Source of the DNA: Halarcobacter mediterraneus
GTDB lineage: Bacteria > Campylobacterota > Campylobacteria > Campylobacterales > Arcobacteraceae
DNA length: 64,000 nt
Direction: 5' to 3'
Assembly (NCBI RefSeq): GCF_004116625.1
Contig: NZ_NXIE01000002.1
Coordinates: 496,001-560,000, forward strand
Every line of letters begins with the position of its first letter. Positions within the stretch are counted from its first letter, which is position 1. The position numbers and the translations under genes are program-made. This document shows positions 1 to 64,000 of the stretch, piece after piece. Under the pieces are notes generated by a model. The model saw nothing but the letters and a program-made list of their open reading frames with translations. It did not search any database and was not told where the DNA came from.

Positions 1-1064
1 TTTTTATGAAGTCTTACATTATAAGTAATAATAAAAGCAAGAACTGTTATAAGAACTGCACTAAAAATTCCTAAAGATAAAGTTTGATAAAGAATTGTTA
101 AAAAATCTTCATCTATAACATCTTTATATGACCTAAAAAACCAAATTGTCATTTGAGAAAAGGGTAATAAAAATCCAAAAAAGAAAGGAAAAAAGCAAAT
201 TAAAAAAGCTAACACATTTTTATAACCTTTTAATTTTCTTTTAGCAATTGGTTTAAAATCTTTTCCACTACTTTTATATCTCTTATTTCTTCTTTGGAAA
301 CGTTCTAAAAAAATCAACATAAAAATAAATAGCATTAGCATTGAAGCTAATTTAGAAGCATCTTCAACACTTCCCATACCAAGCCAAGTTCTAAAAATAC
401 CAGTTACAAAAGTAGAAACACCATAATAATCCATCACACCAAAGTCTGCAACAGCTTCCATCACGGCTAAAATAACTCCTGCAACAATTGCAGGTCTTGA
501 AATAGGAAGAATTACTTTATAAAAAATCTGAAAATCACTTAAACCCATAGTTTTTGAAGCATCAATTATAGATGAAGATTCTGCTCTTAAATATGTTTTA
601 CAAATTAAATAAACATATGGATATAAAACTAAAGACATTACAATAATCGCACCATCTATTGACATAATATCAAAAAAGTATACTTCACTTAAATTTTTTC
701 CTAATAAATCTAAAATAAATCTAGTAACAGTTCCTGTTATATCAAACATTCCACCATAAATATAAGACATAATATAAGTAGGTATTGCAAAAGGAAGAAT
801 CAAAGCATAATGAAAAAATGCAGAACCAGTAAAACTATATAATGAAGTTATATAAGCTGTAGAAAAACCTAGAATAGATGTTATAACTGCAACTCCAAAC
901 ATAATATATAAAGAATTAAACACATATTCAAATAATACAGTGTCAACTAAATGTTGCCAATTATCACTACTTGAAAATATATTTGAGATTAATATTATTG
1001 CAGGAACAGAAATAAGTAGTGTTAAAAAAACACTACTTACTGTTAATTTATTTAAATACTTCAA
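1..1064 (-). CDS. Ferric iron ABC transporter permease (FbpB/FutB type), 3' end outside window
   Basis: Inner-membrane permease of a binding-protein-dependent Fe(III) importer. It reads open from a TTG at 1064 down to base 1 and continues off the window, so about 355 residues of a usual 530-550 are seen. Reading the minus strand gives several hydrophobic segments and the EAA-type cytoplasmic loop around 'DASKTMGLSDF...ILPISRPAI', which contacts the ATPase. The TTG was chosen because AGAGGT lies just upstream, within the end of the binding-protein gene, and no ATG fits. Only 14 bp separate it from the upstream gene, so the two are cotranscribed. The metal specificity is inferred from the neighbour. 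Confidence 0.85.
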   Translation of the reverse strand, partial: MKYLNKLTVSSVFLTLLISVPAIILISNIFSSSDNWQHLVDTVLFEYVFNSLYIMFGVAVITSILGFSTAYITSLYSFTGSAFFHYALILPFAIPTYIMSYIYGGMFDITGTVTRFILDLLGKNLSEVYFFDIMSIDGAIIVMSLVLYPYVYLICKTYLRAESSSIIDASKTMGLSDFQIFYKVILPISRPAIVAGVILAVMEAVADFGVMDYYGVSTFVTGIFRTWLGMGSVEDASKLASMLMLFIFMLIFLERFQRRNKRYKSSGKDFKPIAKRKLKGYKNVLAFLICFFPFFFGFLLPFSQMTIWFFRSYKDVIDEDFLTILYQTLSLGIFSAVLITVLAFIITYNVRLHK

Positions 1065-1078
1065 TTATTGTAAGACCT

Positions 1079-2086
1079 CTATCTCCAACCAGCTTTGTCA
1101 AAGATTTTTACAGCTTTTGCATTATTTTTTCCTAAAGTATTAATTGAAATTGAGTCATCACTAAATGTTCCCCAAGAAGAAACAACATCATTTTTCTTAA
1201 CACCTTTTGTAACTGGATATTCAAAATTACTGTTTGCAAATAAATCTTGTGCTTCAGGACTAGCTAAAAACTCTATAAATTTAATCGCATTTTCTTTGTT
1301 TGGAGCATATTTTGCAACTCCAGCACCACTCACATTAATATGTGTGCCACCATTCTCAAATTTAGGGAAAATGATTTTCACTTTCTCAACAGCTTCTGAC
1401 TCTGATAAATCTTTATTACCTACCATTTTACCAACATAATATGTATTTGCAATTGCAATTTTTCCCAGTCCATTTGCTACAGCTTTTACTTGATACCTAT
1501 CATTACCTTTTGGTCTTCTTGCCATATTTGCAACAACACCCTTTGCCCATTTAAGAGCATATTCTTCTCCATGATGAGCAATTACTGCTGCAAGTAAAGA
1601 TTGATTATAAACATGACTTGATGATCTTACCATAACCATTCCTTTAAATTCTGGATTAGCTAACTGTTCGTAAGTAATTAGTTTTTCTTCTAATTTACTA
1701 TCTTTTGGTACTATAAAAGCCCTAACTCTTTTTGTAAGAGCAAACCATTTATTTTCTTCATCTCTTAATTTTGTAGGAATATTTTCAATTAAATATTTTG
1801 AATCAATTGATTGCAATAAATCTTTTTCTTTTGCTTGATATAGTCTTCCAGCATCAACTGTTATTAATACATCAGCAGGTGAATTTTTACCTTCACTTTC
1901 TAACCTTTTTATTAAAGCGTTTGCATCAGCTTTTACAACATTTACTTTAATTCCCGTTTTATCTTCAAACATTTTAAAAAGTTGTTTATCTGTATCATAA
2001 TGTCTATGAGAATATACATTTACCTCATTATTTGCATATAGTGTACTCATTAAAACTAAACTAGCTAAAAACAATTTTTTTAACAT
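1079..2086 (-). CDS. Fe(III) ABC transporter periplasmic substrate-binding protein (FbpA/FutA family)
   Basis: Periplasmic ferric-ion receptor that delivers iron to the permease encoded just downstream. Residues 1-18 form a signal peptide ending at LYA-NN. The mature part begins with the family pattern VNVYSHRHYDTD. The adjacent tyrosines 216-217 (NTYYVGKM) are the expected iron ligands. Its 335 residues are normal for the family. An AAGGAT Shine-Dalgarno sits before the ATG. A Fur-box-like palindrome upstream suggests repression by Fe-Fur. Other class II metal-binding proteins look alike, so iron is an inference from the tyrosine pair and overall similarity. Confidence 0.9.
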   Translation of the reverse strand: MLKKLFLASLVLMSTLYANNEVNVYSHRHYDTDKQLFKMFEDKTGIKVNVVKADANALIKRLESEGKNSPADVLITVDAGRLYQAKEKDLLQSIDSKYLIENIPTKLRDEENKWFALTKRVRAFIVPKDSKLEEKLITYEQLANPEFKGMVMVRSSSHVYNQSLLAAVIAHHGEEYALKWAKGVVANMARRPKGNDRYQVKAVANGLGKIAIANTYYVGKMVGNKDLSESEAVEKVKIIFPKFENGGTHINVSGAGVAKYAPNKENAIKFIEFLASPEAQDLFANSNFEYPVTKGVKKNDVVSSWGTFSDDSISINTLGKNNAKAVKIFDKAGWR

Positions 2087-2101
2087 ATATATCCTTTTTG
2101 T

Positions 2102-2122
2102 TATTGATAATAATTATTCAAA
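2102..2122. promoter_or_regulatory. Fur-box-like operator
   Basis: The palindrome TTGATAATAATTATTCAA lies 16 bp before the start codon of the iron-binding-protein gene and resembles the classical GATAATGATAATCATTATC Fur box. Its position at the likely promoter fits iron-dependent repression. AT-rich DNA gives such palindromes by chance, and campylobacterial Fur sites vary. Confidence 0.5.
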
Positions 2123-2189
2123 TAGTATAAAAAAGTCTCTTAGTTTAGCCTTACAATTTTAAGCTTATTAATTATTATAAAGACATAAA

Positions 2190-2224
2190 AAAAGGGGAAG
2201 AAGTATTATACTTCTTCCCCTTTT
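2190..2224 (-). terminator. Rho-independent terminator of rpsF-ssb-rpsR
   Basis: A perfect 16-bp stem (AAAAGGGGAAGAAGTA with its complement) and a 3-base loop end in a T-run when read leftward. It lies about 20 bp after the rpsR stop codon. The stem is symmetric enough to act on the other strand too. Confidence 0.85.
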
Positions 2225-2244
2225 AAAAATAAGATACTTAAAAC

Positions 2245-2502
2245 TTATTTTGCGTATGCTGCGTCAGTTACATCTTGAGTATTTACAATATAAGGAACTA
2301 AAGCCATATGTCTAGCTCTTTTAATTGCTTTCTCAACCATTTCTTGAGAGTTCTTAGAGTTACCAGTAAGTCTTCTTGGCATAATTTTTCCTCTTTCACT
2401 CATTGAAATTTTTAATAAGTCTGTATTTTTATAATCAATGAAATCAATTTTCATTTCAGTATATTTACAATATTTTTTTCCGTATTTTCTTTTTTCAGCC
2501 AT
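2245..2502 (-). CDS. rpsR: 30S ribosomal protein bS18
   Basis: Small-subunit ribosomal protein, 85 residues, which binds the platform next to bS6. It shows the bS18 core '[25 protein letters not shown]' followed by a basic helix with [11 protein letters not shown]. It is the last gene of rpsF-ssb-rpsR, a conserved bacterial order, 15 bp after ssb. An AAGGAT Shine-Dalgarno precedes the ATG and a strong terminator follows. Nothing is unusual. Confidence 0.97.
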
Positions 2503-2517
2503 TTTCTATCCTTATTC

Positions 2518-3051
2518 CTAGAATGGTATTTCATCATCATCGATGTCAATTTCAGGTATATTTTGTTCAGGCGCAGTTTGTTTTGGAGCCTGATTATTCA
2601 TACCACCATTATAATTGTTTTGAGGTGCTTGTTGATTATAGTTACTTTGTTGTGGTTGGCTATAATTATTATTTTGATTATATCCACCTTGATTATTATC
2701 ATAAGATCCAGAATTTTGAGAATCTGATTTAGAATCTAACATTTTCATAGAATCAACTCTTAAAGCATGTTTGCTTCTATTTGTACCATCTTGAGCAGTC
2801 CACTGTTCAAAGACTAACCTTCCCTCAAGTAAAACCTTAGAACCTTTTCTTAAGTATTGATTAGCAACTTCAGCAGATCTACCAAAGATATTAAAATCTA
2901 AAAAACAAACCTCATCTTTTTGCTCTCCAGTTTGAGTTTTATACCTATGACTTGTAGCAATTGCACCTTTTGCAAGAGCTGCTCCATTTGGCATATATCT
3001 TAATTCTATATCTCTAGTTAAATTTCCAACCATTACTACTTTATTATACAT
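2518..3051 (-). CDS. ssb: Single-stranded DNA-binding protein SSB
   Basis: Homotetrameric single-strand DNA binder used in replication, repair and recombination. Residues 1 to about 108 are the OB fold, starting MYNKVVMVGNLTRDIELRYMPNG. Residues about 110-165 are a disordered linker rich in Asn, Gln, Gly and Tyr. The C-terminal tip DIDDDEIPF is the acidic peptide that recruits partner proteins. The length of 177 is typical. Its place between rpsF and rpsR is the classical arrangement. Confidence 0.98.
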   Translation of the reverse strand: MYNKVVMVGNLTRDIELRYMPNGAALAKGAIATSHRYKTQTGEQKDEVCFLDFNIFGRSAEVANQYLRKGSKVLLEGRLVFEQWTAQDGTNRSKHALRVDSMKMLDSKSDSQNSGSYDNNQGGYNQNNNYSQPQQSNYNQQAPQNNYNGGMNNQAPKQTAPEQNIPEIDIDDDEIPF

Positions 3052-3076
3052 AAGATGTTCCTATTATTTTTTACAA

Positions 3077-3430
3077 TTAGTTAGCTTTTTTTGCTGCCTC
3101 ATCACTCATTTTAGTCCATGCAGTGATTTCTTTTTTATTTTCATATTTAATGAAAATGAATCTAATAATATTTTCATTAATTCTATAGTTTCTTTCAATC
3201 TCTTTGATTGCTGCTGGTTCAATTTTGAAGTATACTACATAATAGTAACCTCTTTTATTTTTTTCAATCTCATATGCTAGTTGTCTAGAACCCATATCGT
3301 CACAAGCAACGATTTCTCCACCATTTTTTTCTATGATTGCTTTTAAAGCATCAATTTGTGCTACTGTTTCTTCTTCTGTAAGAGTAGGCTTAACAATAAA
3401 CATTGTTTCATAATGTTTTAATTTTGACAT
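3077..3430 (-). CDS. rpsF: 30S ribosomal protein bS6
   Basis: Small-subunit protein bS6, 117 residues, the heterodimer partner of bS18. It shows the family start '[17 protein letters not shown]' and the strand '[32 protein letters not shown]'. It is the first gene of the rpsF-ssb-rpsR operon. A GGAGAT Shine-Dalgarno precedes the ATG. It has the short alanine- and lysine-rich C-terminus common in campylobacterial bS6. Confidence 0.97.
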
Positions 3431-3504
3431 TTGGTAATCTCCTTATAGTTTATGCCGGTATCTTTACAAATATCAGCAAGGATTTTTTTGTAAAGTTGCT
3501 GATT

Positions 3505-4485
3505 TTATCTAATTAAAACTGAAATTTTTCTAAGACAAGCTTGTAAATATAGATTTGTATTATCAATTTTTGAAGTTTTTAACTCTAATTCAATTTCTAA
3601 AAGATAATTTAAAATCTCTAAAAAAAGTTCAGGTTTTATATTTATTGCGAGTCTAGTTTTCTTTTCCCATACATTTTTAGGAGGAATAAAACCTAAAATT
3701 TCTTTAGGATTAGGGCTTCCATAAATTCTAGCATAAGAGCTAATCATAAATAATTGCTGAACAAAAGAAGTAACTTGTGTTAATAAATAGATTTCATTCA
3801 TTCCTTCTTCTAAAAGTAATTCTAAATCAGAACTAATATCTTGTGCTGATAATAAATTGTGTAAGAAGTCTTCAAAATTTACTACACCTATTCCAAAACA
3901 ATGAATATTAATTTTATCTGTAGTAATTTTTTCATTTAAGATTGCTAATTTACTTAAATCATTTACACATAAACTTAAATCTTGTCTATGCATAAAATAT
4001 AAATGATTCAAAGCTGACATCTCATAATTTAAATTTAAAGCTCTTGCTTGATTTTCTATTAGTTTTACCGCTTCACTAGGGAAAGGAGAAAAGAATCTAA
4101 CACTTGCAGCATTTAATTTTGCAGTAAAATATCCTGCCATTGCTTTAAAATCACTATCACCTACACAAGAAAATATTACTTTTGAATCAGGATTTGTAGT
4201 ACAAGCTTCAATTAGTTCAGTTACTTCTTTTTTAGGAAGTTTTTTTTCAAGTTTTATTATTAATATATTATTTGAGGCAAATAAAGAAGATTGTAATAGT
4301 TTATTTTTTGCATATTTAAAATTATAATCATCAAAATATAGTTTTTCTATTTCATCTTTGGAACCTAGTTTATTAGAAACAAGATTAGTATAATAATCAA
4401 TTAAAAAATTTGATTGCCCATAAAACATATAAGCATTAAAAATTATATTTTGATTTAGTTTATTGTCAAATTCATTTTTGTACAT
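3505..4485 (-). CDS. holA: DNA polymerase III delta subunit
   Basis: Clamp-loader delta subunit, which opens the beta sliding clamp. The 326-residue protein begins MYKNEFDNKLNQNIIFNAYMFYGQSNFLIDYY, the campylobacterial HolA start, with a degenerate AAA+ domain lacking a P-loop. 'VIFSCVGDSDFKAMAGYF' and the C-terminal helical collar fit the family. It lies upstream of rpsF on the same strand, as in related genomes. Overall identity to enterobacterial HolA is expected to be low. Confidence 0.85.
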   Translation of the reverse strand: MYKNEFDNKLNQNIIFNAYMFYGQSNFLIDYYTNLVSNKLGSKDEIEKLYFDDYNFKYAKNKLLQSSLFASNNILIIKLEKKLPKKEVTELIEACTTNPDSKVIFSCVGDSDFKAMAGYFTAKLNAASVRFFSPFPSEAVKLIENQARALNLNYEMSALNHLYFMHRQDLSLCVNDLSKLAILNEKITTDKINIHCFGIGVVNFEDFLHNLLSAQDISSDLELLLEEGMNEIYLLTQVTSFVQQLFMISSYARIYGSPNPKEILGFIPPKNVWEKKTRLAINIKPELFLEILNYLLEIELELKTSKIDNTNLYLQACLRKISVLIR

Positions 4486-4523
4486 TGTGCAATTTTAACC
4501 AAAAAATGCTTTTTTTGTACTTT

Positions 4524-4898
4524 TTATTTATCAAGAAGAATTTCAGCTTGATTTCTAACTTTTTTATTTAAAAACTTTTCTTCTCTTTTAGAAAACTCTT
4601 TATCATCTTTTTTTATTTTTTTATTTTTATTTTTCACTTCCTTTACTTCTTCTTTTTTAAATAAGCTTAGAAGCAAAAATACTGAACTTGTGATACAAAA
4701 TAAAATAAATATCCATTTTAAAGGTAAAATATAATCTAAATAATCTATTTGTTCTTTCAATTTTAAATATTCAACAATATCACTATAAATAAACTGTGAA
4801 AATAAAGCAGAAAAAAGTAAAAGGGATACAAGAGTAACTCTTTTTCTAAATTTATAAAGTAAAGACCAAAATACTATAGATTTTATTTGTTTAAACAT
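4524..4898 (-). CDS. Small membrane protein of unknown function
   Basis: A 124-residue protein I do not recognise. Two hydrophobic segments (about 24-43 and 62-82) are predicted to span the inner membrane, followed by a lysine- and glutamate-rich cytoplasmic tail (about 85-124). It lies in the leftward run between rnr and holA, 12 bp after the next small gene, so it is probably cotranscribed. The composition matches the neighbours, so there is no sign of transfer. Confidence 0.65.
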   Translation of the reverse strand: MFKQIKSIVFWSLLYKFRKRVTLVSLLLFSALFSQFIYSDIVEYLKLKEQIDYLDYILPLKWIFILFCITSSVFLLLSLFKKEEVKEVKNKNKKIKKDDKEFSKREEKFLNKKVRNQAEILLDK

Positions 4899-4910
4899 CT
4901 TTTTCTACTT

Positions 4911-5219
4911 TTATATTAAAAAGTCTAAACCTAAAAAAGCTAAAGCAGCAACTAGAGTTTTATTTTTTAAACTATCAATAACTTTTTTCTTTTCATTCGA
5001 AATTAATATTTCCAACTCTTCATCTGTATAATCTTCAATTGATTTTTGTCGAAGTGCTAATTCAGCTTTTAAGTTTAATAGAGCTTTTTTTTGTATTTTT
5101 AAATCAATCTTATCTTTTAATTTTTCATTTTGAATTCTTGCAAAATCAAAAGACTTACTATATTGTTCTTTTGCGATATTTATTGCACCACTTGTTTTTT
5201 CTTTAAATTTAGAAATCAT
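4911..5219 (-). CDS. Small conserved-looking protein of unknown function
   Basis: A 102-residue protein I do not recognise. Residues 1-80 are a charged helical stretch likely to form a coiled coil. Residues about 86-102 (NKTLVAALAFLGLDFLI) are hydrophobic and could be a C-terminal membrane anchor. It starts 18 bp after the rnr stop with a GGAG-type Shine-Dalgarno and precedes another small membrane protein, which suggests the two act together. Confidence 0.6.
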   Translation of the reverse strand: MISKFKEKTSGAINIAKEQYSKSFDFARIQNEKLKDKIDLKIQKKALLNLKAELALRQKSIEDYTDEELEILISNEKKKVIDSLKNKTLVAALAFLGLDFLI

Positions 5220-5237
5220 TTTTTATTCTCCTAAAAC

Positions 5238-7091
5238 TTAATACTTTAATGATCCTACAACTCTTTTTGTAATTATATCACTTGACTTTATTATAACTTT
5301 TTGTTTAGAAAATAATACTTGCCCTTTGTAATTATCTAAATATATTTTCATTCCAGGTACCGTTCCATAAGCTACACAAATACCTTTTTCATCATCAGTA
5401 ACTTTAACTTTTATTTCAGCACCAATATTTTTTTCTGCCCACCTTGCATATTTTCTATCTTCAAAATCCCAAACCATTTGATCAATTTTTCTTTCTTGAG
5501 TAGAAATATGCTCACAAATTTCATCTATATTCTTAGGAGTTTTTTTAGTTTTAAGCATACGATGTAAAACTAAATCAGAATATCTTCTAATAGGACTTGT
5601 AAAGTGAGAATAAGAAGAAAAACCCAAACCAAAATGCCCTAAATTTTTTGATGAGTATTTAGCTTGAGTTTGAGCATGAATAATTAACTCATCTATTTCA
5701 TCTTTTATAACAGAGTGTTTTGCTTTTTGTTGAATATGAATTATTGTATCGTGAACATCATTTTGTAGTTTTGCTTTTATTCCTAAAGCATTCACATCAT
5801 CAACTAACTTTGAAATAGCCTTAAAAGGTGGTTCTTCATGTATCCTAAAGATACCTACAGTATTAATTTTTTTGCTTGCTTCAATATTTGCTAAAAGCAT
5901 ACACTCTTCAACTAATTGGTGAGAAGCTGAAGATGTTTCAATATCGATACCTTCAAGTTCATTCTGCCTATTTAATTTTAATCTATATTCTACACTTCTA
6001 AAGTCGTAACCTTTTTTAAGTCTTTCTTTTCTAAAAGATTTTGTAACTTCATATAAAGAAATTAAAGTATCAAAAATTTCTTTTTCTTCTTGGGTATATG
6101 TATCAAATTGTTTTTCTAAGACTCTATCAATTCTTCCATATGAGAATTTCCTTCTTGATTTTATAATCGCTTCAAAAACTTCTGATTTTAAAACTGCTTT
6201 ATTTTCAATATCTAAATAGATTTTAAATACATAAGAGTATCTTTCTACGCCTTCTTTTAAAGAACACATATCTTCACTAAGTTCATTTGGAAGCATTGGT
6301 AAAACTTTTCCAGGAAGATAGGCTGATGTACTTTTTAAAAAAGCTAGTTTATCAAGTTCACTTCCTTCTTTTACAAAATAAGAAACATCTGCAATAGCCA
6401 CATAAAGAATTTCCTCTTTTTCATCATAATATATAGCATCATCATGATCTTTTGCACTTGCTGGGTCAATTGTTGTAAAAGATAAATGAGTTAAATCGAC
6501 TCTTTCATTTTCATCATTCATTTTAGCTTCGACATTTAGTGGTTTTTGAAGCCTAAACTCTTCATTATATAAATATAAAGATATTTGCTCATCAATTTTA
6601 GCATCAGTTATATTCCCAAGTTTTTTTATTACTTCAAAACTTTTATCATCTAAAAGTAAAACATCATTTTCATTTGCACTTATCTCTTTTTTTATTTGAA
6701 GTTCAATATTCTCTTTTAAGGTATAAAACTTATTATCTCTTTTATAAATTAAAATCTCTTTTCTTTTCCCTTCTAAAACTCTTATCACTTTTGCTTTTGT
6801 TTTACTTCTAGGATTAAATACTCTTTTTACTAAAACCAAATCATTATCATAAGCTCCAGCTAAGTGTTCAAAATCAATTTTCACATCTTTATATTCATTT
6901 GACAAATCTTTTAAAATAGCACTTGATTTATTTATTTTTACAACTGCAATTTTATATTTTGAATTAATTTCATATTTACCATCAATTCTAATAATTATAT
7001 TTTCTGTTACAAACTCTTCTAAAGCCTTTTCTTCGTCTTTTGAAAAATTATTATTTCCTTTTGCAATTTTTGTAAAAATTTTCTTTAGCAA
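5238..7091 (-). CDS. rnr: Ribonuclease R (RNase II/VacB family 3'-5' exoribonuclease)
   Basis: Processive 3'-5' exoribonuclease for structured RNA. Cold-shock-like domains fill the N-terminal third. The RNB domain shows the catalytic motif TIDPASAKDHDDA with metal-binding aspartates near 209, 215, 217 and 218. An S1 domain closes the protein (about 545-617). Its 617 residues make it shorter than E. coli RNase R (813), as usual in Campylobacterota. The start is a TTG with AAAGG eight bases upstream. Confidence 0.92.
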   Translation of the reverse strand: MLKKIFTKIAKGNNNFSKDEEKALEEFVTENIIIRIDGKYEINSKYKIAVVKINKSSAILKDLSNEYKDVKIDFEHLAGAYDNDLVLVKRVFNPRSKTKAKVIRVLEGKRKEILIYKRDNKFYTLKENIELQIKKEISANENDVLLLDDKSFEVIKKLGNITDAKIDEQISLYLYNEEFRLQKPLNVEAKMNDENERVDLTHLSFTTIDPASAKDHDDAIYYDEKEEILYVAIADVSYFVKEGSELDKLAFLKSTSAYLPGKVLPMLPNELSEDMCSLKEGVERYSYVFKIYLDIENKAVLKSEVFEAIIKSRRKFSYGRIDRVLEKQFDTYTQEEKEIFDTLISLYEVTKSFRKERLKKGYDFRSVEYRLKLNRQNELEGIDIETSSASHQLVEECMLLANIEASKKINTVGIFRIHEEPPFKAISKLVDDVNALGIKAKLQNDVHDTIIHIQQKAKHSVIKDEIDELIIHAQTQAKYSSKNLGHFGLGFSSYSHFTSPIRRYSDLVLHRMLKTKKTPKNIDEICEHISTQERKIDQMVWDFEDRKYARWAEKNIGAEIKVKVTDDEKGICVAYGTVPGMKIYLDNYKGQVLFSKQKVIIKSSDIITKRVVGSLKY

Positions 7092-7157
7092 AATTAAACC
7101 TTTATTATATTTTTGATATATTTTTAAGATTAAAAAAAATCTTAAGGACTTTGTCCA

Positions 7158-7910
7158 ATGAACAAAATAATTATTACCTTAATCTTCTTAGTAAGTTCTC
7201 TTTTTGCAAATAGTATCAAACCTACCCTTATATTCTATTGTGGAATAACAATGATAAAACCAATAAAAGAAATGGCAAAAATTATCGAAGATAAATATAA
7301 CTGCAAAATTAAAATTTCACAAGGTAGTTCAAAAGATTTATATAATGCTTTAAAATATTCAAAAAAAGGTGATTTATACCTTCCAGGAAGTGACTCTTAC
7401 ATAAAAAATAATCTAAAAGATGGATATATAATAAAATCTGTTGAAATCGGTTATAACAAAGCTGCTATTTTTGTAAGAAAAGATATTTCAAAAGAAATAA
7501 AAGGCTTAGAAGATTTCATAAATAATAAGTATTCAACAATATTATGTGATTCAAAATCAGGAAGTATAGGAAGAGAAACAAAAAAAATATTAAGCTCCTT
7601 TAAAAATGAAGAGTTTTATTACAAAGCTTATGATAATAGTGTTGAAATTGAGACTGATTCAAGAAACCTTAATAAAGCTTTAGTTGAAAAAAGAGCAGAC
7701 TTAACTATAAATTGGAGAGCTACTTTTTTTTGGAAAGAAAATAATTCTTATCTAAATATAATTGAAATTGATGAAAAATATGCAAAGAAAAAGAAACTTG
7801 AATTATCATTATTATCTTTTTCTAAAAATAAAGAAATTGCAGCAGCCTTTCTAGACCTTGCAGAATCAAAAAAAGGTCAAGAGATAATGAAAAAATACGG
7901 TTTTTTATAG
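7158..7910 (+). CDS. Periplasmic substrate-binding protein (ModA/PstS-like), probable sensor partner
   Basis: Exported class II solute-binding protein of 250 residues, with a signal peptide at 1-18 (ending LFA-NS). The pattern 'LIFYCGITMIKPIKEMAKIIEDKYNCKIKISQGSSKDLYNAL' is that of molybdate- and phosphate-type binding proteins. No permease or ATPase gene is nearby. A membrane histidine kinase follows after 9 bp. That context suggests the protein reports ligand to the kinase rather than feeding an importer. The ligand cannot be told from sequence. Confidence 0.75.
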   Translation: MNKIIITLIFLVSSLFANSIKPTLIFYCGITMIKPIKEMAKIIEDKYNCKIKISQGSSKDLYNALKYSKKGDLYLPGSDSYIKNNLKDGYIIKSVEIGYNKAAIFVRKDISKEIKGLEDFINNKYSTILCDSKSGSIGRETKKILSSFKNEEFYYKAYDNSVEIETDSRNLNKALVEKRADLTINWRATFFWKENNSYLNIIEIDEKYAKKKKLELSLLSFSKNKEIAAAFLDLAESKKGQEIMKKYGFL

Positions 7911-7919
7911 GATTTTACA

Positions 7920-9941
7920 TTGACTACAAAAGCATCAAAAACTTTAAAAAACCTTGTATTACTTCTTTTTATATTTATAATAGGAATTATTTTACTTATT
8001 AGTTTACACTTTTTCTTTCTAAAACTAATTGATAATTTAGATAAAAGAACAGAAAACCTAAAAGCTAAAATGCAAATTGGTCAATTTATCGTAAATGATT
8101 TATATAAAATTCGTTCTGACTTTTATGAGTTAGCTACAACTGTGACTAATGAAAAAGGAAGAAAACTTCTTAACAATAAAATTAATGAAAATATAAAAGA
8201 ATTAAAACATAGTTTGAATATTTTGGAAAAGGGTGGTACCTTAAAAAAAACAATAAAACTAAATATTGTTGGTCACAGTGACACAATAAAAACTATTAAT
8301 TATATAAAAGCTTCCGATGATATCTCTTTAGAAGTGATTGACTTAGCACCTAAGTTAATCCAACTACAAAAAATGTTAGAAAACCTAAATGAATTATTAA
8401 AAAAACAATCTCTATATAGAGACACTTTAGATTCAAAAAATTTTATGCAATTAAATAAAGAAATTAAAAGATTTTATAAAAGTACTCCTTCATTTTTCAA
8501 CAGAATAACAGAAAACACAAATAGACTTTTATATGAAGGTAACATAAAACTCGCACAACTAGAAGAAGAGATAATAAAACAAAAAAAACAATATACAAGA
8601 TTAGAATTTATTTTGATTTTAACAATTGTATTAGTTGTGATTTTTTTAGTAATATTAATAGCTATTCAAATCAATAGAAACGCAAAAAAATTAGAAAGAC
8701 AAGAACAATCAACAAGGGGAATATTAGATGCACAACAAAGTATTGTTGTTGTTAGTAATGGTGATTATATGATTGATGCGAATCAAGCCCTAATGGACTT
8801 CTTTGATGGTTATGATTCTTTTGAAGATTTTAAAAGAGACCATATCTGTATTTGTGATTTTTTTATAGATTTAGAAGATGAAGAATATATTATAGATAAA
8901 GATTATGAGGGAGATATGTGGTTTGAATATATTCTTGAAAATCCAAATAAACTTCATAAAGTAGCTATGTATAAAGGTCGAGTTTTAAACTACTTTACAA
9001 TTGAAGCTACAAAAGAAATCCTTGATAAAAATAGTTTTATTGTTATTATTGTTTTAAATAATATTACAAAAGAGATTCAAACTCAAAAACAATTAAAAAA
9101 ATTAAATGATAATTTAGAAGATATTGTAAATGAAAAAACAAAAGAGTTACAAGATTTAAATGAAAATTTAGAGATTAAAATCAAAGAAGAAGTAGAAAAA
9201 AATAGAGAAAAAGATAAGGCAATAATTCAACAAGGAAGGTATGCTGCACTAGGGGAAATGATAGGAAATATTGCCCATCAATGGAGACAACCGTTATCTG
9301 CAATTCTTTCAACAACAACTTCAATGCAACTACAAATGCAATTAAATATTGCTACAAAAGAGGATATTAATAAGACCTTGGAATCTATAGTAAAATATGT
9401 AAAATTTTTAAATCAAACAATTGAAGACTTTAGAAACTTTTTTAGAAAAGATAAAGAACTTGTAATATTCAATATTTTAGATGTTATGAATAATTCTTTA
9501 TCAATAACAAGTGCTGTTTATAAAAACTCTCAAATAAAAGTACTTTTTGATATACCCAAAAAAGAGTTTACAACAAAAGGTTTCGAAAGTGAATTATCCC
9601 AAGTATTTTTAAATATTTTAAATAATGCAAAAGATATTTTAAGAGAAAAAGATTTAAAAGAAAAATATGTATTAATAAAAATTTATGAACACAACAATAC
9701 AAATGTTATAAAAATTTATGATAATGCAGGAGGCGTTCCTTCAGGAATAAAAGATAAAATCTTTGATCCATACTTCACCACAAAGCACAAATCACAAGGT
9801 ACAGGAATAGGTCTTTATATGAGTAAAGATATAATCGAAAAACATATGAATGGTTCATTAACCGTAACAAATAGTGACTTTTTTGTAGAAGAAAAACACT
9901 TTTTTGGAGCTTGTTTTAAAATAGAATTACCCAAACTTTAG
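7920..9941 (+). CDS. Membrane sensor histidine kinase
   Basis: A 673-residue sensor kinase. Transmembrane helices lie at about 11-34 and 226-249, enclosing a helical periplasmic domain. A PAS-like region follows (about 262-380), then a coiled coil (about 385-440). The phospho-acceptor is His453 in NIAHQWRQPLSAI. The ATPase domain shows ILNNAKD (N box), DNAGGVP (G1) and GTGIGLYMS (G2). The start is TTG after GGATTTT. It follows a periplasmic binding protein by 9 bp, a likely input partner. No response regulator gene is adjacent. Confidence 0.88.
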   Translation: MTTKASKTLKNLVLLLFIFIIGIILLISLHFFFLKLIDNLDKRTENLKAKMQIGQFIVNDLYKIRSDFYELATTVTNEKGRKLLNNKINENIKELKHSLNILEKGGTLKKTIKLNIVGHSDTIKTINYIKASDDISLEVIDLAPKLIQLQKMLENLNELLKKQSLYRDTLDSKNFMQLNKEIKRFYKSTPSFFNRITENTNRLLYEGNIKLAQLEEEIIKQKKQYTRLEFILILTIVLVVIFLVILIAIQINRNAKKLERQEQSTRGILDAQQSIVVVSNGDYMIDANQALMDFFDGYDSFEDFKRDHICICDFFIDLEDEEYIIDKDYEGDMWFEYILENPNKLHKVAMYKGRVLNYFTIEATKEILDKNSFIVIIVLNNITKEIQTQKQLKKLNDNLEDIVNEKTKELQDLNENLEIKIKEEVEKNREKDKAIIQQGRYAALGEMIGNIAHQWRQPLSAILSTTTSMQLQMQLNIATKEDINKTLESIVKYVKFLNQTIEDFRNFFRKDKELVIFNILDVMNNSLSITSAVYKNSQIKVLFDIPKKEFTTKGFESELSQVFLNILNNAKDILREKDLKEKYVLIKIYEHNNTNVIKIYDNAGGVPSGIKDKIFDPYFTTKHKSQGTGIGLYMSKDIIEKHMNGSLTVTNSDFFVEEKHFFGACFKIELPKL

Positions 9942-9952
9942 TTTACATTAGG

Positions 9953-9958
9953 TATAAT
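9953..9958 (+). promoter_or_regulatory. Probable -10 element of ilvC
   Basis: TATAAT lies 27 bp before the ilvC start codon, with AGAGGAA as Shine-Dalgarno between them. No good -35 is visible, which is usual for sigma-70 promoters in Campylobacterota. Confidence 0.45.
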
Positions 9959-9973
9959 CCTGAAAATTTTTAA

Positions 9974-11008
<1,035 letters not shown>

Positions 11009-11015
11009 TCTAACT

Positions 11016-11045
11016 AAAAGTAAGAGATAATTTTCTCTTACTTTT
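11016..11045 (+). terminator. Terminator after ilvC
   Basis: A perfect 12-bp stem (AAAAGTAAGAGA and its complement) with a 6-base loop, ending in a T-rich stretch. It begins 8 bp after the ilvC stop. Confidence 0.85.
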
Positions 11046-11055
11046 CTTCTGTTTT

Positions 11056-12144
11056 ATGGCTAAAAGAAAAACTCGAAAACGAACAACAAAAAGAAAACCT
11101 TTAAAAAATCAAAATATTAATTTTAAAATAATTAATATATTATTAGTAATAATTGTTATCTTAATATTAGCAATTGCTGTATTACTATATATGGTTGATT
11201 TAAAACACTCTTCAAAAGAAGATGCAAAAAATAAAATTGAAAAACAAATAACAAATATAGAAAAAACAAGTAAAGAAAAAATAGACTCTTATGTAAAAGA
11301 AGTCAAAGTAAAAAAAGATGAATTTGAAGAATATACACAAGATTTATATAAAGAATATATTCAAGAAAAAGAAGAAAAAATTATAACAAAACCTACTAAA
11401 GAAGAATTAATAATAAAACAAGCAAAAAAAGATAAAGAAAAAAAACAGAAAACAAAATTTCATAAAGTTCTTCCTTTTGAAACACAAAAACCTAAACTTG
11501 CTATTATAATTGATGATGTAACAACTCAATATCAAATAAATAAAATCAATAAAATAGGCTATAAAACAAACTTATCAATTCTACCTCCTACTTCTAGAAA
11601 TGGTAGTACTACGCAGATGACAAAAAATCTACCTTTTTATATGATTCATTTTCCAATGGAAGCAAAATATTTTCATGGAGAAGAACAAGGAACCTTACAT
11701 ATAAAAGACTCTTATGAAAAAATAGAAAAAAGAGTAGCTCAAATTAGAGACTGGTATCCAAATGCAAGATTTACTAATAATCATACTGGAAGTAAATTTA
11801 CTGAAAATAAAGAAGCAATGGATAAATTCTTTAAAGCGATAAAGAAGTATAATTTTGTTTTTTTAGATAGTAGAACAACAAGTAAGAGCGTTGGAAAAGA
11901 AATGGCAAGAAAATACCATATTCCTTATCTTGCAAGAAATGTATTTTTAGACAATGAACAAAATTTTGGCTATATCCAGAAACAACTAAAACAAGCAATC
12001 CGAATTGCAAAAAAAAGAGGATATGCTATTGCCATAGGACATCCTCATAATATAACAATAGAAGTACTTAAAGAGTCAAAACACTTACTAAAAGACCTTG
12101 AACTTATTTATGTAAATCAAGTAAGTCTACTTAAAAGCCAATAA
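11056..12144 (+). CDS. Divergent polysaccharide deacetylase family protein
   Basis: A 362-residue protein anchored by one transmembrane helix (about 26-46) after a basic N-terminus. A charged coiled coil follows (about 55-135), then a divergent polysaccharide deacetylase (YibQ/DUF610 type) NodB-like fold starting KLAIIIDDVTTQYQ. Later motifs are TNNHTGSKFT, FLDSRTTS and AIGHPHNIT. The catalytic domain should face the periplasm. The role of the family is unclear; an envelope-glycan function is inferred. It overlaps the end of the opposing receiver gene by 18 bp. Confidence 0.8.
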   Translation: MAKRKTRKRTTKRKPLKNQNINFKIINILLVIIVILILAIAVLLYMVDLKHSSKEDAKNKIEKQITNIEKTSKEKIDSYVKEVKVKKDEFEEYTQDLYKEYIQEKEEKIITKPTKEELIIKQAKKDKEKKQKTKFHKVLPFETQKPKLAIIIDDVTTQYQINKINKIGYKTNLSILPPTSRNGSTTQMTKNLPFYMIHFPMEAKYFHGEEQGTLHIKDSYEKIEKRVAQIRDWYPNARFTNNHTGSKFTENKEAMDKFFKAIKKYNFVFLDSRTTSKSVGKEMARKYHIPYLARNVFLDNEQNFGYIQKQLKQAIRIAKKRGYAIAIGHPHNITIEVLKESKHLLKDLELIYVNQVSLLKSQ

Positions 12145-12495
12145 AATATTTATTCTTAACTCCTCTTTATTAACTGGTTTTACTAAAAAAGCACTAGGAT
12201 TGTAAGGAACTGCTTTTTTTAAAGTTTTAATATCTGTAAAGGAAGAGGTTAGGATAAAAGGTACTTTTTTTATCTTATTAATCTCTTCTAGAAAATTCTT
12301 ATTTTCTTTATTATTTTCAAGATTAATATTAAGTAACATTAAATCAGGCAAATATTTTTTGAAACTATTTTTTATATCTTTATAATTTGTTTCAATAGAA
12401 GAAACAATATAACCTATTCTCTCTAAGTACTTTTTTAATTCCAAAGCAAGAATTATTTCATCTTCTATAATTATAATTTTCTTTTTTTCTACCAC
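12127..12495 (-). CDS. Stand-alone receiver domain lacking the phospho-acceptor aspartate
   Basis: A 122-residue CheY-like domain. The acidic pair Glu11-Asp12 and the conserved Lys (FLVKPVNKEEL) are present. The position of the phosphorylated Asp, by alignment with the neighbouring regulator (LMDIHL), is Asn56 (LLNINL), so normal phosphorylation is not expected. It has no output domain. It is last in a leftward cluster of histidine kinase, OmpR-type regulator, acyltransferase and this gene, with 15 bp between it and the acyltransferase. It may be a decoy or ligand-free binding module, or a decaying duplicate. Confidence 0.8.
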   Translation of the reverse strand: MVEKKKIIIIEDEIILALELKKYLERIGYIVSSIETNYKDIKNSFKKYLPDLMLLNINLENNKENKNFLEEINKIKKVPFILTSSFTDIKTLKKAVPYNPSAFLVKPVNKEELRINILLAFK

Positions 12496-12510
12496 TTTAA
12501 TCTACCTTTA

Positions 12511-13275
12511 TTATGATAAAATACTCTTTTTTGAGAAATCAGAAACTGATATAGGATCATAAGAAATAACAGAAAATGGTTCCTTGATTTTTCCATATGA
12601 AGGTATTTCTTTTATAAGTTCAAAATTACCAAGTTTCTTATAAAGTTTAAAATCACTTGTTTTTATAGCAGAAAGAATAAACTCTATATTATTATGAAAG
12701 AAAACTTCATATACCCCTCTTAGAAGGTATTTAAACTCTAGATTTAAACCTTTTCTTTTACTATCTACAACTAATTTAGAGATTTCTCCCATACTTGAAT
12801 AAATATTTTTTAGATATTGTAAATCAATTTTATCTTCTGTAGGTAATTTATTCTCTTCTGTTCCAATAATAAGTCTTATTGAACCAGTAGCTTTAGAATT
12901 ATCACTTTTATAATATATTATTGCTGAATGAGTATCATAATTATCAAAGCTCAGACCATCTATAGTATCAGGGAACTCTTTGCTATAGCCATATTTAGCA
13001 TATATATCACTTCTTAATTTAAAAACATCAATTAACTCTTCAGCAGTTTTTACCAAATATAGATTTTTGGTATTATTTTCCCAGTTAATTTTTTTATTAA
13101 AAGTAATAGTTTCTTCTATAATTTTTTCTAATTCTATTCTTTTTTTAAAAATTTCTAGAACTTTTTTTTGTTCTTCATAAAAACTTTCTGGTAAATATTC
13201 TACTCTATCTTGTAAATCTTTTTTAACAAGTTCTTCTAATTGGTATAGGGAAGTGTTTTTATTGATATTAAACAT
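12511..13275 (-). CDS. GNAT-fold acyltransferase resembling LuxI/FeeM N-acyl amino acid synthases
   Basis: A 254-residue protein. Residues about 73-225 follow the autoinducer-synthase pattern: Arg88 (FKLRSDIY), the acidic motif DNYD at 111-114, Arg134 in GSIRLI, and Glu164-Ile-Ser-Lys167 in the place of LuxI's E-x-S-R. In that family these residues bind the S-adenosylmethionine or amino-acid side and the acyl carrier. Residues 1-70 are a helical extension absent from LuxI. It sits between two response regulators downstream of a histidine kinase, which fits a signalling role. The product cannot be predicted; FeeM-like acyl-amino-acid synthesis is the main alternative to a homoserine lactone. 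Confidence 0.6.
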   Translation of the reverse strand: MFNINKNTSLYQLEELVKKDLQDRVEYLPESFYEEQKKVLEIFKKRIELEKIIEETITFNKKINWENNTKNLYLVKTAEELIDVFKLRSDIYAKYGYSKEFPDTIDGLSFDNYDTHSAIIYYKSDNSKATGSIRLIIGTEENKLPTEDKIDLQYLKNIYSSMGEISKLVVDSKRKGLNLEFKYLLRGVYEVFFHNNIEFILSAIKTSDFKLYKKLGNFELIKEIPSYGKIKEPFSVISYDPISVSDFSKKSILS

Positions 13276-13284
13276 TCTATGTCC

Positions 13285-13308
13285 TTTTTTAGAACAGATT
13301 CTAAAAAA
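13285..13308 (-). promoter_or_regulatory. Perfect hairpin abutting the Shine-Dalgarno of the acyltransferase gene
   Basis: TTTTTTAGAA and TTCTAAAAAA form a 10-bp stem with a 4-base loop. In the leftward mRNA the 3' arm runs directly into GGAC, the ribosome binding site, so the hairpin could limit translation. It lacks the following U-run of a terminator. Confidence 0.4.
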
Positions 13309-13310
13309 GA

Positions 13311-13333
13311 TACGTCACAGCTAACGTTACGTA
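13311..13333. promoter_or_regulatory. GC-containing inverted repeat upstream of the acyltransferase gene
   Basis: TACGTCAC, 7 bases, then GTTACGTA: arms matching at 7 of 8 positions, centred 47 bp before the acyltransferase start. It is unlike the surrounding AT-rich DNA and has the size of a dimeric regulator site such as a lux box. No binding protein can be named. Confidence 0.4.
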
Positions 13334-13353
13334 AAATGTTTATTTATTTTTAT

Positions 13354-14040
13354 TTAAAGAAGAGGAGAGAGTTTATATCCTACAGTAGGGATTGTTTCAA
13401 TTATTTTATATTCTAATTTAATTCTTAAACGATGAACTAAAGTTCTTATTGCTCCATCTGAAACAGGTTCATCAGTCCAAATTAGATATTCAATTTCACG
13501 AAAAGAGACAACAGAGCCTTTTGCTTCAACTAATATAGTTAATAGTTTTCTTTCATTAAGACTTAACTTTATAGGCATATTTTTATAAAATAAAATTTCA
13601 TTACAAACATCATAAAAATAATCAAATCCTAAAGGAGTACAATTTTTATCAACTGTAAACTTATTAAACCTATTAATTTTAAACATTGCTAACATAATAG
13701 TTGACTTTAACTCTTCCCTATTAAAAGGTTTAAGTAAATAACTAATAGGATTAGTTTGTATAGCTCTATTAACAGTTTTTTCATCATAGTATGCAGTTAA
13801 GTAAATTACTGGTATATTTTTTATTTTTTGCATATCTTCCACAATACAAATACCATCTTTACTATTTTCTAAATGTATATCCATTAAAATAATATCTGGG
13901 GTAAACTTTCGAATGAAAGATAAAGTCTCATCATAGTTTACAGTTATTCCAATTACATCAAATCCAAACTTTATTAAAGAATTCTTTATATCTAAAGCAA
14001 CTAATATTTCATCTTCAACAATTAAAATTTTAGTTTTCAT
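13354..14040 (-). CDS. OmpR-type response regulator
   Basis: A 228-residue DNA-binding regulator. The receiver domain (1 to about 120) has the acidic pair Glu9-Asp10, phospho-acceptor Asp54 (ILMDIHLEN), Thr in YLTAYYD and Lys in LLKPFNREEL. Residues about 135-228 form a winged helix ending DGAIRTLVHRLRIKLEYKIIETIPTVGYKL, the usual OmpR/PhoB recognition region. Its start overlaps the end of the upstream histidine kinase by 11 bp, so the two form a cognate pair. Likely targets include the following acyltransferase gene. Confidence 0.9.
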   Translation of the reverse strand: MKTKILIVEDEILVALDIKNSLIKFGFDVIGITVNYDETLSFIRKFTPDIILMDIHLENSKDGICIVEDMQKIKNIPVIYLTAYYDEKTVNRAIQTNPISYLLKPFNREELKSTIMLAMFKINRFNKFTVDKNCTPLGFDYFYDVCNEILFYKNMPIKLSLNERKLLTILVEAKGSVVSFREIEYLIWTDEPVSDGAIRTLVHRLRIKLEYKIIETIPTVGYKLSPLL

Positions 14041-15871
14041 TTCCTGCTTTCCATTCTATAATATTTTTAACACCATTACTTGAATAAGTTTCAATTTCGC
14101 CTTTTAGCTGTCTTTTTGCTAAATTCTCAACAATAATCAAACCTAAAGAGTTTGACTTAGACTCAAAACCAACTCCTTCATCAGCAACTATTAACTTATA
14201 AACTCCATTATTTTTTTCTAAACTAATAAAAACTTTTCCTTTCTTTTGCTTTGGATATGCATATTTAAATGTATTTGTAATTAATTCATTTAAAATTAAA
14301 CCACAATACATTGCCTGTTCTATTCTTAGTTGTGCTTTTATATCTAAATCTATTATAATCTCTTTATTGTAACTACATTGAATCTCTTCACAAATAAGTT
14401 TAAAATAGTGACTTGTATTTACAAAGGTCATATCATTTTGAGTATATAGAAGTTCATGTAAATAACTCATAGCACTAATTCTATTTTGAATAGTAATTAA
14501 AATATCATTTAACTTTTCATTCTTTATTTCATCATTTTGTAATCTTATTAAAGAAACAATTGTTTGCATATTATTCTTAACTCTATGGTTTAATTCTTTT
14601 AATAATAACTCTCTTTCCTCTAATGCATAATTAAGATTTTTTGTTTTTTCAAAAACTTGTTTTTCTAAACGCTCTTTTTCATTCTCTTTTTGAAGAATCA
14701 AAGTTTTATTAATACTATCATTTTCTTCTTGTAGGATTTTAATTCTATTAGAAAGAGCTATTGACAATATTATTGCTTCTGTTACTATTGAAACCTCTGC
14801 GAAATAAGGAATATATTTATAAATATTAAAATACCCTATACTTGCCATAATCATTAAAGAACCAGAGAAAAAGAAAATTACCCAACCTATAAATATATAT
14901 TTAGCTTGTTTATTCTTTTTAAATAATGCATATATTGTTACATACATCAAATAAGTCAATATTATAATTGTAATATGGTTACGATATTTTGCTAATTCTT
15001 CAATATTTAACAATATTAGCACATTTATAGGAACAAGTAATATTAAAATATTTAAAATCTTATTGTGTATAGGATATTGCTCTAATTTCAAAAAGGATTT
15101 TGTAAATAAGGCTAAAGTAAAAATAGGTAAAACTACTACTAAAGGGGCATAATTAAAAATATCAAAAAGAAACTCTTTTTCATAAAAATAAATATTTCCA
15201 ATTCCAACAAAAACCAACTGATGAAAAACAATAGCAAAAATATATAAAACATAATAAAAATAACTAATATCTTTCGTAAAAAAGAATATAAATAAGTTAT
15301 AAATCAATAATACAAACATTGCACCAAAAAATAGTGCTAACATAAACTGGTGAGAAACTTCTTTTTCATAAAACTTATGAATATCCCACAATTTTAAACC
15401 AACTATTAAAGTTGTTATCTCACTATTAACATTCATAAAATATGTTTTTGTTTCATTTGGTTTTAATTCTATTAAAAAATATGGATTTACAGTTTTTCTA
15501 TTATCTCTAATAAAAAATAGGCCTTCTTGTTTCATCTTATAATTATTATCAGGGTCAAAAAATTGTACACTTGTTGTTAAACAATTATCATATTCAATTA
15601 TAAATATTTTTTTCTTATTTGTTTTATTTGATAAAGAAAATTTCAACCACAAATCAAAATTTGGGTTATACCCATAAGATAAAATACTTTTAGTATTAGA
15701 TTCAAATTTTTTATTTTTAACCTCTTCAAAAGATAAAGTCTTTGTTTTATCTAAAAAGATTTCAGACTTAGAAAGTAAATCTATCTTTGTGGTATTATTA
15801 TTTACTAAAATATTTGCATTTAAAAAAATTATATTAACACATAGAATAAGAAATATTTTTAGTATGCTCAA
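14030..15871 (-). CDS. 7TM-DISM sensor histidine kinase with HisKA_2 domain
   Basis: A 613-residue membrane kinase. A signal or first helix (1-19) precedes a periplasmic jelly-roll domain (7TMR-DISMED2 type, about 25-170). Seven transmembrane helices follow (about 175-375), then a coiled coil. The HisKA_2 segment ELNHRVKNNMQTIVSLIRLQ contains phospho-acceptor His429. The ATPase domain shows LNELITNTFKYAYP (N box) and VADEGVGF (G1). Such 7TM-DISM proteins usually sense small molecules or carbohydrates. It is the head of the kinase, regulator, acyltransferase, receiver cluster. Confidence 0.9.
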   Translation of the reverse strand: MSILKIFLILCVNIIFLNANILVNNNTTKIDLLSKSEIFLDKTKTLSFEEVKNKKFESNTKSILSYGYNPNFDLWLKFSLSNKTNKKKIFIIEYDNCLTTSVQFFDPDNNYKMKQEGLFFIRDNRKTVNPYFLIELKPNETKTYFMNVNSEITTLIVGLKLWDIHKFYEKEVSHQFMLALFFGAMFVLLIYNLFIFFFTKDISYFYYVLYIFAIVFHQLVFVGIGNIYFYEKEFLFDIFNYAPLVVVLPIFTLALFTKSFLKLEQYPIHNKILNILILLVPINVLILLNIEELAKYRNHITIIILTYLMYVTIYALFKKNKQAKYIFIGWVIFFFSGSLMIMASIGYFNIYKYIPYFAEVSIVTEAIILSIALSNRIKILQEENDSINKTLILQKENEKERLEKQVFEKTKNLNYALEERELLLKELNHRVKNNMQTIVSLIRLQNDEIKNEKLNDILITIQNRISAMSYLHELLYTQNDMTFVNTSHYFKLICEEIQCSYNKEIIIDLDIKAQLRIEQAMYCGLILNELITNTFKYAYPKQKKGKVFISLEKNNGVYKLIVADEGVGFESKSNSLGLIIVENLAKRQLKGEIETYSSNGVKNIIEWKAGNEN

Positions 15872-15995
15872 ACTTTAGCCTTATAAGTTTTTATTATTAT
15901 ATTATTTAGTGTTTTAGTTACAACTTATAACTTTTTTTATTACTAATAAAGTTATTTCTTAATATAATTCATTATATTATTTTATAGGTCTATTT

Positions 15996-16766
15996 ATGAT
16001 TAGAAAAATTGATTTTGAAATTAAAGAACTAAATTTAATGAAAAAATACCCAAAAGAACTATTTTATATAGGAAATACACAGTTATTAAAAAAACAAAAA
16101 GTTTCTATAGTAGGAAGTCGTCGTCCAAGTCAATACTCTCAAAGGTTTACTCATTTACTTTCTCAAGGCTTAAGTCAAAGAGACATTACTGTTATTAGTG
16201 GAGCAGCTATTGGTGTAGACTCTATTGCTCATAAAAGTGCAAAAACTGAAAATACTATAGCAGTAGTTGCAAATGGCTTAGATATTAGATACCCTGCAAT
16301 AAATGAAAAACTTATTAAAGAAATCGAAAAAAGAGGTTTAATGCTAAGTGCCTACAAACAAGGAGAAAAAGCCAGAAACTACACTTTTGTTTTAAGAAAT
16401 GAAATAGTTGTTGCATTAGGAGAAATTTTAATAGTAACCCATGCAGATGAAAAAAGTGGAACACTTAGTTCAATAAACTATGCTTTAGAGATGGGAAAAA
16501 AAGTTTATACTATTCCTCAAAGATTAGATGAAAGTAAAGGTATTTTAAACTATTTAAAAAAAGGTTTAATAACTCCAATTTATAATCTTGAAGAATTTCT
16601 AAATACTTTTGGAGATAAAAAAGAAACTACAAATGAACTAGAGTTATATTTAAAAAGTTTTCCTAGCTATGAAGAAGCCGTAAAAAAATATTCAAATAAA
16701 ATTTTAGAACTTGAGCTTGAGGGTAAAATTATAATAGAAAATGGTCATATAAAACCACTTTCATAA
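15996..16766 (+). CDS. dprA: DNA processing protein DprA
   Basis: Binds incoming single-stranded DNA and loads RecA during transformation. The Rossmann-like core shows VSIVGSRRPSQYSQRF, VISGAAIGVDSIAHKSA and VVANGLDIRYP, then 'GTLSSINYALEMGKKVYTIPQ'. The 256 residues match the short campylobacterial form, lacking the N-terminal SAM-like region of longer homologues. Its presence suggests at least part of a natural competence pathway. The gene is divergent from the upstream kinase and stands alone. Confidence 0.92.
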   Translation: MIRKIDFEIKELNLMKKYPKELFYIGNTQLLKKQKVSIVGSRRPSQYSQRFTHLLSQGLSQRDITVISGAAIGVDSIAHKSAKTENTIAVVANGLDIRYPAINEKLIKEIEKRGLMLSAYKQGEKARNYTFVLRNEIVVALGEILIVTHADEKSGTLSSINYALEMGKKVYTIPQRLDESKGILNYLKKGLITPIYNLEEFLNTFGDKKETTNELELYLKSFPSYEEAVKKYSNKILELELEGKIIIENGHIKPLS

Positions 16767-16770
16767 TTTC

Positions 16771-17955
16771 TTACCTACAAAGCTTTTTTGTCTTAGCAAA
16801 TCTTAAAATCAAATATCCAATAACACCAGAAAGAAAAGAACCAATTAAAATACCTAACTTATCTGTATAGAAAAAAACATCTGTTTCATTATAAGCTAAG
16901 GAATTAATAAATAAACTCATAGTAAAACCTATTCCTGTTAGTACAGCAACTCCATAAATCTGCATCCATGTTGTACACTTAGGTAGACTTGCAAGTTTGT
17001 ATTTAACAGCTAAATAAGTAAAAAGAAATACTCCAACTTGTTTTCCTATAAAAAGTCCTAAAATAACTCCCATAGAAACTCCTGTGGAAATTTTACTAAA
17101 AGACATGTCACTTAAATCTATTCCTGCATTTACAAAAGCAAATAAAGGCAAAATATAAAAGGCTACCCAATAATGAATATGATGTTCTAAAGATTTTGCA
17201 GGAGAAACTCTTTTTCTCTTCTCATTTATTGCATTTAAAGGAATTGTAAATGCAACAATAATTCCAGCCAATGTTGCATGAACTCCAGATTTTAAAACAA
17301 ATATCCAAAGAAGAAAACCAACAATTGCATAAAAGCCTAATTTTGTCACATGAAACCTATTAAAAATCACTAAAAATAAAATACATATTGCAGCAAGAGA
17401 TATTGCATGAAAAGATAAGTCAGAAGTGTAAAAAATTGCTATTATTAATATTGCTCCTAAATCATCAAATATAGCAAGAGCCATTAAAAATATTTTCAAA
17501 GATACAGGAACTCGCTTTCCAAGTAAAGAAAGAATACCTAAAGCAAAAGCAATATCAGTAGCTGTTGGAATTGCCCAACCCCTTAAAGCAAAATCATCTC
17601 CATAATTAAACATAATAAAAATTGTTGCAGGAACAACCATTCCTCCAAGGGCAGCAATTGCAGGGAGAGCTATTTTTGAAGCAGAGGACAAATGCCCTGC
17701 TAAGAGTTCTCTTTTTATTTCTAGGCCAATCAATAAAAAGAAAATTGCCATTAAGCCATCATTTATCCATAAAATCAAAGGCTTATCAATATCTAATATA
17801 TCTCCCACTTTAAAAGTAATTGGAGTATGTAAAAATGTAGTATAAAAACCTGAAAAATCAGAGTTTCTTAAAATTAAAGCAAAAATTGTAACAAATATTA
17901 AAATTAATCCTGATGTGGATTCACTTTTCATAAACTTTTTAACAAGTATTTTCAT
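16771..17955 (-). CDS. nhaA: Na+/H+ antiporter NhaA
   Basis: Electrogenic antiporter exporting Na+ for H+ in the inner membrane, important for pH and salt tolerance. Its 394 residues with about 12 hydrophobic segments match the family. Ion-binding Asp164-Asp165 lie in MALAIFDDLGAIL, and Asp134 in IPTATDIAFALG. The N-terminal helix has the usual STSGLILI pattern. It converges with dprA, the stop codons being 4 bp apart, and is transcribed alone. Confidence 0.96.
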   Translation of the reverse strand: MKILVKKFMKSESTSGLILIFVTIFALILRNSDFSGFYTTFLHTPITFKVGDILDIDKPLILWINDGLMAIFFLLIGLEIKRELLAGHLSSASKIALPAIAALGGMVVPATIFIMFNYGDDFALRGWAIPTATDIAFALGILSLLGKRVPVSLKIFLMALAIFDDLGAILIIAIFYTSDLSFHAISLAAICILFLVIFNRFHVTKLGFYAIVGFLLWIFVLKSGVHATLAGIIVAFTIPLNAINEKRKRVSPAKSLEHHIHYWVAFYILPLFAFVNAGIDLSDMSFSKISTGVSMGVILGLFIGKQVGVFLFTYLAVKYKLASLPKCTTWMQIYGVAVLTGIGFTMSLFINSLAYNETDVFFYTDKLGILIGSFLSGVIGYLILRFAKTKKLCR

Positions 17956-18044
17956 AACTTTACCTTTATATACAAAGATTGCATAATGAATATTTTATTA
18001 TTAAAAACTTTATAGAAGATTAAAATTATAATTTTGTATAAGTA

Positions 18045-19352
18045 CTAATTATGCCTTAGCTGATAGGTTATATCACCTGCACCTACTCCTAAAATAATTC
18101 CTTCTGTGAACTCTTTTATTATTTTTTTATCTTTTATCAACTCTATTTTACCCTCACTAGTTTTTATACTATCTGCAAAAATAGGATTATATAAAGCAAA
18201 CTCTTTTTCAAAATCTATTTCTATTTTTTGTTCACCTGGAATAGTCCAAATTGGTAAAATAATTAATTCATCACATCTTCTAAAACACTTTTTAAAACCA
18301 TCTAAATTATCATGTGTCCTACTATATTTATGTGGTTGCCAAATAACAACTCTTTTATCTATATTTGTTAAATTATCATATACTTCTACTGATTTCATTG
18401 TTGCTTCTATTTCAGTTGGGTGATGTGCATAATCATCAATAACTACAAAATTTTGCTGTTTTTGAACAATATCAAATCTTTTTTTGATTCCTTTATAGTC
18501 TTTTATATTTTCTCTTATTTGTTCAATATCCAGCTCATTTAAAGCTGCTAAAATTGATAAAGAAGCATCTAATGCAATATGATAACCAAATCCCCAAACT
18601 TCAAAAGAACCAAACTCTTTTAAATCAAATTTTGTATGGGGCTCTCCATCTTTAAGTAAGTATGATAAATTTTTAATATCTTTACTAGGATAAAGATATT
18701 GTGCTTCTTTGATATCTAAATCTTTTATATATTTATCTTCTGCATTTAAAACTTTTTTTGAAGCTAGATTTATAAACTTTTTATAGGCTTCAAAAAACTT
18801 TTCATAATCATATTGATAATACTCCATATGTTCTGGTTCTGCATTTGTAACAACTGCACAGTATGGGTTTGATAATAAAAAAGAAGCATCAGATTCATCT
18901 GCTTCAAAAGCAACTAAATCATTTACATATCTAAAATTAGAAGAAAAGTCTTTAGAAATAGCTCCTATTAAAGCTGAGCTTTGTAAGATTGAAGCTAAAA
19001 TTGCCGTAGTTGTAGACTTCCCATGAGCTCCGGCTACACAATAATTCTTTTTATCTCCTAAAACTATAGGTAATGCCTCTTTTCGTGAAAGTGTTCTAAT
19101 TTGTTTTAATCTAGCTTCAATAAGTTCAGGGTTTTCATCTGTAACAGCAGCTGAATAAATTACAATATCTAAATCATCACTAATATTTTTTGCATCTTGT
19201 GGACATGAAACTTTAATACCCTCTTCCACTAAAGCTTTTGTTATGGGAGTACTTTTTATATCCGAGCCACAAACCTCATACCCATCATTTTTTAAAAATC
19301 TTGCTAAGGCTGAAAGCCCTATTCCACCTATACCTATAAAATGTACTTTCAT
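18045..19352 (-). CDS. murC: UDP-N-acetylmuramate--L-alanine ligase
   Basis: First amino-acid addition in peptidoglycan precursor synthesis, in the cytoplasm. The nucleotide-sugar site HFIGIGGIGLSALA is at about 4-17. The Mur ligase P-loop GAHGKSTTTA is at about 109-118, with EADESDASFL, and WQPHKYSRT in the C-terminal domain. The 435 residues fit. The start ATG overlaps the stop of the upstream gene by one base (TAATG), so translation is likely coupled. Confidence 0.97.
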   Translation of the reverse strand: MKVHFIGIGGIGLSALARFLKNDGYEVCGSDIKSTPITKALVEEGIKVSCPQDAKNISDDLDIVIYSAAVTDENPELIEARLKQIRTLSRKEALPIVLGDKKNYCVAGAHGKSTTTAILASILQSSALIGAISKDFSSNFRYVNDLVAFEADESDASFLLSNPYCAVVTNAEPEHMEYYQYDYEKFFEAYKKFINLASKKVLNAEDKYIKDLDIKEAQYLYPSKDIKNLSYLLKDGEPHTKFDLKEFGSFEVWGFGYHIALDASLSILAALNELDIEQIRENIKDYKGIKKRFDIVQKQQNFVVIDDYAHHPTEIEATMKSVEVYDNLTNIDKRVVIWQPHKYSRTHDNLDGFKKCFRRCDELIILPIWTIPGEQKIEIDFEKEFALYNPIFADSIKTSEGKIELIKDKKIIKEFTEGIILGVGAGDITYQLRHN

Positions 19353-19933
19353 TAAGCGTCCAATAAATGTTTTAATTTTTCATACTCTTCTTTGAGTAAA
19401 ACTTTATTATCTAATAAATGCTGTCCTAGATTAAAGTTAAAGTTTGTAATAAAATAACCATATTTTTCTATACTATTACAAGAATTTAAATCAACTTGTT
19501 TTTCATAGAAATCATCAAGTGTAATTCTTTTTGATAAAGCTATTATATGAACTTGTATTGCATTTGATAGTAACTCATCTTCTACAATATTTGCTAATAC
19601 AAATAGTAAATCTTTTGAACCACTAAAATCTTCATAACTCCATTTTTCAATGCCATGTTCATATAAAGCTCTTATATAAAACATTTGTTCATTATCTAAA
19701 CTTAACTTTTTATCATTATTTACAATAGCATCTACTCTATCAAATGATATTTTTAAAATATTTTGATACACAGAATTAATTTTTTCTTCATCTAAGTCTA
19801 AAATCAATAAAGAATCTAAAACCTCATAAAGAGCAGCAATATCTTCTGTTGCAATTGCATTGATTCTTGTTTTTTCTAAATAGTCTAAGAATTCAGGATT
19901 TGTTCTTGCTTGGTTTAATTCTTCTTTATCCAT
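19352..19933 (-). CDS. Unknown protein between murC and dapC
   Basis: A 193-residue, acidic, mostly helical cytoplasmic protein that I do not recognise. It overlaps the end of dapC by 8 bp and the start of murC by 1 bp, so it is translationally coupled to two peptidoglycan-precursor genes. That context suggests an envelope-related role but shows no enzymatic motif. Confidence 0.75.
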   Translation of the reverse strand: MDKEELNQARTNPEFLDYLEKTRINAIATEDIAALYEVLDSLLILDLDEEKINSVYQNILKISFDRVDAIVNNDKKLSLDNEQMFYIRALYEHGIEKWSYEDFSGSKDLLFVLANIVEDELLSNAIQVHIIALSKRITLDDFYEKQVDLNSCNSIEKYGYFITNFNFNLGQHLLDNKVLLKEEYEKLKHLLDA

Positions 19934-21056
19934 CTAAAAAATCCTTTAATCTCGTCAGTACTTCTTTTGTTTTTTCTTCATTTTCAACTAAGGCAATTCT
20001 TACATATCCTTTTCCAATACCATTTCTTCCTAAGAAACTTCCTGGTAATACTTTAATATGTTTTTGCTCAAATAGTTTTTTTGTAAATTCTAATTCATTT
20101 TCAACTTTTAACCAAATATAAAAAGTTGCTTGAGGAGTTTTTACACCTAAAATCTCTTTTGCTAAAAGAAAATTCTTTTTATAGATTTTTCTAAACTCTT
20201 CAACATGAGATAAATCTTTCCAAGCTACTGCCGCTGCTTTTTGCAAAGGAACAGGACTTGCACATCCCACATAAGTTCTATATTTCATATATTCTTTTAG
20301 AATTTCTTTATCTCCTGCTATAAAACCACTTCTTAATCCAGGGGCTGAACTTCTTTTTGAGATTGAATTCATTACAAGAATATTCTTAAACTCATTATTT
20401 CCTGCAAAAATACTAGCTTCTAATAAAGAAACTGGTTTATCATTTTCTTCAAAGTATATTTCAGAATAACACTCGTCATTTACTAAAATAAAATCAAACT
20501 CTAAAGCTTTTTTAACCCAAGAAGCTAACTCTTCTTTTGTCATATTTGCAGAAGTAGGATTATTTGGATAATTTAAAATAACTAAGTCACATCTTTGTAA
20601 CTCTTCATCACTAAGTTGTGCTTTAAAACTATTTTCTTCAGTTAAATCAATATGAATTACTTCAGCACGACTTGCTATTGCCGCACCTTCATAAATTTGG
20701 TAAAATGGATTTGTAAAAGCCATTACTGGTTTTTCTTTATCAAATAAAGCAAATTGAGGAAAGTTAAAAAGAACTTCCCTTGTTCCAAAAGTTGGAATAA
20801 TTTCATCCATTTGAAGTTCCACATCAAATCTATTTTTTACAAAAGAAAGCATTGCTTCTTTTAACTCAGGTAAACCTGCACTTGCAGGATACTTTTGTAA
20901 ATCATTTGTAGTGTTTTTTAATTCATCTTGAATAAATTGTGGTGTTTCAAATTTTGGTTCACCAATTGTTAAAGCTGCTAACTCATAGTTTTCATTTGGT
21001 TTTATATCTTTTAACAACTCATTTAATTTTTCAAAAGGGTATTTTTCGAAATTCAT
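19926..21056 (-). CDS. dapC: Succinyldiaminopimelate transaminase (class I/II aminotransferase)
   Basis: PLP-dependent aminotransferase of 376 residues, probably for the lysine and meso-diaminopimelate pathway. It shows GEPKFETPQFI near the N-terminus, NPFYQIYEGAA, LNYPNNPTSA, and the PLP-lysine motif NSISKRSSAPGLRSGF. The campylobacterial dapC start 'MNFEKYPFEKLNELLKDI' is recognisable. Coupling to murC through a small gene supports a cell-wall role. Aspartate aminotransferase-like activity is the alternative. Confidence 0.85.
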   Translation of the reverse strand: MNFEKYPFEKLNELLKDIKPNENYELAALTIGEPKFETPQFIQDELKNTTNDLQKYPASAGLPELKEAMLSFVKNRFDVELQMDEIIPTFGTREVLFNFPQFALFDKEKPVMAFTNPFYQIYEGAAIASRAEVIHIDLTEENSFKAQLSDEELQRCDLVILNYPNNPTSANMTKEELASWVKKALEFDFILVNDECYSEIYFEENDKPVSLLEASIFAGNNEFKNILVMNSISKRSSAPGLRSGFIAGDKEILKEYMKYRTYVGCASPVPLQKAAAVAWKDLSHVEEFRKIYKKNFLLAKEILGVKTPQATFYIWLKVENELEFTKKLFEQKHIKVLPGSFLGRNGIGKGYVRIALVENEEKTKEVLTRLKDFLDG

Positions 21057-21064
21057 TTTTTTCC

Positions 21065-22492
21065 TTATTCTTCAATAACTGGGATTAATAATTGACTATA
21101 TTTTTTTAAATCAAATGCGATTAAATCGGGATTTGTATATAAGAACCTCCAAGAAAATCTTTGTTTAAACATCTCTTCTTTTAAAGGAAGAATTTGTAAA
21201 GTACTTTTTTGTTTTTTTAATTCTCTTATTGGATTATCATCACTTGAGATTATTTCAAGCTTTTGATTAAAGATTTTAGCAAGATTCTCAAAATGATTAA
21301 GTAAAGTAGTCTTATCTGCTTCTTTTCCTACTGGATCCATATCAAAAATCTTTGTTTTTGTTTTTAATTGACTTGCAACATCAAAAACTACAGGTGAAAT
21401 TTGTTCATAAGAGTTTATATCATTTATTACAACAATAGTTTTTTTGATACTTCCTGTAAGCTCTTCACCTAATTTAAAAATAGGTATTTTTAAATTTTTT
21501 AACTCTTTTGTTGCAGTTTTATCTTTAAACATTTCATTAGTCATTATTACCATACCAATATCATGTTTTCTCATATCATCTCTTAAGAGTTTTCTTATTC
21601 CAATATTATGATAATCCATTTTGATAAGAACAGAATCATCTCCATGAAAACTCTCTTTAATCAAAGATAAAAGTCCTACAGTAGTTGGTCTTGTAATACG
21701 AATAATCATTTTTGTATTTTTAAACATTTTATTTAAATATTTTATTTCTTTTATTACATCTTCTATTCTTTGCTTATTTTGAACATACATATCTAAATAA
21801 AAATATAAATGGTGTCCAAAAGGCATAGGAAATTGACCTTGAGACTTTCCTATTGCATTATAAACTTGCATTAACACCGTAGGCTTTCCAACTACAAGAA
21901 TAAGGTCATTTGGCTTTAAAATCAAAGAAGGCTTGATGTTTATTAGTTTTTCATTTCGATATAAAGCAAAAATTTTCCATTCATTTTGTTCTATTGAACC
22001 TATATATCTATAAGCATAAGAACTACCAAATGGAATTTTGATTTCCATAATTTCACCCTGTTTTAATCCAATATTTTGAGCCATTACAGGAATATTTGGT
22101 AATCGTTCAACCATACCATTTGCTAAAACTTCTATACCTTTATAAATATTAATATAAGGGTCTTCTATTTCTATTCCCCAATAATCAAGCATTGAAATAT
22201 GAAGTGTACTTTTTCTAGCTTTTATATTTTTTATAACATTTAACATTTCATCTTTTGAATTAAGTGCAATAAGTGCTTGAGTATGAATATCCTTATCAAG
22301 CACCATTGCTAACTTTGATTCTGAAGTCGGGTCAAATTTATAAAAAGTAAAATTTGAAGGTTTTTGTTCTGGAAGAATTGCATCATTCATATAAACAACA
22401 TCATAGTTGTTTTCTGTAGTATTTGATTCAACAATTCTACGCATTAATTTCTTGGCAACAATTCCATCTAAAATAATCAATATCTTTTTCAT
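21065..22492 (-). CDS. TrkA-like protein (COG3400 type) with RCK-N and TrkA-C regions
   Basis: A 475-residue cytoplasmic protein. An N-terminal Rossmann-like RCK domain (MKKILIILDGIVAKKLMRR...) covers about 1-115. A TrkA-C region (about 135-215) has ILKPNDLILVVGKP. The C-terminal half (about 225-475) is a second, poorly characterised domain. It is probably a ligand-gated regulator of potassium or other ion flux, but no channel gene adjoins it. It lies 8 bp before dapC in the same leftward run. Confidence 0.75.
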   Translation of the reverse strand: MKKILIILDGIVAKKLMRRIVESNTTENNYDVVYMNDAILPEQKPSNFTFYKFDPTSESKLAMVLDKDIHTQALIALNSKDEMLNVIKNIKARKSTLHISMLDYWGIEIEDPYINIYKGIEVLANGMVERLPNIPVMAQNIGLKQGEIMEIKIPFGSSYAYRYIGSIEQNEWKIFALYRNEKLINIKPSLILKPNDLILVVGKPTVLMQVYNAIGKSQGQFPMPFGHHLYFYLDMYVQNKQRIEDVIKEIKYLNKMFKNTKMIIRITRPTTVGLLSLIKESFHGDDSVLIKMDYHNIGIRKLLRDDMRKHDIGMVIMTNEMFKDKTATKELKNLKIPIFKLGEELTGSIKKTIVVINDINSYEQISPVVFDVASQLKTKTKIFDMDPVGKEADKTTLLNHFENLAKIFNQKLEIISSDDNPIRELKKQKSTLQILPLKEEMFKQRFSWRFLYTNPDLIAFDLKKYSQLLIPVIEE

Positions 22493-22546
22493 GCCAAGAT
22501 TATATCTAAAAGTATGTAAATTAAAATAAGGAGTATAGTTTCTTTT

Positions 22547-24142
22547 CTAAACTTCTAATGTTATTGTAAAAACAGCACCATTTTCAGCATTTTTTACACT
22601 TAATGTTCCATTCATATTATTTTCAATAATCATTTTTGACATATAAAGTCCTATACCTGTACCTTGACTTTGATGTTTCGTAGTAAAATAAGGATCAAAT
22701 ATTTTATTCATAATATCTTTTTTTATTCCACCAGCATTATCTTCAATCTCAAGATGTATTTGATTGTCTTCTTGATAAACTCTAATTTTAATCAAAGGTT
22801 TATCTATCTTTCTTTCTACTAAAACATCTTTTGCATTTGATAAAATATTTAAAACTGCTTGAGCAAATTCATTTGGGAAGCCTACAACTTTACAATTTTT
22901 ATTTATTATTTTTTCTACTTTTATATGATGAAATTTCAAACTTGCAGAAACTAAATCTAAAGATTGCTCTACTTTAGAAGGAATAAAAAATGCTTCTTCT
23001 TTTTTATTTGGTTTAAAAAAGTTTCTAAAGTCTTCTATCGTGTTAGATAAATATTTTGAAGTATTTATCAACATTTCTAAGCTTTCTATCTCTTTTTTTT
23101 CACTTGAAACCCCCATCTCTTTTTCAAGTTTTATTCCTGAGGCAACTGTTGAAATCAAAGATAAAGGTTGTCTCCATTGATGAGCGATATTTCCTAACAT
23201 TTCACCCATGGCTACAAATCTTGACTGCTGAATCAATAGTGCTTCTTGTTTTACACTTTTTGCAACTTCCTCTTTTACTTTATTATCTAAGTTTTTATTT
23301 AAAATTTCTAACTCATATGTTTTATCTTTTAATTGTCTATTAGCTTCATGTAACTCTATTGTTCTTTCTTCAACCCTATCTTCTAGTTTTTCATATGACT
23401 CTTTTAAAAGTTTTTGAGAAGATTGAATTTTAGAAATCATAGCATTAAAAGTTTTTGATAGTTGACCTATTTCATCATGACTTTTATATGTACTTCTTAA
23501 ATCTAAATTACCATCTGAAATTTTATTTGCAATATCATTTAAACTAATTATAGGTCTAGAAAGATTTTTTGCAACATAAAAAGAGAGTAAAAAAGTAATA
23601 AATAATAAAACAATAAAAAATATAAAAAAACTAACATACATACTTGAAATCTTTTTATCATACTCTTGTAAAGAAAAACCTAAATGAACATATCCCCAAG
23701 TCATTCCAGAAAAAATCATAGGATATGAATAATGAAATGTATTACTCTTAGAACTGCTATCTTTTATTATTATAGAAGAAGGTTCTTTCTTTTCTAAGAC
23801 CTTTATTTCATCATTTAAACTATTATTATAAGTCCAAGAGTCTTTTTTTATGTAAAAATATTCTTTATCTATTTTAGAAATAATTATGGTATCTAATAAT
23901 TCATGTTGTGAGATAAACTCATTATTAAACTCTACAATAAAAGCTTTATCATTTAAAACTATAGCATCTGAAATACTATACACAATAACTTTTGCCATTG
24001 TTTTAGCTTCTTGTTCCATTGATTTTAAAATTTCATTTTTTTGATTTGTAATATAATATATTGAAAAAAGTATTGAAAAAAATAAAATTGCAAAAAACAT
24101 CACAATAAATATTTTTGTAAATATTTTATTTGTTTTTATCAT
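22547..24142 (-). CDS. Membrane sensor histidine kinase with HAMP domain
   Basis: A 531-residue sensor kinase. Transmembrane helices lie at about 9-29 and 168-190, bracketing a periplasmic sensor region. A HAMP domain follows (about 191-245, LSRPIISLNDIANKISDGN), then a long coiled coil. Phospho-acceptor His321 is in IAHQWRQPLSLIS. The ATPase domain shows ILSNAKDVL, EDNAGGIKK and GTGIGLYMS. The catalytic part closely resembles the kinase at 7920-9941. The start overlaps the end of the upstream binding-protein gene by 17 bp. No response regulator is adjacent. Confidence 0.9.
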   Translation of the reverse strand: MIKTNKIFTKIFIVMFFAILFFSILFSIYYITNQKNEILKSMEQEAKTMAKVIVYSISDAIVLNDKAFIVEFNNEFISQHELLDTIIISKIDKEYFYIKKDSWTYNNSLNDEIKVLEKKEPSSIIIKDSSSKSNTFHYSYPMIFSGMTWGYVHLGFSLQEYDKKISSMYVSFFIFFIVLLFITFLLSFYVAKNLSRPIISLNDIANKISDGNLDLRSTYKSHDEIGQLSKTFNAMISKIQSSQKLLKESYEKLEDRVEERTIELHEANRQLKDKTYELEILNKNLDNKVKEEVAKSVKQEALLIQQSRFVAMGEMLGNIAHQWRQPLSLISTVASGIKLEKEMGVSSEKKEIESLEMLINTSKYLSNTIEDFRNFFKPNKKEEAFFIPSKVEQSLDLVSASLKFHHIKVEKIINKNCKVVGFPNEFAQAVLNILSNAKDVLVERKIDKPLIKIRVYQEDNQIHLEIEDNAGGIKKDIMNKIFDPYFTTKHQSQGTGIGLYMSKMIIENNMNGTLSVKNAENGAVFTITLEV

Positions 24143-25025
24143 TATACGCTCTTTTTAACTCCATATACTCATCATAAAAGTCTTCTAGTTTCTTTATATC
24201 ATTAAAACTTGTTTTTTTTATTTTTGTATTTCCTAAAACTTTTAAAACCTGTTGATAAGAATTATTAAAAGTACCATCTCTTACAATCAAATCAAAACCT
24301 TCTATAATTTTTTTAGGTGTATTTTTATGAAACATTCCAATACCATATAAAAAAATTGGTTCAGACTCTTTTATTATTGATACCTTCTTTAAAATTGCGG
24401 GATTTAATGAAACAATATCTTCAAAAATGCTTTTTCTAATAACTGTAAAATCAGCTTTATCAAAATATAAATCTAAAACTAAAGTAGAATCTTTTTGAAC
24501 TTTATTTTCTTTTTTAATAAGATTTTTATATGTTTGTTTTAAGCCTTTAAGAGTTAAGTAATCTAACCAATCATTGTAATTATTATTTGCAATAAAAGAG
24601 ACAAACCTCTTACCTTTTAAGTCTTTTAAACTTTTGATATTGGCTTTTTTATTTACAAGTAAAATATATTGTTGAAACTCTTGATTATGGTCGAAAGTAA
24701 AAAAGTATTTAGAAGCTTTCTTTAACGCCTCTTTATTTCTTAAATAATAACTTGTATAAGAAACTAAGCCATTAAATTTTAAATAGTTTACATAACTATT
24801 TAGAAAGTCACTTTTACTATTATCAATAAAGCTTACATTTACAATATGCTTTTTATCATGTAAGTTTTCAAACTCTTTTGAGATTCTTGTTATTACACTT
24901 TTTATTTTATTTTGATAAACCTTATTATAATTATTGATATTTACTGCAAAACTATAGCTTTCATCTAAAGGATTTGCATTTAGGAAATTAATTAAAAAGA
25001 TTAAACTAATAAATTTTTTTATCAA
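24126..25025 (-). CDS. PhnD-like periplasmic binding protein, probable sensor partner of the kinase
   Basis: An exported protein of about 300 residues with an N-terminal signal (KKFISLIFLINFLNA). The motif 'NIKSLKDLKGKRFVSFIANN' is typical of phosphate/phosphite/phosphonate-type (PhnD) binding proteins. The TTG at 25025 is preferred over the GTG at 25034 because AGGTGA lies correctly before it. It overlaps both a TolC-like gene and a histidine kinase gene, and there is no permease, so a sensory role is more likely than uptake. Confidence 0.75.
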   Translation of the reverse strand: MIKKFISLIFLINFLNANPLDESYSFAVNINNYNKVYQNKIKSVITRISKEFENLHDKKHIVNVSFIDNSKSDFLNSYVNYLKFNGLVSYTSYYLRNKEALKKASKYFFTFDHNQEFQQYILLVNKKANIKSLKDLKGKRFVSFIANNNYNDWLDYLTLKGLKQTYKNLIKKENKVQKDSTLVLDLYFDKADFTVIRKSIFEDIVSLNPAILKKVSIIKESEPIFLYGIGMFHKNTPKKIIEGFDLIVRDGTFNNSYQQVLKVLGNTKIKKTSFNDIKKLEDFYDEYMELKRAYNDKNK

Positions 25026-26469
25026 GTTGTTCACCTATAAGTTTATCAATCGTTGCTAAAGAAAGTAAATAATCATATGTATTTTTAAAGAGATCAACTT
25101 TTACATAAACTTCCATAAGCTGAGATTGAACTAAATCTCTTGTCTCTGCCATTTGATATTTATATGCTTTTAGATTCATTTGACTATTTTCATTTGCTGC
25201 TTGAACAGCCTCTTTTAATAAGTTTATTTGTTCATACCCAATACTACTTTTTAAAAACTCATTTTTAAGTTGTAAAGCAATAGCTTCTTCTAAAAACATT
25301 TTTTGCTCATTTAATATTTTCTTATCAACTTTTTTTTCTAAAACACTATTTCTTGTTCTGTTTCCATCAAAAAGTGAATACTTTACAACAAGCCCTAAAC
25401 TCCATCTATTTTCATCATCATCACTTAAATACCCATATTCATAAGAATTATAAGTATGACTTGCATTTGCAAAAAGATTCATCATAGGATAAGCATTTGC
25501 ATTTGCTTCTTTAATTTGAGCTTCTTTAACTTGTAATGCTAAATTTATACCTCTTATTTCAGGATTTAAACTATTTGCTTTCTTTATAAGTTCTTCTAAG
25601 TTTTTATTTTGCTTTAAAATATCTTTTTTATCATATATTAATTCTAATTTATCACTATATTTAAGACCCATTACATTTGATATAGCATTTTTAATTAACT
25701 CTTTATTTAAATATAATTTATTTAAAGATGATTTTAATAAAGATGTTAAAAGTTTTATATTTAAATAATCAGTTTGTTTAATTTTTAAATCTGTTCCATT
25801 TTCTAAAAAATCTTTTGTTAGGTCTCTACTAAACTGCATATTTTCATAAACTTCACTTAATAAAGTATATAACTCATCAGTAAGAATATAACCATAAAAA
25901 TATTTTTTCACATCAAAAATAACACTATTCTCATCTCTTACAATATTCTCTTTTTTTATAAGTTTATTTAATCTAGCTTGTTCAATTAAAGCTGAAATTT
26001 TACCACCTGTATAAATAGGATAGTTTAATTCAAGTTGACCTCTTACTGTATCCCTACCTCTTGCTATTGTATTCATATTTGCATTTATAGTTTGATTTTC
26101 AAAGGCACTTATAGGTAGAGAGTTTATATATGCTTGTTGAGCACTTCTTTCTGTAGGATTACTTATAGAAAGAGTACTTGCCAAAGCTAAAGTTTTTGTA
26201 AATTCAGAAGATAAAACAAAGTTTCCTCTTTGTTGATAAACTATATCTTTATTATCTCTGTTAGCATAAAGTATTAAATCTAAAGTAGGATAGTTTGCAC
26301 TTAAGGCTTGCTTATATTGGAAATCTGCAAGTTGTAGATTTAACTTTGAAATTGTGTTTAATCTATTATTTTTTAAAGCAAAAGTAATTGCCTTATTTAA
26401 GTCTACTTGTATTTCTTGAGAAAAAACATGAGACACTAAGATAAAAAGTAATATAAATATATTTTTCAT
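25006..26469 (-). CDS. TolC-like outer membrane efflux protein
   Basis: A 487-residue outer membrane channel of the OEP/TolC family with signal peptide MKNIFILLFILVSHVFS. The start 'VDLNKAITFALKNNRLNTISKLNLQLADFQYKQALSANYPTLDL' and a second repeat 'NSLNPEIRGINLALQVKEAQIKEANANAYPMMNLFA' are the tandem helical-hairpin halves of the family. No membrane-fusion or pump gene adjoins it. Instead it is the first gene of a leftward operon with a binding protein and a kinase. Confidence 0.85.
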   Translation of the reverse strand: MKNIFILLFILVSHVFSQEIQVDLNKAITFALKNNRLNTISKLNLQLADFQYKQALSANYPTLDLILYANRDNKDIVYQQRGNFVLSSEFTKTLALASTLSISNPTERSAQQAYINSLPISAFENQTINANMNTIARGRDTVRGQLELNYPIYTGGKISALIEQARLNKLIKKENIVRDENSVIFDVKKYFYGYILTDELYTLLSEVYENMQFSRDLTKDFLENGTDLKIKQTDYLNIKLLTSLLKSSLNKLYLNKELIKNAISNVMGLKYSDKLELIYDKKDILKQNKNLEELIKKANSLNPEIRGINLALQVKEAQIKEANANAYPMMNLFANASHTYNSYEYGYLSDDDENRWSLGLVVKYSLFDGNRTRNSVLEKKVDKKILNEQKMFLEEAIALQLKNEFLKSSIGYEQINLLKEAVQAANENSQMNLKAYKYQMAETRDLVQSQLMEVYVKVDLFKNTYDYLLSLATIDKLIGEQLDKKIY

Positions 26470-26507
26470 TTTTCTTCCTCGCGCAAATTATATTAAGAAT
26501 CAATTAA

Positions 26508-27728
<1,221 letters not shown>

Positions 27729-27758
27729 TCTCAAATTGATTTTACTCTAACAATAAAA

Positions 27759-27854
27759 TTATAAAAGAGCAAGTATGAAAGCCAATATAATTCCTATAAT
27801 AGCACAAATTATAAAAGTCGTAAAAATATTTAGTGGGTTATCAAAATAATTCAT
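27759..27854 (-). CDS. Possible 31-residue single-pass membrane protein
   Basis: An ATG-to-TAA frame encoding a 31-residue peptide that starts MNYFDNPLNIFTTF and continues as one clean hydrophobic helix (IICAIIGIILAFILALL). It fills the gap between tgt and the array. No good Shine-Dalgarno is visible, and such a short frame may be chance. It is supported only by the helix. Confidence 0.35.
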   Translation of the reverse strand: MNYFDNPLNIFTTFIICAIIGIILAFILALL

Positions 27855-28891
27855 AAAAATATTATATCAAAAAGATATAAAAGGGTAGATAGGATATGTT
27901 TTAGTTCAAGAAGAACAACATTAAAAGCCCCATTTGGTTGGGTAGGATTTCAATGCATTATATGTTTTAGTTCAAGTAAAAAAAGAGTTTGAAAGTGATT
28001 CGGCTTTTGAATTTCAATACATTATATGTTTTGATTCAAGTCTATAATTTAAATGGAGATATTAATATCACTCCTGAATTTCAATACATTATATGTTTTG
28101 ATTCAAGTTCAAGTGAATTTAATAGACTTGTTGAAGCTTATTGATTTCAATACATTATATGTTTTGATTCAAGCTAAAATTGAACTAACTGCATATCTTC
28201 TAAAGTATGATTTCAATACATTATATGTTTTGATTCAAGACGATGTAAGAGACGAGGTAAATACACTAAGAAAATTTCAATACATTATATGTTTTGATTC
28301 AAGGGGTTAATACTTGGTCTATAATGGTTAAAAAACCTAGATTTCAATACATTATATGTTTTGATTCAAGATTGACTTAAAGAAGTATCTTCTAAACTCT
28401 CGAACATTTCAATACATTATATGTTTTGATTCAAGACACAAAGTATGAATGAATGGGTACAAGATGTTTTATTTCAATACATTATATGTTTTGATTCAAG
28501 CTAGGCTATTTTCTATTGATTTACTTGTTTCGTCTATTTCAATACATTATATGTTTTGATTCAAGATCTGCAGCTACACTTACCTTAGAACCTTTTATAT
28601 AATTTCAATACATTATATGTTTTGATTCAAGACACAGTCTGCTTTAGAATATTCTAAGGAAGGTACATTTCAATACATTATATGTTTTGATTCAAGAGAA
28701 ATAACTTTAGCTAAGATTAAAGGCAGAGATTGATTTCAATACATTATATGTTTTGATTCAAGGTAATTTTAGCTTGTGCTAATTCTCCAACAGAATAATT
28801 TCAATACATTATATGTTTTGATTCAAGGGTATAACGAGATAGTAAAAGGTGTGTCTCATAGATTTCAATACATTATATGTTTTGATTCAAG

Positions 28892-28993
28892 TTAGCAGAC
28901 CATGTCACGCCATTTTCTCCAATTTTTATTTCAATACATTATATGTTTTGATTCAAGATAACCCAAAGCCCACGCTTGAGCAATAGCTGTCCA
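28892..28993 (-). repeat. Duplicated two-spacer block, copy 1 (older side of array)
   Basis: Spacer 28892-28927 (begins TTAGCAGACCATG), one repeat, and spacer 28958-28993 (begins ATAACCCAAAGC) occur again, identical and in the same order, at 31508-31609. The spacers outside the block differ. Confidence 0.95.
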
Positions 28994-31507
28994 ATTTCAA
29001 TACATTATATGTTTTGATTCAAGGGTTCAATTCTTTTAGAAAATTATGAAACTGAAGAATTTCAATACATTATATGTTTTGATTCAAGATTACAGATATT
29101 ACAAAAGATCTAAAATCAATTTAATTTCAATACATTATATGTTTTGATTCAAGAATTCAAGATAGTAAATATCATAAGGAGATAGAAAAATTTCAATACA
29201 TTATATGTTTTGATTCAAGTGTAGCCATGCATCTACACTCTAAGAAAAGAGAGAAGAATTTCAATACATTATATGTTTTGATTCAAGTTAGTTGCTACTT
29301 TTTTCTCTCTTTCATCTATTTCTATTTCAATACATTATATGTTTTGATTCAAGTAAATATATAAAACCAGTTTGGGTTATGCCAGAACGATTTCAATACA
29401 TTATATGTTTTGATTCAAGTAAGCTAAAACAAATGCCAAATCTAAGTCGAGAAAATTTCAATACATTATATGTTTTGATTCAAGATTATAAATTCGCAAC
29501 TTTGTCAAGAGTTTATATTAATTTCAATACATTATATGTTTTGATTCAAGATGGACCATGGAAAAGAACTCTACAGTTTTGTAACTATTTCAATACATTA
29601 TATGTTTTGATTCAAGACTCCTACAACAGTAACTATAGTTCCTAGATTATTATTTCAATACATTATATGTTTTGATTCAAGTTAGGATTTAAGGTAAAAG
29701 ATTACCAAAAATCTAAATTTCAATACATTATATGTTTTGATTCAAGGCATATATAGCAATAAACAATTTACTATTTAGAACATTTCAATACATTATATGT
29801 TTTGATTCAAGAACCTATCTTTTTGCCAAAACTGTTTGTGTAAAATTATTTCAATACATTATATGTTTTGATTCAAGTGTTTCTTTTAAGCTTTTATGGA
29901 TATTGGAATATTTTATTTCAATACATTATATGTTTTGATTCAAGTAACTGCATAAGAGCCTGCATTTTCTAGCTCCACTAATTTCAATACATTATATGTT
30001 TTGATTCAAGTAAATATGGAAAAAGTATCGAATAGTGATATAGGATTTCAATACATTATATGTTTTGATTCAAGTACTTATTTAAAAACAAGAGTTCTTC
30101 TGTTCTTTTTATTTCAATACATTATATGTTTTGATTCAAGAATATTTTTATCTGTTTTTTAAATATTTTTCAATTTATTTCAATACATTATATGTTTTGA
30201 TTCAAGCTCAACTTTTTGCAAATGTTTACGGGCATATCTTATTTCAATACATTATATGTTTTGATTCAAGAAGTTGCTCTTCTTGTGTAAGATTTAATTC
30301 TTTAGTATTTCAATACATTATATGTTTTGATTCAAGTAGAGTAATCACTAATAGCTTCATAATAATTTTCCCAATTTCAATACATTATATGTTTTGATTC
30401 AAGTTGTTTAGCTTCTTTTAGTTTAAAAATCTCTGCTTTTATTTCAATACATTATATGTTTTGATTCAAGAAGATCTATTGCGCTGGAAATGGCAAAAAG
30501 AAAAATTTCAATACATTATATGTTTTGATTCAAGAACCTAAGCCTACATATAACTCAGAAAAAGAGGAATTTCAATACATTATATGTTTTGATTCAAGCA
30601 GATATAAACTTTAATCAAATTGCAACAACAATATTTCAATACATTATATGTTTTGATTCAAGTGGAGAAGTAACTGGGCAGGTATTTAGCGAAGGCGTAT
30701 TTCAATACATTATATGTTTTGATTCAAGGAACAATGGAAACAATTTAACGAGAAGTTAAATAAATTTCAATACATTATATGTTTTGATTCAAGCTAATCT
30801 AATCTCTATTTAATATTTTAAAATAATTATTTCAATACATTATATGTTTTGATTCAAGTCAAAATAGAAGCTATTAAAATTAAATCTTTAAGATTTCAAT
30901 ACATTATATGTTTTGATTCAAGCATTATAAAAAGCTAATCTTGCAATTTTTTCCTTATTTCAATACATTATATGTTTTGATTCAAGGCTTTTTAATAATT
31001 GACTTAGAAGCACAATACAAATTTCAATACATTATATGTTTTGATTCAAGACCTGCTAACGATTTCTCTATGCTAGACTTAGAAAGATTTCAATACATTA
31101 TATGTTTTGATTCAAGTTTATGCTTACCTCTTGCTCTATTGTGTCTAACAGTATTTCAATACATTATATGTTTTGATTCAAGTAAGACAATTAATAAGTA
31201 AGACTATTGTTAAAGCTTATTTCAATACATTATATGTTTTGATTCAAGGATGTAAAAGTCAAGATATTGACTTTTTTGATGTATTTCAATACATTATATG
31301 TTTTGATTCAAGTAAAGATTGTTCAAATAAATCACAAAAGAAATATGAATTTCAATACATTATATGTTTTGATTCAAGTTTGGTGTTACTTTTTGTAATC
31401 AATCTAACAATTATTTCAATACATTATATGTTTTGATTCAAGAGTAGTATAAACAAAAAGAAGAACAAGTAAAACAAATTTCAATACATTATATGTTTTG
31501 ATTCAAG

Positions 31508-31609
31508 TTAGCAGACCATGTCACGCCATTTTCTCCAATTTTTATTTCAATACATTATATGTTTTGATTCAAGATAACCCAAAGCCCACGCTTGAGCAAT
31601 AGCTGTCCA
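31508..31609 (-). repeat. Duplicated two-spacer block, copy 2 (younger side of array)
   Basis: Identical to 28892-28993: two 36-nt spacers and the repeat between them. About 39 other spacers separate the copies, so the block probably moved by recombination between repeats. Confidence 0.95.
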
Positions 31610-33799
31610 ATTTCAATACATTATATGTTTTGATTCAAGTACAGTTAAGTACTTTAAAGAAAGTATTTCAACCCTATTTCAATACATTATATGTTTTGAT
31701 TCAAGATGCATGGGTTAGTTCTGGAAACAAAGTACTTCCATTTCAATACATTATATGTTTTGATTCAAGAATGCCTCTAGTACGATAATAGTATCAATTG
31801 TCAAATTTCAATACATTATATGTTTTGATTCAAGTCATATTGAACCACATTTTAAGACTTTTTCAATTAAATTTCAATACATTATATGTTTTGATTCAAG
31901 TTAGCCCAAGAATCAGTAGTGTCTATTAAATCCAATATTTCAATACATTATATGTTTTGATTCAAGCCATAAGATGAGTTTTAGTAAAACTTTACCTCAA
32001 GAATTTCAATACATTATATGTTTTGATTCAAGAACTTTAATATTAATACACTCATTAAAAAAGTATCTATTTCAATACATTATATGTTTTGATTCAAGTA
32101 AATCTCTTTCAGATAAAGAGTAAAATTGATACTTATTTCAATACATTATATGTTTTGATTCAAGTAGGTCTTATAGGCGAAGCAGGTTATCCAGAAGCCG
32201 ATTTCAATACATTATATGTTTTGATTCAAGAGTTTTGCAAGTTCTTTTACCTCTTTGCTCTCTCCATTTCAATACATTATATGTTTTGATTCAAGTAAGA
32301 AAGTAATAGATCTATTAAAGACATTTCACAAATTTCAATACATTATATGTTTTGATTCAAGTTTAATTTAGAATTAACATTAGTCATTGCATCTGCTATT
32401 TCAATACATTATATGTTTTGATTCAAGGTCTCAAATTTAAATACATGAGGTTTTCCATCTTTATTTCAATACATTATATGTTTTGATTCAAGAGAAAAGG
32501 TGTTCCTTATGTTGCAAGAATGCAACTATTTCAATACATTATATGTTTTGATTCAAGCAAATGAGAAAGTAATGCTAAAACAAAATAACCTAAATTTCAA
32601 TACATTATATGTTTTGATTCAAGAAATCTTTTCTTTTTTGAAGCTTTTTAAATGCTACATTTCAATACATTATATGTTTTGATTCAAGGGCGAAATTGAC
32701 AGATCTATCCTTAAACCTTCAATATTTCAATACATTATATGTTTTGATTCAAGTTATGACGGTATTACAGATGGTTTTGAGGTAAATCCATTTCAATACA
32801 TTATATGTTTTGATTCAAGAAACACTTATAAAGAAGCATGGCTTTTCTATTGGATTTCAATACATTATATGTTTTGATTCAAGTTTTGCATCTGTTAACT
32901 CGTCCATACTTTCTAACAGATTTCAATACATTATATGTTTTGATTCAAGTCTTTTTGTTCTTTTTAGTCCTATATATTTTTCTATTTCAATACATTATAT
33001 GTTTTGATTCAAGTCAAAGAAAACTATCTCTTTTTAGTTATCTATACAATTTCAATACATTATATGTTTTGATTCAAGTAAAGATAACCTTTGACCTTCA
33101 ATCTCTACAGTAATTTCAATACATTATATGTTTTGATTCAAGATAATCTAATTCAATTTTAAAAAAGGGATTTCAAATTTCAATACATTATATGTTTTGA
33201 TTCAAGCTGTATTCAGTCATCTTTTATCCTTTAATTTAATAATTTCAATACATTATATGTTTTGATTCAAGAGATAGAAACAATCTTTTCTATTTTGCGA
33301 CCAATAAATTTCAATACATTATATGTTTTGATTCAAGGTATCTCTAGCATTAATAAAATTTTGGTATTCATTTATTTCAATACATTATATGTTTTGATTC
33401 AAGCTAGGTAAATAGCATTAAGGTCATCTGCGTCACTCATTTCAATACATTATATGTTTTGATTCAAGTATAATTGTTGCATTATGGTTTTCTTACTCTA
33501 AAATATTTCAATACATTATATGTTTTGATTCAAGACAAAAAGAATCAGGCTGTAGAAATGTTATATCAAAATTTCAATACATTATATGTTTTGATTCAAG
33601 ACCTTGTCTGTGTCTAGTTGCACAAGCTGAAAGCGTATTTCAATACATTATATGTTTTGATTCAAGAAGAGGTATAAGAGTAGTAATAGATGATATTTTA
33701 TGATTTCAATACATTATATGTTTTGATTCAAGTTTCTTAAAAAGCATTATTTGAAGATTACTAGCACTTATTTCAATACATTATATGTTTTGATTCAAG

Positions 33800-33961
33800 G
33801 AAGACAAAATAGGTATTCCTAAAATCATTTTTCCCATAAAATAGCTATTAAAAGAACTTTTTCCAATCAATTATTATAAAAACAATAAGTTGTAAAAGAA
33901 CTCTTAAAAGTTCCATATTATAGCTACTTTTAGATGATATTATTTTTAAGTAGGTTGGAAA
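33800..33961 (-). promoter_or_regulatory. CRISPR leader between cas2 and the array
   Basis: 162 bp without a gene, AT-rich, directly next to the youngest repeat. Read leftward it has a TATAAT at 33917-33922 as a candidate -10 for pre-crRNA. A small inverted repeat GAACT...AGTTC lies about 33898-33913, and AAAAGAACT occurs twice. The leader role follows from repeat orientation and the cas2 position. Confidence 0.75.
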
Positions 33962-35282
<1,321 letters not shown>

Positions 35283-35290
35283 TTTTATCC

Positions 35291-35782
35291 TTATATAAAA
35301 CAATACTCATAATAAGCACACTTTTTACACTTTGGTTCAAACTTTACTTGAGGTGGAATATCTTGATTAACTAGAGTTTCAATTTCATCCAAAACTTTTA
35401 AAAGCTTTTTTTCACTTACCTCATCAAGTTCCACATAATGTAATTTCTTATCTTGTTTATTTTTTTCTATGAACTCAATCTTTCCTTTTTTTTCAATACC
35501 TTTTTGCTTTAACTTATAAAGATAAAGTAAAACTTGCCACTTTACAGACTCTATATCACTATCTGACTTTTTTACTTCAACAAGATAATCACGGGTTAGT
35601 TTATCTATTTTGATATTGTCAATACTTATTTCAGATTTTTTTGATTTTTCTTCATTTATCTCATGTAAGATTTTACCAATACGTACATCTTCACTATTGT
35701 CTTCTAGGTTTATACGATTGGCGTGAAGATAACACTGCCTTTGACAGTGGAAATAGTAGTTTATGAGAGTGCCATTTACCAA
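35291..35782 (-). CDS. cas4: CRISPR-associated exonuclease Cas4
   Basis: Iron-sulfur nuclease that trims prespacers and helps select those with a PAM. In 163 residues the four cluster cysteines are visible: Cys13 and Cys17 (FHCQRQC) and the C-terminal CKKC...C group (152, 155, 161). RecB-type nuclease residues lie between, with GKILHEI and VKWQVLLYLYKLK. Its start overlaps the end of cas3 by 7 bp. Confidence 0.93.
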   Translation of the reverse strand: MVNGTLINYYFHCQRQCYLHANRINLEDNSEDVRIGKILHEINEEKSKKSEISIDNIKIDKLTRDYLVEVKKSDSDIESVKWQVLLYLYKLKQKGIEKKGKIEFIEKNKQDKKLHYVELDEVSEKKLLKVLDEIETLVNQDIPPQVKFEPKCKKCAYYEYCFI

Positions 35783-38223
35783 AATATATCCTTACTTTTA
35801 TCTTGATATGCTTTTCTATTAAACTTACCATTTTTTATAAAATCATCATAATTAGAAATAAAATGATAAGAACCACATATATAATCAAAATATGGTAATG
35901 ATTGCTTATCTGAATACTTTGTTATATTAAAGGTAAAAAACTGCATTAAAGAGTTTAATTCACTTCTTTTTACTTCTTTTTGAGCATAGTTTTTTATATC
36001 ATTTAATTTTTCAAACTCTTTCCAAATAAGTAATCCATCCAAATTCTCATCTTCATCTAAATATTTTGCTATTATTTTTTTATCTTTAAACTCATCAATT
36101 TTATATTTTGAAATATCAAGCTTAAAAGGGAAGTACAATCTAAAACTTTGTGAATTAATAAGTCTCATTTTTTCTTGTATCTCTTTATAGTTTAATTTTT
36201 GAACTTTTTCATTAAACTTTTCAAAATTTCCAAGTATTCCATCTTTTATTTTTGAATCATTAATTTTTATTCTTCTAAATATATTTTTATAAAAATTCTC
36301 GAAATTTTTATCTAATAAAACTTGTCTAAATTCATCTTTTCGCAAGTTATCTTCTATACGATTGTCTTCTTTATAAATCTTATCTTCTTCATCTTTATTA
36401 AAAAAGTACACTTTTGGTTTATATCTATTTTCAACTTTTAAGCAAGACCTATTTATCCGACCTAAAAATTGCTCTTCACTATCTATAGTTGAAATATCTT
36501 TAAAACCCAAATCCATATCTATATCAACACCAGCTTCTATAACTTGTGTTGCAACTAATATGATTTTCAATTCTTTTTTATCTTTTATTTTTTGTATTAT
36601 ATGTTCCCTAGTAGCTTTATTATCATCACCACTCAATTCAAAAATCTCAAAATCTTTAAATCTTATATCTTCTTCAATTTCCTCAAAAAATTCTCTTGCA
36701 CTATCTTTTTTTATAAACTCAAATACTATCTTTGAATAGTTTTCTTTTTCTATATTTAATTTCTCTATCAAAATATCATACTCAATCTCTTTGTATAGCT
36801 CCAATAATGAAAAGTCAATTTCTACTCTATTCTTAAAATATTTACTTTGAAAATAGTCATTTTTGTTTTTGATAAGTTCTACAAAAATATCTTTATTTTC
36901 TTCACTATCTATTAAATTATCAAGTTTTGGTAGGGTTGCAGACATAATAATAATCTTCATATTTAATGCTTTTGCATAAATAGAAAAAAACTTAATCATA
37001 TATGACCAAAGTTTATTATCATAACTTTGTATTTCATCAAGTATTATCACACTATTTGCAAGTTGCCAAAGTGGAAAGTTATCTTCTTTTGTTGTTCCAA
37101 AAAGTATATTAAAAAATGCAATATGTGTCATAAGAATCAACTCATTATGAAAAAAAAGTCTACTCATATATGACTTTTGATATTTACTCTCTTCATCTTC
37201 TTGTTCTTCATCTGTTTTTTCTTTTATGGGAGTTATAGAATTGATAACAGATATATCCAACTCAGCTGCAAATATATCATCAAGTTGTTTTTTTGTTTGT
37301 TCAACTAAAGTATTGAAAGGGAAGACATAAAATATTTTATTAATATCTTCTTCTTTTATCAAATTCATTGCAAGATTTATAGAAATCAGCGTTTTACCAC
37401 TACCTGTTGGTGCTTCAAGATAAAATATATTTTTGTCTAAATTTTTAAGAAGATTTTCTTCTGCTTCCAAAAACATTTTTGAACGAAGTTTATTTATCCC
37501 TTTTATATTTTTACCACTTCTAATATTTCTGATAATTTTATACCCTTCAAATTTATTTATGATTTTTTGCTTATCTTTTATAGTACCAAAATCAGTGGTT
37601 GGTAAATCAGCCATATAATGTGTTGTTGCATAATAATCACTTGAAACTAAAAGAGAAAAAAGAAGTTTATTTAATATATAAAATTCAAAAGGATTATGTA
37701 TATACTTCTCACTCTTTTTTTTCACAAGTTCATAAGAACCATCTTCTTCTATATTATAATCTTCAATACTATCAAGCTTACCATGATGTTTTGTTATTGA
37801 ATAAGAAAATGTATTTAAAATATAATTAATTTTCTCAAATATTTCATCATCTTCTATTTTATCAACTTCTTCTGTAAATAATTTAATAAACTCTTTTGAT
37901 GAATATACTGAATGTTCAGAAGATAATGTAGTTTTTTCAAATAATTTATTATCCATTTTATTTGCTTGAAAAGAATTATTTGTTTTACCTAAGTCATGCA
38001 AAAAAATAGCATTATAAAAAAGTTTCTTTATTAAAATAAAATTATCTTTATCTAAATCAATAATCATTTTATCAATTAGATTTGATAAATTTTTTTCTTT
38101 TATAATTTTTTCAAGATAAAACTTTGTTAGATTACAATGATCAATTAATTTCTCTTTTGGCTTATTTCCACAAGTATGAGCAAAAAAGTTTTTATATTTT
38201 TGCTCATCTAAATTCACATACAT
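35776..38223 (-). CDS. cas3: CRISPR-associated helicase/nuclease Cas3 (HD + DExD/H fusion)
   Basis: Degrades target DNA after Cascade binding. The 815-residue protein carries an N-terminal HD nuclease domain (AHTCGNKPKE..., His-Asp at 76-77 in FLHDLGK, later KHHGKLD). A superfamily 2 helicase follows with Walker A EAPTGSGKT (about 270-278), Walker B DEIQ (about 396-399), SATLP, and the motif VI-like QFLGRINRS. All active-site motifs look intact, so interference should be functional. It lies 12 bp after cas5. Confidence 0.96.
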   Translation of the reverse strand: MYVNLDEQKYKNFFAHTCGNKPKEKLIDHCNLTKFYLEKIIKEKNLSNLIDKMIIDLDKDNFILIKKLFYNAIFLHDLGKTNNSFQANKMDNKLFEKTTLSSEHSVYSSKEFIKLFTEEVDKIEDDEIFEKINYILNTFSYSITKHHGKLDSIEDYNIEEDGSYELVKKKSEKYIHNPFEFYILNKLLFSLLVSSDYYATTHYMADLPTTDFGTIKDKQKIINKFEGYKIIRNIRSGKNIKGINKLRSKMFLEAEENLLKNLDKNIFYLEAPTGSGKTLISINLAMNLIKEEDINKIFYVFPFNTLVEQTKKQLDDIFAAELDISVINSITPIKEKTDEEQEDEESKYQKSYMSRLFFHNELILMTHIAFFNILFGTTKEDNFPLWQLANSVIILDEIQSYDNKLWSYMIKFFSIYAKALNMKIIIMSATLPKLDNLIDSEENKDIFVELIKNKNDYFQSKYFKNRVEIDFSLLELYKEIEYDILIEKLNIEKENYSKIVFEFIKKDSAREFFEEIEEDIRFKDFEIFELSGDDNKATREHIIQKIKDKKELKIILVATQVIEAGVDIDMDLGFKDISTIDSEEQFLGRINRSCLKVENRYKPKVYFFNKDEEDKIYKEDNRIEDNLRKDEFRQVLLDKNFENFYKNIFRRIKINDSKIKDGILGNFEKFNEKVQKLNYKEIQEKMRLINSQSFRLYFPFKLDISKYKIDEFKDKKIIAKYLDEDENLDGLLIWKEFEKLNDIKNYAQKEVKRSELNSLMQFFTFNITKYSDKQSLPYFDYICGSYHFISNYDDFIKNGKFNRKAYQDKSKDIFW

Positions 38224-38235
38224 AGAATAACCTTT

Positions 38236-39012
38236 CTAAAAGAAAAAATAGTTCTTATCTTCAAAAGAATATATATTTTTATACTCACTTTTTAAACTTA
38301 ACTTTTGATTTGTAAAAATCAAACTTTTATATTCATAAAAATGGAAATCCCTTTGTAAAGATACAGGAGAAAGCTCTTTAAAAATAAAAGGCAATACTCT
38401 TCTTCCTGCACTATCTTTGATTTCAAAATAATCATCCACAAATAATGAATCAATTCTTTCAAAATCTTCTGAACTTTCTAAATTTATCTCTTCTATAAAA
38501 TCTATATTGGCAGGATGGTCATTTTTACCTAAATATGGAATAAATACAGCCTTTTCATTTAGTAAATATTCTTTTATTTTTTCATATATTTTAGTTTCAT
38601 TATCTATAATAAGTATTTGCCATTTTGGATTTTCAAGCCATTGCTCTCTTACGATTAAATTTCCACCCAATTCTTTACTTGCATATCCTACAGAGTTATT
38701 AAAAGTTTGAATTTTTTTTGTAAAATATCCAGTATTTGGTTCTTTACCATTTTTTGGAATTATACTTATCTTTAAATCTTTTAATTTTTCATAATATTCA
38801 GGAAACCCGTCATTTAAAGGTTTTTTATTCTTCTTATTTTCGATATTTTCATCATATAGTTTTATATATCCATCAAGTCCAATTATAGCTCCAAGTATTC
38901 CTAGAAGTGCTGGTTTATGGATATTGTTATATGTGAAATATGCATATGAATTTACATCAGGCTTTTTAAAAATGGCACTTTTACCACTTATTTCAAAGCT
39001 TAAAGCATTCAT
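38236..39012 (-). CDS. cas5: CRISPR-associated protein Cas5 (type I-B)
   Basis: Cascade subunit that caps the 5' handle of the crRNA. The 258-residue protein starts MNALSFEISGKSAIFKKPDVNSY and continues HKPALLGILGAIIGLDGY, the typical Cas5 RAMP N-terminus. It starts 1 bp after the cas7 stop, so translation is coupled. Confidence 0.9.
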   Translation of the reverse strand: MNALSFEISGKSAIFKKPDVNSYAYFTYNNIHKPALLGILGAIIGLDGYIKLYDENIENKKNKKPLNDGFPEYYEKLKDLKISIIPKNGKEPNTGYFTKKIQTFNNSVGYASKELGGNLIVREQWLENPKWQILIIDNETKIYEKIKEYLLNEKAVFIPYLGKNDHPANIDFIEEINLESSEDFERIDSLFVDDYFEIKDSAGRRVLPFIFKELSPVSLQRDFHFYEYKSLIFTNQKLSLKSEYKNIYSFEDKNYFFF

Positions 39013-39013
39013 C

Positions 39014-41605
<2,592 letters not shown>

Positions 41606-41616
<11 letters not shown>

Positions 41617-42292
41617 TATCACTCCAAACTATTAAATCTATTTTTTGTGCTATTTTTAATTCACCATTTTCATAAATATCATTAAAATCATCTAATTCTT
41701 TGACTAAAATATAAACATCTTTGTTTAACCAATAAATTACTTCTAATATTTCGTTATAAGCTTCTTGTAGCTTTTCATAATTAATTATAGTTTCATAATG
41801 AAAAATTTTATTTCTTAATTTTCTAATTTCATCAATTTTAATTCTAAGTTGTTTATTTGTTAGAGAATTTTTTGGCATACTAGGAAAAATATCTTTTCTA
41901 TATTTATTCCAAATTTTTTGCTCATATTCACCTTTAAACAATGCAGTCCAAAAACCAAGGTTTAATTCCGATATTATCCTACCTGAGGTTTTTTCTTTTT
42001 TAATATTTCGTTTAGCTTCAACAATTTTCTCATAAGATTTTTTATTTAAGAAGTTTTCTATATCAAACCAAAACTCATTATCCAATTCTTTTGACAATAT
42101 ATTATGTATATTATTTCTTAAGGTAATTTCATATTTTTGCAAGGAAAAGTATAAAGATTTAGATAGTTCTATATTGTATAAATATTTTATAATAAGTGTT
42201 TTTTTATCATTTGTATGACAAATATTTGAATAGTGTTTTAATCTATCTTTAGATATTGAAGATTCTAAACTTTTAAGTAATAAATCATTCAC
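41606..42292 (-). CDS. Abi_2 family (AbiD/AbiF-like) HEPN ribonuclease toxin inside the cas operon
   Basis: A 228-residue Abi_2 (PF07751-type) protein. The second half shows the HEPN active-site pattern Arg160-Asn161...His165 (RKLRNKIFHYE) after TSGRIISELNLGFWTALF, the most recognisable family block. Residues 59-63 (RNNIH) give an earlier helix of the same kind. Abi_2/AbiF proteins act in phage defence, and many HEPN proteins are RNases, so growth arrest by RNA cleavage is inferred. The start is GTG with GGGGGAAG 6 bases upstream. It is preceded by a structured RNA and a good promoter, and its end overlaps cas8b by 11 bp. Such a gene is not a standard part of type I-B operons. Confidence 0.85.
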
Positions 42293-42303
42293 TTACTTCC
42301 CCC

Positions 42304-42332
42304 TTGATTTTTTATCTCTTTTCTTGTATAAT
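42304..42332 (+). promoter_or_regulatory. Candidate sigma-70 promoter reading rightward (antisense to the Abi_2 leader)
   Basis: TTGATT (42304-42309), 17 bp, TATAAT (42327-42332). A transcript would start near 42339 and run through the hairpin at 42345-42388 in the opposite direction to the Abi_2 gene. Confidence 0.45.
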
Positions 42333-42402
42333 ATCCTTGTAGTGCCCAGGTGTTCCTCTCCTGTAAATTTTACAGTGAAGAGCCTGGGAGATGCTTGATA
42401 TT
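42330..42402 (-). ncRNA. Structured RNA upstream of the Abi_2 gene (abiF-motif-like candidate)
   Basis: Read leftward the segment folds as nested helices: CCCAGG (42388-42383) with CCTGGG (42350-42345), and an inner hairpin CTGTAAA/TTTACAG (42375-42361). Between them lie conserved-looking internal loops containing GAGAGGAACA. AATATC/GATATT (42402-42397 and 42335-42330) can close the base. It is strikingly GC-rich for this genome. It starts right after a strong promoter and ends about 38 bp before the Abi_2 start. A structured 'abiF RNA' is known next to abiF-type genes; assigning this one to it is inference. It could also be a 5' UTR regulator. Confidence 0.6.
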
Positions 42403-42405
42403 TGA

Positions 42406-42434
42406 ATTTTATCTTAAAATTATTCTTTTGTCAA
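42406..42434 (-). promoter_or_regulatory. Sigma-70 promoter for the structured RNA and Abi_2-cas operon
   Basis: On the minus strand: TTGACA (42434-42429), 17 bp, TAAAAT (42411-42406), matching consensus at 11 of 12 positions. Transcription would start near 42399 at the base of the structured RNA and continue into Abi_2, cas8b and the rest. This separates cas6 from the other cas genes. Confidence 0.7.
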
Positions 42435-42443
42435 GTTTCAATA

Positions 42444-42477
42444 ATATCATAGAATAATGTATATTATTCTATGATAT
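42444..42477. repeat. Perfect 15-bp inverted repeat between cas6 and the Abi_2 promoter
   Basis: ATATCATAGAATAAT, loop GTAT, then its exact complement. It ends 10 bp before the -35 of the leftward promoter. It could end the cas6 transcript, though no U-run follows, or be an operator for a dimeric repressor. Confidence 0.6.
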
Positions 42478-42521
42478 TTAAGCCTTAATATTTTACTTAG
42501 ACTTCTTTTAGTATCATTTCT

Positions 42522-42603
42522 TAGTAAAATTACTCTATTAAACCTTGAACCAAAACATAAAATGTATTGAAATATAATTTCATAAAATAAAGTAATTTTA
42601 CTA
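42522..42603. repeat. 13-bp inverted repeat flanking the orphan CRISPR repeat
   Basis: TAGTAAAATTACT (42522-42534) and its exact complement AGTAATTTTACTA (42591-42603) enclose the orphan repeat. The right arm overlaps the cas6 stop codon. Each arm is itself nearly palindromic, so they may be two operator sites or an RNA stem. Confidence 0.6.
42544..42573 (+). repeat. Orphan CRISPR repeat downstream of cas6, opposite in orientation to the array
   Basis: The plus strand matches the crRNA-sense repeat at 28 of 30 positions, beginning CTTGAACCAAAACATAAAATG and ending TATTGAAAT when read in two parts. The changes are at position 7 and in the loop of the short ACAT/ATGT hairpin. The hairpin stem and the 8-nt handle ATTGAAAT are kept. 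A rightward transcript would carry a usable handle followed by ATAATTTC. The leftward cas6 mRNA would instead carry an anti-repeat complementary to all array repeats. Confidence 0.85.
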
Positions 42604-43323
42604 CTTCCATAAACAAAACCCTCCACCATAACTTTGTTTCTCACCAATTCCACAAGCCAATGCAACAAAAGCCAATTTCTGACTTATTTCATCTTCATTT
42701 GGTACTATTTTAAATTTATTTCCAAAGAGTCTTACCGTTCTATCATTTTTAGTGAAAAATATTGAATGTGGTACTTTGTTTTTCATCTCAAAAAGTTGTA
42801 TAAAATTTTGGATAGGTTTTAAATCTTCACCATAAAAAGCTTTGTATTTTCTAAGTAAATTATCTTGTAATTGATTTTGTAAAATAAAAATATCATCATT
42901 TGTAGTCCAAAACTTTTGTTTTTCACCTTTTTGCCTTTTTAATGAAACTATCACAGGTGTTGCAGTATAAAGTTCTGTTATAAAAAACTGCTTTATATTT
43001 TTTTTACTTGTTTCTATAACTTGAAGATTTGGATTATTGATATTTTCTCTTAAAAGTTTAGACAATTTATCTATAAACTTTTCATCTAAACTTCTTAAAG
43101 AGAAGCTATAAGATTGACCTTTTTTATATATCTTATCTTTTTCAAGAGGATAAAAACCACCGAAACAATAAGATTTAAAAACTCTTTTTTGGGAATGTAG
43201 ATTTTTTAATTCTACATCTTTTGACATAGAATAGTTTATATATTTTGACAAGATATCAAAAATATTCTTATATTCTATATCCTTCTTTATGATTACCATA
43301 CATATTAATTCAAAATATTTCAT
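42601..43323 (-). CDS. cas6: CRISPR RNA endoribonuclease Cas6
   Basis: Cuts the pre-crRNA within each repeat. The 240-residue RAMP-fold protein starts MKYFELICMVIIKKDIEYKNIF. It ends with the Cas6 glycine-rich loop GIGEKQSYGGGFC (225-237), the clearest family mark. 'FKIVPNEDEISQKLAFVALACGIGEK' precedes it. It is the first cas gene and is separated from the Abi_2-cas8b operon by 308 bp holding several signals. Its stop codon lies inside an inverted repeat. Confidence 0.93.
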   Translation of the reverse strand: MKYFELICMVIIKKDIEYKNIFDILSKYINYSMSKDVELKNLHSQKRVFKSYCFGGFYPLEKDKIYKKGQSYSFSLRSLDEKFIDKLSKLLRENINNPNLQVIETSKKNIKQFFITELYTATPVIVSLKRQKGEKQKFWTTNDDIFILQNQLQDNLLRKYKAFYGEDLKPIQNFIQLFEMKNKVPHSIFFTKNDRTVRLFGNKFKIVPNEDEISQKLAFVALACGIGEKQSYGGGFCLWK

Positions 43324-43378
43324 ATTATTACCTTAGTATTCAAATAATAATATTATTATATATTACAAACCTAAGACT

Positions 43379-43600
43379 TTGCTAAATATTTATGCTAAAA
43401 AATTATTTATTACTATAACTGAGAAGATTATTACTAAAAGTATTAAGATTATTAAAGTTTTATCTATAGAGGCTTTCTTTTTATTTGACATTATTACTCC
43501 AATTTTTTTATTTATTATTCTTGAGGTATTCTACACAAATTATATTAAAGCTTTTAAAACTTTTTTTAGATATAATCAAAAAAATTTACATGAAGACTAA
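43379..43600 (+). CDS. Possible small membrane protein upstream of gatC
   Basis: A 73-residue frame starting at TTG with no clear Shine-Dalgarno. Residues about 30-52 (AFFLFDIITPIFLFIILEVFY) are strongly hydrophobic, the rest basic. I do not recognise it. It may be a real small gene or the 3' remnant of a longer gene cut when the CRISPR-Cas island arrived. If not coding, this 285-bp gap holds only the cas6 and gatC promoters. Confidence 0.35.
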   Translation: MLNIYAKKLFITITEKIITKSIKIIKVLSIEAFFLFDIITPIFLFIILEVFYTNYIKAFKTFFRYNQKNLHED

Positions 43601-43608
43601 GGAAAACT

Positions 43609-43899
43609 ATGACTGTAGATGATAAATTAATTGATAAATTAGCAAAGCTTTCAAGTTTAGAAATTGAAGAATCAAAAAAAGAAGTTCTTAAATCAGAGCT
43701 TGCTGATATTATTAACTTTGTTGAAAATCTAAATGAAATCGATGTTTCAAATATTGAAGCTACTTTTAATACAGTTGAAGGTGGTACTCCTTTAAGAGAA
43801 GATGTTTCAACACAAGATTTAGAGCTTTCAAAACATATTTTAGCTAATGCTCCAAAAAGTGAAGATAACTACTTCATAGTACCAAAAATTATTGAATAA
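43609..43899 (+). CDS. gatC: Aspartyl/glutamyl-tRNA amidotransferase subunit C
   Basis: Small subunit of GatCAB, which converts Glu-tRNA(Gln) and Asp-tRNA(Asn) to the amidated forms. The 96 residues show the family pattern 'LIDKLAKLSSLEIEESKKEVLKSELADIINFVENLNEIDVSNIEAT' and PLREDV. AAGGAAA precedes the ATG. The gatA and gatB genes are not in the window, as usual for unlinked gat genes. Confidence 0.95.
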   Translation: MTVDDKLIDKLAKLSSLEIEESKKEVLKSELADIINFVENLNEIDVSNIEATFNTVEGGTPLREDVSTQDLELSKHILANAPKSEDNYFIVPKIIE

Positions 43900-43926
43900 A
43901 ATTTAAACTTTTAAGGAAAATAAACG

Positions 43927-44271
43927 ATGATTAAAGTTTATGGTATTAAAACTTGTAATTCTGTAAGATCTGCTTTAAAATTTTTTAAAGACAACAATAT
44001 TGAAGTAGATTTTTTTGATTTCAAAAAAGACACTCCAGAAGCAGAGTCTATAGACTTATGGGTAGAAAAAGCTGGTATTGATATTGCTTTTAATTCAAGG
44101 GGTACAAAATATAGAACTTTGAAATTAAAAGAACTAAATCTTGATGAAGCAGGAAAAATTGAGTGGTTAAAAAAAGAACCAATGCTTTTAAAAAGACCTG
44201 TTATAGAATATGATAAAAATAAAGTTCTTATAGGTTTTAATGAAAATTTATATAAAGAGACTTTTCTTTAG
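43927..44271 (+). CDS. ArsC/Spx-family thioredoxin-fold protein (YffB-like)
   Basis: A 114-residue cytoplasmic protein with a single N-terminal cysteine, Cys10 in YGIKTCNSVRSALKFF, and WLKKEPMLLKRPVIEYD near the C-terminus. This is the ArsC/YffB pattern. Glutathione- or thiol-dependent reduction is suggested, but arsenate reductase activity cannot be claimed. It follows gatC by 27 bp and ends in a terminator. Confidence 0.85.
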   Translation: MIKVYGIKTCNSVRSALKFFKDNNIEVDFFDFKKDTPEAESIDLWVEKAGIDIAFNSRGTKYRTLKLKELNLDEAGKIEWLKKEPMLLKRPVIEYDKNKVLIGFNENLYKETFL

Positions 44272-44278
44272 TCTCTTT
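44254..44278 (+). terminator. Terminator at the end of the ArsC-like gene
   Basis: AAAGAGACT and AGTCTCTTT form a 9-bp stem with a 7-base loop overlapping the stop codon, followed by ATTATTTATATTTT. It can also serve the facing DAHP synthase gene. Confidence 0.75.
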
Positions 44279-44290
44279 ATTATTTATATT

Positions 44291-45643
44291 TTAAGCTCTT
44301 GCTTCTTTTAAAGTTTCAGCTATCATAAATGCTAATTCTAAAGATTGGTCAGCATTTAATCTTGGGTCACATTGAGTATGGTATCTACTTGATAAACCAT
44401 CTGCTGTAATTGCAGAACTTGAACTTCCTGTACACTCTGTTACATTTTGTCCTGTCATTTCTAAGTGGATTCCTCCAGCAACACTACCTTGTGCTTTATG
44501 AATTTGAAAAAACTGTTTTACTTCACTTAATATATTTGCAAAGTCTCTTGTTTTATATCCATTTGGAGCTTTTTCAACATTTCCATGCATTGGGTCAGAA
44601 GACCAAACAATTTTTTTACCTTCACTTTCAACTCTTTTTAAAAGTTTAGGAAAAATATCTGCTATGTTTTCATGTCCCATTCTAACTATTAAGTTCAATC
44701 TTCCAGCTTCATTTTCTGGATTTAAAGCATCAATAAGTCTTATTAACTCATCTTCTTTCATCGAAGGACCAACTTTACATCCAATTGGATTTTTAATACC
44801 TCTAAAGTATTCAAGGTGAGCACCATCTAAATCCCTTGTTCTATCACCAATCCATAACATATGAGCACTACAATCATACCAATCACCTGTTAAAGAATCT
44901 TTTCGTGTAAGTGCTTCTTCATAGTTTAATAATAAAGCTTCATGTGAAGTATATAATACTGTTTCTTTTAGCTCTTTAGTATTTTCACTTGTTATTCCAC
45001 ATGACTCCATGAACTTTAGAGTTTCAGAAATTTTATCTGCTAATTGTTCATATTTTTCACCAAGGGTATTATCTTTTACGAAGTCTAAATTCCAAGCATG
45101 AACTTTATGTAGATCAGCCATTCCACCTCTTGCAAATGCTCTAAGAAGATTAAGTGTTGCTGCACTTTGATTATAAGCTTTTAAGAGTCTTTTTGCTTTT
45201 GGTGTTCTATCTTTTTCATTAAAACCTATATCATTAATAATATCCCCTCTATATGAAGGTAAAGAAATACCATTAATTTCTTCAAAATCAGCAGATCTTG
45301 GTTTAGCAAATTGTCCTGCAATTCGTCCTACTTTTACAACAGGACAACCACCTGAAAAAGTTAAAACTACTGCCATTTGCATCATTACTTTAAATAAGTC
45401 TTTAATATTATTTGCATTAAAAGCATTAAATGACTCAGCACAGTCTCCACCTTGTAGTAAAAAAGATTTCCCATCTACTACATCAGCTAATTGAGCCTTT
45501 AAATTCCTTGCTTCCTCTGCAAAAATCAAAGGAGGATAAGAAGCTAGTTCACTTTCTACTTTTTTTAATTTTTCTAAATCATTATATGTAGGTTGTTGTT
45601 TTATTGGGTAGTCTCTCCAACTATTTGGACTCCAATTTTTCAT
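44291..45643 (-). CDS. aroF: 3-deoxy-7-phosphoheptulonate synthase, class II
   Basis: First step of the shikimate pathway, joining erythrose 4-phosphate and phosphoenolpyruvate. The 450-residue plant-type class II enzyme starts '[19 protein letters not shown]'. It has [12 protein letters not shown] (metal cysteine), [32 protein letters not shown] and [15 protein letters not shown]. Helicobacter and Campylobacter also use class II. It is transcribed alone, upstream of the arsC-side terminator. Confidence 0.97.
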
Positions 45644-45710
45644 TTTTAGCCTTTAATTCTATTGTTGAAGAAAAATTTTATCCAAAAAGAACTTAAGTAG
45701 CAAGTGCTAC

Positions 45711-46712
45711 TTAGTCTGCTTTTTTAGCTAATTTATCAAGTAAATCTTTAAATGAGTCTTTAAAAGCTTCTAAACCATCTGATAAAAGCCTTTTGTAGAT
45801 ATCAGACATATCAATGTTATTAACTTGTAACTCTTTAAAATATTTATCACAAACATCTTCACTTGGAATTTTTGATGGTACTTTTGAACCATTTTCAACC
45901 CAGTCCTCAATAGTTGCTAAAGGTGCTGTGTTTACTGAATTTGGATAAATTAAGTTATCAACATAATAACTTGCAGGTAATTCATCACCTTTTACACCTG
46001 TACTTGCAAAAAGTGTTCTAATATTTTTATTTTCAAACTTTTCAACTTCATGATAACATTTAGTTGCATTTATAATTCCTAGTTTTCCAGTTTCTAAACC
46101 TTTTGAAATCATTTTTGTATCACACATTCTATCAAGTCTTGAAACAAATACAGAAATAACTGCTTTAATATCTTTGTTTGAAGCTTTAATTCCTTCATCA
46201 AGAGCCTGTGCACATTTTATTGCTTGTTCTGGAGAAAAAATCAAAGTAGCATTTACATGAATTCCTGCTGTTGTAAGTTCTTTCATAGCTTCATATCCAG
46301 CTTCAGTTGCAGGTACTTTAATCATAACATTTTCAGAACCAATTAAAGAGTTTAATCTCATTCCTTCTTCAATTGTTCCTTTTGCATCATCACATAAAGT
46401 AGGATCAACTTCAATTGAAATAAACCCATCATTTGTATCATTTAAATATAAATCATTTAAAAGTTCAGCAGCTCTTCTTATATCTGATACTGCCAATTCT
46501 TCATAAATAGTTTTTGCTTCATTTGCTTTTAGCATTTGTAACTGCTGATCATATGCAGCTGAGTTTGAAATTGAAGACTCAAAAATTGCTGGATTTGAAG
46601 TTGCCCCATGGATTACTTCATTTCTAATAATATCTTGAAATTTATTTTCTAAAAAATCTCTTTCAATAAAATCACACCATAAAGAGTAATTAATATCTTC
46701 TTTTAAACTCAT
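45711..46712 (-). CDS. tal: Transaldolase
   Basis: Transfers a dihydroxyacetone unit in the non-oxidative pentose phosphate pathway. The 333 residues include GATSNPAIFESSI, the Schiff-base lysine in NVMIKVPATEAG, HVNATLIFSPEQA and SVFVSRLDRM. This is the longer campylobacterial form, similar to actinobacterial transaldolases. It supplies erythrose 4-phosphate, the substrate of the neighbouring DAHP synthase. It lies 13 bp after serB. Confidence 0.95.
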   Translation of the reverse strand: MSLKEDINYSLWCDFIERDFLENKFQDIIRNEVIHGATSNPAIFESSISNSAAYDQQLQMLKANEAKTIYEELAVSDIRRAAELLNDLYLNDTNDGFISIEVDPTLCDDAKGTIEEGMRLNSLIGSENVMIKVPATEAGYEAMKELTTAGIHVNATLIFSPEQAIKCAQALDEGIKASNKDIKAVISVFVSRLDRMCDTKMISKGLETGKLGIINATKCYHEVEKFENKNIRTLFASTGVKGDELPASYYVDNLIYPNSVNTAPLATIEDWVENGSKVPSKIPSEDVCDKYFKELQVNNIDMSDIYKRLLSDGLEAFKDSFKDLLDKLAKKAD

Positions 46713-46725
46713 AATTATATCCTTT

Positions 46726-47346
46726 TTATATATGCTCTAATATTTTTGTTAAATCTTTTTCATCTACAATAATATTAGCTTCTTTTTTTAATATGTCTTT
46801 GGCACAAAATGCAACTCTTTTTTGGGCATAGGGGAACATTGAAACATCATTTGCCCCATCACCTGCAACTAAAGTATTTTCTTTTGAAACTCCTAAAAGA
46901 GATTGTACTCTTTGAATCATATCTCCTTTTGAGAATCCAAACATCATATCTCCACCAACAAGTCCTGTCAAGATTCCATCTTTTTCATGTAAAATATTTG
47001 AAAAATCTGCATCTATCCCTAACTTTTCCTTTGCAGGAGTAGTACCAATTCTAAATCCACCAGAAAAACAAACTACTTTATAATCTCTTTTTTTAAGTTC
47101 AGAAACTAATTCATAAGCTCCTGGCATAAGAGGTAAATCTTTACAAATTTCTACAGCTTTTTTATATTCTAAACCTTTTAATAAAGAAACTCGTTCTACT
47201 AAAGATTCAAAAAAGTCAAGTTCCCCTGCCATTGCTTTTTCAGTGATTTTTGCAACTTTTTCTTCTAAGCCTAAAGGCTTTGCTAAAAAGTCAATTGTTT
47301 CTCCATCCATTAAAGTTGAATCAAAATCAAAAACAGCTAATTTCAT
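46726..47346 (-). CDS. serB: Phosphoserine phosphatase
   Basis: Last step of serine synthesis. HAD-family enzyme of 206 residues with nucleophile motif DFDSTLMDGE (Asp7 and Asp9), FSGGFRIGT (motif II), the lysine in FGFSKGDM (motif III) and VAGDGANDVSMF (motif IV). It lacks the N-terminal ACT domain of some SerB proteins. It is cotranscribed with transaldolase. Confidence 0.93.
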   Translation of the reverse strand: MKLAVFDFDSTLMDGETIDFLAKPLGLEEKVAKITEKAMAGELDFFESLVERVSLLKGLEYKKAVEICKDLPLMPGAYELVSELKKRDYKVVCFSGGFRIGTTPAKEKLGIDADFSNILHEKDGILTGLVGGDMMFGFSKGDMIQRVQSLLGVSKENTLVAGDGANDVSMFPYAQKRVAFCAKDILKKEANIIVDEKDLTKILEHI

Positions 47347-47412
47347 TAATATTTTCCTAGTTTTATACTTTTAAGGCTATAATATTATCTAAATTTTACT
47401 AAAGGAAGCTGA

Positions 47413-47793
47413 TTGAAGTTAGCCTGCATTGATATAGGATTAAAAAGAATAGGAGTAGCTATTTGCTTGCAAAGTGACATTATCACGCCTCTTCCTGCAA
47501 TATTAAGAAAAAATAGAAATCAAGCAGCAAATGATACTTTAAAAATTTTAAAAGAGTGGGAAATTGATAAATTAATTATAGGTTTTCCAAGTGCAAGTGA
47601 AGATATGCAAAAAAGAATTAAGCATTTTACCTCTTTATTAAATCTTGAAATTCCATACGAATTTCAAGAAGAAAATATGAGTTCAATTGAAGCAGAAGAT
47701 TTAATAAAAGGGGAAATAAAATATAAAAGAGATGGAAGAATTGATTCTCTTGCAGCAAAGATTATTTTAGAAAGATATCTTAGTAAACAATAA
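47413..47793 (+). CDS. ruvX: Holliday junction resolvase-like YqgF/RuvX
   Basis: RNase H-fold protein of 126 residues linked to 16S rRNA 5'-end maturation and junction resolution. It shows ACIDIGLKRIGVAI with the first catalytic Asp, IIGFP, EENMSSIEAE and the C-terminal DSLAAKIILERYL. The start is TTG after AAAGGAAG. TATAAT at 47378-47383 is a likely -10. It converges with acpS with no spacing. Confidence 0.93.
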   Translation: MKLACIDIGLKRIGVAICLQSDIITPLPAILRKNRNQAANDTLKILKEWEIDKLIIGFPSASEDMQKRIKHFTSLLNLEIPYEFQEENMSSIEAEDLIKGEIKYKRDGRIDSLAAKIILERYLSKQ

Positions 47794-48144
47794 TTATTTT
47801 AAACTATTTTGAATAACTGCAATTGCAACTCCACTATCATGAGTAATTGAAAGATAAGTCTTTTTTATTTTATATTTCTTTCGTAACTCTTTTGAATATT
47901 TTAATTTAGGTGCACCTTTTTTATTCTTTTTTATTTTTAAATCATGAAAAGAGCACTCTTTACCTATTCCTGTTCCTATTGCTTTACTCGCAGCTTCTTT
48001 TGCAGCCCAAAAGCCAGCAGCAGTTTCAACTCTTTTTATAAGAGTGATTTCTTCTTCATCTAAAAAACGTTCATATGCTTTTTTACCAAACTTTTCATGC
48101 ATCTTTTTTATTCTATTTATTGAAGTTACATCAATTCCTATCAT
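47794..48144 (-). CDS. acpS: Holo-[acyl-carrier-protein] synthase
   Basis: Transfers 4'-phosphopantetheine from CoA to acyl carrier protein. The 116 residues begin MIGIDVTSINRIKKM and carry FWAAKEAASKAIGTGIG, giving both metal-binding motifs (Asp5 and the Glu of KEAASK). The stop abuts that of ruvX. The start faces that of the permease gene about 30 bp away. Confidence 0.95.
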   Translation of the reverse strand: MIGIDVTSINRIKKMHEKFGKKAYERFLDEEEITLIKRVETAAGFWAAKEAASKAIGTGIGKECSFHDLKIKKNKKGAPKLKYSKELRKKYKIKKTYLSITHDSGVAIAVIQNSLK

Positions 48145-48174
48145 TTTTAACCTATCTCTTTGTATAATTCTTTT

Positions 48175-49134
48175 ATGAAACTATTTTTACGTAAATTATT
48201 ATATCTAATTATTATGCTTTTCATAATAAGTTTAATCTCTTTTATTGCTATAAATTTAGCACCAAACTCTTTTTTTGCAAGTGGAGAATTAAATCCAAAT
48301 ATCACGAAGGAATCAATTGAACAGTTAAAAACAATTTATGGTTTAGATAAGCCTTTATATATTCAATATTTTTCTTGGTTTCTTGCTATTTTACATCTTG
48401 ATTTTGGAATCTCTTTTGCTAGTGGAGAGTTAGTTAAAAATGAGATTTTGCAAAGACTTCCTGTAACTTTGACTATAAATATTATCTCTATGTTTTTTAT
48501 TTTTGTAATTTCTTTATATTTAGGAATAAAAGCAGCTTTAAATAAAAATTCACTATTTGATAAATTTGCTAGTCAATTATCACTTATTAGTTTTTCAATG
48601 CCTTCATTTTATTTAGCTTTAATTTCTATAATGGTTTTTTCAATTCACTTTGAAATACTTCCAATTGCAGGATTACATTCTGTTCCAGATGATGGAAGTT
48701 TAGTCTATTATTTAGATTATGCTTGGCACTTGATTTTACCTATTGCAATTATTACCTTTGCAGGTATTGGAAGTTTAACTTTATATGTAAGGTCTTTAGT
48801 TATTGAAATATTAAAAACAGATTATATCTTTTTTGCAAAAGCAAGAGGATTAGAAAAAAGTCAAATTTTAAGATACTATATATTACCAAACTTATACCCT
48901 CCTGTTATAACTTTACTTGGTTTATCCCTTCCAGGAATAATTGGAGGAAGTGTTATTTTAGAATCCATATTTTCAATAAATGGAATGGGCTTATTATTTT
49001 TTCAAAGTGCTTTAAGTCATGATTACCCAGTAATTATGGGAATACTTATTATTGGTGCTTTATTGACTTTACTTGGAAATATGATTGCTGATTTAATATT
49101 ATTAAAATTAAACCCTAATTATGATGCCAAATAA
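48175..49134 (+). CDS. DppB/OppB-like ABC transporter permease, without partner genes nearby
   Basis: Inner-membrane permease of the peptide/nickel transporter family, about 319 residues. It has an N-terminal helix, periplasmic loop '[42 protein letters not shown]', and the EAA loop near [20 protein letters not shown]. The ATG at 48175 is preferred to the TTG at 48160. A TATAAT lies only 6 bp before the ATG, so the mRNA may be nearly leaderless. No second permease, ATPase or binding-protein gene is adjacent; panC follows after 20 bp. Confidence 0.85.
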
Positions 49135-49154
49135 TTAAAAGAAGAGGAAAAAAA

Positions 49155-49976
49155 TTGAAAATTTTAAAAACAATAGAAGAACTTCAAGAAATAAGAAAAA
49201 TACAAAAAAATAAAACAATTGGTTTTGTTCCTACAATGGGTGCTTTACATGATGGTCATATTTCTTTGATAAAACAAGCAAGAATTGAAAATGAAATAGT
49301 TATTGTTTCTATATTTGTAAACCCAACACAATTTCTTCCAGGAGAAGATTTAGATGCATATCCTAGACGAGATGAAGCAGATAAAAAAATATGTGAAATG
49401 TGTAAAGTGGACTATATTTTTATGCCACTTTCAACTACAATGTATAGTGAAGAAGAAGTACTGATAAAAGCACCTAATAATAGCTATGTTCTTGAAGGTA
49501 AAACTAGACCCGGACATTTTGATGGAGTATTGCAAATAGTCTTAAAACTATTTAATTTGGTACAACCAACAAAAGCTTACTTTGGGAAAAAAGACGCTCA
49601 ACAACTTACTTTAATTCAACAAATGGTTAAAAACTTATTTTTACCAATAGAAATCGTTCCATGTGAAATTGTAAGAGAAAAAGATGGTTTAGCACTAAGT
49701 TCTAGAAATGTTTATTTAAATGAAGAACAAAGAAAAGAAGCCCTATTTTTATCTAAATCCTTATATTTAGCTGCTTCTTTAGTAGGGAAAGGTGAAAGAT
49801 CTTCAAGTATTTTAAAGACAAAAATCTATGATGTAATGAAAAATTTAGATGTAGAATATGTGGCTATTGTAGATAGAAATTTCAATGAAATAGAAGAAAT
49901 ACAATTAAAAAATTCTATTATTTTAGTCGTTGCTAGATTTGATAATACTAGACTACTTGATAATATATGGCTTTAA
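49155..49976 (+). CDS. panC: Pantothenate synthetase
   Basis: Joins pantoate and beta-alanine with ATP to make vitamin B5. The 273 residues include [17 protein letters not shown] (HIGH-type ATP site), [28 protein letters not shown] and [13 protein letters not shown]. The start is TTG after AGAGGA. It is 20 bp after the permease gene, with no metabolic link visible. Confidence 0.97.
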
Positions 49977-50025
49977 AATTGATTTTATGATAAAATCCAA
50001 AAAAAATTAAAGAAGATAAGAAAGA

Positions 50026-51378
50026 ATGAAATTTAGTGAAACAAAACCTACAAAAACTTTACATTTAGTTAGTCTTGGCTGTACAAAGAATTTAGTTGAC
50101 TCTGAAATTATGCTAGGAAAGCTAAAAGAGTATGAAATTACAAATGATTCAAGTATTGCTGATGTTATTATTGTAAATACCTGTGGATTTATTGATAGTG
50201 CAAAAGAAGAAAGTATCAATACCATTTTAAATCTACATGATGAAAGAAAAGAAGAGTCTGTTCTTGTAATGGCTGGATGCTTAACGCAAAGATATCAAGA
50301 AGAACTACAAAAAGAGCTTCCTGAAATAGATATTTTTACAGGCGTTGGAGATTATGATAAAATTGATAAGCTGGTAGAAGAAAAAAGAAGTGCTTTTACA
50401 AATGAGGTTTTTTTATTAAATGAAACTAATGATAGAGTTATTACAGGGTCTTCATACCATGCCTATATAAAATTAAGTGAAGGCTGTAACCAAGTCTGTT
50501 CTTTCTGTGCCATTCCTAGCTTCAAAGGAAAACTTCATTCAAGAACTTTAGAATCTTTAATTAAAGAAGTTAAAAATTTAGTTAAAAATGGCTACAAAGA
50601 TTTTTCTTTTGTTTCTCAGGACTCTTCTTCATACTTAAGGGATTTAAGGATAAAAGATGGTCTTGAAAGATTAGTTGAAGAAGTTGAAAAAATTGAAGGG
50701 ATAGAAAGTGCAAGAATTCTTTACTTATATCCTAGTACTACAACATTAAACTTAATTGAGAAAATCAAAAACTCAAATGTTTTTGAAAACTATTTTGATA
50801 TGCCTTTACAACATATCTCTTCTAATGTATTAAAAATAATGAAAAGAGGAAAAGGTGTAGAAAAACTTAAAGAATTAATGAATGCAATGAGAGAAGTTCC
50901 AAACTCTTTTGTAAGAACAACATTTATTGTAGGACACCCTGGAGAATCACAAGAAGATTTTGAAGAACTATGTCAGTTTGTTAAAGAGTACAAATTTGAT
51001 AGAGCAAATGTATTCTCTTATTCTGATGAAGATGGCACAAGTGCTTATGAAATGTTGGATAAAGTTCCTCAAGAGATTATTGATGAAAGAGCTGAAATTT
51101 TGGGTAATATTATTTCTCAAACAACAAATGAATCTTTAGAAAAAGAAATCTCAAAAGAGTCATATGTATATGTTGATGGAGAAAGTGATGAACATGAGTA
51201 CTTATTAAGTTCAAGAAAAACTATTTGGGCACCTGAAATAGATGGAGAAATATATATAAATGATAATCAATTATTAGATGAAAACCAAACTGCCCAACAA
51301 ATTAAATTTGGACAAAAGTATAAAGTAAAAATAACTGAATTAGTAGGAGATAAACTCCTTGCAACAGTAATTGAGTAA
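50026..51378 (+). CDS. rimO: Ribosomal protein uS12 methylthiotransferase RimO
   Basis: Radical-SAM enzyme that methylthiolates Asp of ribosomal protein uS12. The 450 residues have the UPF0004 domain with its three cluster cysteines (LGCTKN, NTCGFI, MAGCLTQ), the radical-SAM motif CNQVCSFCAIP, and a C-terminal TRAM domain. RimO rather than MiaB is indicated by LVSLGCTKNLVDSEIMLG. It abuts tilS without spacing, so the two share translation. Confidence 0.95.
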   Translation: MKFSETKPTKTLHLVSLGCTKNLVDSEIMLGKLKEYEITNDSSIADVIIVNTCGFIDSAKEESINTILNLHDERKEESVLVMAGCLTQRYQEELQKELPEIDIFTGVGDYDKIDKLVEEKRSAFTNEVFLLNETNDRVITGSSYHAYIKLSEGCNQVCSFCAIPSFKGKLHSRTLESLIKEVKNLVKNGYKDFSFVSQDSSSYLRDLRIKDGLERLVEEVEKIEGIESARILYLYPSTTTLNLIEKIKNSNVFENYFDMPLQHISSNVLKIMKRGKGVEKLKELMNAMREVPNSFVRTTFIVGHPGESQEDFEELCQFVKEYKFDRANVFSYSDEDGTSAYEMLDKVPQEIIDERAEILGNIISQTTNESLEKEISKESYVYVDGESDEHEYLLSSRKTIWAPEIDGEIYINDNQLLDENQTAQQIKFGQKYKVKITELVGDKLLATVIE

Positions 51379-52365
51379 ATGGAAGTTTTATTAGAAAACA
51401 TAAATACAAATAAAAACCTTCTGGCTTTTTCAGGAGGTGTTGATTCTTCTGCCTTATTTTTTATTCTTCTTGAAAAAAATATCTCTTTTGACATTGCAAT
51501 TATTAATTATAATATTAGAAAAGAGTCAAAAGAGGAAGTTTCTTATGCAAAAGAATTAGCAAAGAAATACAATAAAACTATTTTTATTAAAGATATACAA
51601 GTAGACTCTTTCTCAAATTTTGAAAAAAAAGCTAGGGATATTAGATATGGTTTTTTTGATGAACTAATGGAAAATCACCTATATGAAAATTTAATTACTG
51701 CACATCAATTAAATGATAAGTTAGAATGGTTTTTAATGCAGTTTACAAAAGGAGCTGGAATAAATGAGCTTTTGTCTTTTGAAGAGCTTAGTTTTAGAAA
51801 AGAATATAAAATTATAAAACCACTAATCAACTCTTCTAAGAAAGATATTTTAGCTTATTTAAAAGCCAATAAAATAAAATATTTTATTGATAAAACAAAT
51901 GATGATGAAAATTTTAAAAGAAACTATTTTAGAAAAAACTTTTCAAATAAATTATTAGAAGAATTTCAAGAAGGAATAAAAAGAAGCTTTGAGTATTTAG
52001 AAAATGATTTGGCTTCATTAAGAGATAAAATAGTTTGTGTCTTAAAAGAAAAAGAATTAGAAATATATAAAAATACTAAAGATGATAATTTAAATATTAA
52101 AATAATTGATGAAAGCTTAAAAAAGAGAGGTTTAATTCTAACAAAAAAACAAAGAGATGAAGTTTTAAAGCAAAAAGAATTAGTCATTTCTCATAGAGTT
52201 GCAGTTTCTATAATAAAAGATTTGATTTATATTTGTCCATATGAAAAAGAACCTATTCCTAAAGAAATAAAAGAAAAGTTAAGAATAAATAAAATTCCAA
52301 TTAATTGTAGAGTTTATATTTATCAAAATAATTTTCTAGAAAAAGTTATAGAAACTATTAAGTAA
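51379..52365 (+). CDS. tilS: tRNA(Ile)-lysidine synthase
   Basis: Converts C34 of the AUA-reading tRNA(Ile) to lysidine. The PP-loop SGGVDSSAL is at about 18-26, with INYNIRKESKEE, LITAHQLNDKLEWFLMQ and NDDENFKRNYFRKNF. The 328 residues represent the short form of Campylobacterota, without the full C-terminal domains. It starts one base after the rimO stop. Its end overlaps the facing small gene by 8 bp. Confidence 0.93.
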   Translation: MEVLLENINTNKNLLAFSGGVDSSALFFILLEKNISFDIAIINYNIRKESKEEVSYAKELAKKYNKTIFIKDIQVDSFSNFEKKARDIRYGFFDELMENHLYENLITAHQLNDKLEWFLMQFTKGAGINELLSFEELSFRKEYKIIKPLINSSKKDILAYLKANKIKYFIDKTNDDENFKRNYFRKNFSNKLLEEFQEGIKRSFEYLENDLASLRDKIVCVLKEKELEIYKNTKDDNLNIKIIDESLKKRGLILTKKQRDEVLKQKELVISHRVAVSIIKDLIYICPYEKEPIPKEIKEKLRINKIPINCRVYIYQNNFLEKVIETIK

Positions 52366-52621
52366 ACTTTTTCACTTTTCTATTTTTCACCATGTCTTTT
52401 CTTGTTTGTTCTTTATGCTCTTTTAAAAAAGCAATATTTTTATAAAAAAGTTCTTGTAAACGTTGTAAGTCAGAAAGAAGTAAATCAAATTCGTCTATAC
52501 CATTATCAGATAAATATTTATTATACCATTTTACAAGAGCATCTGCCCTTTCGTATGATTCTAAAGAATCAATATACGTAAGCTCTTCAAGAGCTTTTAA
52601 AGACCAGTCTCGTCTTTCCAT
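52358..52621 (-). CDS. Small helical protein after fliS, FliT-like by size and position
   Basis: An 87-residue charged, helical protein I do not recognise by motif. It overlaps the end of fliS by 25 bp. In many bacteria the gene after fliD-fliS is fliT, encoding the FliD chaperone of about this size, so a chaperone or regulator role is plausible. The link rests on position only. Confidence 0.65.
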   Translation of the reverse strand: MERRDWSLKALEELTYIDSLESYERADALVKWYNKYLSDNGIDEFDLLLSDLQRLQELFYKNIAFLKEHKEQTRKDMVKNRKVKKFT

Positions 52622-52956
52622 GCGTCAATCAAACCTTGAACTACTTTCATCACTTGATCCACTGCATTTATATTATCATCAACTCCTGCACTAAACAGTG
52701 TTTCAATTTGATATAAATAAAGTCCATCAAGATAATAAGAAACATCTCCCCCATTATCAAAATCAAGTACATTTCTTAATTCATCAAAAATTGCAACAGC
52801 TTTATTTATATTTGAAAATTTTGCTTCAATATCTCCTATTTCCATTGCTTCTTTTACGAAAGATAAGTACTTTAACGTTCCTTCATATAATTTTAATACT
52901 AACTTATACGGATCATTAGATACTGCATTATGTTGCTGATAAGCTTCAATTCCCAT
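52597..52956 (-). CDS. fliS: Flagellin chaperone FliS
   Basis: Cytoplasmic export chaperone that holds flagellin until secretion. The 119-residue protein starts GIEAYQQHNAVSNDPYKLVLKLYEGTLKYL, the typical FliS helix 1-2. The ATG at 52956 is chosen over an upstream TTG because GGAG lies just before it. It follows fliD. Confidence 0.93.
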   Translation of the reverse strand: MGIEAYQQHNAVSNDPYKLVLKLYEGTLKYLSFVKEAMEIGDIEAKFSNINKAVAIFDELRNVLDFDNGGDVSYYLDGLYLYQIETLFSAGVDDNINAVDQVMKVVQGLIDAWKDETGL

Positions 52957-53028
52957 TATTAACTCCAATCAATATTGGCAATAAGTATATTATATGTTTA
53001 CTTAAATTAGAACTAATCTTCAACAAAA

Positions 53029-54891
53029 TTATGAAGCTGAAGACTGAGCTATCATAAGTTTTAAACTAGAAAACTGTGCTTCAAGGTTTGTTATAATAGT
53101 TGTATATTGAGCGAACTGTGCAGCTAATTGTGCATATTTACTATCCAATGTTTCTTGAGCCTCTGTTTTATCTTCCTCTAAATTAGTTTTTCTTCTATCC
53201 ATATTTTCTTCATAGAAAGTAAAAAGTCCTTCTAAAGAATCAAGTGAATCTAAGTACTCTTTTAATTGAGTTCCCATTCCTTCACTTTCAGCACTACCAA
53301 CAAATAAAGATTTTACAATATCTAAATCTTCTTCAATAGCTTCATTAAACTTAGCACTATCTAATGATAGATATCCCGTTTTATCAATTTCAAGTCCAAA
53401 ATTAAAAATATTCAAATCTTCATTAGAACCATAATTATTAAATAACTTATCTTTAATCTCTGAAACAACCGTTCTTAAAGTGGACTTATCATCAATAGAA
53501 CTATCAGCTGAATATAACTCAGCATTAACTAAATCCATAAATTCATTATATTTGGTAACAAAGTCATCTACCATTGTAGAAATTGTTGAAGTATCATTTT
53601 GAATTGATATTGTTGAAGATGTACTTTCTGTATCAACCTCAACAGCTGTTATTTTTAAACCTCCATCTACAACAAGAACATTTGAAGCAACATCATACTC
53701 AATCCCATCTACATTTGCTTCTAAGTTTTGTGCTTTTAAAGTATGATTAGAGTTTTCCATCCCTAAATTTAAATCATCATTACTTATACTTAAATTAGTA
53801 CCATCAGCTCTTTGAATATTTACTTTGCCATCAACGATTGAAGCAGAAAAGTTTGCATTTGCATCAATTTTAGCAATAAAACTATCATAAGTATCTGATG
53901 ATGTAGTAAATGTTTCTCCATCAATAGTTATACTTAATCCATCAGATAAAGAGTCTGTTCCAGTTACAGTTGAAGTAGAAGAGTAAGAATTTAAACCTAA
54001 ATCAAAACCATTTTGAGTAATATTTATAGCATTATCAAGTCCTGTTGCAGAACTTTTGATAACTAATCTATTTGTATCTGTTCCAACTGTTTCAATTGTT
54101 GCATTATAATTAGAATTTGTATTTATTTCATTTGCTAACTGTTCATAAGTTTTGCCTTCAGTAGAATATTTTTCACCTAAAGACATTCCAAGAGAAGTAC
54201 TATTTAAATTATTACTTATTGTTAATTCTGTTTTTTCATCAGCTGAATTTATTGATAATCTTCCATTAATTGTAATTGTTGCACTTAAATCCTGATCTTC
54301 ATTTATTTTATCAATTAATTGCTTATATGTAGTAGTTGATGAAACTTCAAATACTCTATCACTACCATCAATATTTATTGTAATATCCCCACCACTTGGG
54401 TCAACAATATCAGATGCAGAATTTACTGTAAAATCACTTTGATAAACAGGTCTACCACTTTGAGATAAAATCATCATATCTCCAGCATCATTTCCACCTG
54501 CAACTTGTGCTTCTTTATTAGCAAAAGTAATACTTTGATAAACATCTTTTTGTGCAAGTTGATTTATTTTTACACTTGTTGTCCCTTCAGAAAGATTTGC
54601 TGCATCTACTGCATCAAATATAGCCGAACTCCCTGTTACGTTAGCACTTTTTTGATTAAAAGCATTTACGCCTCCAGAAGCAAATAGATCAAATGGTTTT
54701 ATAGAATCTAATAGTTCATTAGCTTTTGTAACAATCTCTTGAAACTTTTCATCTTCTGCTGTCCAGTCTTCTAAATCATTTTCAACTGGTTCAACTGTTG
54801 ATTTTCTTTCTGCTTCTTTTAATTTATCTAAAAGTTCTTGATTTAAAGAACTCGCACCCGAACTTCCTAGTCCTAAAATTCCTTCTGCCAT
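53029..54891 (-). CDS. fliD: Flagellar hook-associated protein 2 (filament cap) FliD
   Basis: Cap protein at the filament tip that folds flagellin into place. In 620 residues the N- and C-terminal coiled coils are preserved: N-terminus with 'LLDKLKEAERKSTVEP', C-terminus with 'YAQLAAQFAQYTTIITNLEAQFSSLKLMI'. The middle contains repeated flagellin_IN-like segments (DITINIDG..., LSITIDG...). GGAGG precedes the ATG. It lies 12 bp after flgK. Confidence 0.95.
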   Translation of the reverse strand: MAEGILGLGSSGASSLNQELLDKLKEAERKSTVEPVENDLEDWTAEDEKFQEIVTKANELLDSIKPFDLFASGGVNAFNQKSANVTGSSAIFDAVDAANLSEGTTSVKINQLAQKDVYQSITFANKEAQVAGGNDAGDMMILSQSGRPVYQSDFTVNSASDIVDPSGGDITINIDGSDRVFEVSSTTTYKQLIDKINEDQDLSATITINGRLSINSADEKTELTISNNLNSTSLGMSLGEKYSTEGKTYEQLANEINTNSNYNATIETVGTDTNRLVIKSSATGLDNAINITQNGFDLGLNSYSSTSTVTGTDSLSDGLSITIDGETFTTSSDTYDSFIAKIDANANFSASIVDGKVNIQRADGTNLSISNDDLNLGMENSNHTLKAQNLEANVDGIEYDVASNVLVVDGGLKITAVEVDTESTSSTISIQNDTSTISTMVDDFVTKYNEFMDLVNAELYSADSSIDDKSTLRTVVSEIKDKLFNNYGSNEDLNIFNFGLEIDKTGYLSLDSAKFNEAIEEDLDIVKSLFVGSAESEGMGTQLKEYLDSLDSLEGLFTFYEENMDRRKTNLEEDKTEAQETLDSKYAQLAAQFAQYTTIITNLEAQFSSLKLMIAQSSAS

Positions 54892-54903
54892 AATAGCCTC
54901 CTA

Positions 54904-56760
54904 TTACATATTAAGAAGTGTTTGAAGCATTTCATCTGCGGCTGTAATTACTTTTGCATTTGCAGTATATGCAGCTTGAAACTTCATTAAATCAATCATT
55001 TCTTCATCTGAATCAACTTTAGTAAGTTGTTCATAGTTGTACTGAATTGATTGAAATACTGTTTCTTGAACCTCTAATAAAAAATCATTGTTTTCTTTAT
55101 CTGATGATATATTTACCCTGATTTCTTGATAAAACTCTGAAAATGATGTTTTGTTAAGAGTTGAACCATCCTGAGCAAAACCATCAAACTCAATATCTTT
55201 TTTCCATTGCATTTTTGCCATATAATCTAAATCAGCCTGATTTAAATCATTAACTGCTTCTTCATTAAACACTAAAGACTTAACGTCTGAACCAGAAAAT
55301 AAATTTAAATTTTTAATATTATTTGTACCATTATATTCATCTGTAGCTACATGACCATAAATATACTCATCTTCACCTTCTTTTACAAACTTGTCGTAAA
55401 TGTCACTTAAAGCTCTTGCTAAATTATCAAGTTTTTCTTTATAGTCAATTATTTTATTGTTTGGTGAATTAGTGGTTAAATTCTCTGTTTGAGCTTTTAT
55501 AACTCCTGATTTAATATTTATTTCTTTATCATAAACCGCTAAATAGACTTTATCACTTGCTTCTTCACTTTGATATTCATCTTTAAAAACAGTTTGTCTA
55601 TCATCAACAGTTGCTCCTGTCATTTTTGTCACAGAAACTCTTCCCTCAAACTGTCCATCTTCACCATCATATCTAGCTTCAACAACTAAAAATTTATCAA
55701 CTACTGTTGCATCTACTTTATTTCCATCTTTATCAGTAGCATAGTTTCCATTATATGCAATTACTTTTTGTGAGATATCTGGATCATTATTTATTTTATG
55801 CTTTAAAGCTCTAATATAGTTGCTAGAATCAACTACATTTGTCCCATTACCTAAATCAACTGGATTACCTAAAGCGTCAACAATAGATTCTCCTATTTTT
55901 ACAGTTACTTCATGGGCATTATTTAACTTATATGTAATTTCATCATCTAAATCTAAAGAAACTTGATCAGAAATACTATCAATAGGAGTACCATTTACAT
56001 CAGTCGTTGCAAACCTATCTACTTGAGGAACATATTCTTCTACTAAATTTATTTCTCTAATATTTGTATTATATCTAACAGCTATCTCACCACCAACTTT
56101 TAGCATATACTCATTATTAGTTCTATCTACTTCTATATCTACATATTTTGATAATTCTTTTTCTAAATAATCTCTTTTATCTAATAAATCATTTGAAGCT
56201 TCAACATGTCTTCCTAATTGTTCATTAATTTCACCAATTTCATTGATTAAATTATTAACTTTTAAAACATTTTCTTCAAGGGAGATTTGGGCTAATTGCT
56301 CTTCTTTTTCAATATTTGAATATAAGTTTTGTAAAGAATCAACTAAAACTGTACCTTGAGTTTTATATGTTGTTCTATATATTTCAGAGTTGGGATTTGC
56401 TCTTAAATTCTCAATTGCTTGGAAATATCTATCTAAGTCACTTGCAAAACCACTCTTTTCAGTTTCTACAAACATTGCTTCAATATTACCAATCATTCTA
56501 GAAGTTTCATTATAATAGTTAGATTTTGTATTTTCTCGTAAAATATTGTCATACATATATTCTGAAGTAATTCGGTAAGCTTCGTCTGCAACTACTCCAC
56601 GTCCAGTAAATCGAGAATCAAGTATTTCTAGTTCACTTAACTGTACAACTCTTTTTTTATATCCAGGAGTATTTTCATTAGCTAAGTTATTAGATACGTT
56701 ATCAAAGGCTAAGTTCATAGCTTTTATACCACTTTGTGCAACATGTAAAGAATTTAGCAT
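54904..56760 (-). CDS. flgK: Flagellar hook-associated protein 1 FlgK
   Basis: Junction protein between hook and filament. The 618 residues start LNSLHVAQSGIKAMNLAFDNVSNNLANENTPGY-type sequence with the ANxNTPGYKR rod/hook motif. They end MKFQAAYTANAKVITAADEMLQTLLNM, the conserved C-terminal helix. The middle domain is variable. It is followed by fliD in the same operon. Confidence 0.96.
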   Translation of the reverse strand: MLNSLHVAQSGIKAMNLAFDNVSNNLANENTPGYKKRVVQLSELEILDSRFTGRGVVADEAYRITSEYMYDNILRENTKSNYYNETSRMIGNIEAMFVETEKSGFASDLDRYFQAIENLRANPNSEIYRTTYKTQGTVLVDSLQNLYSNIEKEEQLAQISLEENVLKVNNLINEIGEINEQLGRHVEASNDLLDKRDYLEKELSKYVDIEVDRTNNEYMLKVGGEIAVRYNTNIREINLVEEYVPQVDRFATTDVNGTPIDSISDQVSLDLDDEITYKLNNAHEVTVKIGESIVDALGNPVDLGNGTNVVDSSNYIRALKHKINNDPDISQKVIAYNGNYATDKDGNKVDATVVDKFLVVEARYDGEDGQFEGRVSVTKMTGATVDDRQTVFKDEYQSEEASDKVYLAVYDKEINIKSGVIKAQTENLTTNSPNNKIIDYKEKLDNLARALSDIYDKFVKEGEDEYIYGHVATDEYNGTNNIKNLNLFSGSDVKSLVFNEEAVNDLNQADLDYMAKMQWKKDIEFDGFAQDGSTLNKTSFSEFYQEIRVNISSDKENNDFLLEVQETVFQSIQYNYEQLTKVDSDEEMIDLMKFQAAYTANAKVITAADEMLQTLLNM

Positions 56761-56817
56761 ATATACTCCTTTTATAGTAATTTATAAAATTATTACATTA
56801 CATTTCTTAAATTTAGA

Positions 56818-57522
56818 TTAAAAGGGCCAAAAGCTTTTAATCAATTTCATTCCCCAAGGAACTTTCATAACATCTTGTTCCTCTCCATCTTTTATATAAA
56901 GAATTTTTAAATTTGCTATTTGAGAAGAAGAAACCGCATTATCAGGGGTAATATCGTATGGACGAATAATACCTGTTAATACTAAAGATTGTTTCTGTCC
57001 ATCAATAAGCATTTCTTTTATTCCTTTTATAAAATAGTTTCCGTTTTGATATGTTTCTTCAATTATAGCAGAAATATTAGTAGAAAAACTCTCACTAAGT
57101 TTTGTTTTAACTTCTCCTGAATTTGAAGAAGAACTTTCTGTTCCAAAATTAACACCTAATAAAGAGTTTGATTCATTAGCAATACTTTTTGTTACTCCAC
57201 CTAATTGATTCCCTGTAACTGGGGTAAGCATACCACCACCTAAAGACATATCCCTATCATTAGAAAGTTCTCTTTTGCTATTTGTATTAGAAGATAAAGA
57301 TTCACTAATTTGTACTTGGATAATATCTCCAATTTGTAAATCTTTTTTATCTGCAAATAAAGATGGACCACGCATAGAGTACAAAGAACCTTTTTTCTTT
57401 TTTACAGTAGGTTCTTTTTTAGGCACTTGTAATTTTGGTTTTTCAAATTGAATTTGAGGTTCTTGACCACAAGCTGTAAAAAGAAAAGGAATTATAGAAA
57501 TTAGTATATACTTAATCTTCAT
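56818..57522 (-). CDS. flgH: Flagellar L-ring protein FlgH
   Basis: Outer-membrane lipoprotein forming the L-ring bushing. The 234-residue precursor has a lipoprotein signal with lipobox FTAC (Cys18), then the family blocks SLYSMRGPSLFADKKDLQIGDIIQVQI, NGNYFIKGIKEMLIDGQKQSLVLTGIIRP and the C-terminal 'WGMKLIKSFWPF'. Its start overlaps the preceding unknown gene by 11 bp. Confidence 0.95.
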   Translation of the reverse strand: MKIKYILISIIPFLFTACGQEPQIQFEKPKLQVPKKEPTVKKKKGSLYSMRGPSLFADKKDLQIGDIIQVQISESLSSNTNSKRELSNDRDMSLGGGMLTPVTGNQLGGVTKSIANESNSLLGVNFGTESSSSNSGEVKTKLSESFSTNISAIIEETYQNGNYFIKGIKEMLIDGQKQSLVLTGIIRPYDITPDNAVSSSQIANLKILYIKDGEEQDVMKVPWGMKLIKSFWPF

Positions 57523-57940
57523 TTATTTTACTTTCCAAAATATATTTTAAATCTATTGCAACTTTAATATCTTTTAAATCTTTTTTTATTAAAGCTGAAC
57601 TTCCATATCGTACTTTTAAGGCATCTAAGTTTGTACCAAGGTCAACAACAATTAAAGCTCTATGAGAAATAATTTTCACATCTTGTACATGTCTTTGTCC
57701 AATTAAATCAACAGCAGTTTCAACTTCTTTATAAATAATTCTTTCCAACTTCTTTTGTTTTGCAAGTTTATTATCAATTTCTACAGCCTTAAGCTTTGAT
57801 TCTTGCTCTTTTTTTTGTTGATTTGCAAATTCATTACTCATATGAAAGTAATATAGAATAAACATCCCTACTACTACAATAGCTGATGCTAATTTTATGA
57901 AAAATCTTTTTTTACTATTTGTCTTAACTGCTACTATCAT
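57512..57940 (-). CDS. Unknown single-pass membrane protein between fliL and flgH
   Basis: A 142-residue protein with one N-terminal transmembrane helix (about 12-30). A charged coiled-coil region follows (about 35-80), then a small folded domain (about 85-135), probably periplasmic. I do not recognise it. It is coupled to flgH by an 11-bp overlap and follows fliL by 1 bp, so a flagellar role is likely. Confidence 0.75.
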   Translation of the reverse strand: MIVAVKTNSKKRFFIKLASAIVVVGMFILYYFHMSNEFANQQKKEQESKLKAVEIDNKLAKQKKLERIIYKEVETAVDLIGQRHVQDVKIISHRALIVVDLGTNLDALKVRYGSSALIKKDLKDIKVAIDLKYILESKINED

Positions 57941-57941
57941 T

Positions 57942-58463
57942 TTATTTAATTACAAAAGTTGTAAATAGAATATTTTTAATATTATTTCTTTTAATATCAT
58001 CATTACTTGATGTTACTTCATTAATAATATTATTAATATCTTCCATTAATTCTTCTTTTAATAAAGCTTTCCCACCAACTGTTAGCAACTCTTCCGAACT
58101 TCTTGAGCTTATTTGTGCAATAACAGCATCTACTATTTCAGGTTTATATTCTTCTACTATAGAGCCAATTGATGGTTCAGTACTTTTAAGGTAAAAAGAT
58201 AATTTCATTAACTTTTCTCTACCTTTTGCATTTGTTATATTTAAAACAAGGTCATTAATTGCAGTTTTATACATTTGATTTGAATCACCTGCTTCCTCTT
58301 TTACAACTTGTTCTTGTCCATTTGCAGGAGCATTTAAAACTTTTGCATAAACCACATATCCTAGGAAACCTAAACCTAATAATAAAACAACAATAAGAAC
58401 AATTAATATTACCATTATTCCTTTCGAACCAGATTTTTTAACCTCACTATTTTCTTCTGCCAT
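57942..58463 (-). CDS. fliL: Flagellar basal body-associated protein FliL
   Basis: Inner-membrane protein near the stator that modulates motor torque. The 173 residues include one transmembrane helix (about 16-38) after a short basic N-terminus. The periplasmic domain carries 'NDLVLNITNAKGREKLMKLSFYLKS' and ends NIKNILFTTFVIK. It lies between a MotE-like gene and the unknown gene before flgH. Confidence 0.9.
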   Translation of the reverse strand: MAEENSEVKKSGSKGIMVILIVLIVVLLLGLGFLGYVVYAKVLNAPANGQEQVVKEEAGDSNQMYKTAINDLVLNITNAKGREKLMKLSFYLKSTEPSIGSIVEEYKPEIVDAVIAQISSRSSEELLTVGGKALLKEELMEDINNIINEVTSSNDDIKRNNIKNILFTTFVIK

Positions 58464-58465
58464 AA

Positions 58466-58966
58466 TTACCTTTCATCTTGATCTTCTACCCTATAATCTT
58501 TTAACATTATTGTTAACATAGCTGCATTTTTAGGGCTTAAAAATTTCATTAATGATGTTACATTATTTTCTTTTAATCTTAAGATTATATCAAAAACATC
58601 TTCAATCTTCCCCTCATTAATCATTTGATTAAAAATTGAAGCTGCAACCTTTGGTTTCATCTTATTATAAATGTTAGAAGTCTTATTTTCAACTTCACCT
58701 TTAATATCTTGAAGAAGTTGTGAATTTTCATCTCTAATTGCTTGTATATTTTTTTTCTGTGTTTCAATTTTTTTTAATAACTCTTCTAACTCTTTTTTTC
58801 TTTCTTGATACTCTTTTTCTTTTTTATTATAAAAAAAGTTCAACTCTTTTTTTAGTTCTTTTACTTCAATTTTTTGTTTTATTAATGCAGCACTTGTAAC
58901 TCTTTGTTCTTCTTGTGCATATAAACTGATAAAAATGAAAAATGTTGATAAAACTAACTTAAGCAA
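58466..58966 (-). CDS. MotE-like periplasmic motility protein
   Basis: A 166-residue exported protein with signal LVLSTFFIFISLYA, a long coiled coil (about 25-100) and a C-terminal MgtE_N-like region (NKMKPKVAASIFNQMINEG...LSPKNAAMLTIMLKDY). This arrangement matches motility proteins of the MotE type. It lies between fliJ and fliL, supporting a flagellar stator or export role. The exact function is inferred. Confidence 0.7.
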   Translation of the reverse strand: MLKLVLSTFFIFISLYAQEEQRVTSAALIKQKIEVKELKKELNFFYNKKEKEYQERKKELEELLKKIETQKKNIQAIRDENSQLLQDIKGEVENKTSNIYNKMKPKVAASIFNQMINEGKIEDVFDIILRLKENNVTSLMKFLSPKNAAMLTIMLKDYRVEDQDER

Positions 58967-58975
58967 AATACCTCC

Positions 58976-59380
58976 TTAACCGCTAATATATTTACTTTGA
59001 ACATACTCGTCTGCTGCTTCTTGTTCTGCTTTTAAGACTTTTAAAACCCTTTGTTTTTTCTCTTCACTTAAAATATATTCATATTGTTCTGCTTCTTTTT
59101 GAAGCTCTATAATTTCTTTTACAATACCTTCCAATTGAGATACGTATACCTTCTTTTGTTGTTCAAGTTTTTGAATATGTAGCTTCATGGTATTTTTATG
59201 CATTGCTAAAATTGTAAAATCTGAAATAGCTCCATATTTTTGGACACCTGTAGTATTAATTTTATTTTGAGTTAATAGAACTTCTGTGTCAATATGATCA
59301 ATTTTTGATTGAAGTTGACCTTTTTGCATTAATTTTTGATCTGTTTGAGTTTTTTTCAAATCATATAATTTATCTATCAT
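58976..59380 (-). CDS. fliJ: Flagellar export protein FliJ-like
   Basis: A 134-residue, almost wholly coiled-coil, charged protein with the FliJ-type start 'LYDLKKTQTDQKLMQKGQLQSKID'. FliJ is the central stalk of the export ATPase complex. Assignment rests on size, helical pattern and place between fliQ and a motility gene; coiled coils score loosely. Confidence 0.7.
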   Translation of the reverse strand: MIDKLYDLKKTQTDQKLMQKGQLQSKIDHIDTEVLLTQNKINTTGVQKYGAISDFTILAMHKNTMKLHIQKLEQQKKVYVSQLEGIVKEIIELQKEAEQYEYILSEEKKQRVLKVLKAEQEAADEYVQSKYISG

Positions 59381-59383
59381 GAT

Positions 59384-59644
59384 TTACTCTCCAAAGACTA
59401 AAATAATATCCCATAAATCTTTTGTATAGGTTGTAATATGATCTCCTACCCAAGGAAGTGTTATTAAAATAAAAACTGACACAACAATCATCTTAGGCAC
59501 AAAAGTTAATGAGGCATCAGAAACTTGTGTTACTGCTTGAAAAATAGATATGATAAGACCTATTACCATACTAACTATTAAAGAAGGCAATCCTAATATC
59601 AGGACTATCTTTACTGTATTTTCAGCAATAGCAATTAAGTCCAT
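59384..59644 (-). CDS. fliQ: Flagellar export apparatus protein FliQ
   Basis: Part of the FliPQR export gate. The 86-residue protein has two hydrophobic hairpin segments with the signature 'GLPSLIVSMVIGLIISIFQAVTQVSDASLTFVPK' (read in parts) and ITLPWV. It follows the acidic protein gene by 1 bp. fliP and fliR are not in the window. Confidence 0.95.
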   Translation of the reverse strand: MDLIAIAENTVKIVLILGLPSLIVSMVIGLIISIFQAVTQVSDASLTFVPKMIVVSVFILITLPWVGDHITTYTKDLWDIILVFGE

Positions 59645-59645
59645 A

Positions 59646-60791
59646 TTACTCTTTAACTTTTATTGTAATTTCCAAAGTTTTGTTATTTAATAATTGTGAA
59701 ATTAGTTTTGCAATATCTTCAGTACTAGAATCACTTAAATCAACATTATTATTTGTTTTTTCTTCAGCTTTAATTTCATTTTTATTTGTTTCTTTAATAT
59801 CATGAGAAACTGTTACATTATCTAAATCATTTAATGCTTCAAGAATTTCATTTTCACTTAAAGTATCAAACTCTGAAAATTCATCAGCCATTTTGTCTCC
59901 TTGAGTAGAACTTTCTTTTATTTCTACTTCATCTATTTTAATATTATCTAAATTATTGTCAAAACTCAAATCTTTGAGTTCATCTTGTTTTATATCTTCA
60001 TCATTGATTTTATGTTCTTCTATTTGATTTAAAACATTATTTAATTCTTCTTTATCATTTAATTCTTCTATTTCAGAAGGAACCTCAACTTCTTTAATTT
60101 CCTCATTATCACTCTCTTCTAATTCTCCTAATAACGCATCTAAGGCTGCAATGTCAGCAGAAGGGTCAACTTCTTCACTTTTATTTTCTACGAAATCATT
60201 TTCATTCACTTCTTCCACTTGATTCAGTAAAGCTTCAATTTCTTCTTCTGGACTTAATTGATTTTTATTCTCTTCCTCTTCAAAAAAAGTATCATCATCT
60301 TTTGAAGAAGATAAAAGAGCACTTAATTCATCATCTAACTCAATAACTTCTGAATTACTCTCTTCTAAATTACTATCTTCATCATAAGCATTCTCTACAA
60401 TTTCTACAATTGAGTTTTGTATATCATCAATATTTTCTTCATCTTTTTTTATTACTGCATCTAGTCTTCTAACAATATGTTTTGAAAGTTCATCTATAGA
60501 ATCCACAGAAACATCACCTATTCCATGGTCTAATAAATATTCCTGTTCTATCCCACCTTTGGGTCTTAAAAATTTTATCTTATCAGTTAAAGGATTTTTT
60601 TTAATAATTTTTGAATCATCAATTAAGTAAATATTATTAGGGTTTTCTTCTATTGCATCTTTCAACTGATTCAAAGAATTAAGTTCTTTAATTTCTCCAT
60701 GAGAATCTAACCTAAACTTAATATTAGAGTGTTTTAAAACTTCATTAATTTCTTTTTTAAAAGAATCACTTCCATAGATGTATATAATCAA
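59646..60791 (-). CDS. Acidic protein with repeated FliM-N-like motifs, first gene of the fliQ operon
   Basis: A 381-residue protein I do not recognise as a named family. Residues 1 to about 115 form a small globular domain (MIIYIYGSDSFKKEI...). Residues about 115-370 are very acidic and low-complexity. They contain several short helical motifs spaced along the chain: DDELSALLSS (153-162), SPEEEIEALLNQ (180-191), AALDALLGEL (215-224) and LSENEILEALNDL (311-323). These resemble the FliM N-terminal SQDEIDALLD. It heads the leftward flagellar operon, 1 bp before fliQ, and faces flgI. Confidence 0.8.
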   Translation of the reverse strand: MIIYIYGSDSFKKEINEVLKHSNIKFRLDSHGEIKELNSLNQLKDAIEENPNNIYLIDDSKIIKKNPLTDKIKFLRPKGGIEQEYLLDHGIGDVSVDSIDELSKHIVRRLDAVIKKDEENIDDIQNSIVEIVENAYDEDSNLEESNSEVIELDDELSALLSSSKDDDTFFEEEENKNQLSPEEEIEALLNQVEEVNENDFVENKSEEVDPSADIAALDALLGELEESDNEEIKEVEVPSEIEELNDKEELNNVLNQIEEHKINDEDIKQDELKDLSFDNNLDNIKIDEVEIKESSTQGDKMADEFSEFDTLSENEILEALNDLDNVTVSHDIKETNKNEIKAEEKTNNNVDLSDSSTEDIAKLISQLLNNKTLEITIKVKE

Positions 60792-60882
60792 AAGGTACCC
60801 TAAAATTATTTTTTAAAAAAATTATACCTTGTTTTTATAAAATTTTAGATAAAATATTTTCAATTGTAATAGAGGTGTTGTA

Positions 60883-61935
60883 TTGAGATTTTTTATAATT
60901 TTATTATTTTTATTTCAAAGTATATTTGCAGTAACTATCAAAGATATATCAAATGTAGTTGGAATTCGAGATAACCAATTAATAGGTTATGGTCTAGTCG
61001 TAGGTCTAGCAGGAACAGGAGATAAATCTCAATTTACTATGCAAAGTTTACAAAACCTACTTAGAAACTCATATATCAAAATACCTGCGTCTTCTATCAA
61101 ATCTAAAAATATTGCTGCTGTAATGGTAACAGCTGATTTACCTCCTTTTGCAAGACAAGGGGATAAAATAAAAGTAAAAATTTCTGCTATTGGTGATGCT
61201 AAATCAATTGATAGGGGAGAACTTTTATTAACTCAACTAAAGGCAGTTGATGGACAAGTTTACGCCTTAGCTCAAGGTTCTATTGTAGCAGATGAACAAA
61301 ATAATACTACTGGTTTTATTTATGATGGAGCAACAGTTGAAAATGAAGTTGATTATTCACTTGGTGAAGAAAATAGCATAAAACTAAGTCTTCTAAAAAA
61401 TGATGCAAAACAAGCATATGTAGTTGAAGAAAAAATCAATGAACACTTCAATAAACCTTTAGCTTCAGCTTTAGACACAAGAACTATTTTTGTAAAAAAA
61501 CCTTTAAATATTTCTATTGTTAAATTTATTTCTGATATTCAAAATATTCAACTTGACTCAACTTTTAAAAAGAAGATTATTATTGATGTTGCAAGGGAGA
61601 CGATAGTTGCAGGATTAGATATTCCTATATCTCCTGTTACTGTTGCTAGAGATGGGTTTACTATAAGAATTAAAAAAAGTGATTTAACTGATCAAGAATG
61701 GGAAGATAATCAAATCAATCAAGGAAGAGATATAGGAGATAATGTTCAATTAGATAATAAACCTATTGCCGTTGAAATTGATAATACTTTAATGAATACA
61801 AAAAATACTCCAACAGTTTCAGATTTAGTAAGAGCAATGAAAGTTATGAAATTACCTATAACAGAAATTATAGATACTATAAAAATGATTAAAGACCTTG
61901 GAGCAATAGATGTTGAACTGGAGATAAGAGGATAA
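60883..61935 (+). CDS. flgI: Flagellar P-ring protein FlgI
   Basis: Periplasmic P-ring subunit. The 350-residue precursor has signal MRFFIILLFLFQSIFA, then 'IKDISNVVGIRDNQLIGYGLVVGLAGTGDK' (in parts) and the C-terminal LVRAMKVMKLPITEIIDTIKMIKDLGAIDVELEI block of the family. The start is TTG after AGAGGTG. It is followed 1 bp later by fliM. Confidence 0.96.
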   Translation: MRFFIILLFLFQSIFAVTIKDISNVVGIRDNQLIGYGLVVGLAGTGDKSQFTMQSLQNLLRNSYIKIPASSIKSKNIAAVMVTADLPPFARQGDKIKVKISAIGDAKSIDRGELLLTQLKAVDGQVYALAQGSIVADEQNNTTGFIYDGATVENEVDYSLGEENSIKLSLLKNDAKQAYVVEEKINEHFNKPLASALDTRTIFVKKPLNISIVKFISDIQNIQLDSTFKKKIIIDVARETIVAGLDIPISPVTVARDGFTIRIKKSDLTDQEWEDNQINQGRDIGDNVQLDNKPIAVEIDNTLMNTKNTPTVSDLVRAMKVMKLPITEIIDTIKMIKDLGAIDVELEIRG

Positions 61936-61936
61936 T

Positions 61937-63040
61937 ATGGCTGAATTTTTAAGTCAAGATGAAATTGATGCTCTTTTAGATATTGCTGATGCAGGAGAAG
62001 AAATTGAAACTGCTGCAGATGAACAAATTGTTTCAAAAGAAAAAAACTATTCTATTTATGATTTTAAAAAACCAAATAGAATATCAAATGAACAATTTAA
62101 AGCCTTTTCAACTCTTCATGATAAAATGCTTAGGGATTTAATAACAGATCTTTCAGCAATGCTTAGAAAAATTGTTGATATAAAATTATACTCTATTGAA
62201 CAGATGACTTATGGAGAATTTATTCTTTCAATTCCCCAATTAACATCACTTAATACTTTATCAATTAAGCCACTTGAAGGAAGAATTGTAATTGAGTGTA
62301 ACCCTGGTATTTCACATAAAATTATTGCCGAATTATTAGGAAGTGGAGCAGTAGCTGCAAGTGATAATTTAGATAGAGAATTAACTGAAATTGAAGTAAA
62401 TATTTTTGAACATTTTTATAAAATGTTTGTTAAGCATCTGTATAGAGCTTGGGATGAAGTTACAACTTTAAATTTTAAAATTGAATCAAGAGATACAAAT
62501 GCAAATGCAATTCAAATTATTTCTGATCATGAAATTGTTTTATTAGTTGTACTTGAAATTACAATAGATGAAGAATCAGGCTTTTTATCAATTTGTTATC
62601 CAATTTCATACATTGAAACTTTATTAAATAAGATTGTAGAGAAAATATTTAGTGAAGGGAAAAATAAAAAAGCAAGTAGAAAACAAGATATAACTACTTT
62701 AATTTCTGGTGCAAAAATGAATATTGAGGCTATTATGGCTGAAACTGAAATGTCTGTTTCTGAAATACTTGCATTAAAACCAGAAGATGTAATCGTTTTT
62801 AGTAAAAATGCAACCTCTGCTTCTTCAAAAGTATATATTAATAATACAGAAAAGTTTGTTGCTGTTTCAGGTGTTCAAAACAATAGAAAAGCGATTCAAA
62901 TAGAGTCAAATATAGACCATGAAAAACAAGAAACATTAGATGCGTTAAGAGCAATGAGAGAAGAAAGAATAAAAAAAGCAAAAGAGTCAACAGAAAATAT
63001 TAAGAGACTGTTAAAAGAAAGGAAAGAAGGAAAATATTAA
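61937..63040 (+). CDS. fliM: Flagellar motor switch protein FliM
   Basis: C-ring protein that binds phosphorylated CheY and sets rotation direction. The CheY-binding peptide SQDEIDALLDIAD is at 5-17. The CheC-like middle domain is at about 45-230 (LRDLITDLSAMLRKIVDIKL..., LGSGA, IVLLVVLEI). A SpoA domain follows (about 250-330). The 367 residues are normal. It is cotranscribed with flgI and ends in a terminator. Confidence 0.96.
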   Translation: MAEFLSQDEIDALLDIADAGEEIETAADEQIVSKEKNYSIYDFKKPNRISNEQFKAFSTLHDKMLRDLITDLSAMLRKIVDIKLYSIEQMTYGEFILSIPQLTSLNTLSIKPLEGRIVIECNPGISHKIIAELLGSGAVAASDNLDRELTEIEVNIFEHFYKMFVKHLYRAWDEVTTLNFKIESRDTNANAIQIISDHEIVLLVVLEITIDEESGFLSICYPISYIETLLNKIVEKIFSEGKNKKASRKQDITTLISGAKMNIEAIMAETEMSVSEILALKPEDVIVFSKNATSASSKVYINNTEKFVAVSGVQNNRKAIQIESNIDHEKQETLDALRAMREERIKKAKESTENIKRLLKERKEGKY

Positions 63041-63057
63041 TAAATATTTCCTTTTTT
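63027..63057 (+). terminator. Terminator of flgI-fliM
   Basis: AAGGAAAATATT and AATATTTCCTT pair with one bulged A and a 4-base loop, overlapping the fliM stop codon and ending in TTTTTT. Confidence 0.7.
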
Positions 63058-64000
63058 AATCTCTTTTATCTTCTATTGAAGATATGCTCCAATTTAGAAC
63101 TTCTCCTGCATACATAGGAACTACATCCTCACCTTTAAACTTATATGATGAAGGAACTACAAACTTCTTCTTTTCTAATTTTACTTTTTTATTTAATGGT
63201 TTGAAATCATAAATCTTTTGTGCATTTAAACTAATAAAAGCATTTAAATTATCTAAAGAGTTGTTTTCTTCAAATAATTGCGTTAATACTTGTAAGGCAA
63301 TAGGTGAAGTAAATACTCCAGCAGCACAGCCACAACACTCTTTTTTATGTTTTGGATGGGGGGCAGAATCACTTCCAAACATTAATTTTGGATGAGCTTT
63401 AAGTGCAGCATTTAATAAAGCATCTCTATCTTCTGGTCTTTTTGCAATTGGTTTACAAAATAAATGAGGGCTTAACATACCTCCTGCAACATCATCAAGA
63501 GTAATCAATAAATGATGTAATGTAACCGTTGCATAAAGATTATCATATTTATCAAGTAACTCAATTGCATCTTTTGTTGTAATATGTTCCATAATAATTT
63601 TTAAATCAGGGAAAGATGATGCAATTGATTCATAAATAGGCATAAATTCTTTTTCTCTATCCATTACAAAACCATTTGTTTCACCATGAATACAAAGAGG
63701 AATACCTAATTTACTCATTGACTCTAATGTTGGTCTTAAAACCTCAACATCCATTGAAGATACTCCTGTTTCAGAATTTGTAGTAATTCCAGCAGGATAT
63801 AATTTTATAGCAATAATATCATCTTTTATATCTTCTAAAAAAGAATATGAGTAATCATTTTGGAAAAAAAGTGTAACATAAGGTTCAAATTTATCCTCAA
63901 TACACGCTTCTTTTATTCTTTTTTTATAAGATAATAATGCTTCTTTTGTTGTAATAGGTGGTACTAAATTTGGCATAACTAAAGCACCACTAAAAGTTTC
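63056..64000 (-). CDS. pyrC: Dihydroorotase, 5' end outside window
   Basis: Closes carbamoyl aspartate to dihydroorotate in pyrimidine synthesis. The frame stays open through 64000 (upstream residues ETFSGALV), so the true start lies beyond the window; 315 residues are present. The carbamylated lysine is in [11 protein letters not shown], metal histidines in LCIHGET and MEHITT, and the catalytic Asp in [12 protein letters not shown]. The class is the short zinc type, as in E. coli PyrC. Confidence 0.95.

What the first reader, a model, noticed from the sequence alone, without database searches (positions are those of the whole stretch)
42293..42600. CreTA- or CreR-like guard: a crRNA-like guide that could repress the Abi_2 toxin promoter
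Known: in Haloarcula type I-B a repeat-containing RNA (CreA) encoded between cas6 and cas8 guides Cascade to repress a toxin, so loss of Cascade frees the toxin; CreR-type guides repress cas promoters. Seen: here the same gap has a repeat with intact handle, followed by ATAATTTC, and the Abi_2 promoter (42417-42423, minus strand) contains ATAATTT. The 7-base match at the seed position could easily be chance in AT-rich DNA, so this is a hypothesis. What is new here would be a protein HEPN toxin in place of an RNA toxin.
Basis: partly seen in the sequence, partly recalled or inferred. Interest (0 to 1): 0.72.

Follow-up and report, generated by a model that had tools for sequence, protein, structure and literature searches.

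The report
CRISPR-guided lock on a toxin gene
Between two CRISPR genes of this bacterium lies a stray CRISPR repeat whose guide matches a site next to the promoter of a likely RNA-cutting toxin and the CRISPR genes behind it, which suggests that the CRISPR machinery holds its own operon and a built-in toxin in check.

Summary
The orphan repeat is real (42544-42573, + strand, 28/30, intact handle). A far better target lies just upstream of the same promoter's -35: PAM TCA (42438-42440), protospacer 42441-42461. It matches the guide at 18 of 18 counted positions, with mismatches only at 6, 12 and 18, the positions type I effectors flip out (0 of 3000 shuffles; unique in the genome). The layout recurs in a Sulfurospirillaceae locus and, with a 28-aa hydrophobic ORF in the toxin slot, in two more genomes; PAM and -35 lie 0-3 nt apart in all four. 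The toxin has an AbiF-type HEPN fold (8vz6, Z 12.9) and a covarying hairpin RNA upstream, like AbiF antitoxin RNAs. The promoter also heads cas8-cas2. Best reading: a CreA/CreR-like guide lets Cascade repress an operon that begins with an AbiF-like RNA-toxin pair. The pairing is strongly supported; toxicity on Cascade loss is inferred. Protein toxins under CreA are known (CrePA); this AbiF/HEPN variant I did not find in print.

The parts
42544..42573 (+). orphan CRISPR repeat of the creA-like gene, 8-nt handle ATTGAAAT at its 3' end
   Evidence: 28/30 to the array repeat, handle 8/8; opposite in direction to the cas operon
42574..42594 (+). guide (spacer-like part); positions 1-21 used in the tests
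42522..42534 (+). 5' arm of a 13-bp stem that encloses repeat and guide
   Evidence: z -3.7 on the guide strand; equivalent stems of other sequence in L013 and G222/G007
42591..42603 (+). 3' arm of that stem; starts at guide position 18 and runs into the cas6 stop codon
42438..42440 (+). PAM-like TCA next to the target
   Evidence: TCA or CCA in all five guide-target pairs, four of them found in scans that did not ask for a PAM
42441..42461 (+). target (protospacer) of the guide, just upstream of the -35
   Evidence: 18/18 matches outside positions 6/12/18; mismatches exactly there; only perfect genome match besides the guide
42429..42434 (-). -35 TTGACA of the toxin-cas operon promoter, 3 nt from the PAM
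42406..42411 (-). -10 TAAAAT
   Evidence: 11/12, spacer 17
42339..42393 (-). hairpin RNA in the 5' leader, AbiF-antitoxin-like
   Evidence: fold z -3.1 (42293-42440); 6 pairs with two-sided changes in 6 sequences; model hit 64.8 bits
41606..42292 (-). AbiF-fold HEPN protein (228 aa), putative RNase toxin, RNKIFH motif
42601..43323 (-). cas6
39907..41622 (-). cas8b, start overlaps the Abi stop by up to 17 nt
33962..39907 (-). cas7, cas5, cas3, cas4, cas1, cas2
28010..33799 (-). main CRISPR array, about 89 repeats CTTGAATCAAAACATATAATGTATTGAAAT

Best explanation
The orphan repeat makes a crRNA-like RNA (CreA/CreR-like). Cas6 cuts the repeat to leave the handle; Cascade (Cas5-6-7-8) carries this guide to a site that lies next to the -35 of the promoter at 42406-42434 and blocks it (strongly supported by sequence; not measured). 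The promoter heads a hairpin RNA, an AbiF-type HEPN ribonuclease and then cas8-cas7-cas5-cas3-cas4-cas1-cas2 (shown as gene order, operon inferred). Cascade therefore holds down its own operon and the toxin in it. If Cascade is lost, blocked by an anti-CRISPR or drawn off by other crRNAs, the operon is released: Cascade is refilled and AbiF is made (inferred). The hairpin RNA is a second lock, a type III-like antitoxin that binds AbiF (inferred from the AbiF literature), so the net effect depends on the balance of RNA and protein. The pairing stops after about 16-21 nt, which would allow binding without Cas3 cutting (inferred).
For: Guide-target match with mismatches only at 6/12/18 in the window; the best of 3000 shuffles has 1 mismatch, the real gap 0; the only perfect genome site besides the guide itself. 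L013: 16/16 match, PAM TCA (0 of 3000 shuffles). G222 and G007: mismatches only at 6/12 over the first 16 (and 18 in G222), PAM CCA. Scan of 36 cas6 loci with handle and YCA PAM: 5 hits (window, L013, G222, G007, G427); decoy handles gave 0 or 1. PAM to -35 distance 3, 1, 0, 0 nt. Enclosing stem in three lineages without shared sequence. The rule that positions 6 and 12 are free and 1-5, 7-11 needed, next to a PAM, was measured for H. hubeiense CreA (PMC8501985, passages). AbiF fold: 8vz6 Z 12.9 over 202 residues, next row 5.9. Hairpin covariation. Swap of the slot content: 28-aa hydrophobic ORF in G222/G007.
Against: No RNA or phenotype data. In G288, whose cas8, cas7, cas5 and cas3 are 94-96% identical, RNA and toxin sit between cas6 and cas8 with no orphan repeat found, so toxin and guide are separable. 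G014 keeps the hairpin RNA before cas8 with no toxin there. The promoter heads cas genes too, so the toxin could be a passenger of autoregulation. The RNA antitoxin is on the same transcript, so release need not kill. The PAM of this system was not determined independently: array spacers gave no usable phage match. The target is also one arm of an inverted repeat (42443-42478), which could be the operator of a protein repressor.
Confidence: 0.75

Rival explanations
1. CreR only: the guide serves feedback control of the cas8-cas2 operon; the AbiF pair is an independent defence module that happens to sit in the operon and is not released to harm by loss of Cascade, since its RNA antitoxin comes with it.
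For: Target promoter heads the cas operon and no terminator was found in 42280-42640; G427 has a guide against the cas6 leader with no toxin seen there; toxin occurs without guide in G288.
Against: In window and L013 the toxin is the first gene behind the targeted promoter, and in G222/G007 a short hydrophobic ORF takes the same place, as expected of a toxin slot.
Confidence: 0.35
2. One reading: the guide acts at the -10 through ATAATTT (42417-42423).
For: 7-base seed identity.
Against: 8 of 21 mismatches, no YCA PAM, 7-mer in 32% of shuffles.
Confidence: 0.01
3. The orphan repeat is an inert array remnant and the guide-target likeness is chance or a duplication.
For: Only 5 of 36 cas6 loci have such a pair.
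Against: 0 of 3000 shuffles in each of two loci, mismatch positions 6/12/18, same geometry in unrelated sequences, handle in L013 follows its own array (ATTTAAA-).
Confidence: 0.04
4. The inverted repeat around the target is bound by a protein repressor; the guide derives from it without function.
For: Inverted repeat 42443-42478 (the reversed copy matched).
Against: L013 shows no such palindrome by eye, yet the same guide-target pairing.
Confidence: 0.04

Closest known systems
CreTA (type VIII toxin-antitoxin, haloarchaeal I-B and others; PMC8501985, PMC9458426, passages)
   Same: orphan repeat in or next to the cas operon (cas6-cas8 gap in H. hispanica), guide pairing at 1-5 and 7-11 beside a PAM at a toxin promoter, positions 6 and 12 free
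   Different: toxin slot holds a protein (or a 28-aa ORF), not a tRNA-sequestering RNA; guide transcribed opposite to the toxin; longer pairing; promoter also heads cas genes
CrePA (Shu et al. 2025, known to me here only through the review PMC12737573, passages)
   Same: protein toxin held by CreA-guided Cascade
   Different: toxin there is KilA-N and acts on FtsZ; here an AbiF-fold HEPN with an adjacent RNA
CreR (review PMC12737573, passages)
   Same: crRNA-like guide against the promoter of its own cas operon
   Different: CreR is described as generally not coupled with a toxin gene
AbiF / AbiFCd-RCd22 type III system (PMC12373285, passages; PDB 8vz6)
   Same: HEPN fold, R-x4-H motif, hairpin RNA directly upstream, probably co-transcribed
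   Different: hairpin does not match Rfam RF03085 here; no terminator found between RNA and gene; lies in a CRISPR operon under a guide

Membership tests
CreTA | orphan repeat with handle plus guide near cas genes | tested here: met
   28/30, handle 8/8
CreTA | guide pairs at 1-5 and 7-11 with the toxin promoter, beside a PAM | tested here: met
   PAM inferred from shared YCA, not determined independently
CreTA | toxin is a small RNA | tested here: not met
   first gene behind the promoter encodes 228 aa with an AbiF fold; no test for an extra RNA toxin
CreTA | repression needs the Cascade genes and not cas1-4; loss is toxic | not testable with these tools
   needs genetics
CrePA | protein toxin under CreA-guided repression | tested here: inconclusive
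   arrangement fits; repression and toxicity not measured
CrePA | KilA-N toxin | tested here: not met
   no KilA-N hit in Pfam, PADLOC or NCBIfam
CreR | guide targets the promoter of its own cas operon | tested here: met
   promoter is followed by Abi and cas8-cas2 on the same strand
CreR | not coupled with a toxin gene | tested here: not met
   AbiF-fold gene lies between promoter and cas8
AbiF / type III TA | AbiF fold with HEPN R-x4-H | tested here: met
   Z 12.9, 202 residues; R160, H165 invariant in 10 of 10; Foldseek E 0.041 only
AbiF / type III TA | Pfam Abi_2 match | tested here: not met
   window protein none at E up to 10; 4 of 10 aligned family members match
AbiF / type III TA | structured RNA directly upstream | tested here: met
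AbiF / type III TA | RNA matches Rfam abiF RF03085 | tested here: not met
   no match at this place
AbiF / type III TA | RNA neutralises the toxin | not testable with these tools
   needs expression tests

The most novel reading that the evidence does not exclude
A doubly locked suicide slot in type I-B loci of this bacterial order: Cascade with a dedicated guide keeps an AbiF-type HEPN ribonuclease silent at the DNA level while a hairpin RNA keeps it silent at the protein level, and the slot is swappable (28-aa hydrophobic peptide in sister loci). Loss or inhibition of Cascade frees a relative of the Cas13 ancestor to cut RNA.
Probability: 0.42. Interest if true: 0.82.

Novelty: new variant of a known kind. 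Interest (0 to 1): 0.72.

Why it matters
It joins two lines: guides that turn Cascade into a repressor, and AbiF, the RNA-held HEPN toxin from which Cas13 is thought to descend (PMC12737573, PMC12373285, passages). If true, a type I CRISPR operon carries a type III-like toxin pair under its own effector, which offers a concrete route by which CRISPR loci capture such toxins and a natural sensor of anti-CRISPRs. The 6/12/18 mismatch rule also gives a clean computational test for finding more such guides.

Tried and rejected
Rfam on 41000-44000: only a sub-threshold CRISPR repeat match; abiF RF03085 not at this place. PAM from array spacers against phage records: 10 weak records, none usable. 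Close relatives in viral contigs with the single protein: none; with the alignment: 8 distant ones. PDB by sequence: three chance-level rows. Whole-operon scan for more guide-target pairs: 54 raw hits in 36 loci, of which 49 are, by eye, array repeats or spacers matched to each other; the 5 left are those. Decoy PAMs: A[TC]C and AC[TC] gave 70 hits each with zero mismatches; I did not list them and put them down to the array in L069, which gave 81 hits; GA[AT] gave 2 and T[AG]G 0. Scans without a PAM also gave a few pairs without YCA (window, L063, L111, L114, L115), which I dropped as coding duplicates, array parts or chance. A creA promoter on the + strand is not settled: one candidate TTGTCA-16-TAGAAT (42428-42455) overlaps the target, but 2.3 promoter-like sites are expected by chance in the stretch scanned.

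Not looked at: wide flanks of the Abi relatives in G341, G267, G347, G144, G387 and G363 (only about 1.5 kb each, not searched for cas genes), so the statement that only G288 has it in a I-B operon covers the flanks, not all 14 genomes.

Full report
What is there. The window holds a type I-B locus on the minus strand: cas6, a gap, an Abi-like ORF, cas8b, cas7, cas5, cas3, cas4, cas1, cas2 and an array of about 89 repeats. 'Arcobacter-like' would be my recollection, not a result.

The target. Scanning the window with the guide while ignoring every sixth base finds one site that stands out: 42441-42461, TCA before it, 18 of 18 counted positions identical, and mismatches exactly at 6, 12 and 18. 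In 3000 shuffles of the gap the best had one mismatch and none had zero. In the 2.83-Mb genome the pattern has two perfect matches, the guide and this site. For H. hubeiense CreA, positions 1-5 and 7-11 were needed and 6 and 12 were free (PMC8501985, passages), so the mismatch pattern is that of a guide read by Cascade.

Other loci. The one scan of genome contigs found one relative of the toxin, L013. It has the same order of cas6, antisense repeat, promoter, hairpin, toxin, cas8, cas7, cas5, cas3. Its guide matches 16 of 16 at a site with TCA, 1 nt from TTGACA (0 of 3000 shuffles). Its handle ATTTAAAT follows its own array's ATTTAAAC rather than ATTGAAAT, although the rest of its repeat is closer to the window's type. 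Cas6 was found in 22 of 104 genomes of the family. Two of these, G222 and G007, have an antisense repeat after cas6 whose guide matches a site next to TTGACA with CCA before it, mismatches at 6 and 12 and, in G222, 18. There the first ORF behind the promoter is 28 aa and hydrophobic (MKLFISVFKVLKDILIALYLIIKIYREL in G222, one residue different in G007), followed by a different set of I-B genes (G222). G427 has a degenerate pair of repeats upstream of cas6 with a guide that matches the cas6 leader, mismatch at 6, TCA before it. A strict scan of 36 cas6 loci with the handle and a YCA PAM gives exactly these five (window, L013, G222, G007, G427); decoy handles gave 0 or 1. PAM-to-(-35) distances in window, L013, G222 and G007 are 3, 1, 0 and 0 nt. 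In window, L013 and G222/G007, repeat and guide lie inside a stem of 11 to 17 pairs whose sequence differs between the three (z -3.7, -4.2 and about -1.5 on the guide strand, so weak on its own in G222/G007).

The toxin. The ORF at 41606-42292 has no Pfam Abi_2 hit, matches PADLOC PD-T4-5 (8.9e-13) and AbiD weakly. Of 10 aligned members of its family, itself included, 10 match PD-T4-5, 5 AbiD, 4 Abi_2 and 1 Cas13a weakly. AlphaFold2 on a 7-row alignment gave pLDDT 88. The best PDB match is PbAbiF bound to its RNA, Foldseek E 0.041 with probability 1.00, Z 12.9 over 202 residues against 5.9 for the next row, Csm6'. R160 and H165 of the RNKIFH motif are invariant in 10 of 10.

The hairpin RNA. 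The toxin leader holds a hairpin at 42339-42393. I saw, by eye in the folds, an inverted repeat within 125 nt upstream in all 19 Abi genes examined; covariation was counted only for six that align: 90.8% of cells paired, 6 pairs with changes on both sides, 1 of 500 shuffles as high. A model of it finds those same six among 59 sources (they match by construction) and three genomes of 104 in the family: G000, G288 and G014. In G014 it precedes cas8 with no toxin there. Rfam's abiF model does not reach it. In C. difficile an RNA in this position neutralises AbiF (PMC12373285, passages).

How it works. Shown: parts, geometry, match. Strongly supported: Cascade with this guide binds beside the -35. 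Inferred: repression, release on Cascade loss, toxicity, neutralisation by the hairpin. Because the promoter serves cas8-cas2 too, the circuit is at the least feedback control. Whether it is also a guard depends on whether the toxin outruns its RNA when Cascade fails.

Against. G288 has RNA and toxin in the same gap without a guide. Toxin relatives outside CRISPR loci exist: 14 of 397 genomes of the phylum have a relative, and of the ten Abi loci whose wider flanks were searched, only G288's lies in a I-B operon (window and L013 apart). Only two independent loci (window, L013) have guide plus AbiF. The PAM was not determined independently.

Known or new. CreTA, CreR and CrePA cover guide-based repression of RNA toxins, cas operons and a KilA-N protein toxin (PMC8501985, PMC9458426, PMC12737573, passages). 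The original CrePA paper and the first CreTA paper were not read. Searches for AbiF/HEPN with CreTA or CreA listed no report of this combination; they cover open-licence PMC papers only, and I saw only the listings. Hence: new variant of a known kind.

Noticed in passing
L108:12915-13195 and L111:914-1175 (G222, G007): Same-position guide with a 28-aa hydrophobic ORF as the first gene behind the targeted promoter, ahead of a different I-B effector set; a candidate small membrane toxin.
   Followed up: partly
L119:4373-4520 (G427): Two degenerate repeats around a guide that matches the cas6 leader with PAM TCA: a CreR-like candidate.
   Followed up: partly
L112:12268-12321 (G014): The hairpin RNA stands between cas6 and a Cas8b gene with no toxin: remnant, or an RNA with a role of its own.
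   Followed up: partly
window 42443-42478: The target is one arm of a near-perfect inverted repeat; in G222/G007 a second, reversed partial copy of the target overlaps the start of the 28-aa ORF. Unexplained.
   Followed up: no
L057, L059, L060, L066-L069, L114: Inserts of about 1 to 6 kb between cas8 and cas7, cas7 and cas5, or cas5 and cas3 in related I-B loci; content not examined.
   Followed up: no
window 27947-27976: Degenerate terminal repeat of the main array (27/30).
   Followed up: no
L071:17097-18017: Array in which several spacers are reverse complements of each other.
   Followed up: no
L010, L019, L022 and others, upstream of Abi genes: More distant Abi relatives have leader hairpins of another shape (CCCAAGC..CTTACTGGG, CTACACCTC..GTAGGCTTAC), possibly further AbiF antitoxin classes not matched by Rfam.
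   Followed up: partly

Follow-up and report, generated by a model that had tools for sequence, protein, structure and literature searches.

A reversed CRISPR repeat beside cas6 as part of a probable creA-like module proposed to control an AbiF-like toxin in Halarcobacter mediterraneus

Does a single CRISPR repeat, lying in reverse directly after cas6 and far from its array, serve the cas operon that contains it, or is it a leftover? We examined this question in a 64,000-nt window of Halarcobacter mediterraneus DNA (contig NZ_NXIE01000002.1, positions 496,001 to 560,000), whose CRISPR array (27947–33799, minus strand) consists of 89 identical repeats and one degenerate trailer repeat (27947–27976). 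The orphan repeat (42544–42573, plus strand; CTTGAACCAAAACATAAAATGTATTGAAAT) matches the array repeat (CTTGAATCAAAACATATAATGTATTGAAAT, crRNA sense on the minus strand) at 28 of 30 positions and on the opposite strand, as a sequence-only reading of this DNA had stated. Across the whole genome, a pattern that admits both repeat variants occurs 89 times on the minus strand, always in the array, and once on the plus strand, at the orphan. When up to three mismatches are allowed, the window contains 91 matches, namely the 89 array units, the trailer unit and the orphan, and none is expected from shuffled sequences. The orphan is the sole such off-array repeat in the genome and has the form by which creA genes are recognized, that of an ectopic, diverged repeat outside the array and within the cas locus; a search of Rfam with it returned only a sub-threshold match to CRISPR-DR3.

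The two mismatches are confined to position 7, which precedes the stem, and position 17, within the 3-nt loop, and consequently the ACAT/ATGT stem and the 8-nt handle ATTGAAAT (42566–42573, with the predicted Cas6 cut after 42565) are intact, just as had been noticed before. That reading assigned both changes to the orphan. C at position 7, however, is found in all related arrays that we read and in the window's own trailer unit, so that this change probably arose in the array, and only the loop change at position 17 appears to be peculiar to the orphan, which matches the array repeat of the relative G288 (L091; CTTGAACCAAAACATATAATGTATTGAAAT) at 29 of 30 positions. With C at position 7, the trailer repeat suggests a later spread of T7 through the array. 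Within the array, two adjacent spacers occur twice in the same order (28892–28993 and 31508–31609), a segmental duplication of repeat-spacer units.

The stretch between cas6 (42601–43323, minus strand; TIGR01877, Cas6b by PADLOC) and cas8b (39907–41622, minus strand; NCBIfam, Cas8b by PADLOC at 2e-110) had been taken for an empty gap, which it is not, as it contains a gene and a structured RNA. The gene (41606–42292, minus strand) encodes a putative 228-aa AbiF-like HEPN toxin and overlaps cas8b, which is followed by cas7, cas5, cas3, cas4, cas1 and cas2. Weak sequence scores (PADLOC PD-T4-5 at 7e-13 and AbiD at 0.0015) and one fold match argue with moderate strength for the AbiF assignment: the protein's structural model (pLDDT 90) has a sole confident PDB match, 8vz6, which is PbAbiF bound to its ncRNA (Foldseek probability 1.00, TM 0.52), and an E-value of 0.014 makes this match only a moderate one. 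A sequence search of the PDB with the AbiF-like family found no relative. The fold is joined by an R-x4-H HEPN motif, within the R-x4-6-H range of AbiF, whose residues R160 and H165 are invariant in an alignment of 15 proteins.

The RNA (42338–42392, minus strand; z-score −3.42) resembles AbiFr, has conserved counterparts in G288, G014 and G559 that include two compensatory pairs, and is a candidate antitoxin of the AbiF-like gene, which fits the known AbiF plan of a toxin neutralized by its associated RNA (PMC12373285, PMC12737573). A search with a model of this RNA located an AbiFr-like element upstream of an AbiF homologue outside cas genes in G140; Rfam, searched with this region and with the loci of AbiF homologues, contains no family for the element. 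Among further observations, three more matches to the RNA model (L158, L160 and L161) have no AbiF homologue in the DNA examined, and in G014 an AbiFr-like RNA without an AbiF gene lies between cas6 and cas8b (L016, 9263–9322), either an orphan antitoxin RNA or a decayed cassette. AbiF homologues elsewhere in Arcobacteraceae (L074–L088) carry a different short upstream hairpin, CCCAAGC...GACTTACTGGG, again with no Rfam match.

A strong match to the promoter consensus (11 of 12; TTGACA-17-TAAAAT, 42434–42406, minus strand) precedes this AbiFr-AbiF-cas8b unit, and it is beside this promoter that the orphan's guide finds its match. Positions 1–21 of the guide (psi-spacer, 42574–42609, plus strand) match 42441–42461 (plus strand) except at 6, 12 and 18, which are the bases that Cascade does not read. 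The PAM of this candidate Cascade target, or pseudo-protospacer, is TCA (42438–42440, plus strand), and its PAM side adjoins the −35 of the toxin promoter. The PAM together with positions 1–17 (6 and 12 free) matches once in the 64 kb and never in 100 shuffles. In experiments on the CreA of H. hubeiense, positions 1–5 and 7–11 were required and positions 6 and 12 dispensable (PMC8501985); the guide studied here matches the adjacent promoter, next to a functional PAM, at all of the required positions.

The PAM is confirmed independently, since TCA or CCA stands at real protospacers of this CRISPR family, taken from the genomes of relatives. Spacer 28 of the window's array matches a stretch of G014 (L094), probably a mobile element, at 35 of 36 positions with TCA in front. 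For a spacer of G137, the matching stretches in G421, G271 and G412 carry CCA, and the one in G411 carries CCT. Comparison of the array spacers with phages and plasmids gave no convincing protospacers, and one scan of viral contigs gave none. Overlapping the target are a candidate plus-strand promoter (TTGTCA-16-TAGAAT, 42428–42455; 10 of 12 consensus bases), which is not conserved in relatives, and a 36-nt palindrome (42443–42478) between the divergent promoter-like sites. The palindrome may serve as a repressor site or represent a duplicated target; no PAM accompanies its other half.

We now consider the inverted repeat that surrounds the orphan, which the earlier reading described correctly as exact, 13 bp long and covering the cas6 stop codon with one arm. 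Its 5′ arm (42522–42534, plus strand; TAGTAAAATTACT) pairs with a 3′ arm (42591–42603, plus strand; AGTAATTTTACTA) that is the distal part of the guide and contains the stop codon (42601–42603), and RNA folded from arm to arm has an energy of −14.5 kcal/mol (z-score −4.65). Guide positions 1–17 (42574–42590) remain outside the stem, and guide and promoter cease to match at about the start of the arm. A −10-like hexamer, TATCAT (42512–42517, plus strand), weak by itself, lies 4 nt upstream of the 5′ arm as a candidate start of the creA RNA. The 5′ end of the transcript probably coincides with this arm or lies close to it, and the RNA, which we infer to begin near the arm, would fold into a closed hairpin; this outer hairpin of upstream arm and distal guide probably protects or defines the RNA's ends. 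At the 3′ end, neither a second repeat nor an intrinsic terminator was found. We rejected a likeness to a second repeat at the cas6 3′ end, searched by eye, because cas6 coding explains it; the inverted repeat as an intrinsic terminator, for want of a U-tract; and the guide's 13-bp match to 42522–42534 as a Cascade target, which has neither seed match nor PAM.

To learn whether this arrangement is conserved, we inspected the sequence following cas6 at more than 50 loci of Campylobacterota and found the reversed repeat in seven: the window, G007 (L022), G222 (L031), G138 (L045), G556 (L149), G583 (L151) and G559 (L152). G007 and G222 share one creA and were counted once, leaving six independent loci. 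In each of the seven, the guide finds a match in the neighbouring promoter region beside a TCA or CCA PAM, which in L022 and L031 directly abuts TTGACA. Across the six, guide positions 1–5, 7–11 and 13–15 match in every locus, position 6 in two and position 12 in one, and the match decays after positions 15–18; shuffled upstream regions yield such a site at most once in 3000 (per-locus null ≤0.0003). The orphan repeats of the other loci match their own arrays at 19–26 of 30 positions, and the handle follows the type of the host: it is ATTGAAAT in the window and ATTTAAAY in loci whose host array carries ATTTAAAC, with two of eight bases differing from the host repeat in G007 and G222.

The stem is conserved in the same loci. 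In all six, RNA upstream of the repeat pairs with the guide from positions ~17–21 to ~30–34, although the arms are of three unrelated sequences (window; AGCAACA type; L152), and pairing this good occurs in only 0–5 of 1000 shuffles. Conservation was scored by cross-locus duplex energies, by which the arms of the window and of L152 each have their own partner as the best one; pair counts from a MAFFT alignment of all six were uninformative because the arms did not align in register. A −10 hexamer with five or six of six consensus bases precedes the 5′ arm by 3–8 nt in every locus. Each hexamer has a shuffle frequency of 0.06–0.23, all six together are unlikely by chance, and the one in L151 belongs to a full TTGACA-17-TACAAT promoter; the plus-strand promoter in the window is weak by consensus.

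What lies behind the targeted promoter varies. G559 repeats the window's order of cas6, creA, promoter, AbiFr, AbiF and cas8b, and in G007, G222, G138 and G583 a small hydrophobic peptide (for example, MKLFTSVFKVLKDILIALYLIIKIYREL or MNIISTIIKSIWEIVLILHTIIKLYKEL) and then cas8 follow the promoter, so that three of the six independent loci have a peptide in place of AbiF. These peptides (L022, L031, L045 and L151) are ~28–31 aa long, end in I-K-(L/I)-(Y/F)-(K/R)-E-L and are candidate small-peptide toxins. The simplest history would be an exchange of payloads at a fixed, Cascade-controlled site. The same loci support the argument against random decay that the earlier reading drew from the window, as guide-target periodicity, PAM and stem are kept in six independent cases. 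It had also held that relatives lacking the repeat would speak against a function; such relatives exist (G014, G015, G137 and G288), but the promoter and the target are missing there too, and hence the module is absent as a whole. A functional reversed repeat that would yield a small RNA cut by Cas6 after 42565 fits the conserved architecture, the host-type handle and the PAM-flanked target, while the guide, target, promoter and toxin had gone unnoticed.

From the sequence, the match, its PAM, their conservation and the predicted fold, we infer how transcription, processing, binding, repression and toxicity may be connected. The orphan is very probably the single repeat of a plus-strand creA-like gene, whose product would act as a Cascade-guided repressor of promoter 42434–42406. 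A short RNA would start near the 5′ arm (42522) and be cut by Cas6 after 42565, the processed RNA being predicted to begin ATTGAAATATAATTTC; its handle and guide would be loaded into Cascade, and Cascade bound at the target would block RNA polymerase at the promoter. Because guide-target pairing stops at ~17–21 nt, Cas3 is not expected to cut; in another system, type I-B guides of ≤26 nt repress without cleavage (PMC10551041). The promoter would drive the AbiFr-like RNA, the AbiF-like toxin, cas8b and the remaining cas genes, and intact Cascade would keep the toxin low. As one promoter feeds AbiF, cas8b, cas7 and cas5, less Cascade would lead both to more Cascade and to more toxin. Loss of Cascade, or its inhibition by an anti-CRISPR, would increase output from the promoter and provide more Cascade, correcting the loss, and a failure of this self-correction would result in net AbiF toxicity. 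The AbiFr-like RNA would be a second antitoxin, buffering small rises or low expression.

Whether the module mainly guards a toxin or mainly tunes the cas genes is a separate question, on which we lean toward toxin guarding, with less confidence than toward the guide itself. A CreR-like autoregulation would be built in either way, since the toxin shares its promoter with Cascade genes. Like a CreR, a crRNA-like RNA that autoregulates cas genes, the guide targets its own cas promoter, here the one that precedes AbiF and the overlapping cas8b and feeds the other Cascade genes. The RNA may accordingly do nothing else, with the AbiF gene a passenger under its own AbiFr RNA. CreRs are described as widespread in type I systems in a review (PMC12737573), L149 keeps the creA layout but shows, over the stretch read, no clear toxin frame, and G288 has AbiFr-AbiF directly after cas6 without creA, so that AbiF is not always dependent on creA. 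Against this reading, a toxin-like gene comes first in the unit in five of the six independent loci, with two unrelated payloads at one place, which is the pattern of CreTA and CrePA. CreRs, according to the same review (PMC12737573), generally have no coupled toxin gene, whereas the window has AbiF at the head of the unit. Pure cas tuning is consequently a minority possibility in our judgment, and it is compatible with toxin guarding.

Three further explanations fare worse. The inverted repeat could be a stem-loop of the cas6 mRNA, for 3′-end protection or attenuation, with the repeat incidental; the stem is conserved, and in both the window and G222 the cas6 stop codon overlaps one of the arms. 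The arm lies downstream of the stop in G138, G556 and G583, however, there is no U-tract, a plus-strand −10 hexamer precedes the arm in each locus, and a crRNA-type repeat, handle, guide and target accompany the stem wherever it occurs, which leaves this explanation improbable. A decoy is less probable still: Racrs, RNA anti-CRISPRs, are likewise solitary repeat units processed by Cas6 (PMC10651486) and would here sequester Cas6 and Cas7, but the orphan sits in a host cas operon rather than a phage, and a decoy has no need of the PAM-flanked match with the right periodicity found in six loci. That a single, reversed copy near cas genes is a functionless leftover of a former array, or of off-target Cas1–Cas2 insertion, is hardly credible given periodicity, PAM and stem in six independent loci.

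Read as a guarded toxin, the module would work like CreTA or CrePA and CreR (PMC8501985, PMC9458426, PMC12737573). It shares with CreTA (haloarchaeal type I-B and Acinetobacter type I-F) a repeat placed ectopically within the cas locus (in H. hispanica it lies between cas6 and cas8), a crRNA-like guide whose seed 1–5 and 7–11 matches an adjacent promoter by a PAM, and a presumable need for Cas6 and Cascade. Unlike CreTA, it has a single repeat, a toxin that shares its promoter with cas8b and a guide that pairs through its distal half with upstream RNA in a conserved stem; and, in place of the RNA toxin of CreTA in the strict sense (type VIII), a mini-ORF that sequesters a rare tRNA, the payload is a 228-aa AbiF-like protein or, in relatives, a small peptide. 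CrePA, as described in the review PMC12737573, pairs a protein toxin, typically though not universally KilA-N, with repression by CreA-Cascade; the window has a protein toxin under putative crRNA-like repression as well, with an HEPN/AbiF fold, no KilA-N match and its own candidate RNA antitoxin. With AbiF and its AbiFr or RCd22 RNA, a type III-like toxin-antitoxin, the window shares the AbiF fold and a short nested hairpin RNA upstream, and differs in that its copy belongs to a type I-B cas operon with a putative Cascade-targeted promoter and that its RNA has no Rfam match. Two features would appear to be new among CRISPR-regulated toxin-antitoxins (CreTA/CrePA): the AbiF payload, doubly controlled by RNA, and the bipartite guide, whose distal half closes a hairpin. 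Our literature search found neither a CreA-controlled AbiF nor any Campylobacterota module resembling CreA; as the primary CrePA and CreR papers lay outside it, absence is unproven.

If the toxin-guarding reading is true, AbiF, whose toxin family is considered ancestral to Cas13 (PMC12737573), is guarded by a type I Cascade, two RNA-antitoxin systems are combined in one operon, and an RNA-cutting toxin encoded within the CRISPR operon would be set free if CRISPR is lost or blocked. The range of CRISPR-regulated toxins would then include Campylobacterota, in which AbiF and a small hydrophobic peptide would be interchangeable payloads of one fixed site. How a natural guide is held to repression without cleavage would also become testable, as target pairing ends approximately where the conserved stem begins.

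A more speculative version of the guide, which we consider doubtful, is a closed bipartite form: a split, circularly permuted crRNA that represses without cutting and guards AbiF under two RNA controls. Its distal half would pair with RNA upstream of the same repeat and the products would stay annealed after a single Cas6 cut, one repeat thus supplying the 5′ handle and, via the stem, a Cas6-bound 3′ hairpin. Because the free guide would be only ~16–20 nt long, Cascade would repress and not cut. Another fold involves the handle and the guide start, which in the window can form a short hairpin, UGAAAU-AUA-AUUUCA (42568–42582). In G222 and G007 both of its sides are changed (UCAAAC-AUA-GUUUGA), and it is absent in L045; where present, such pairing might hinder loading into Cascade.
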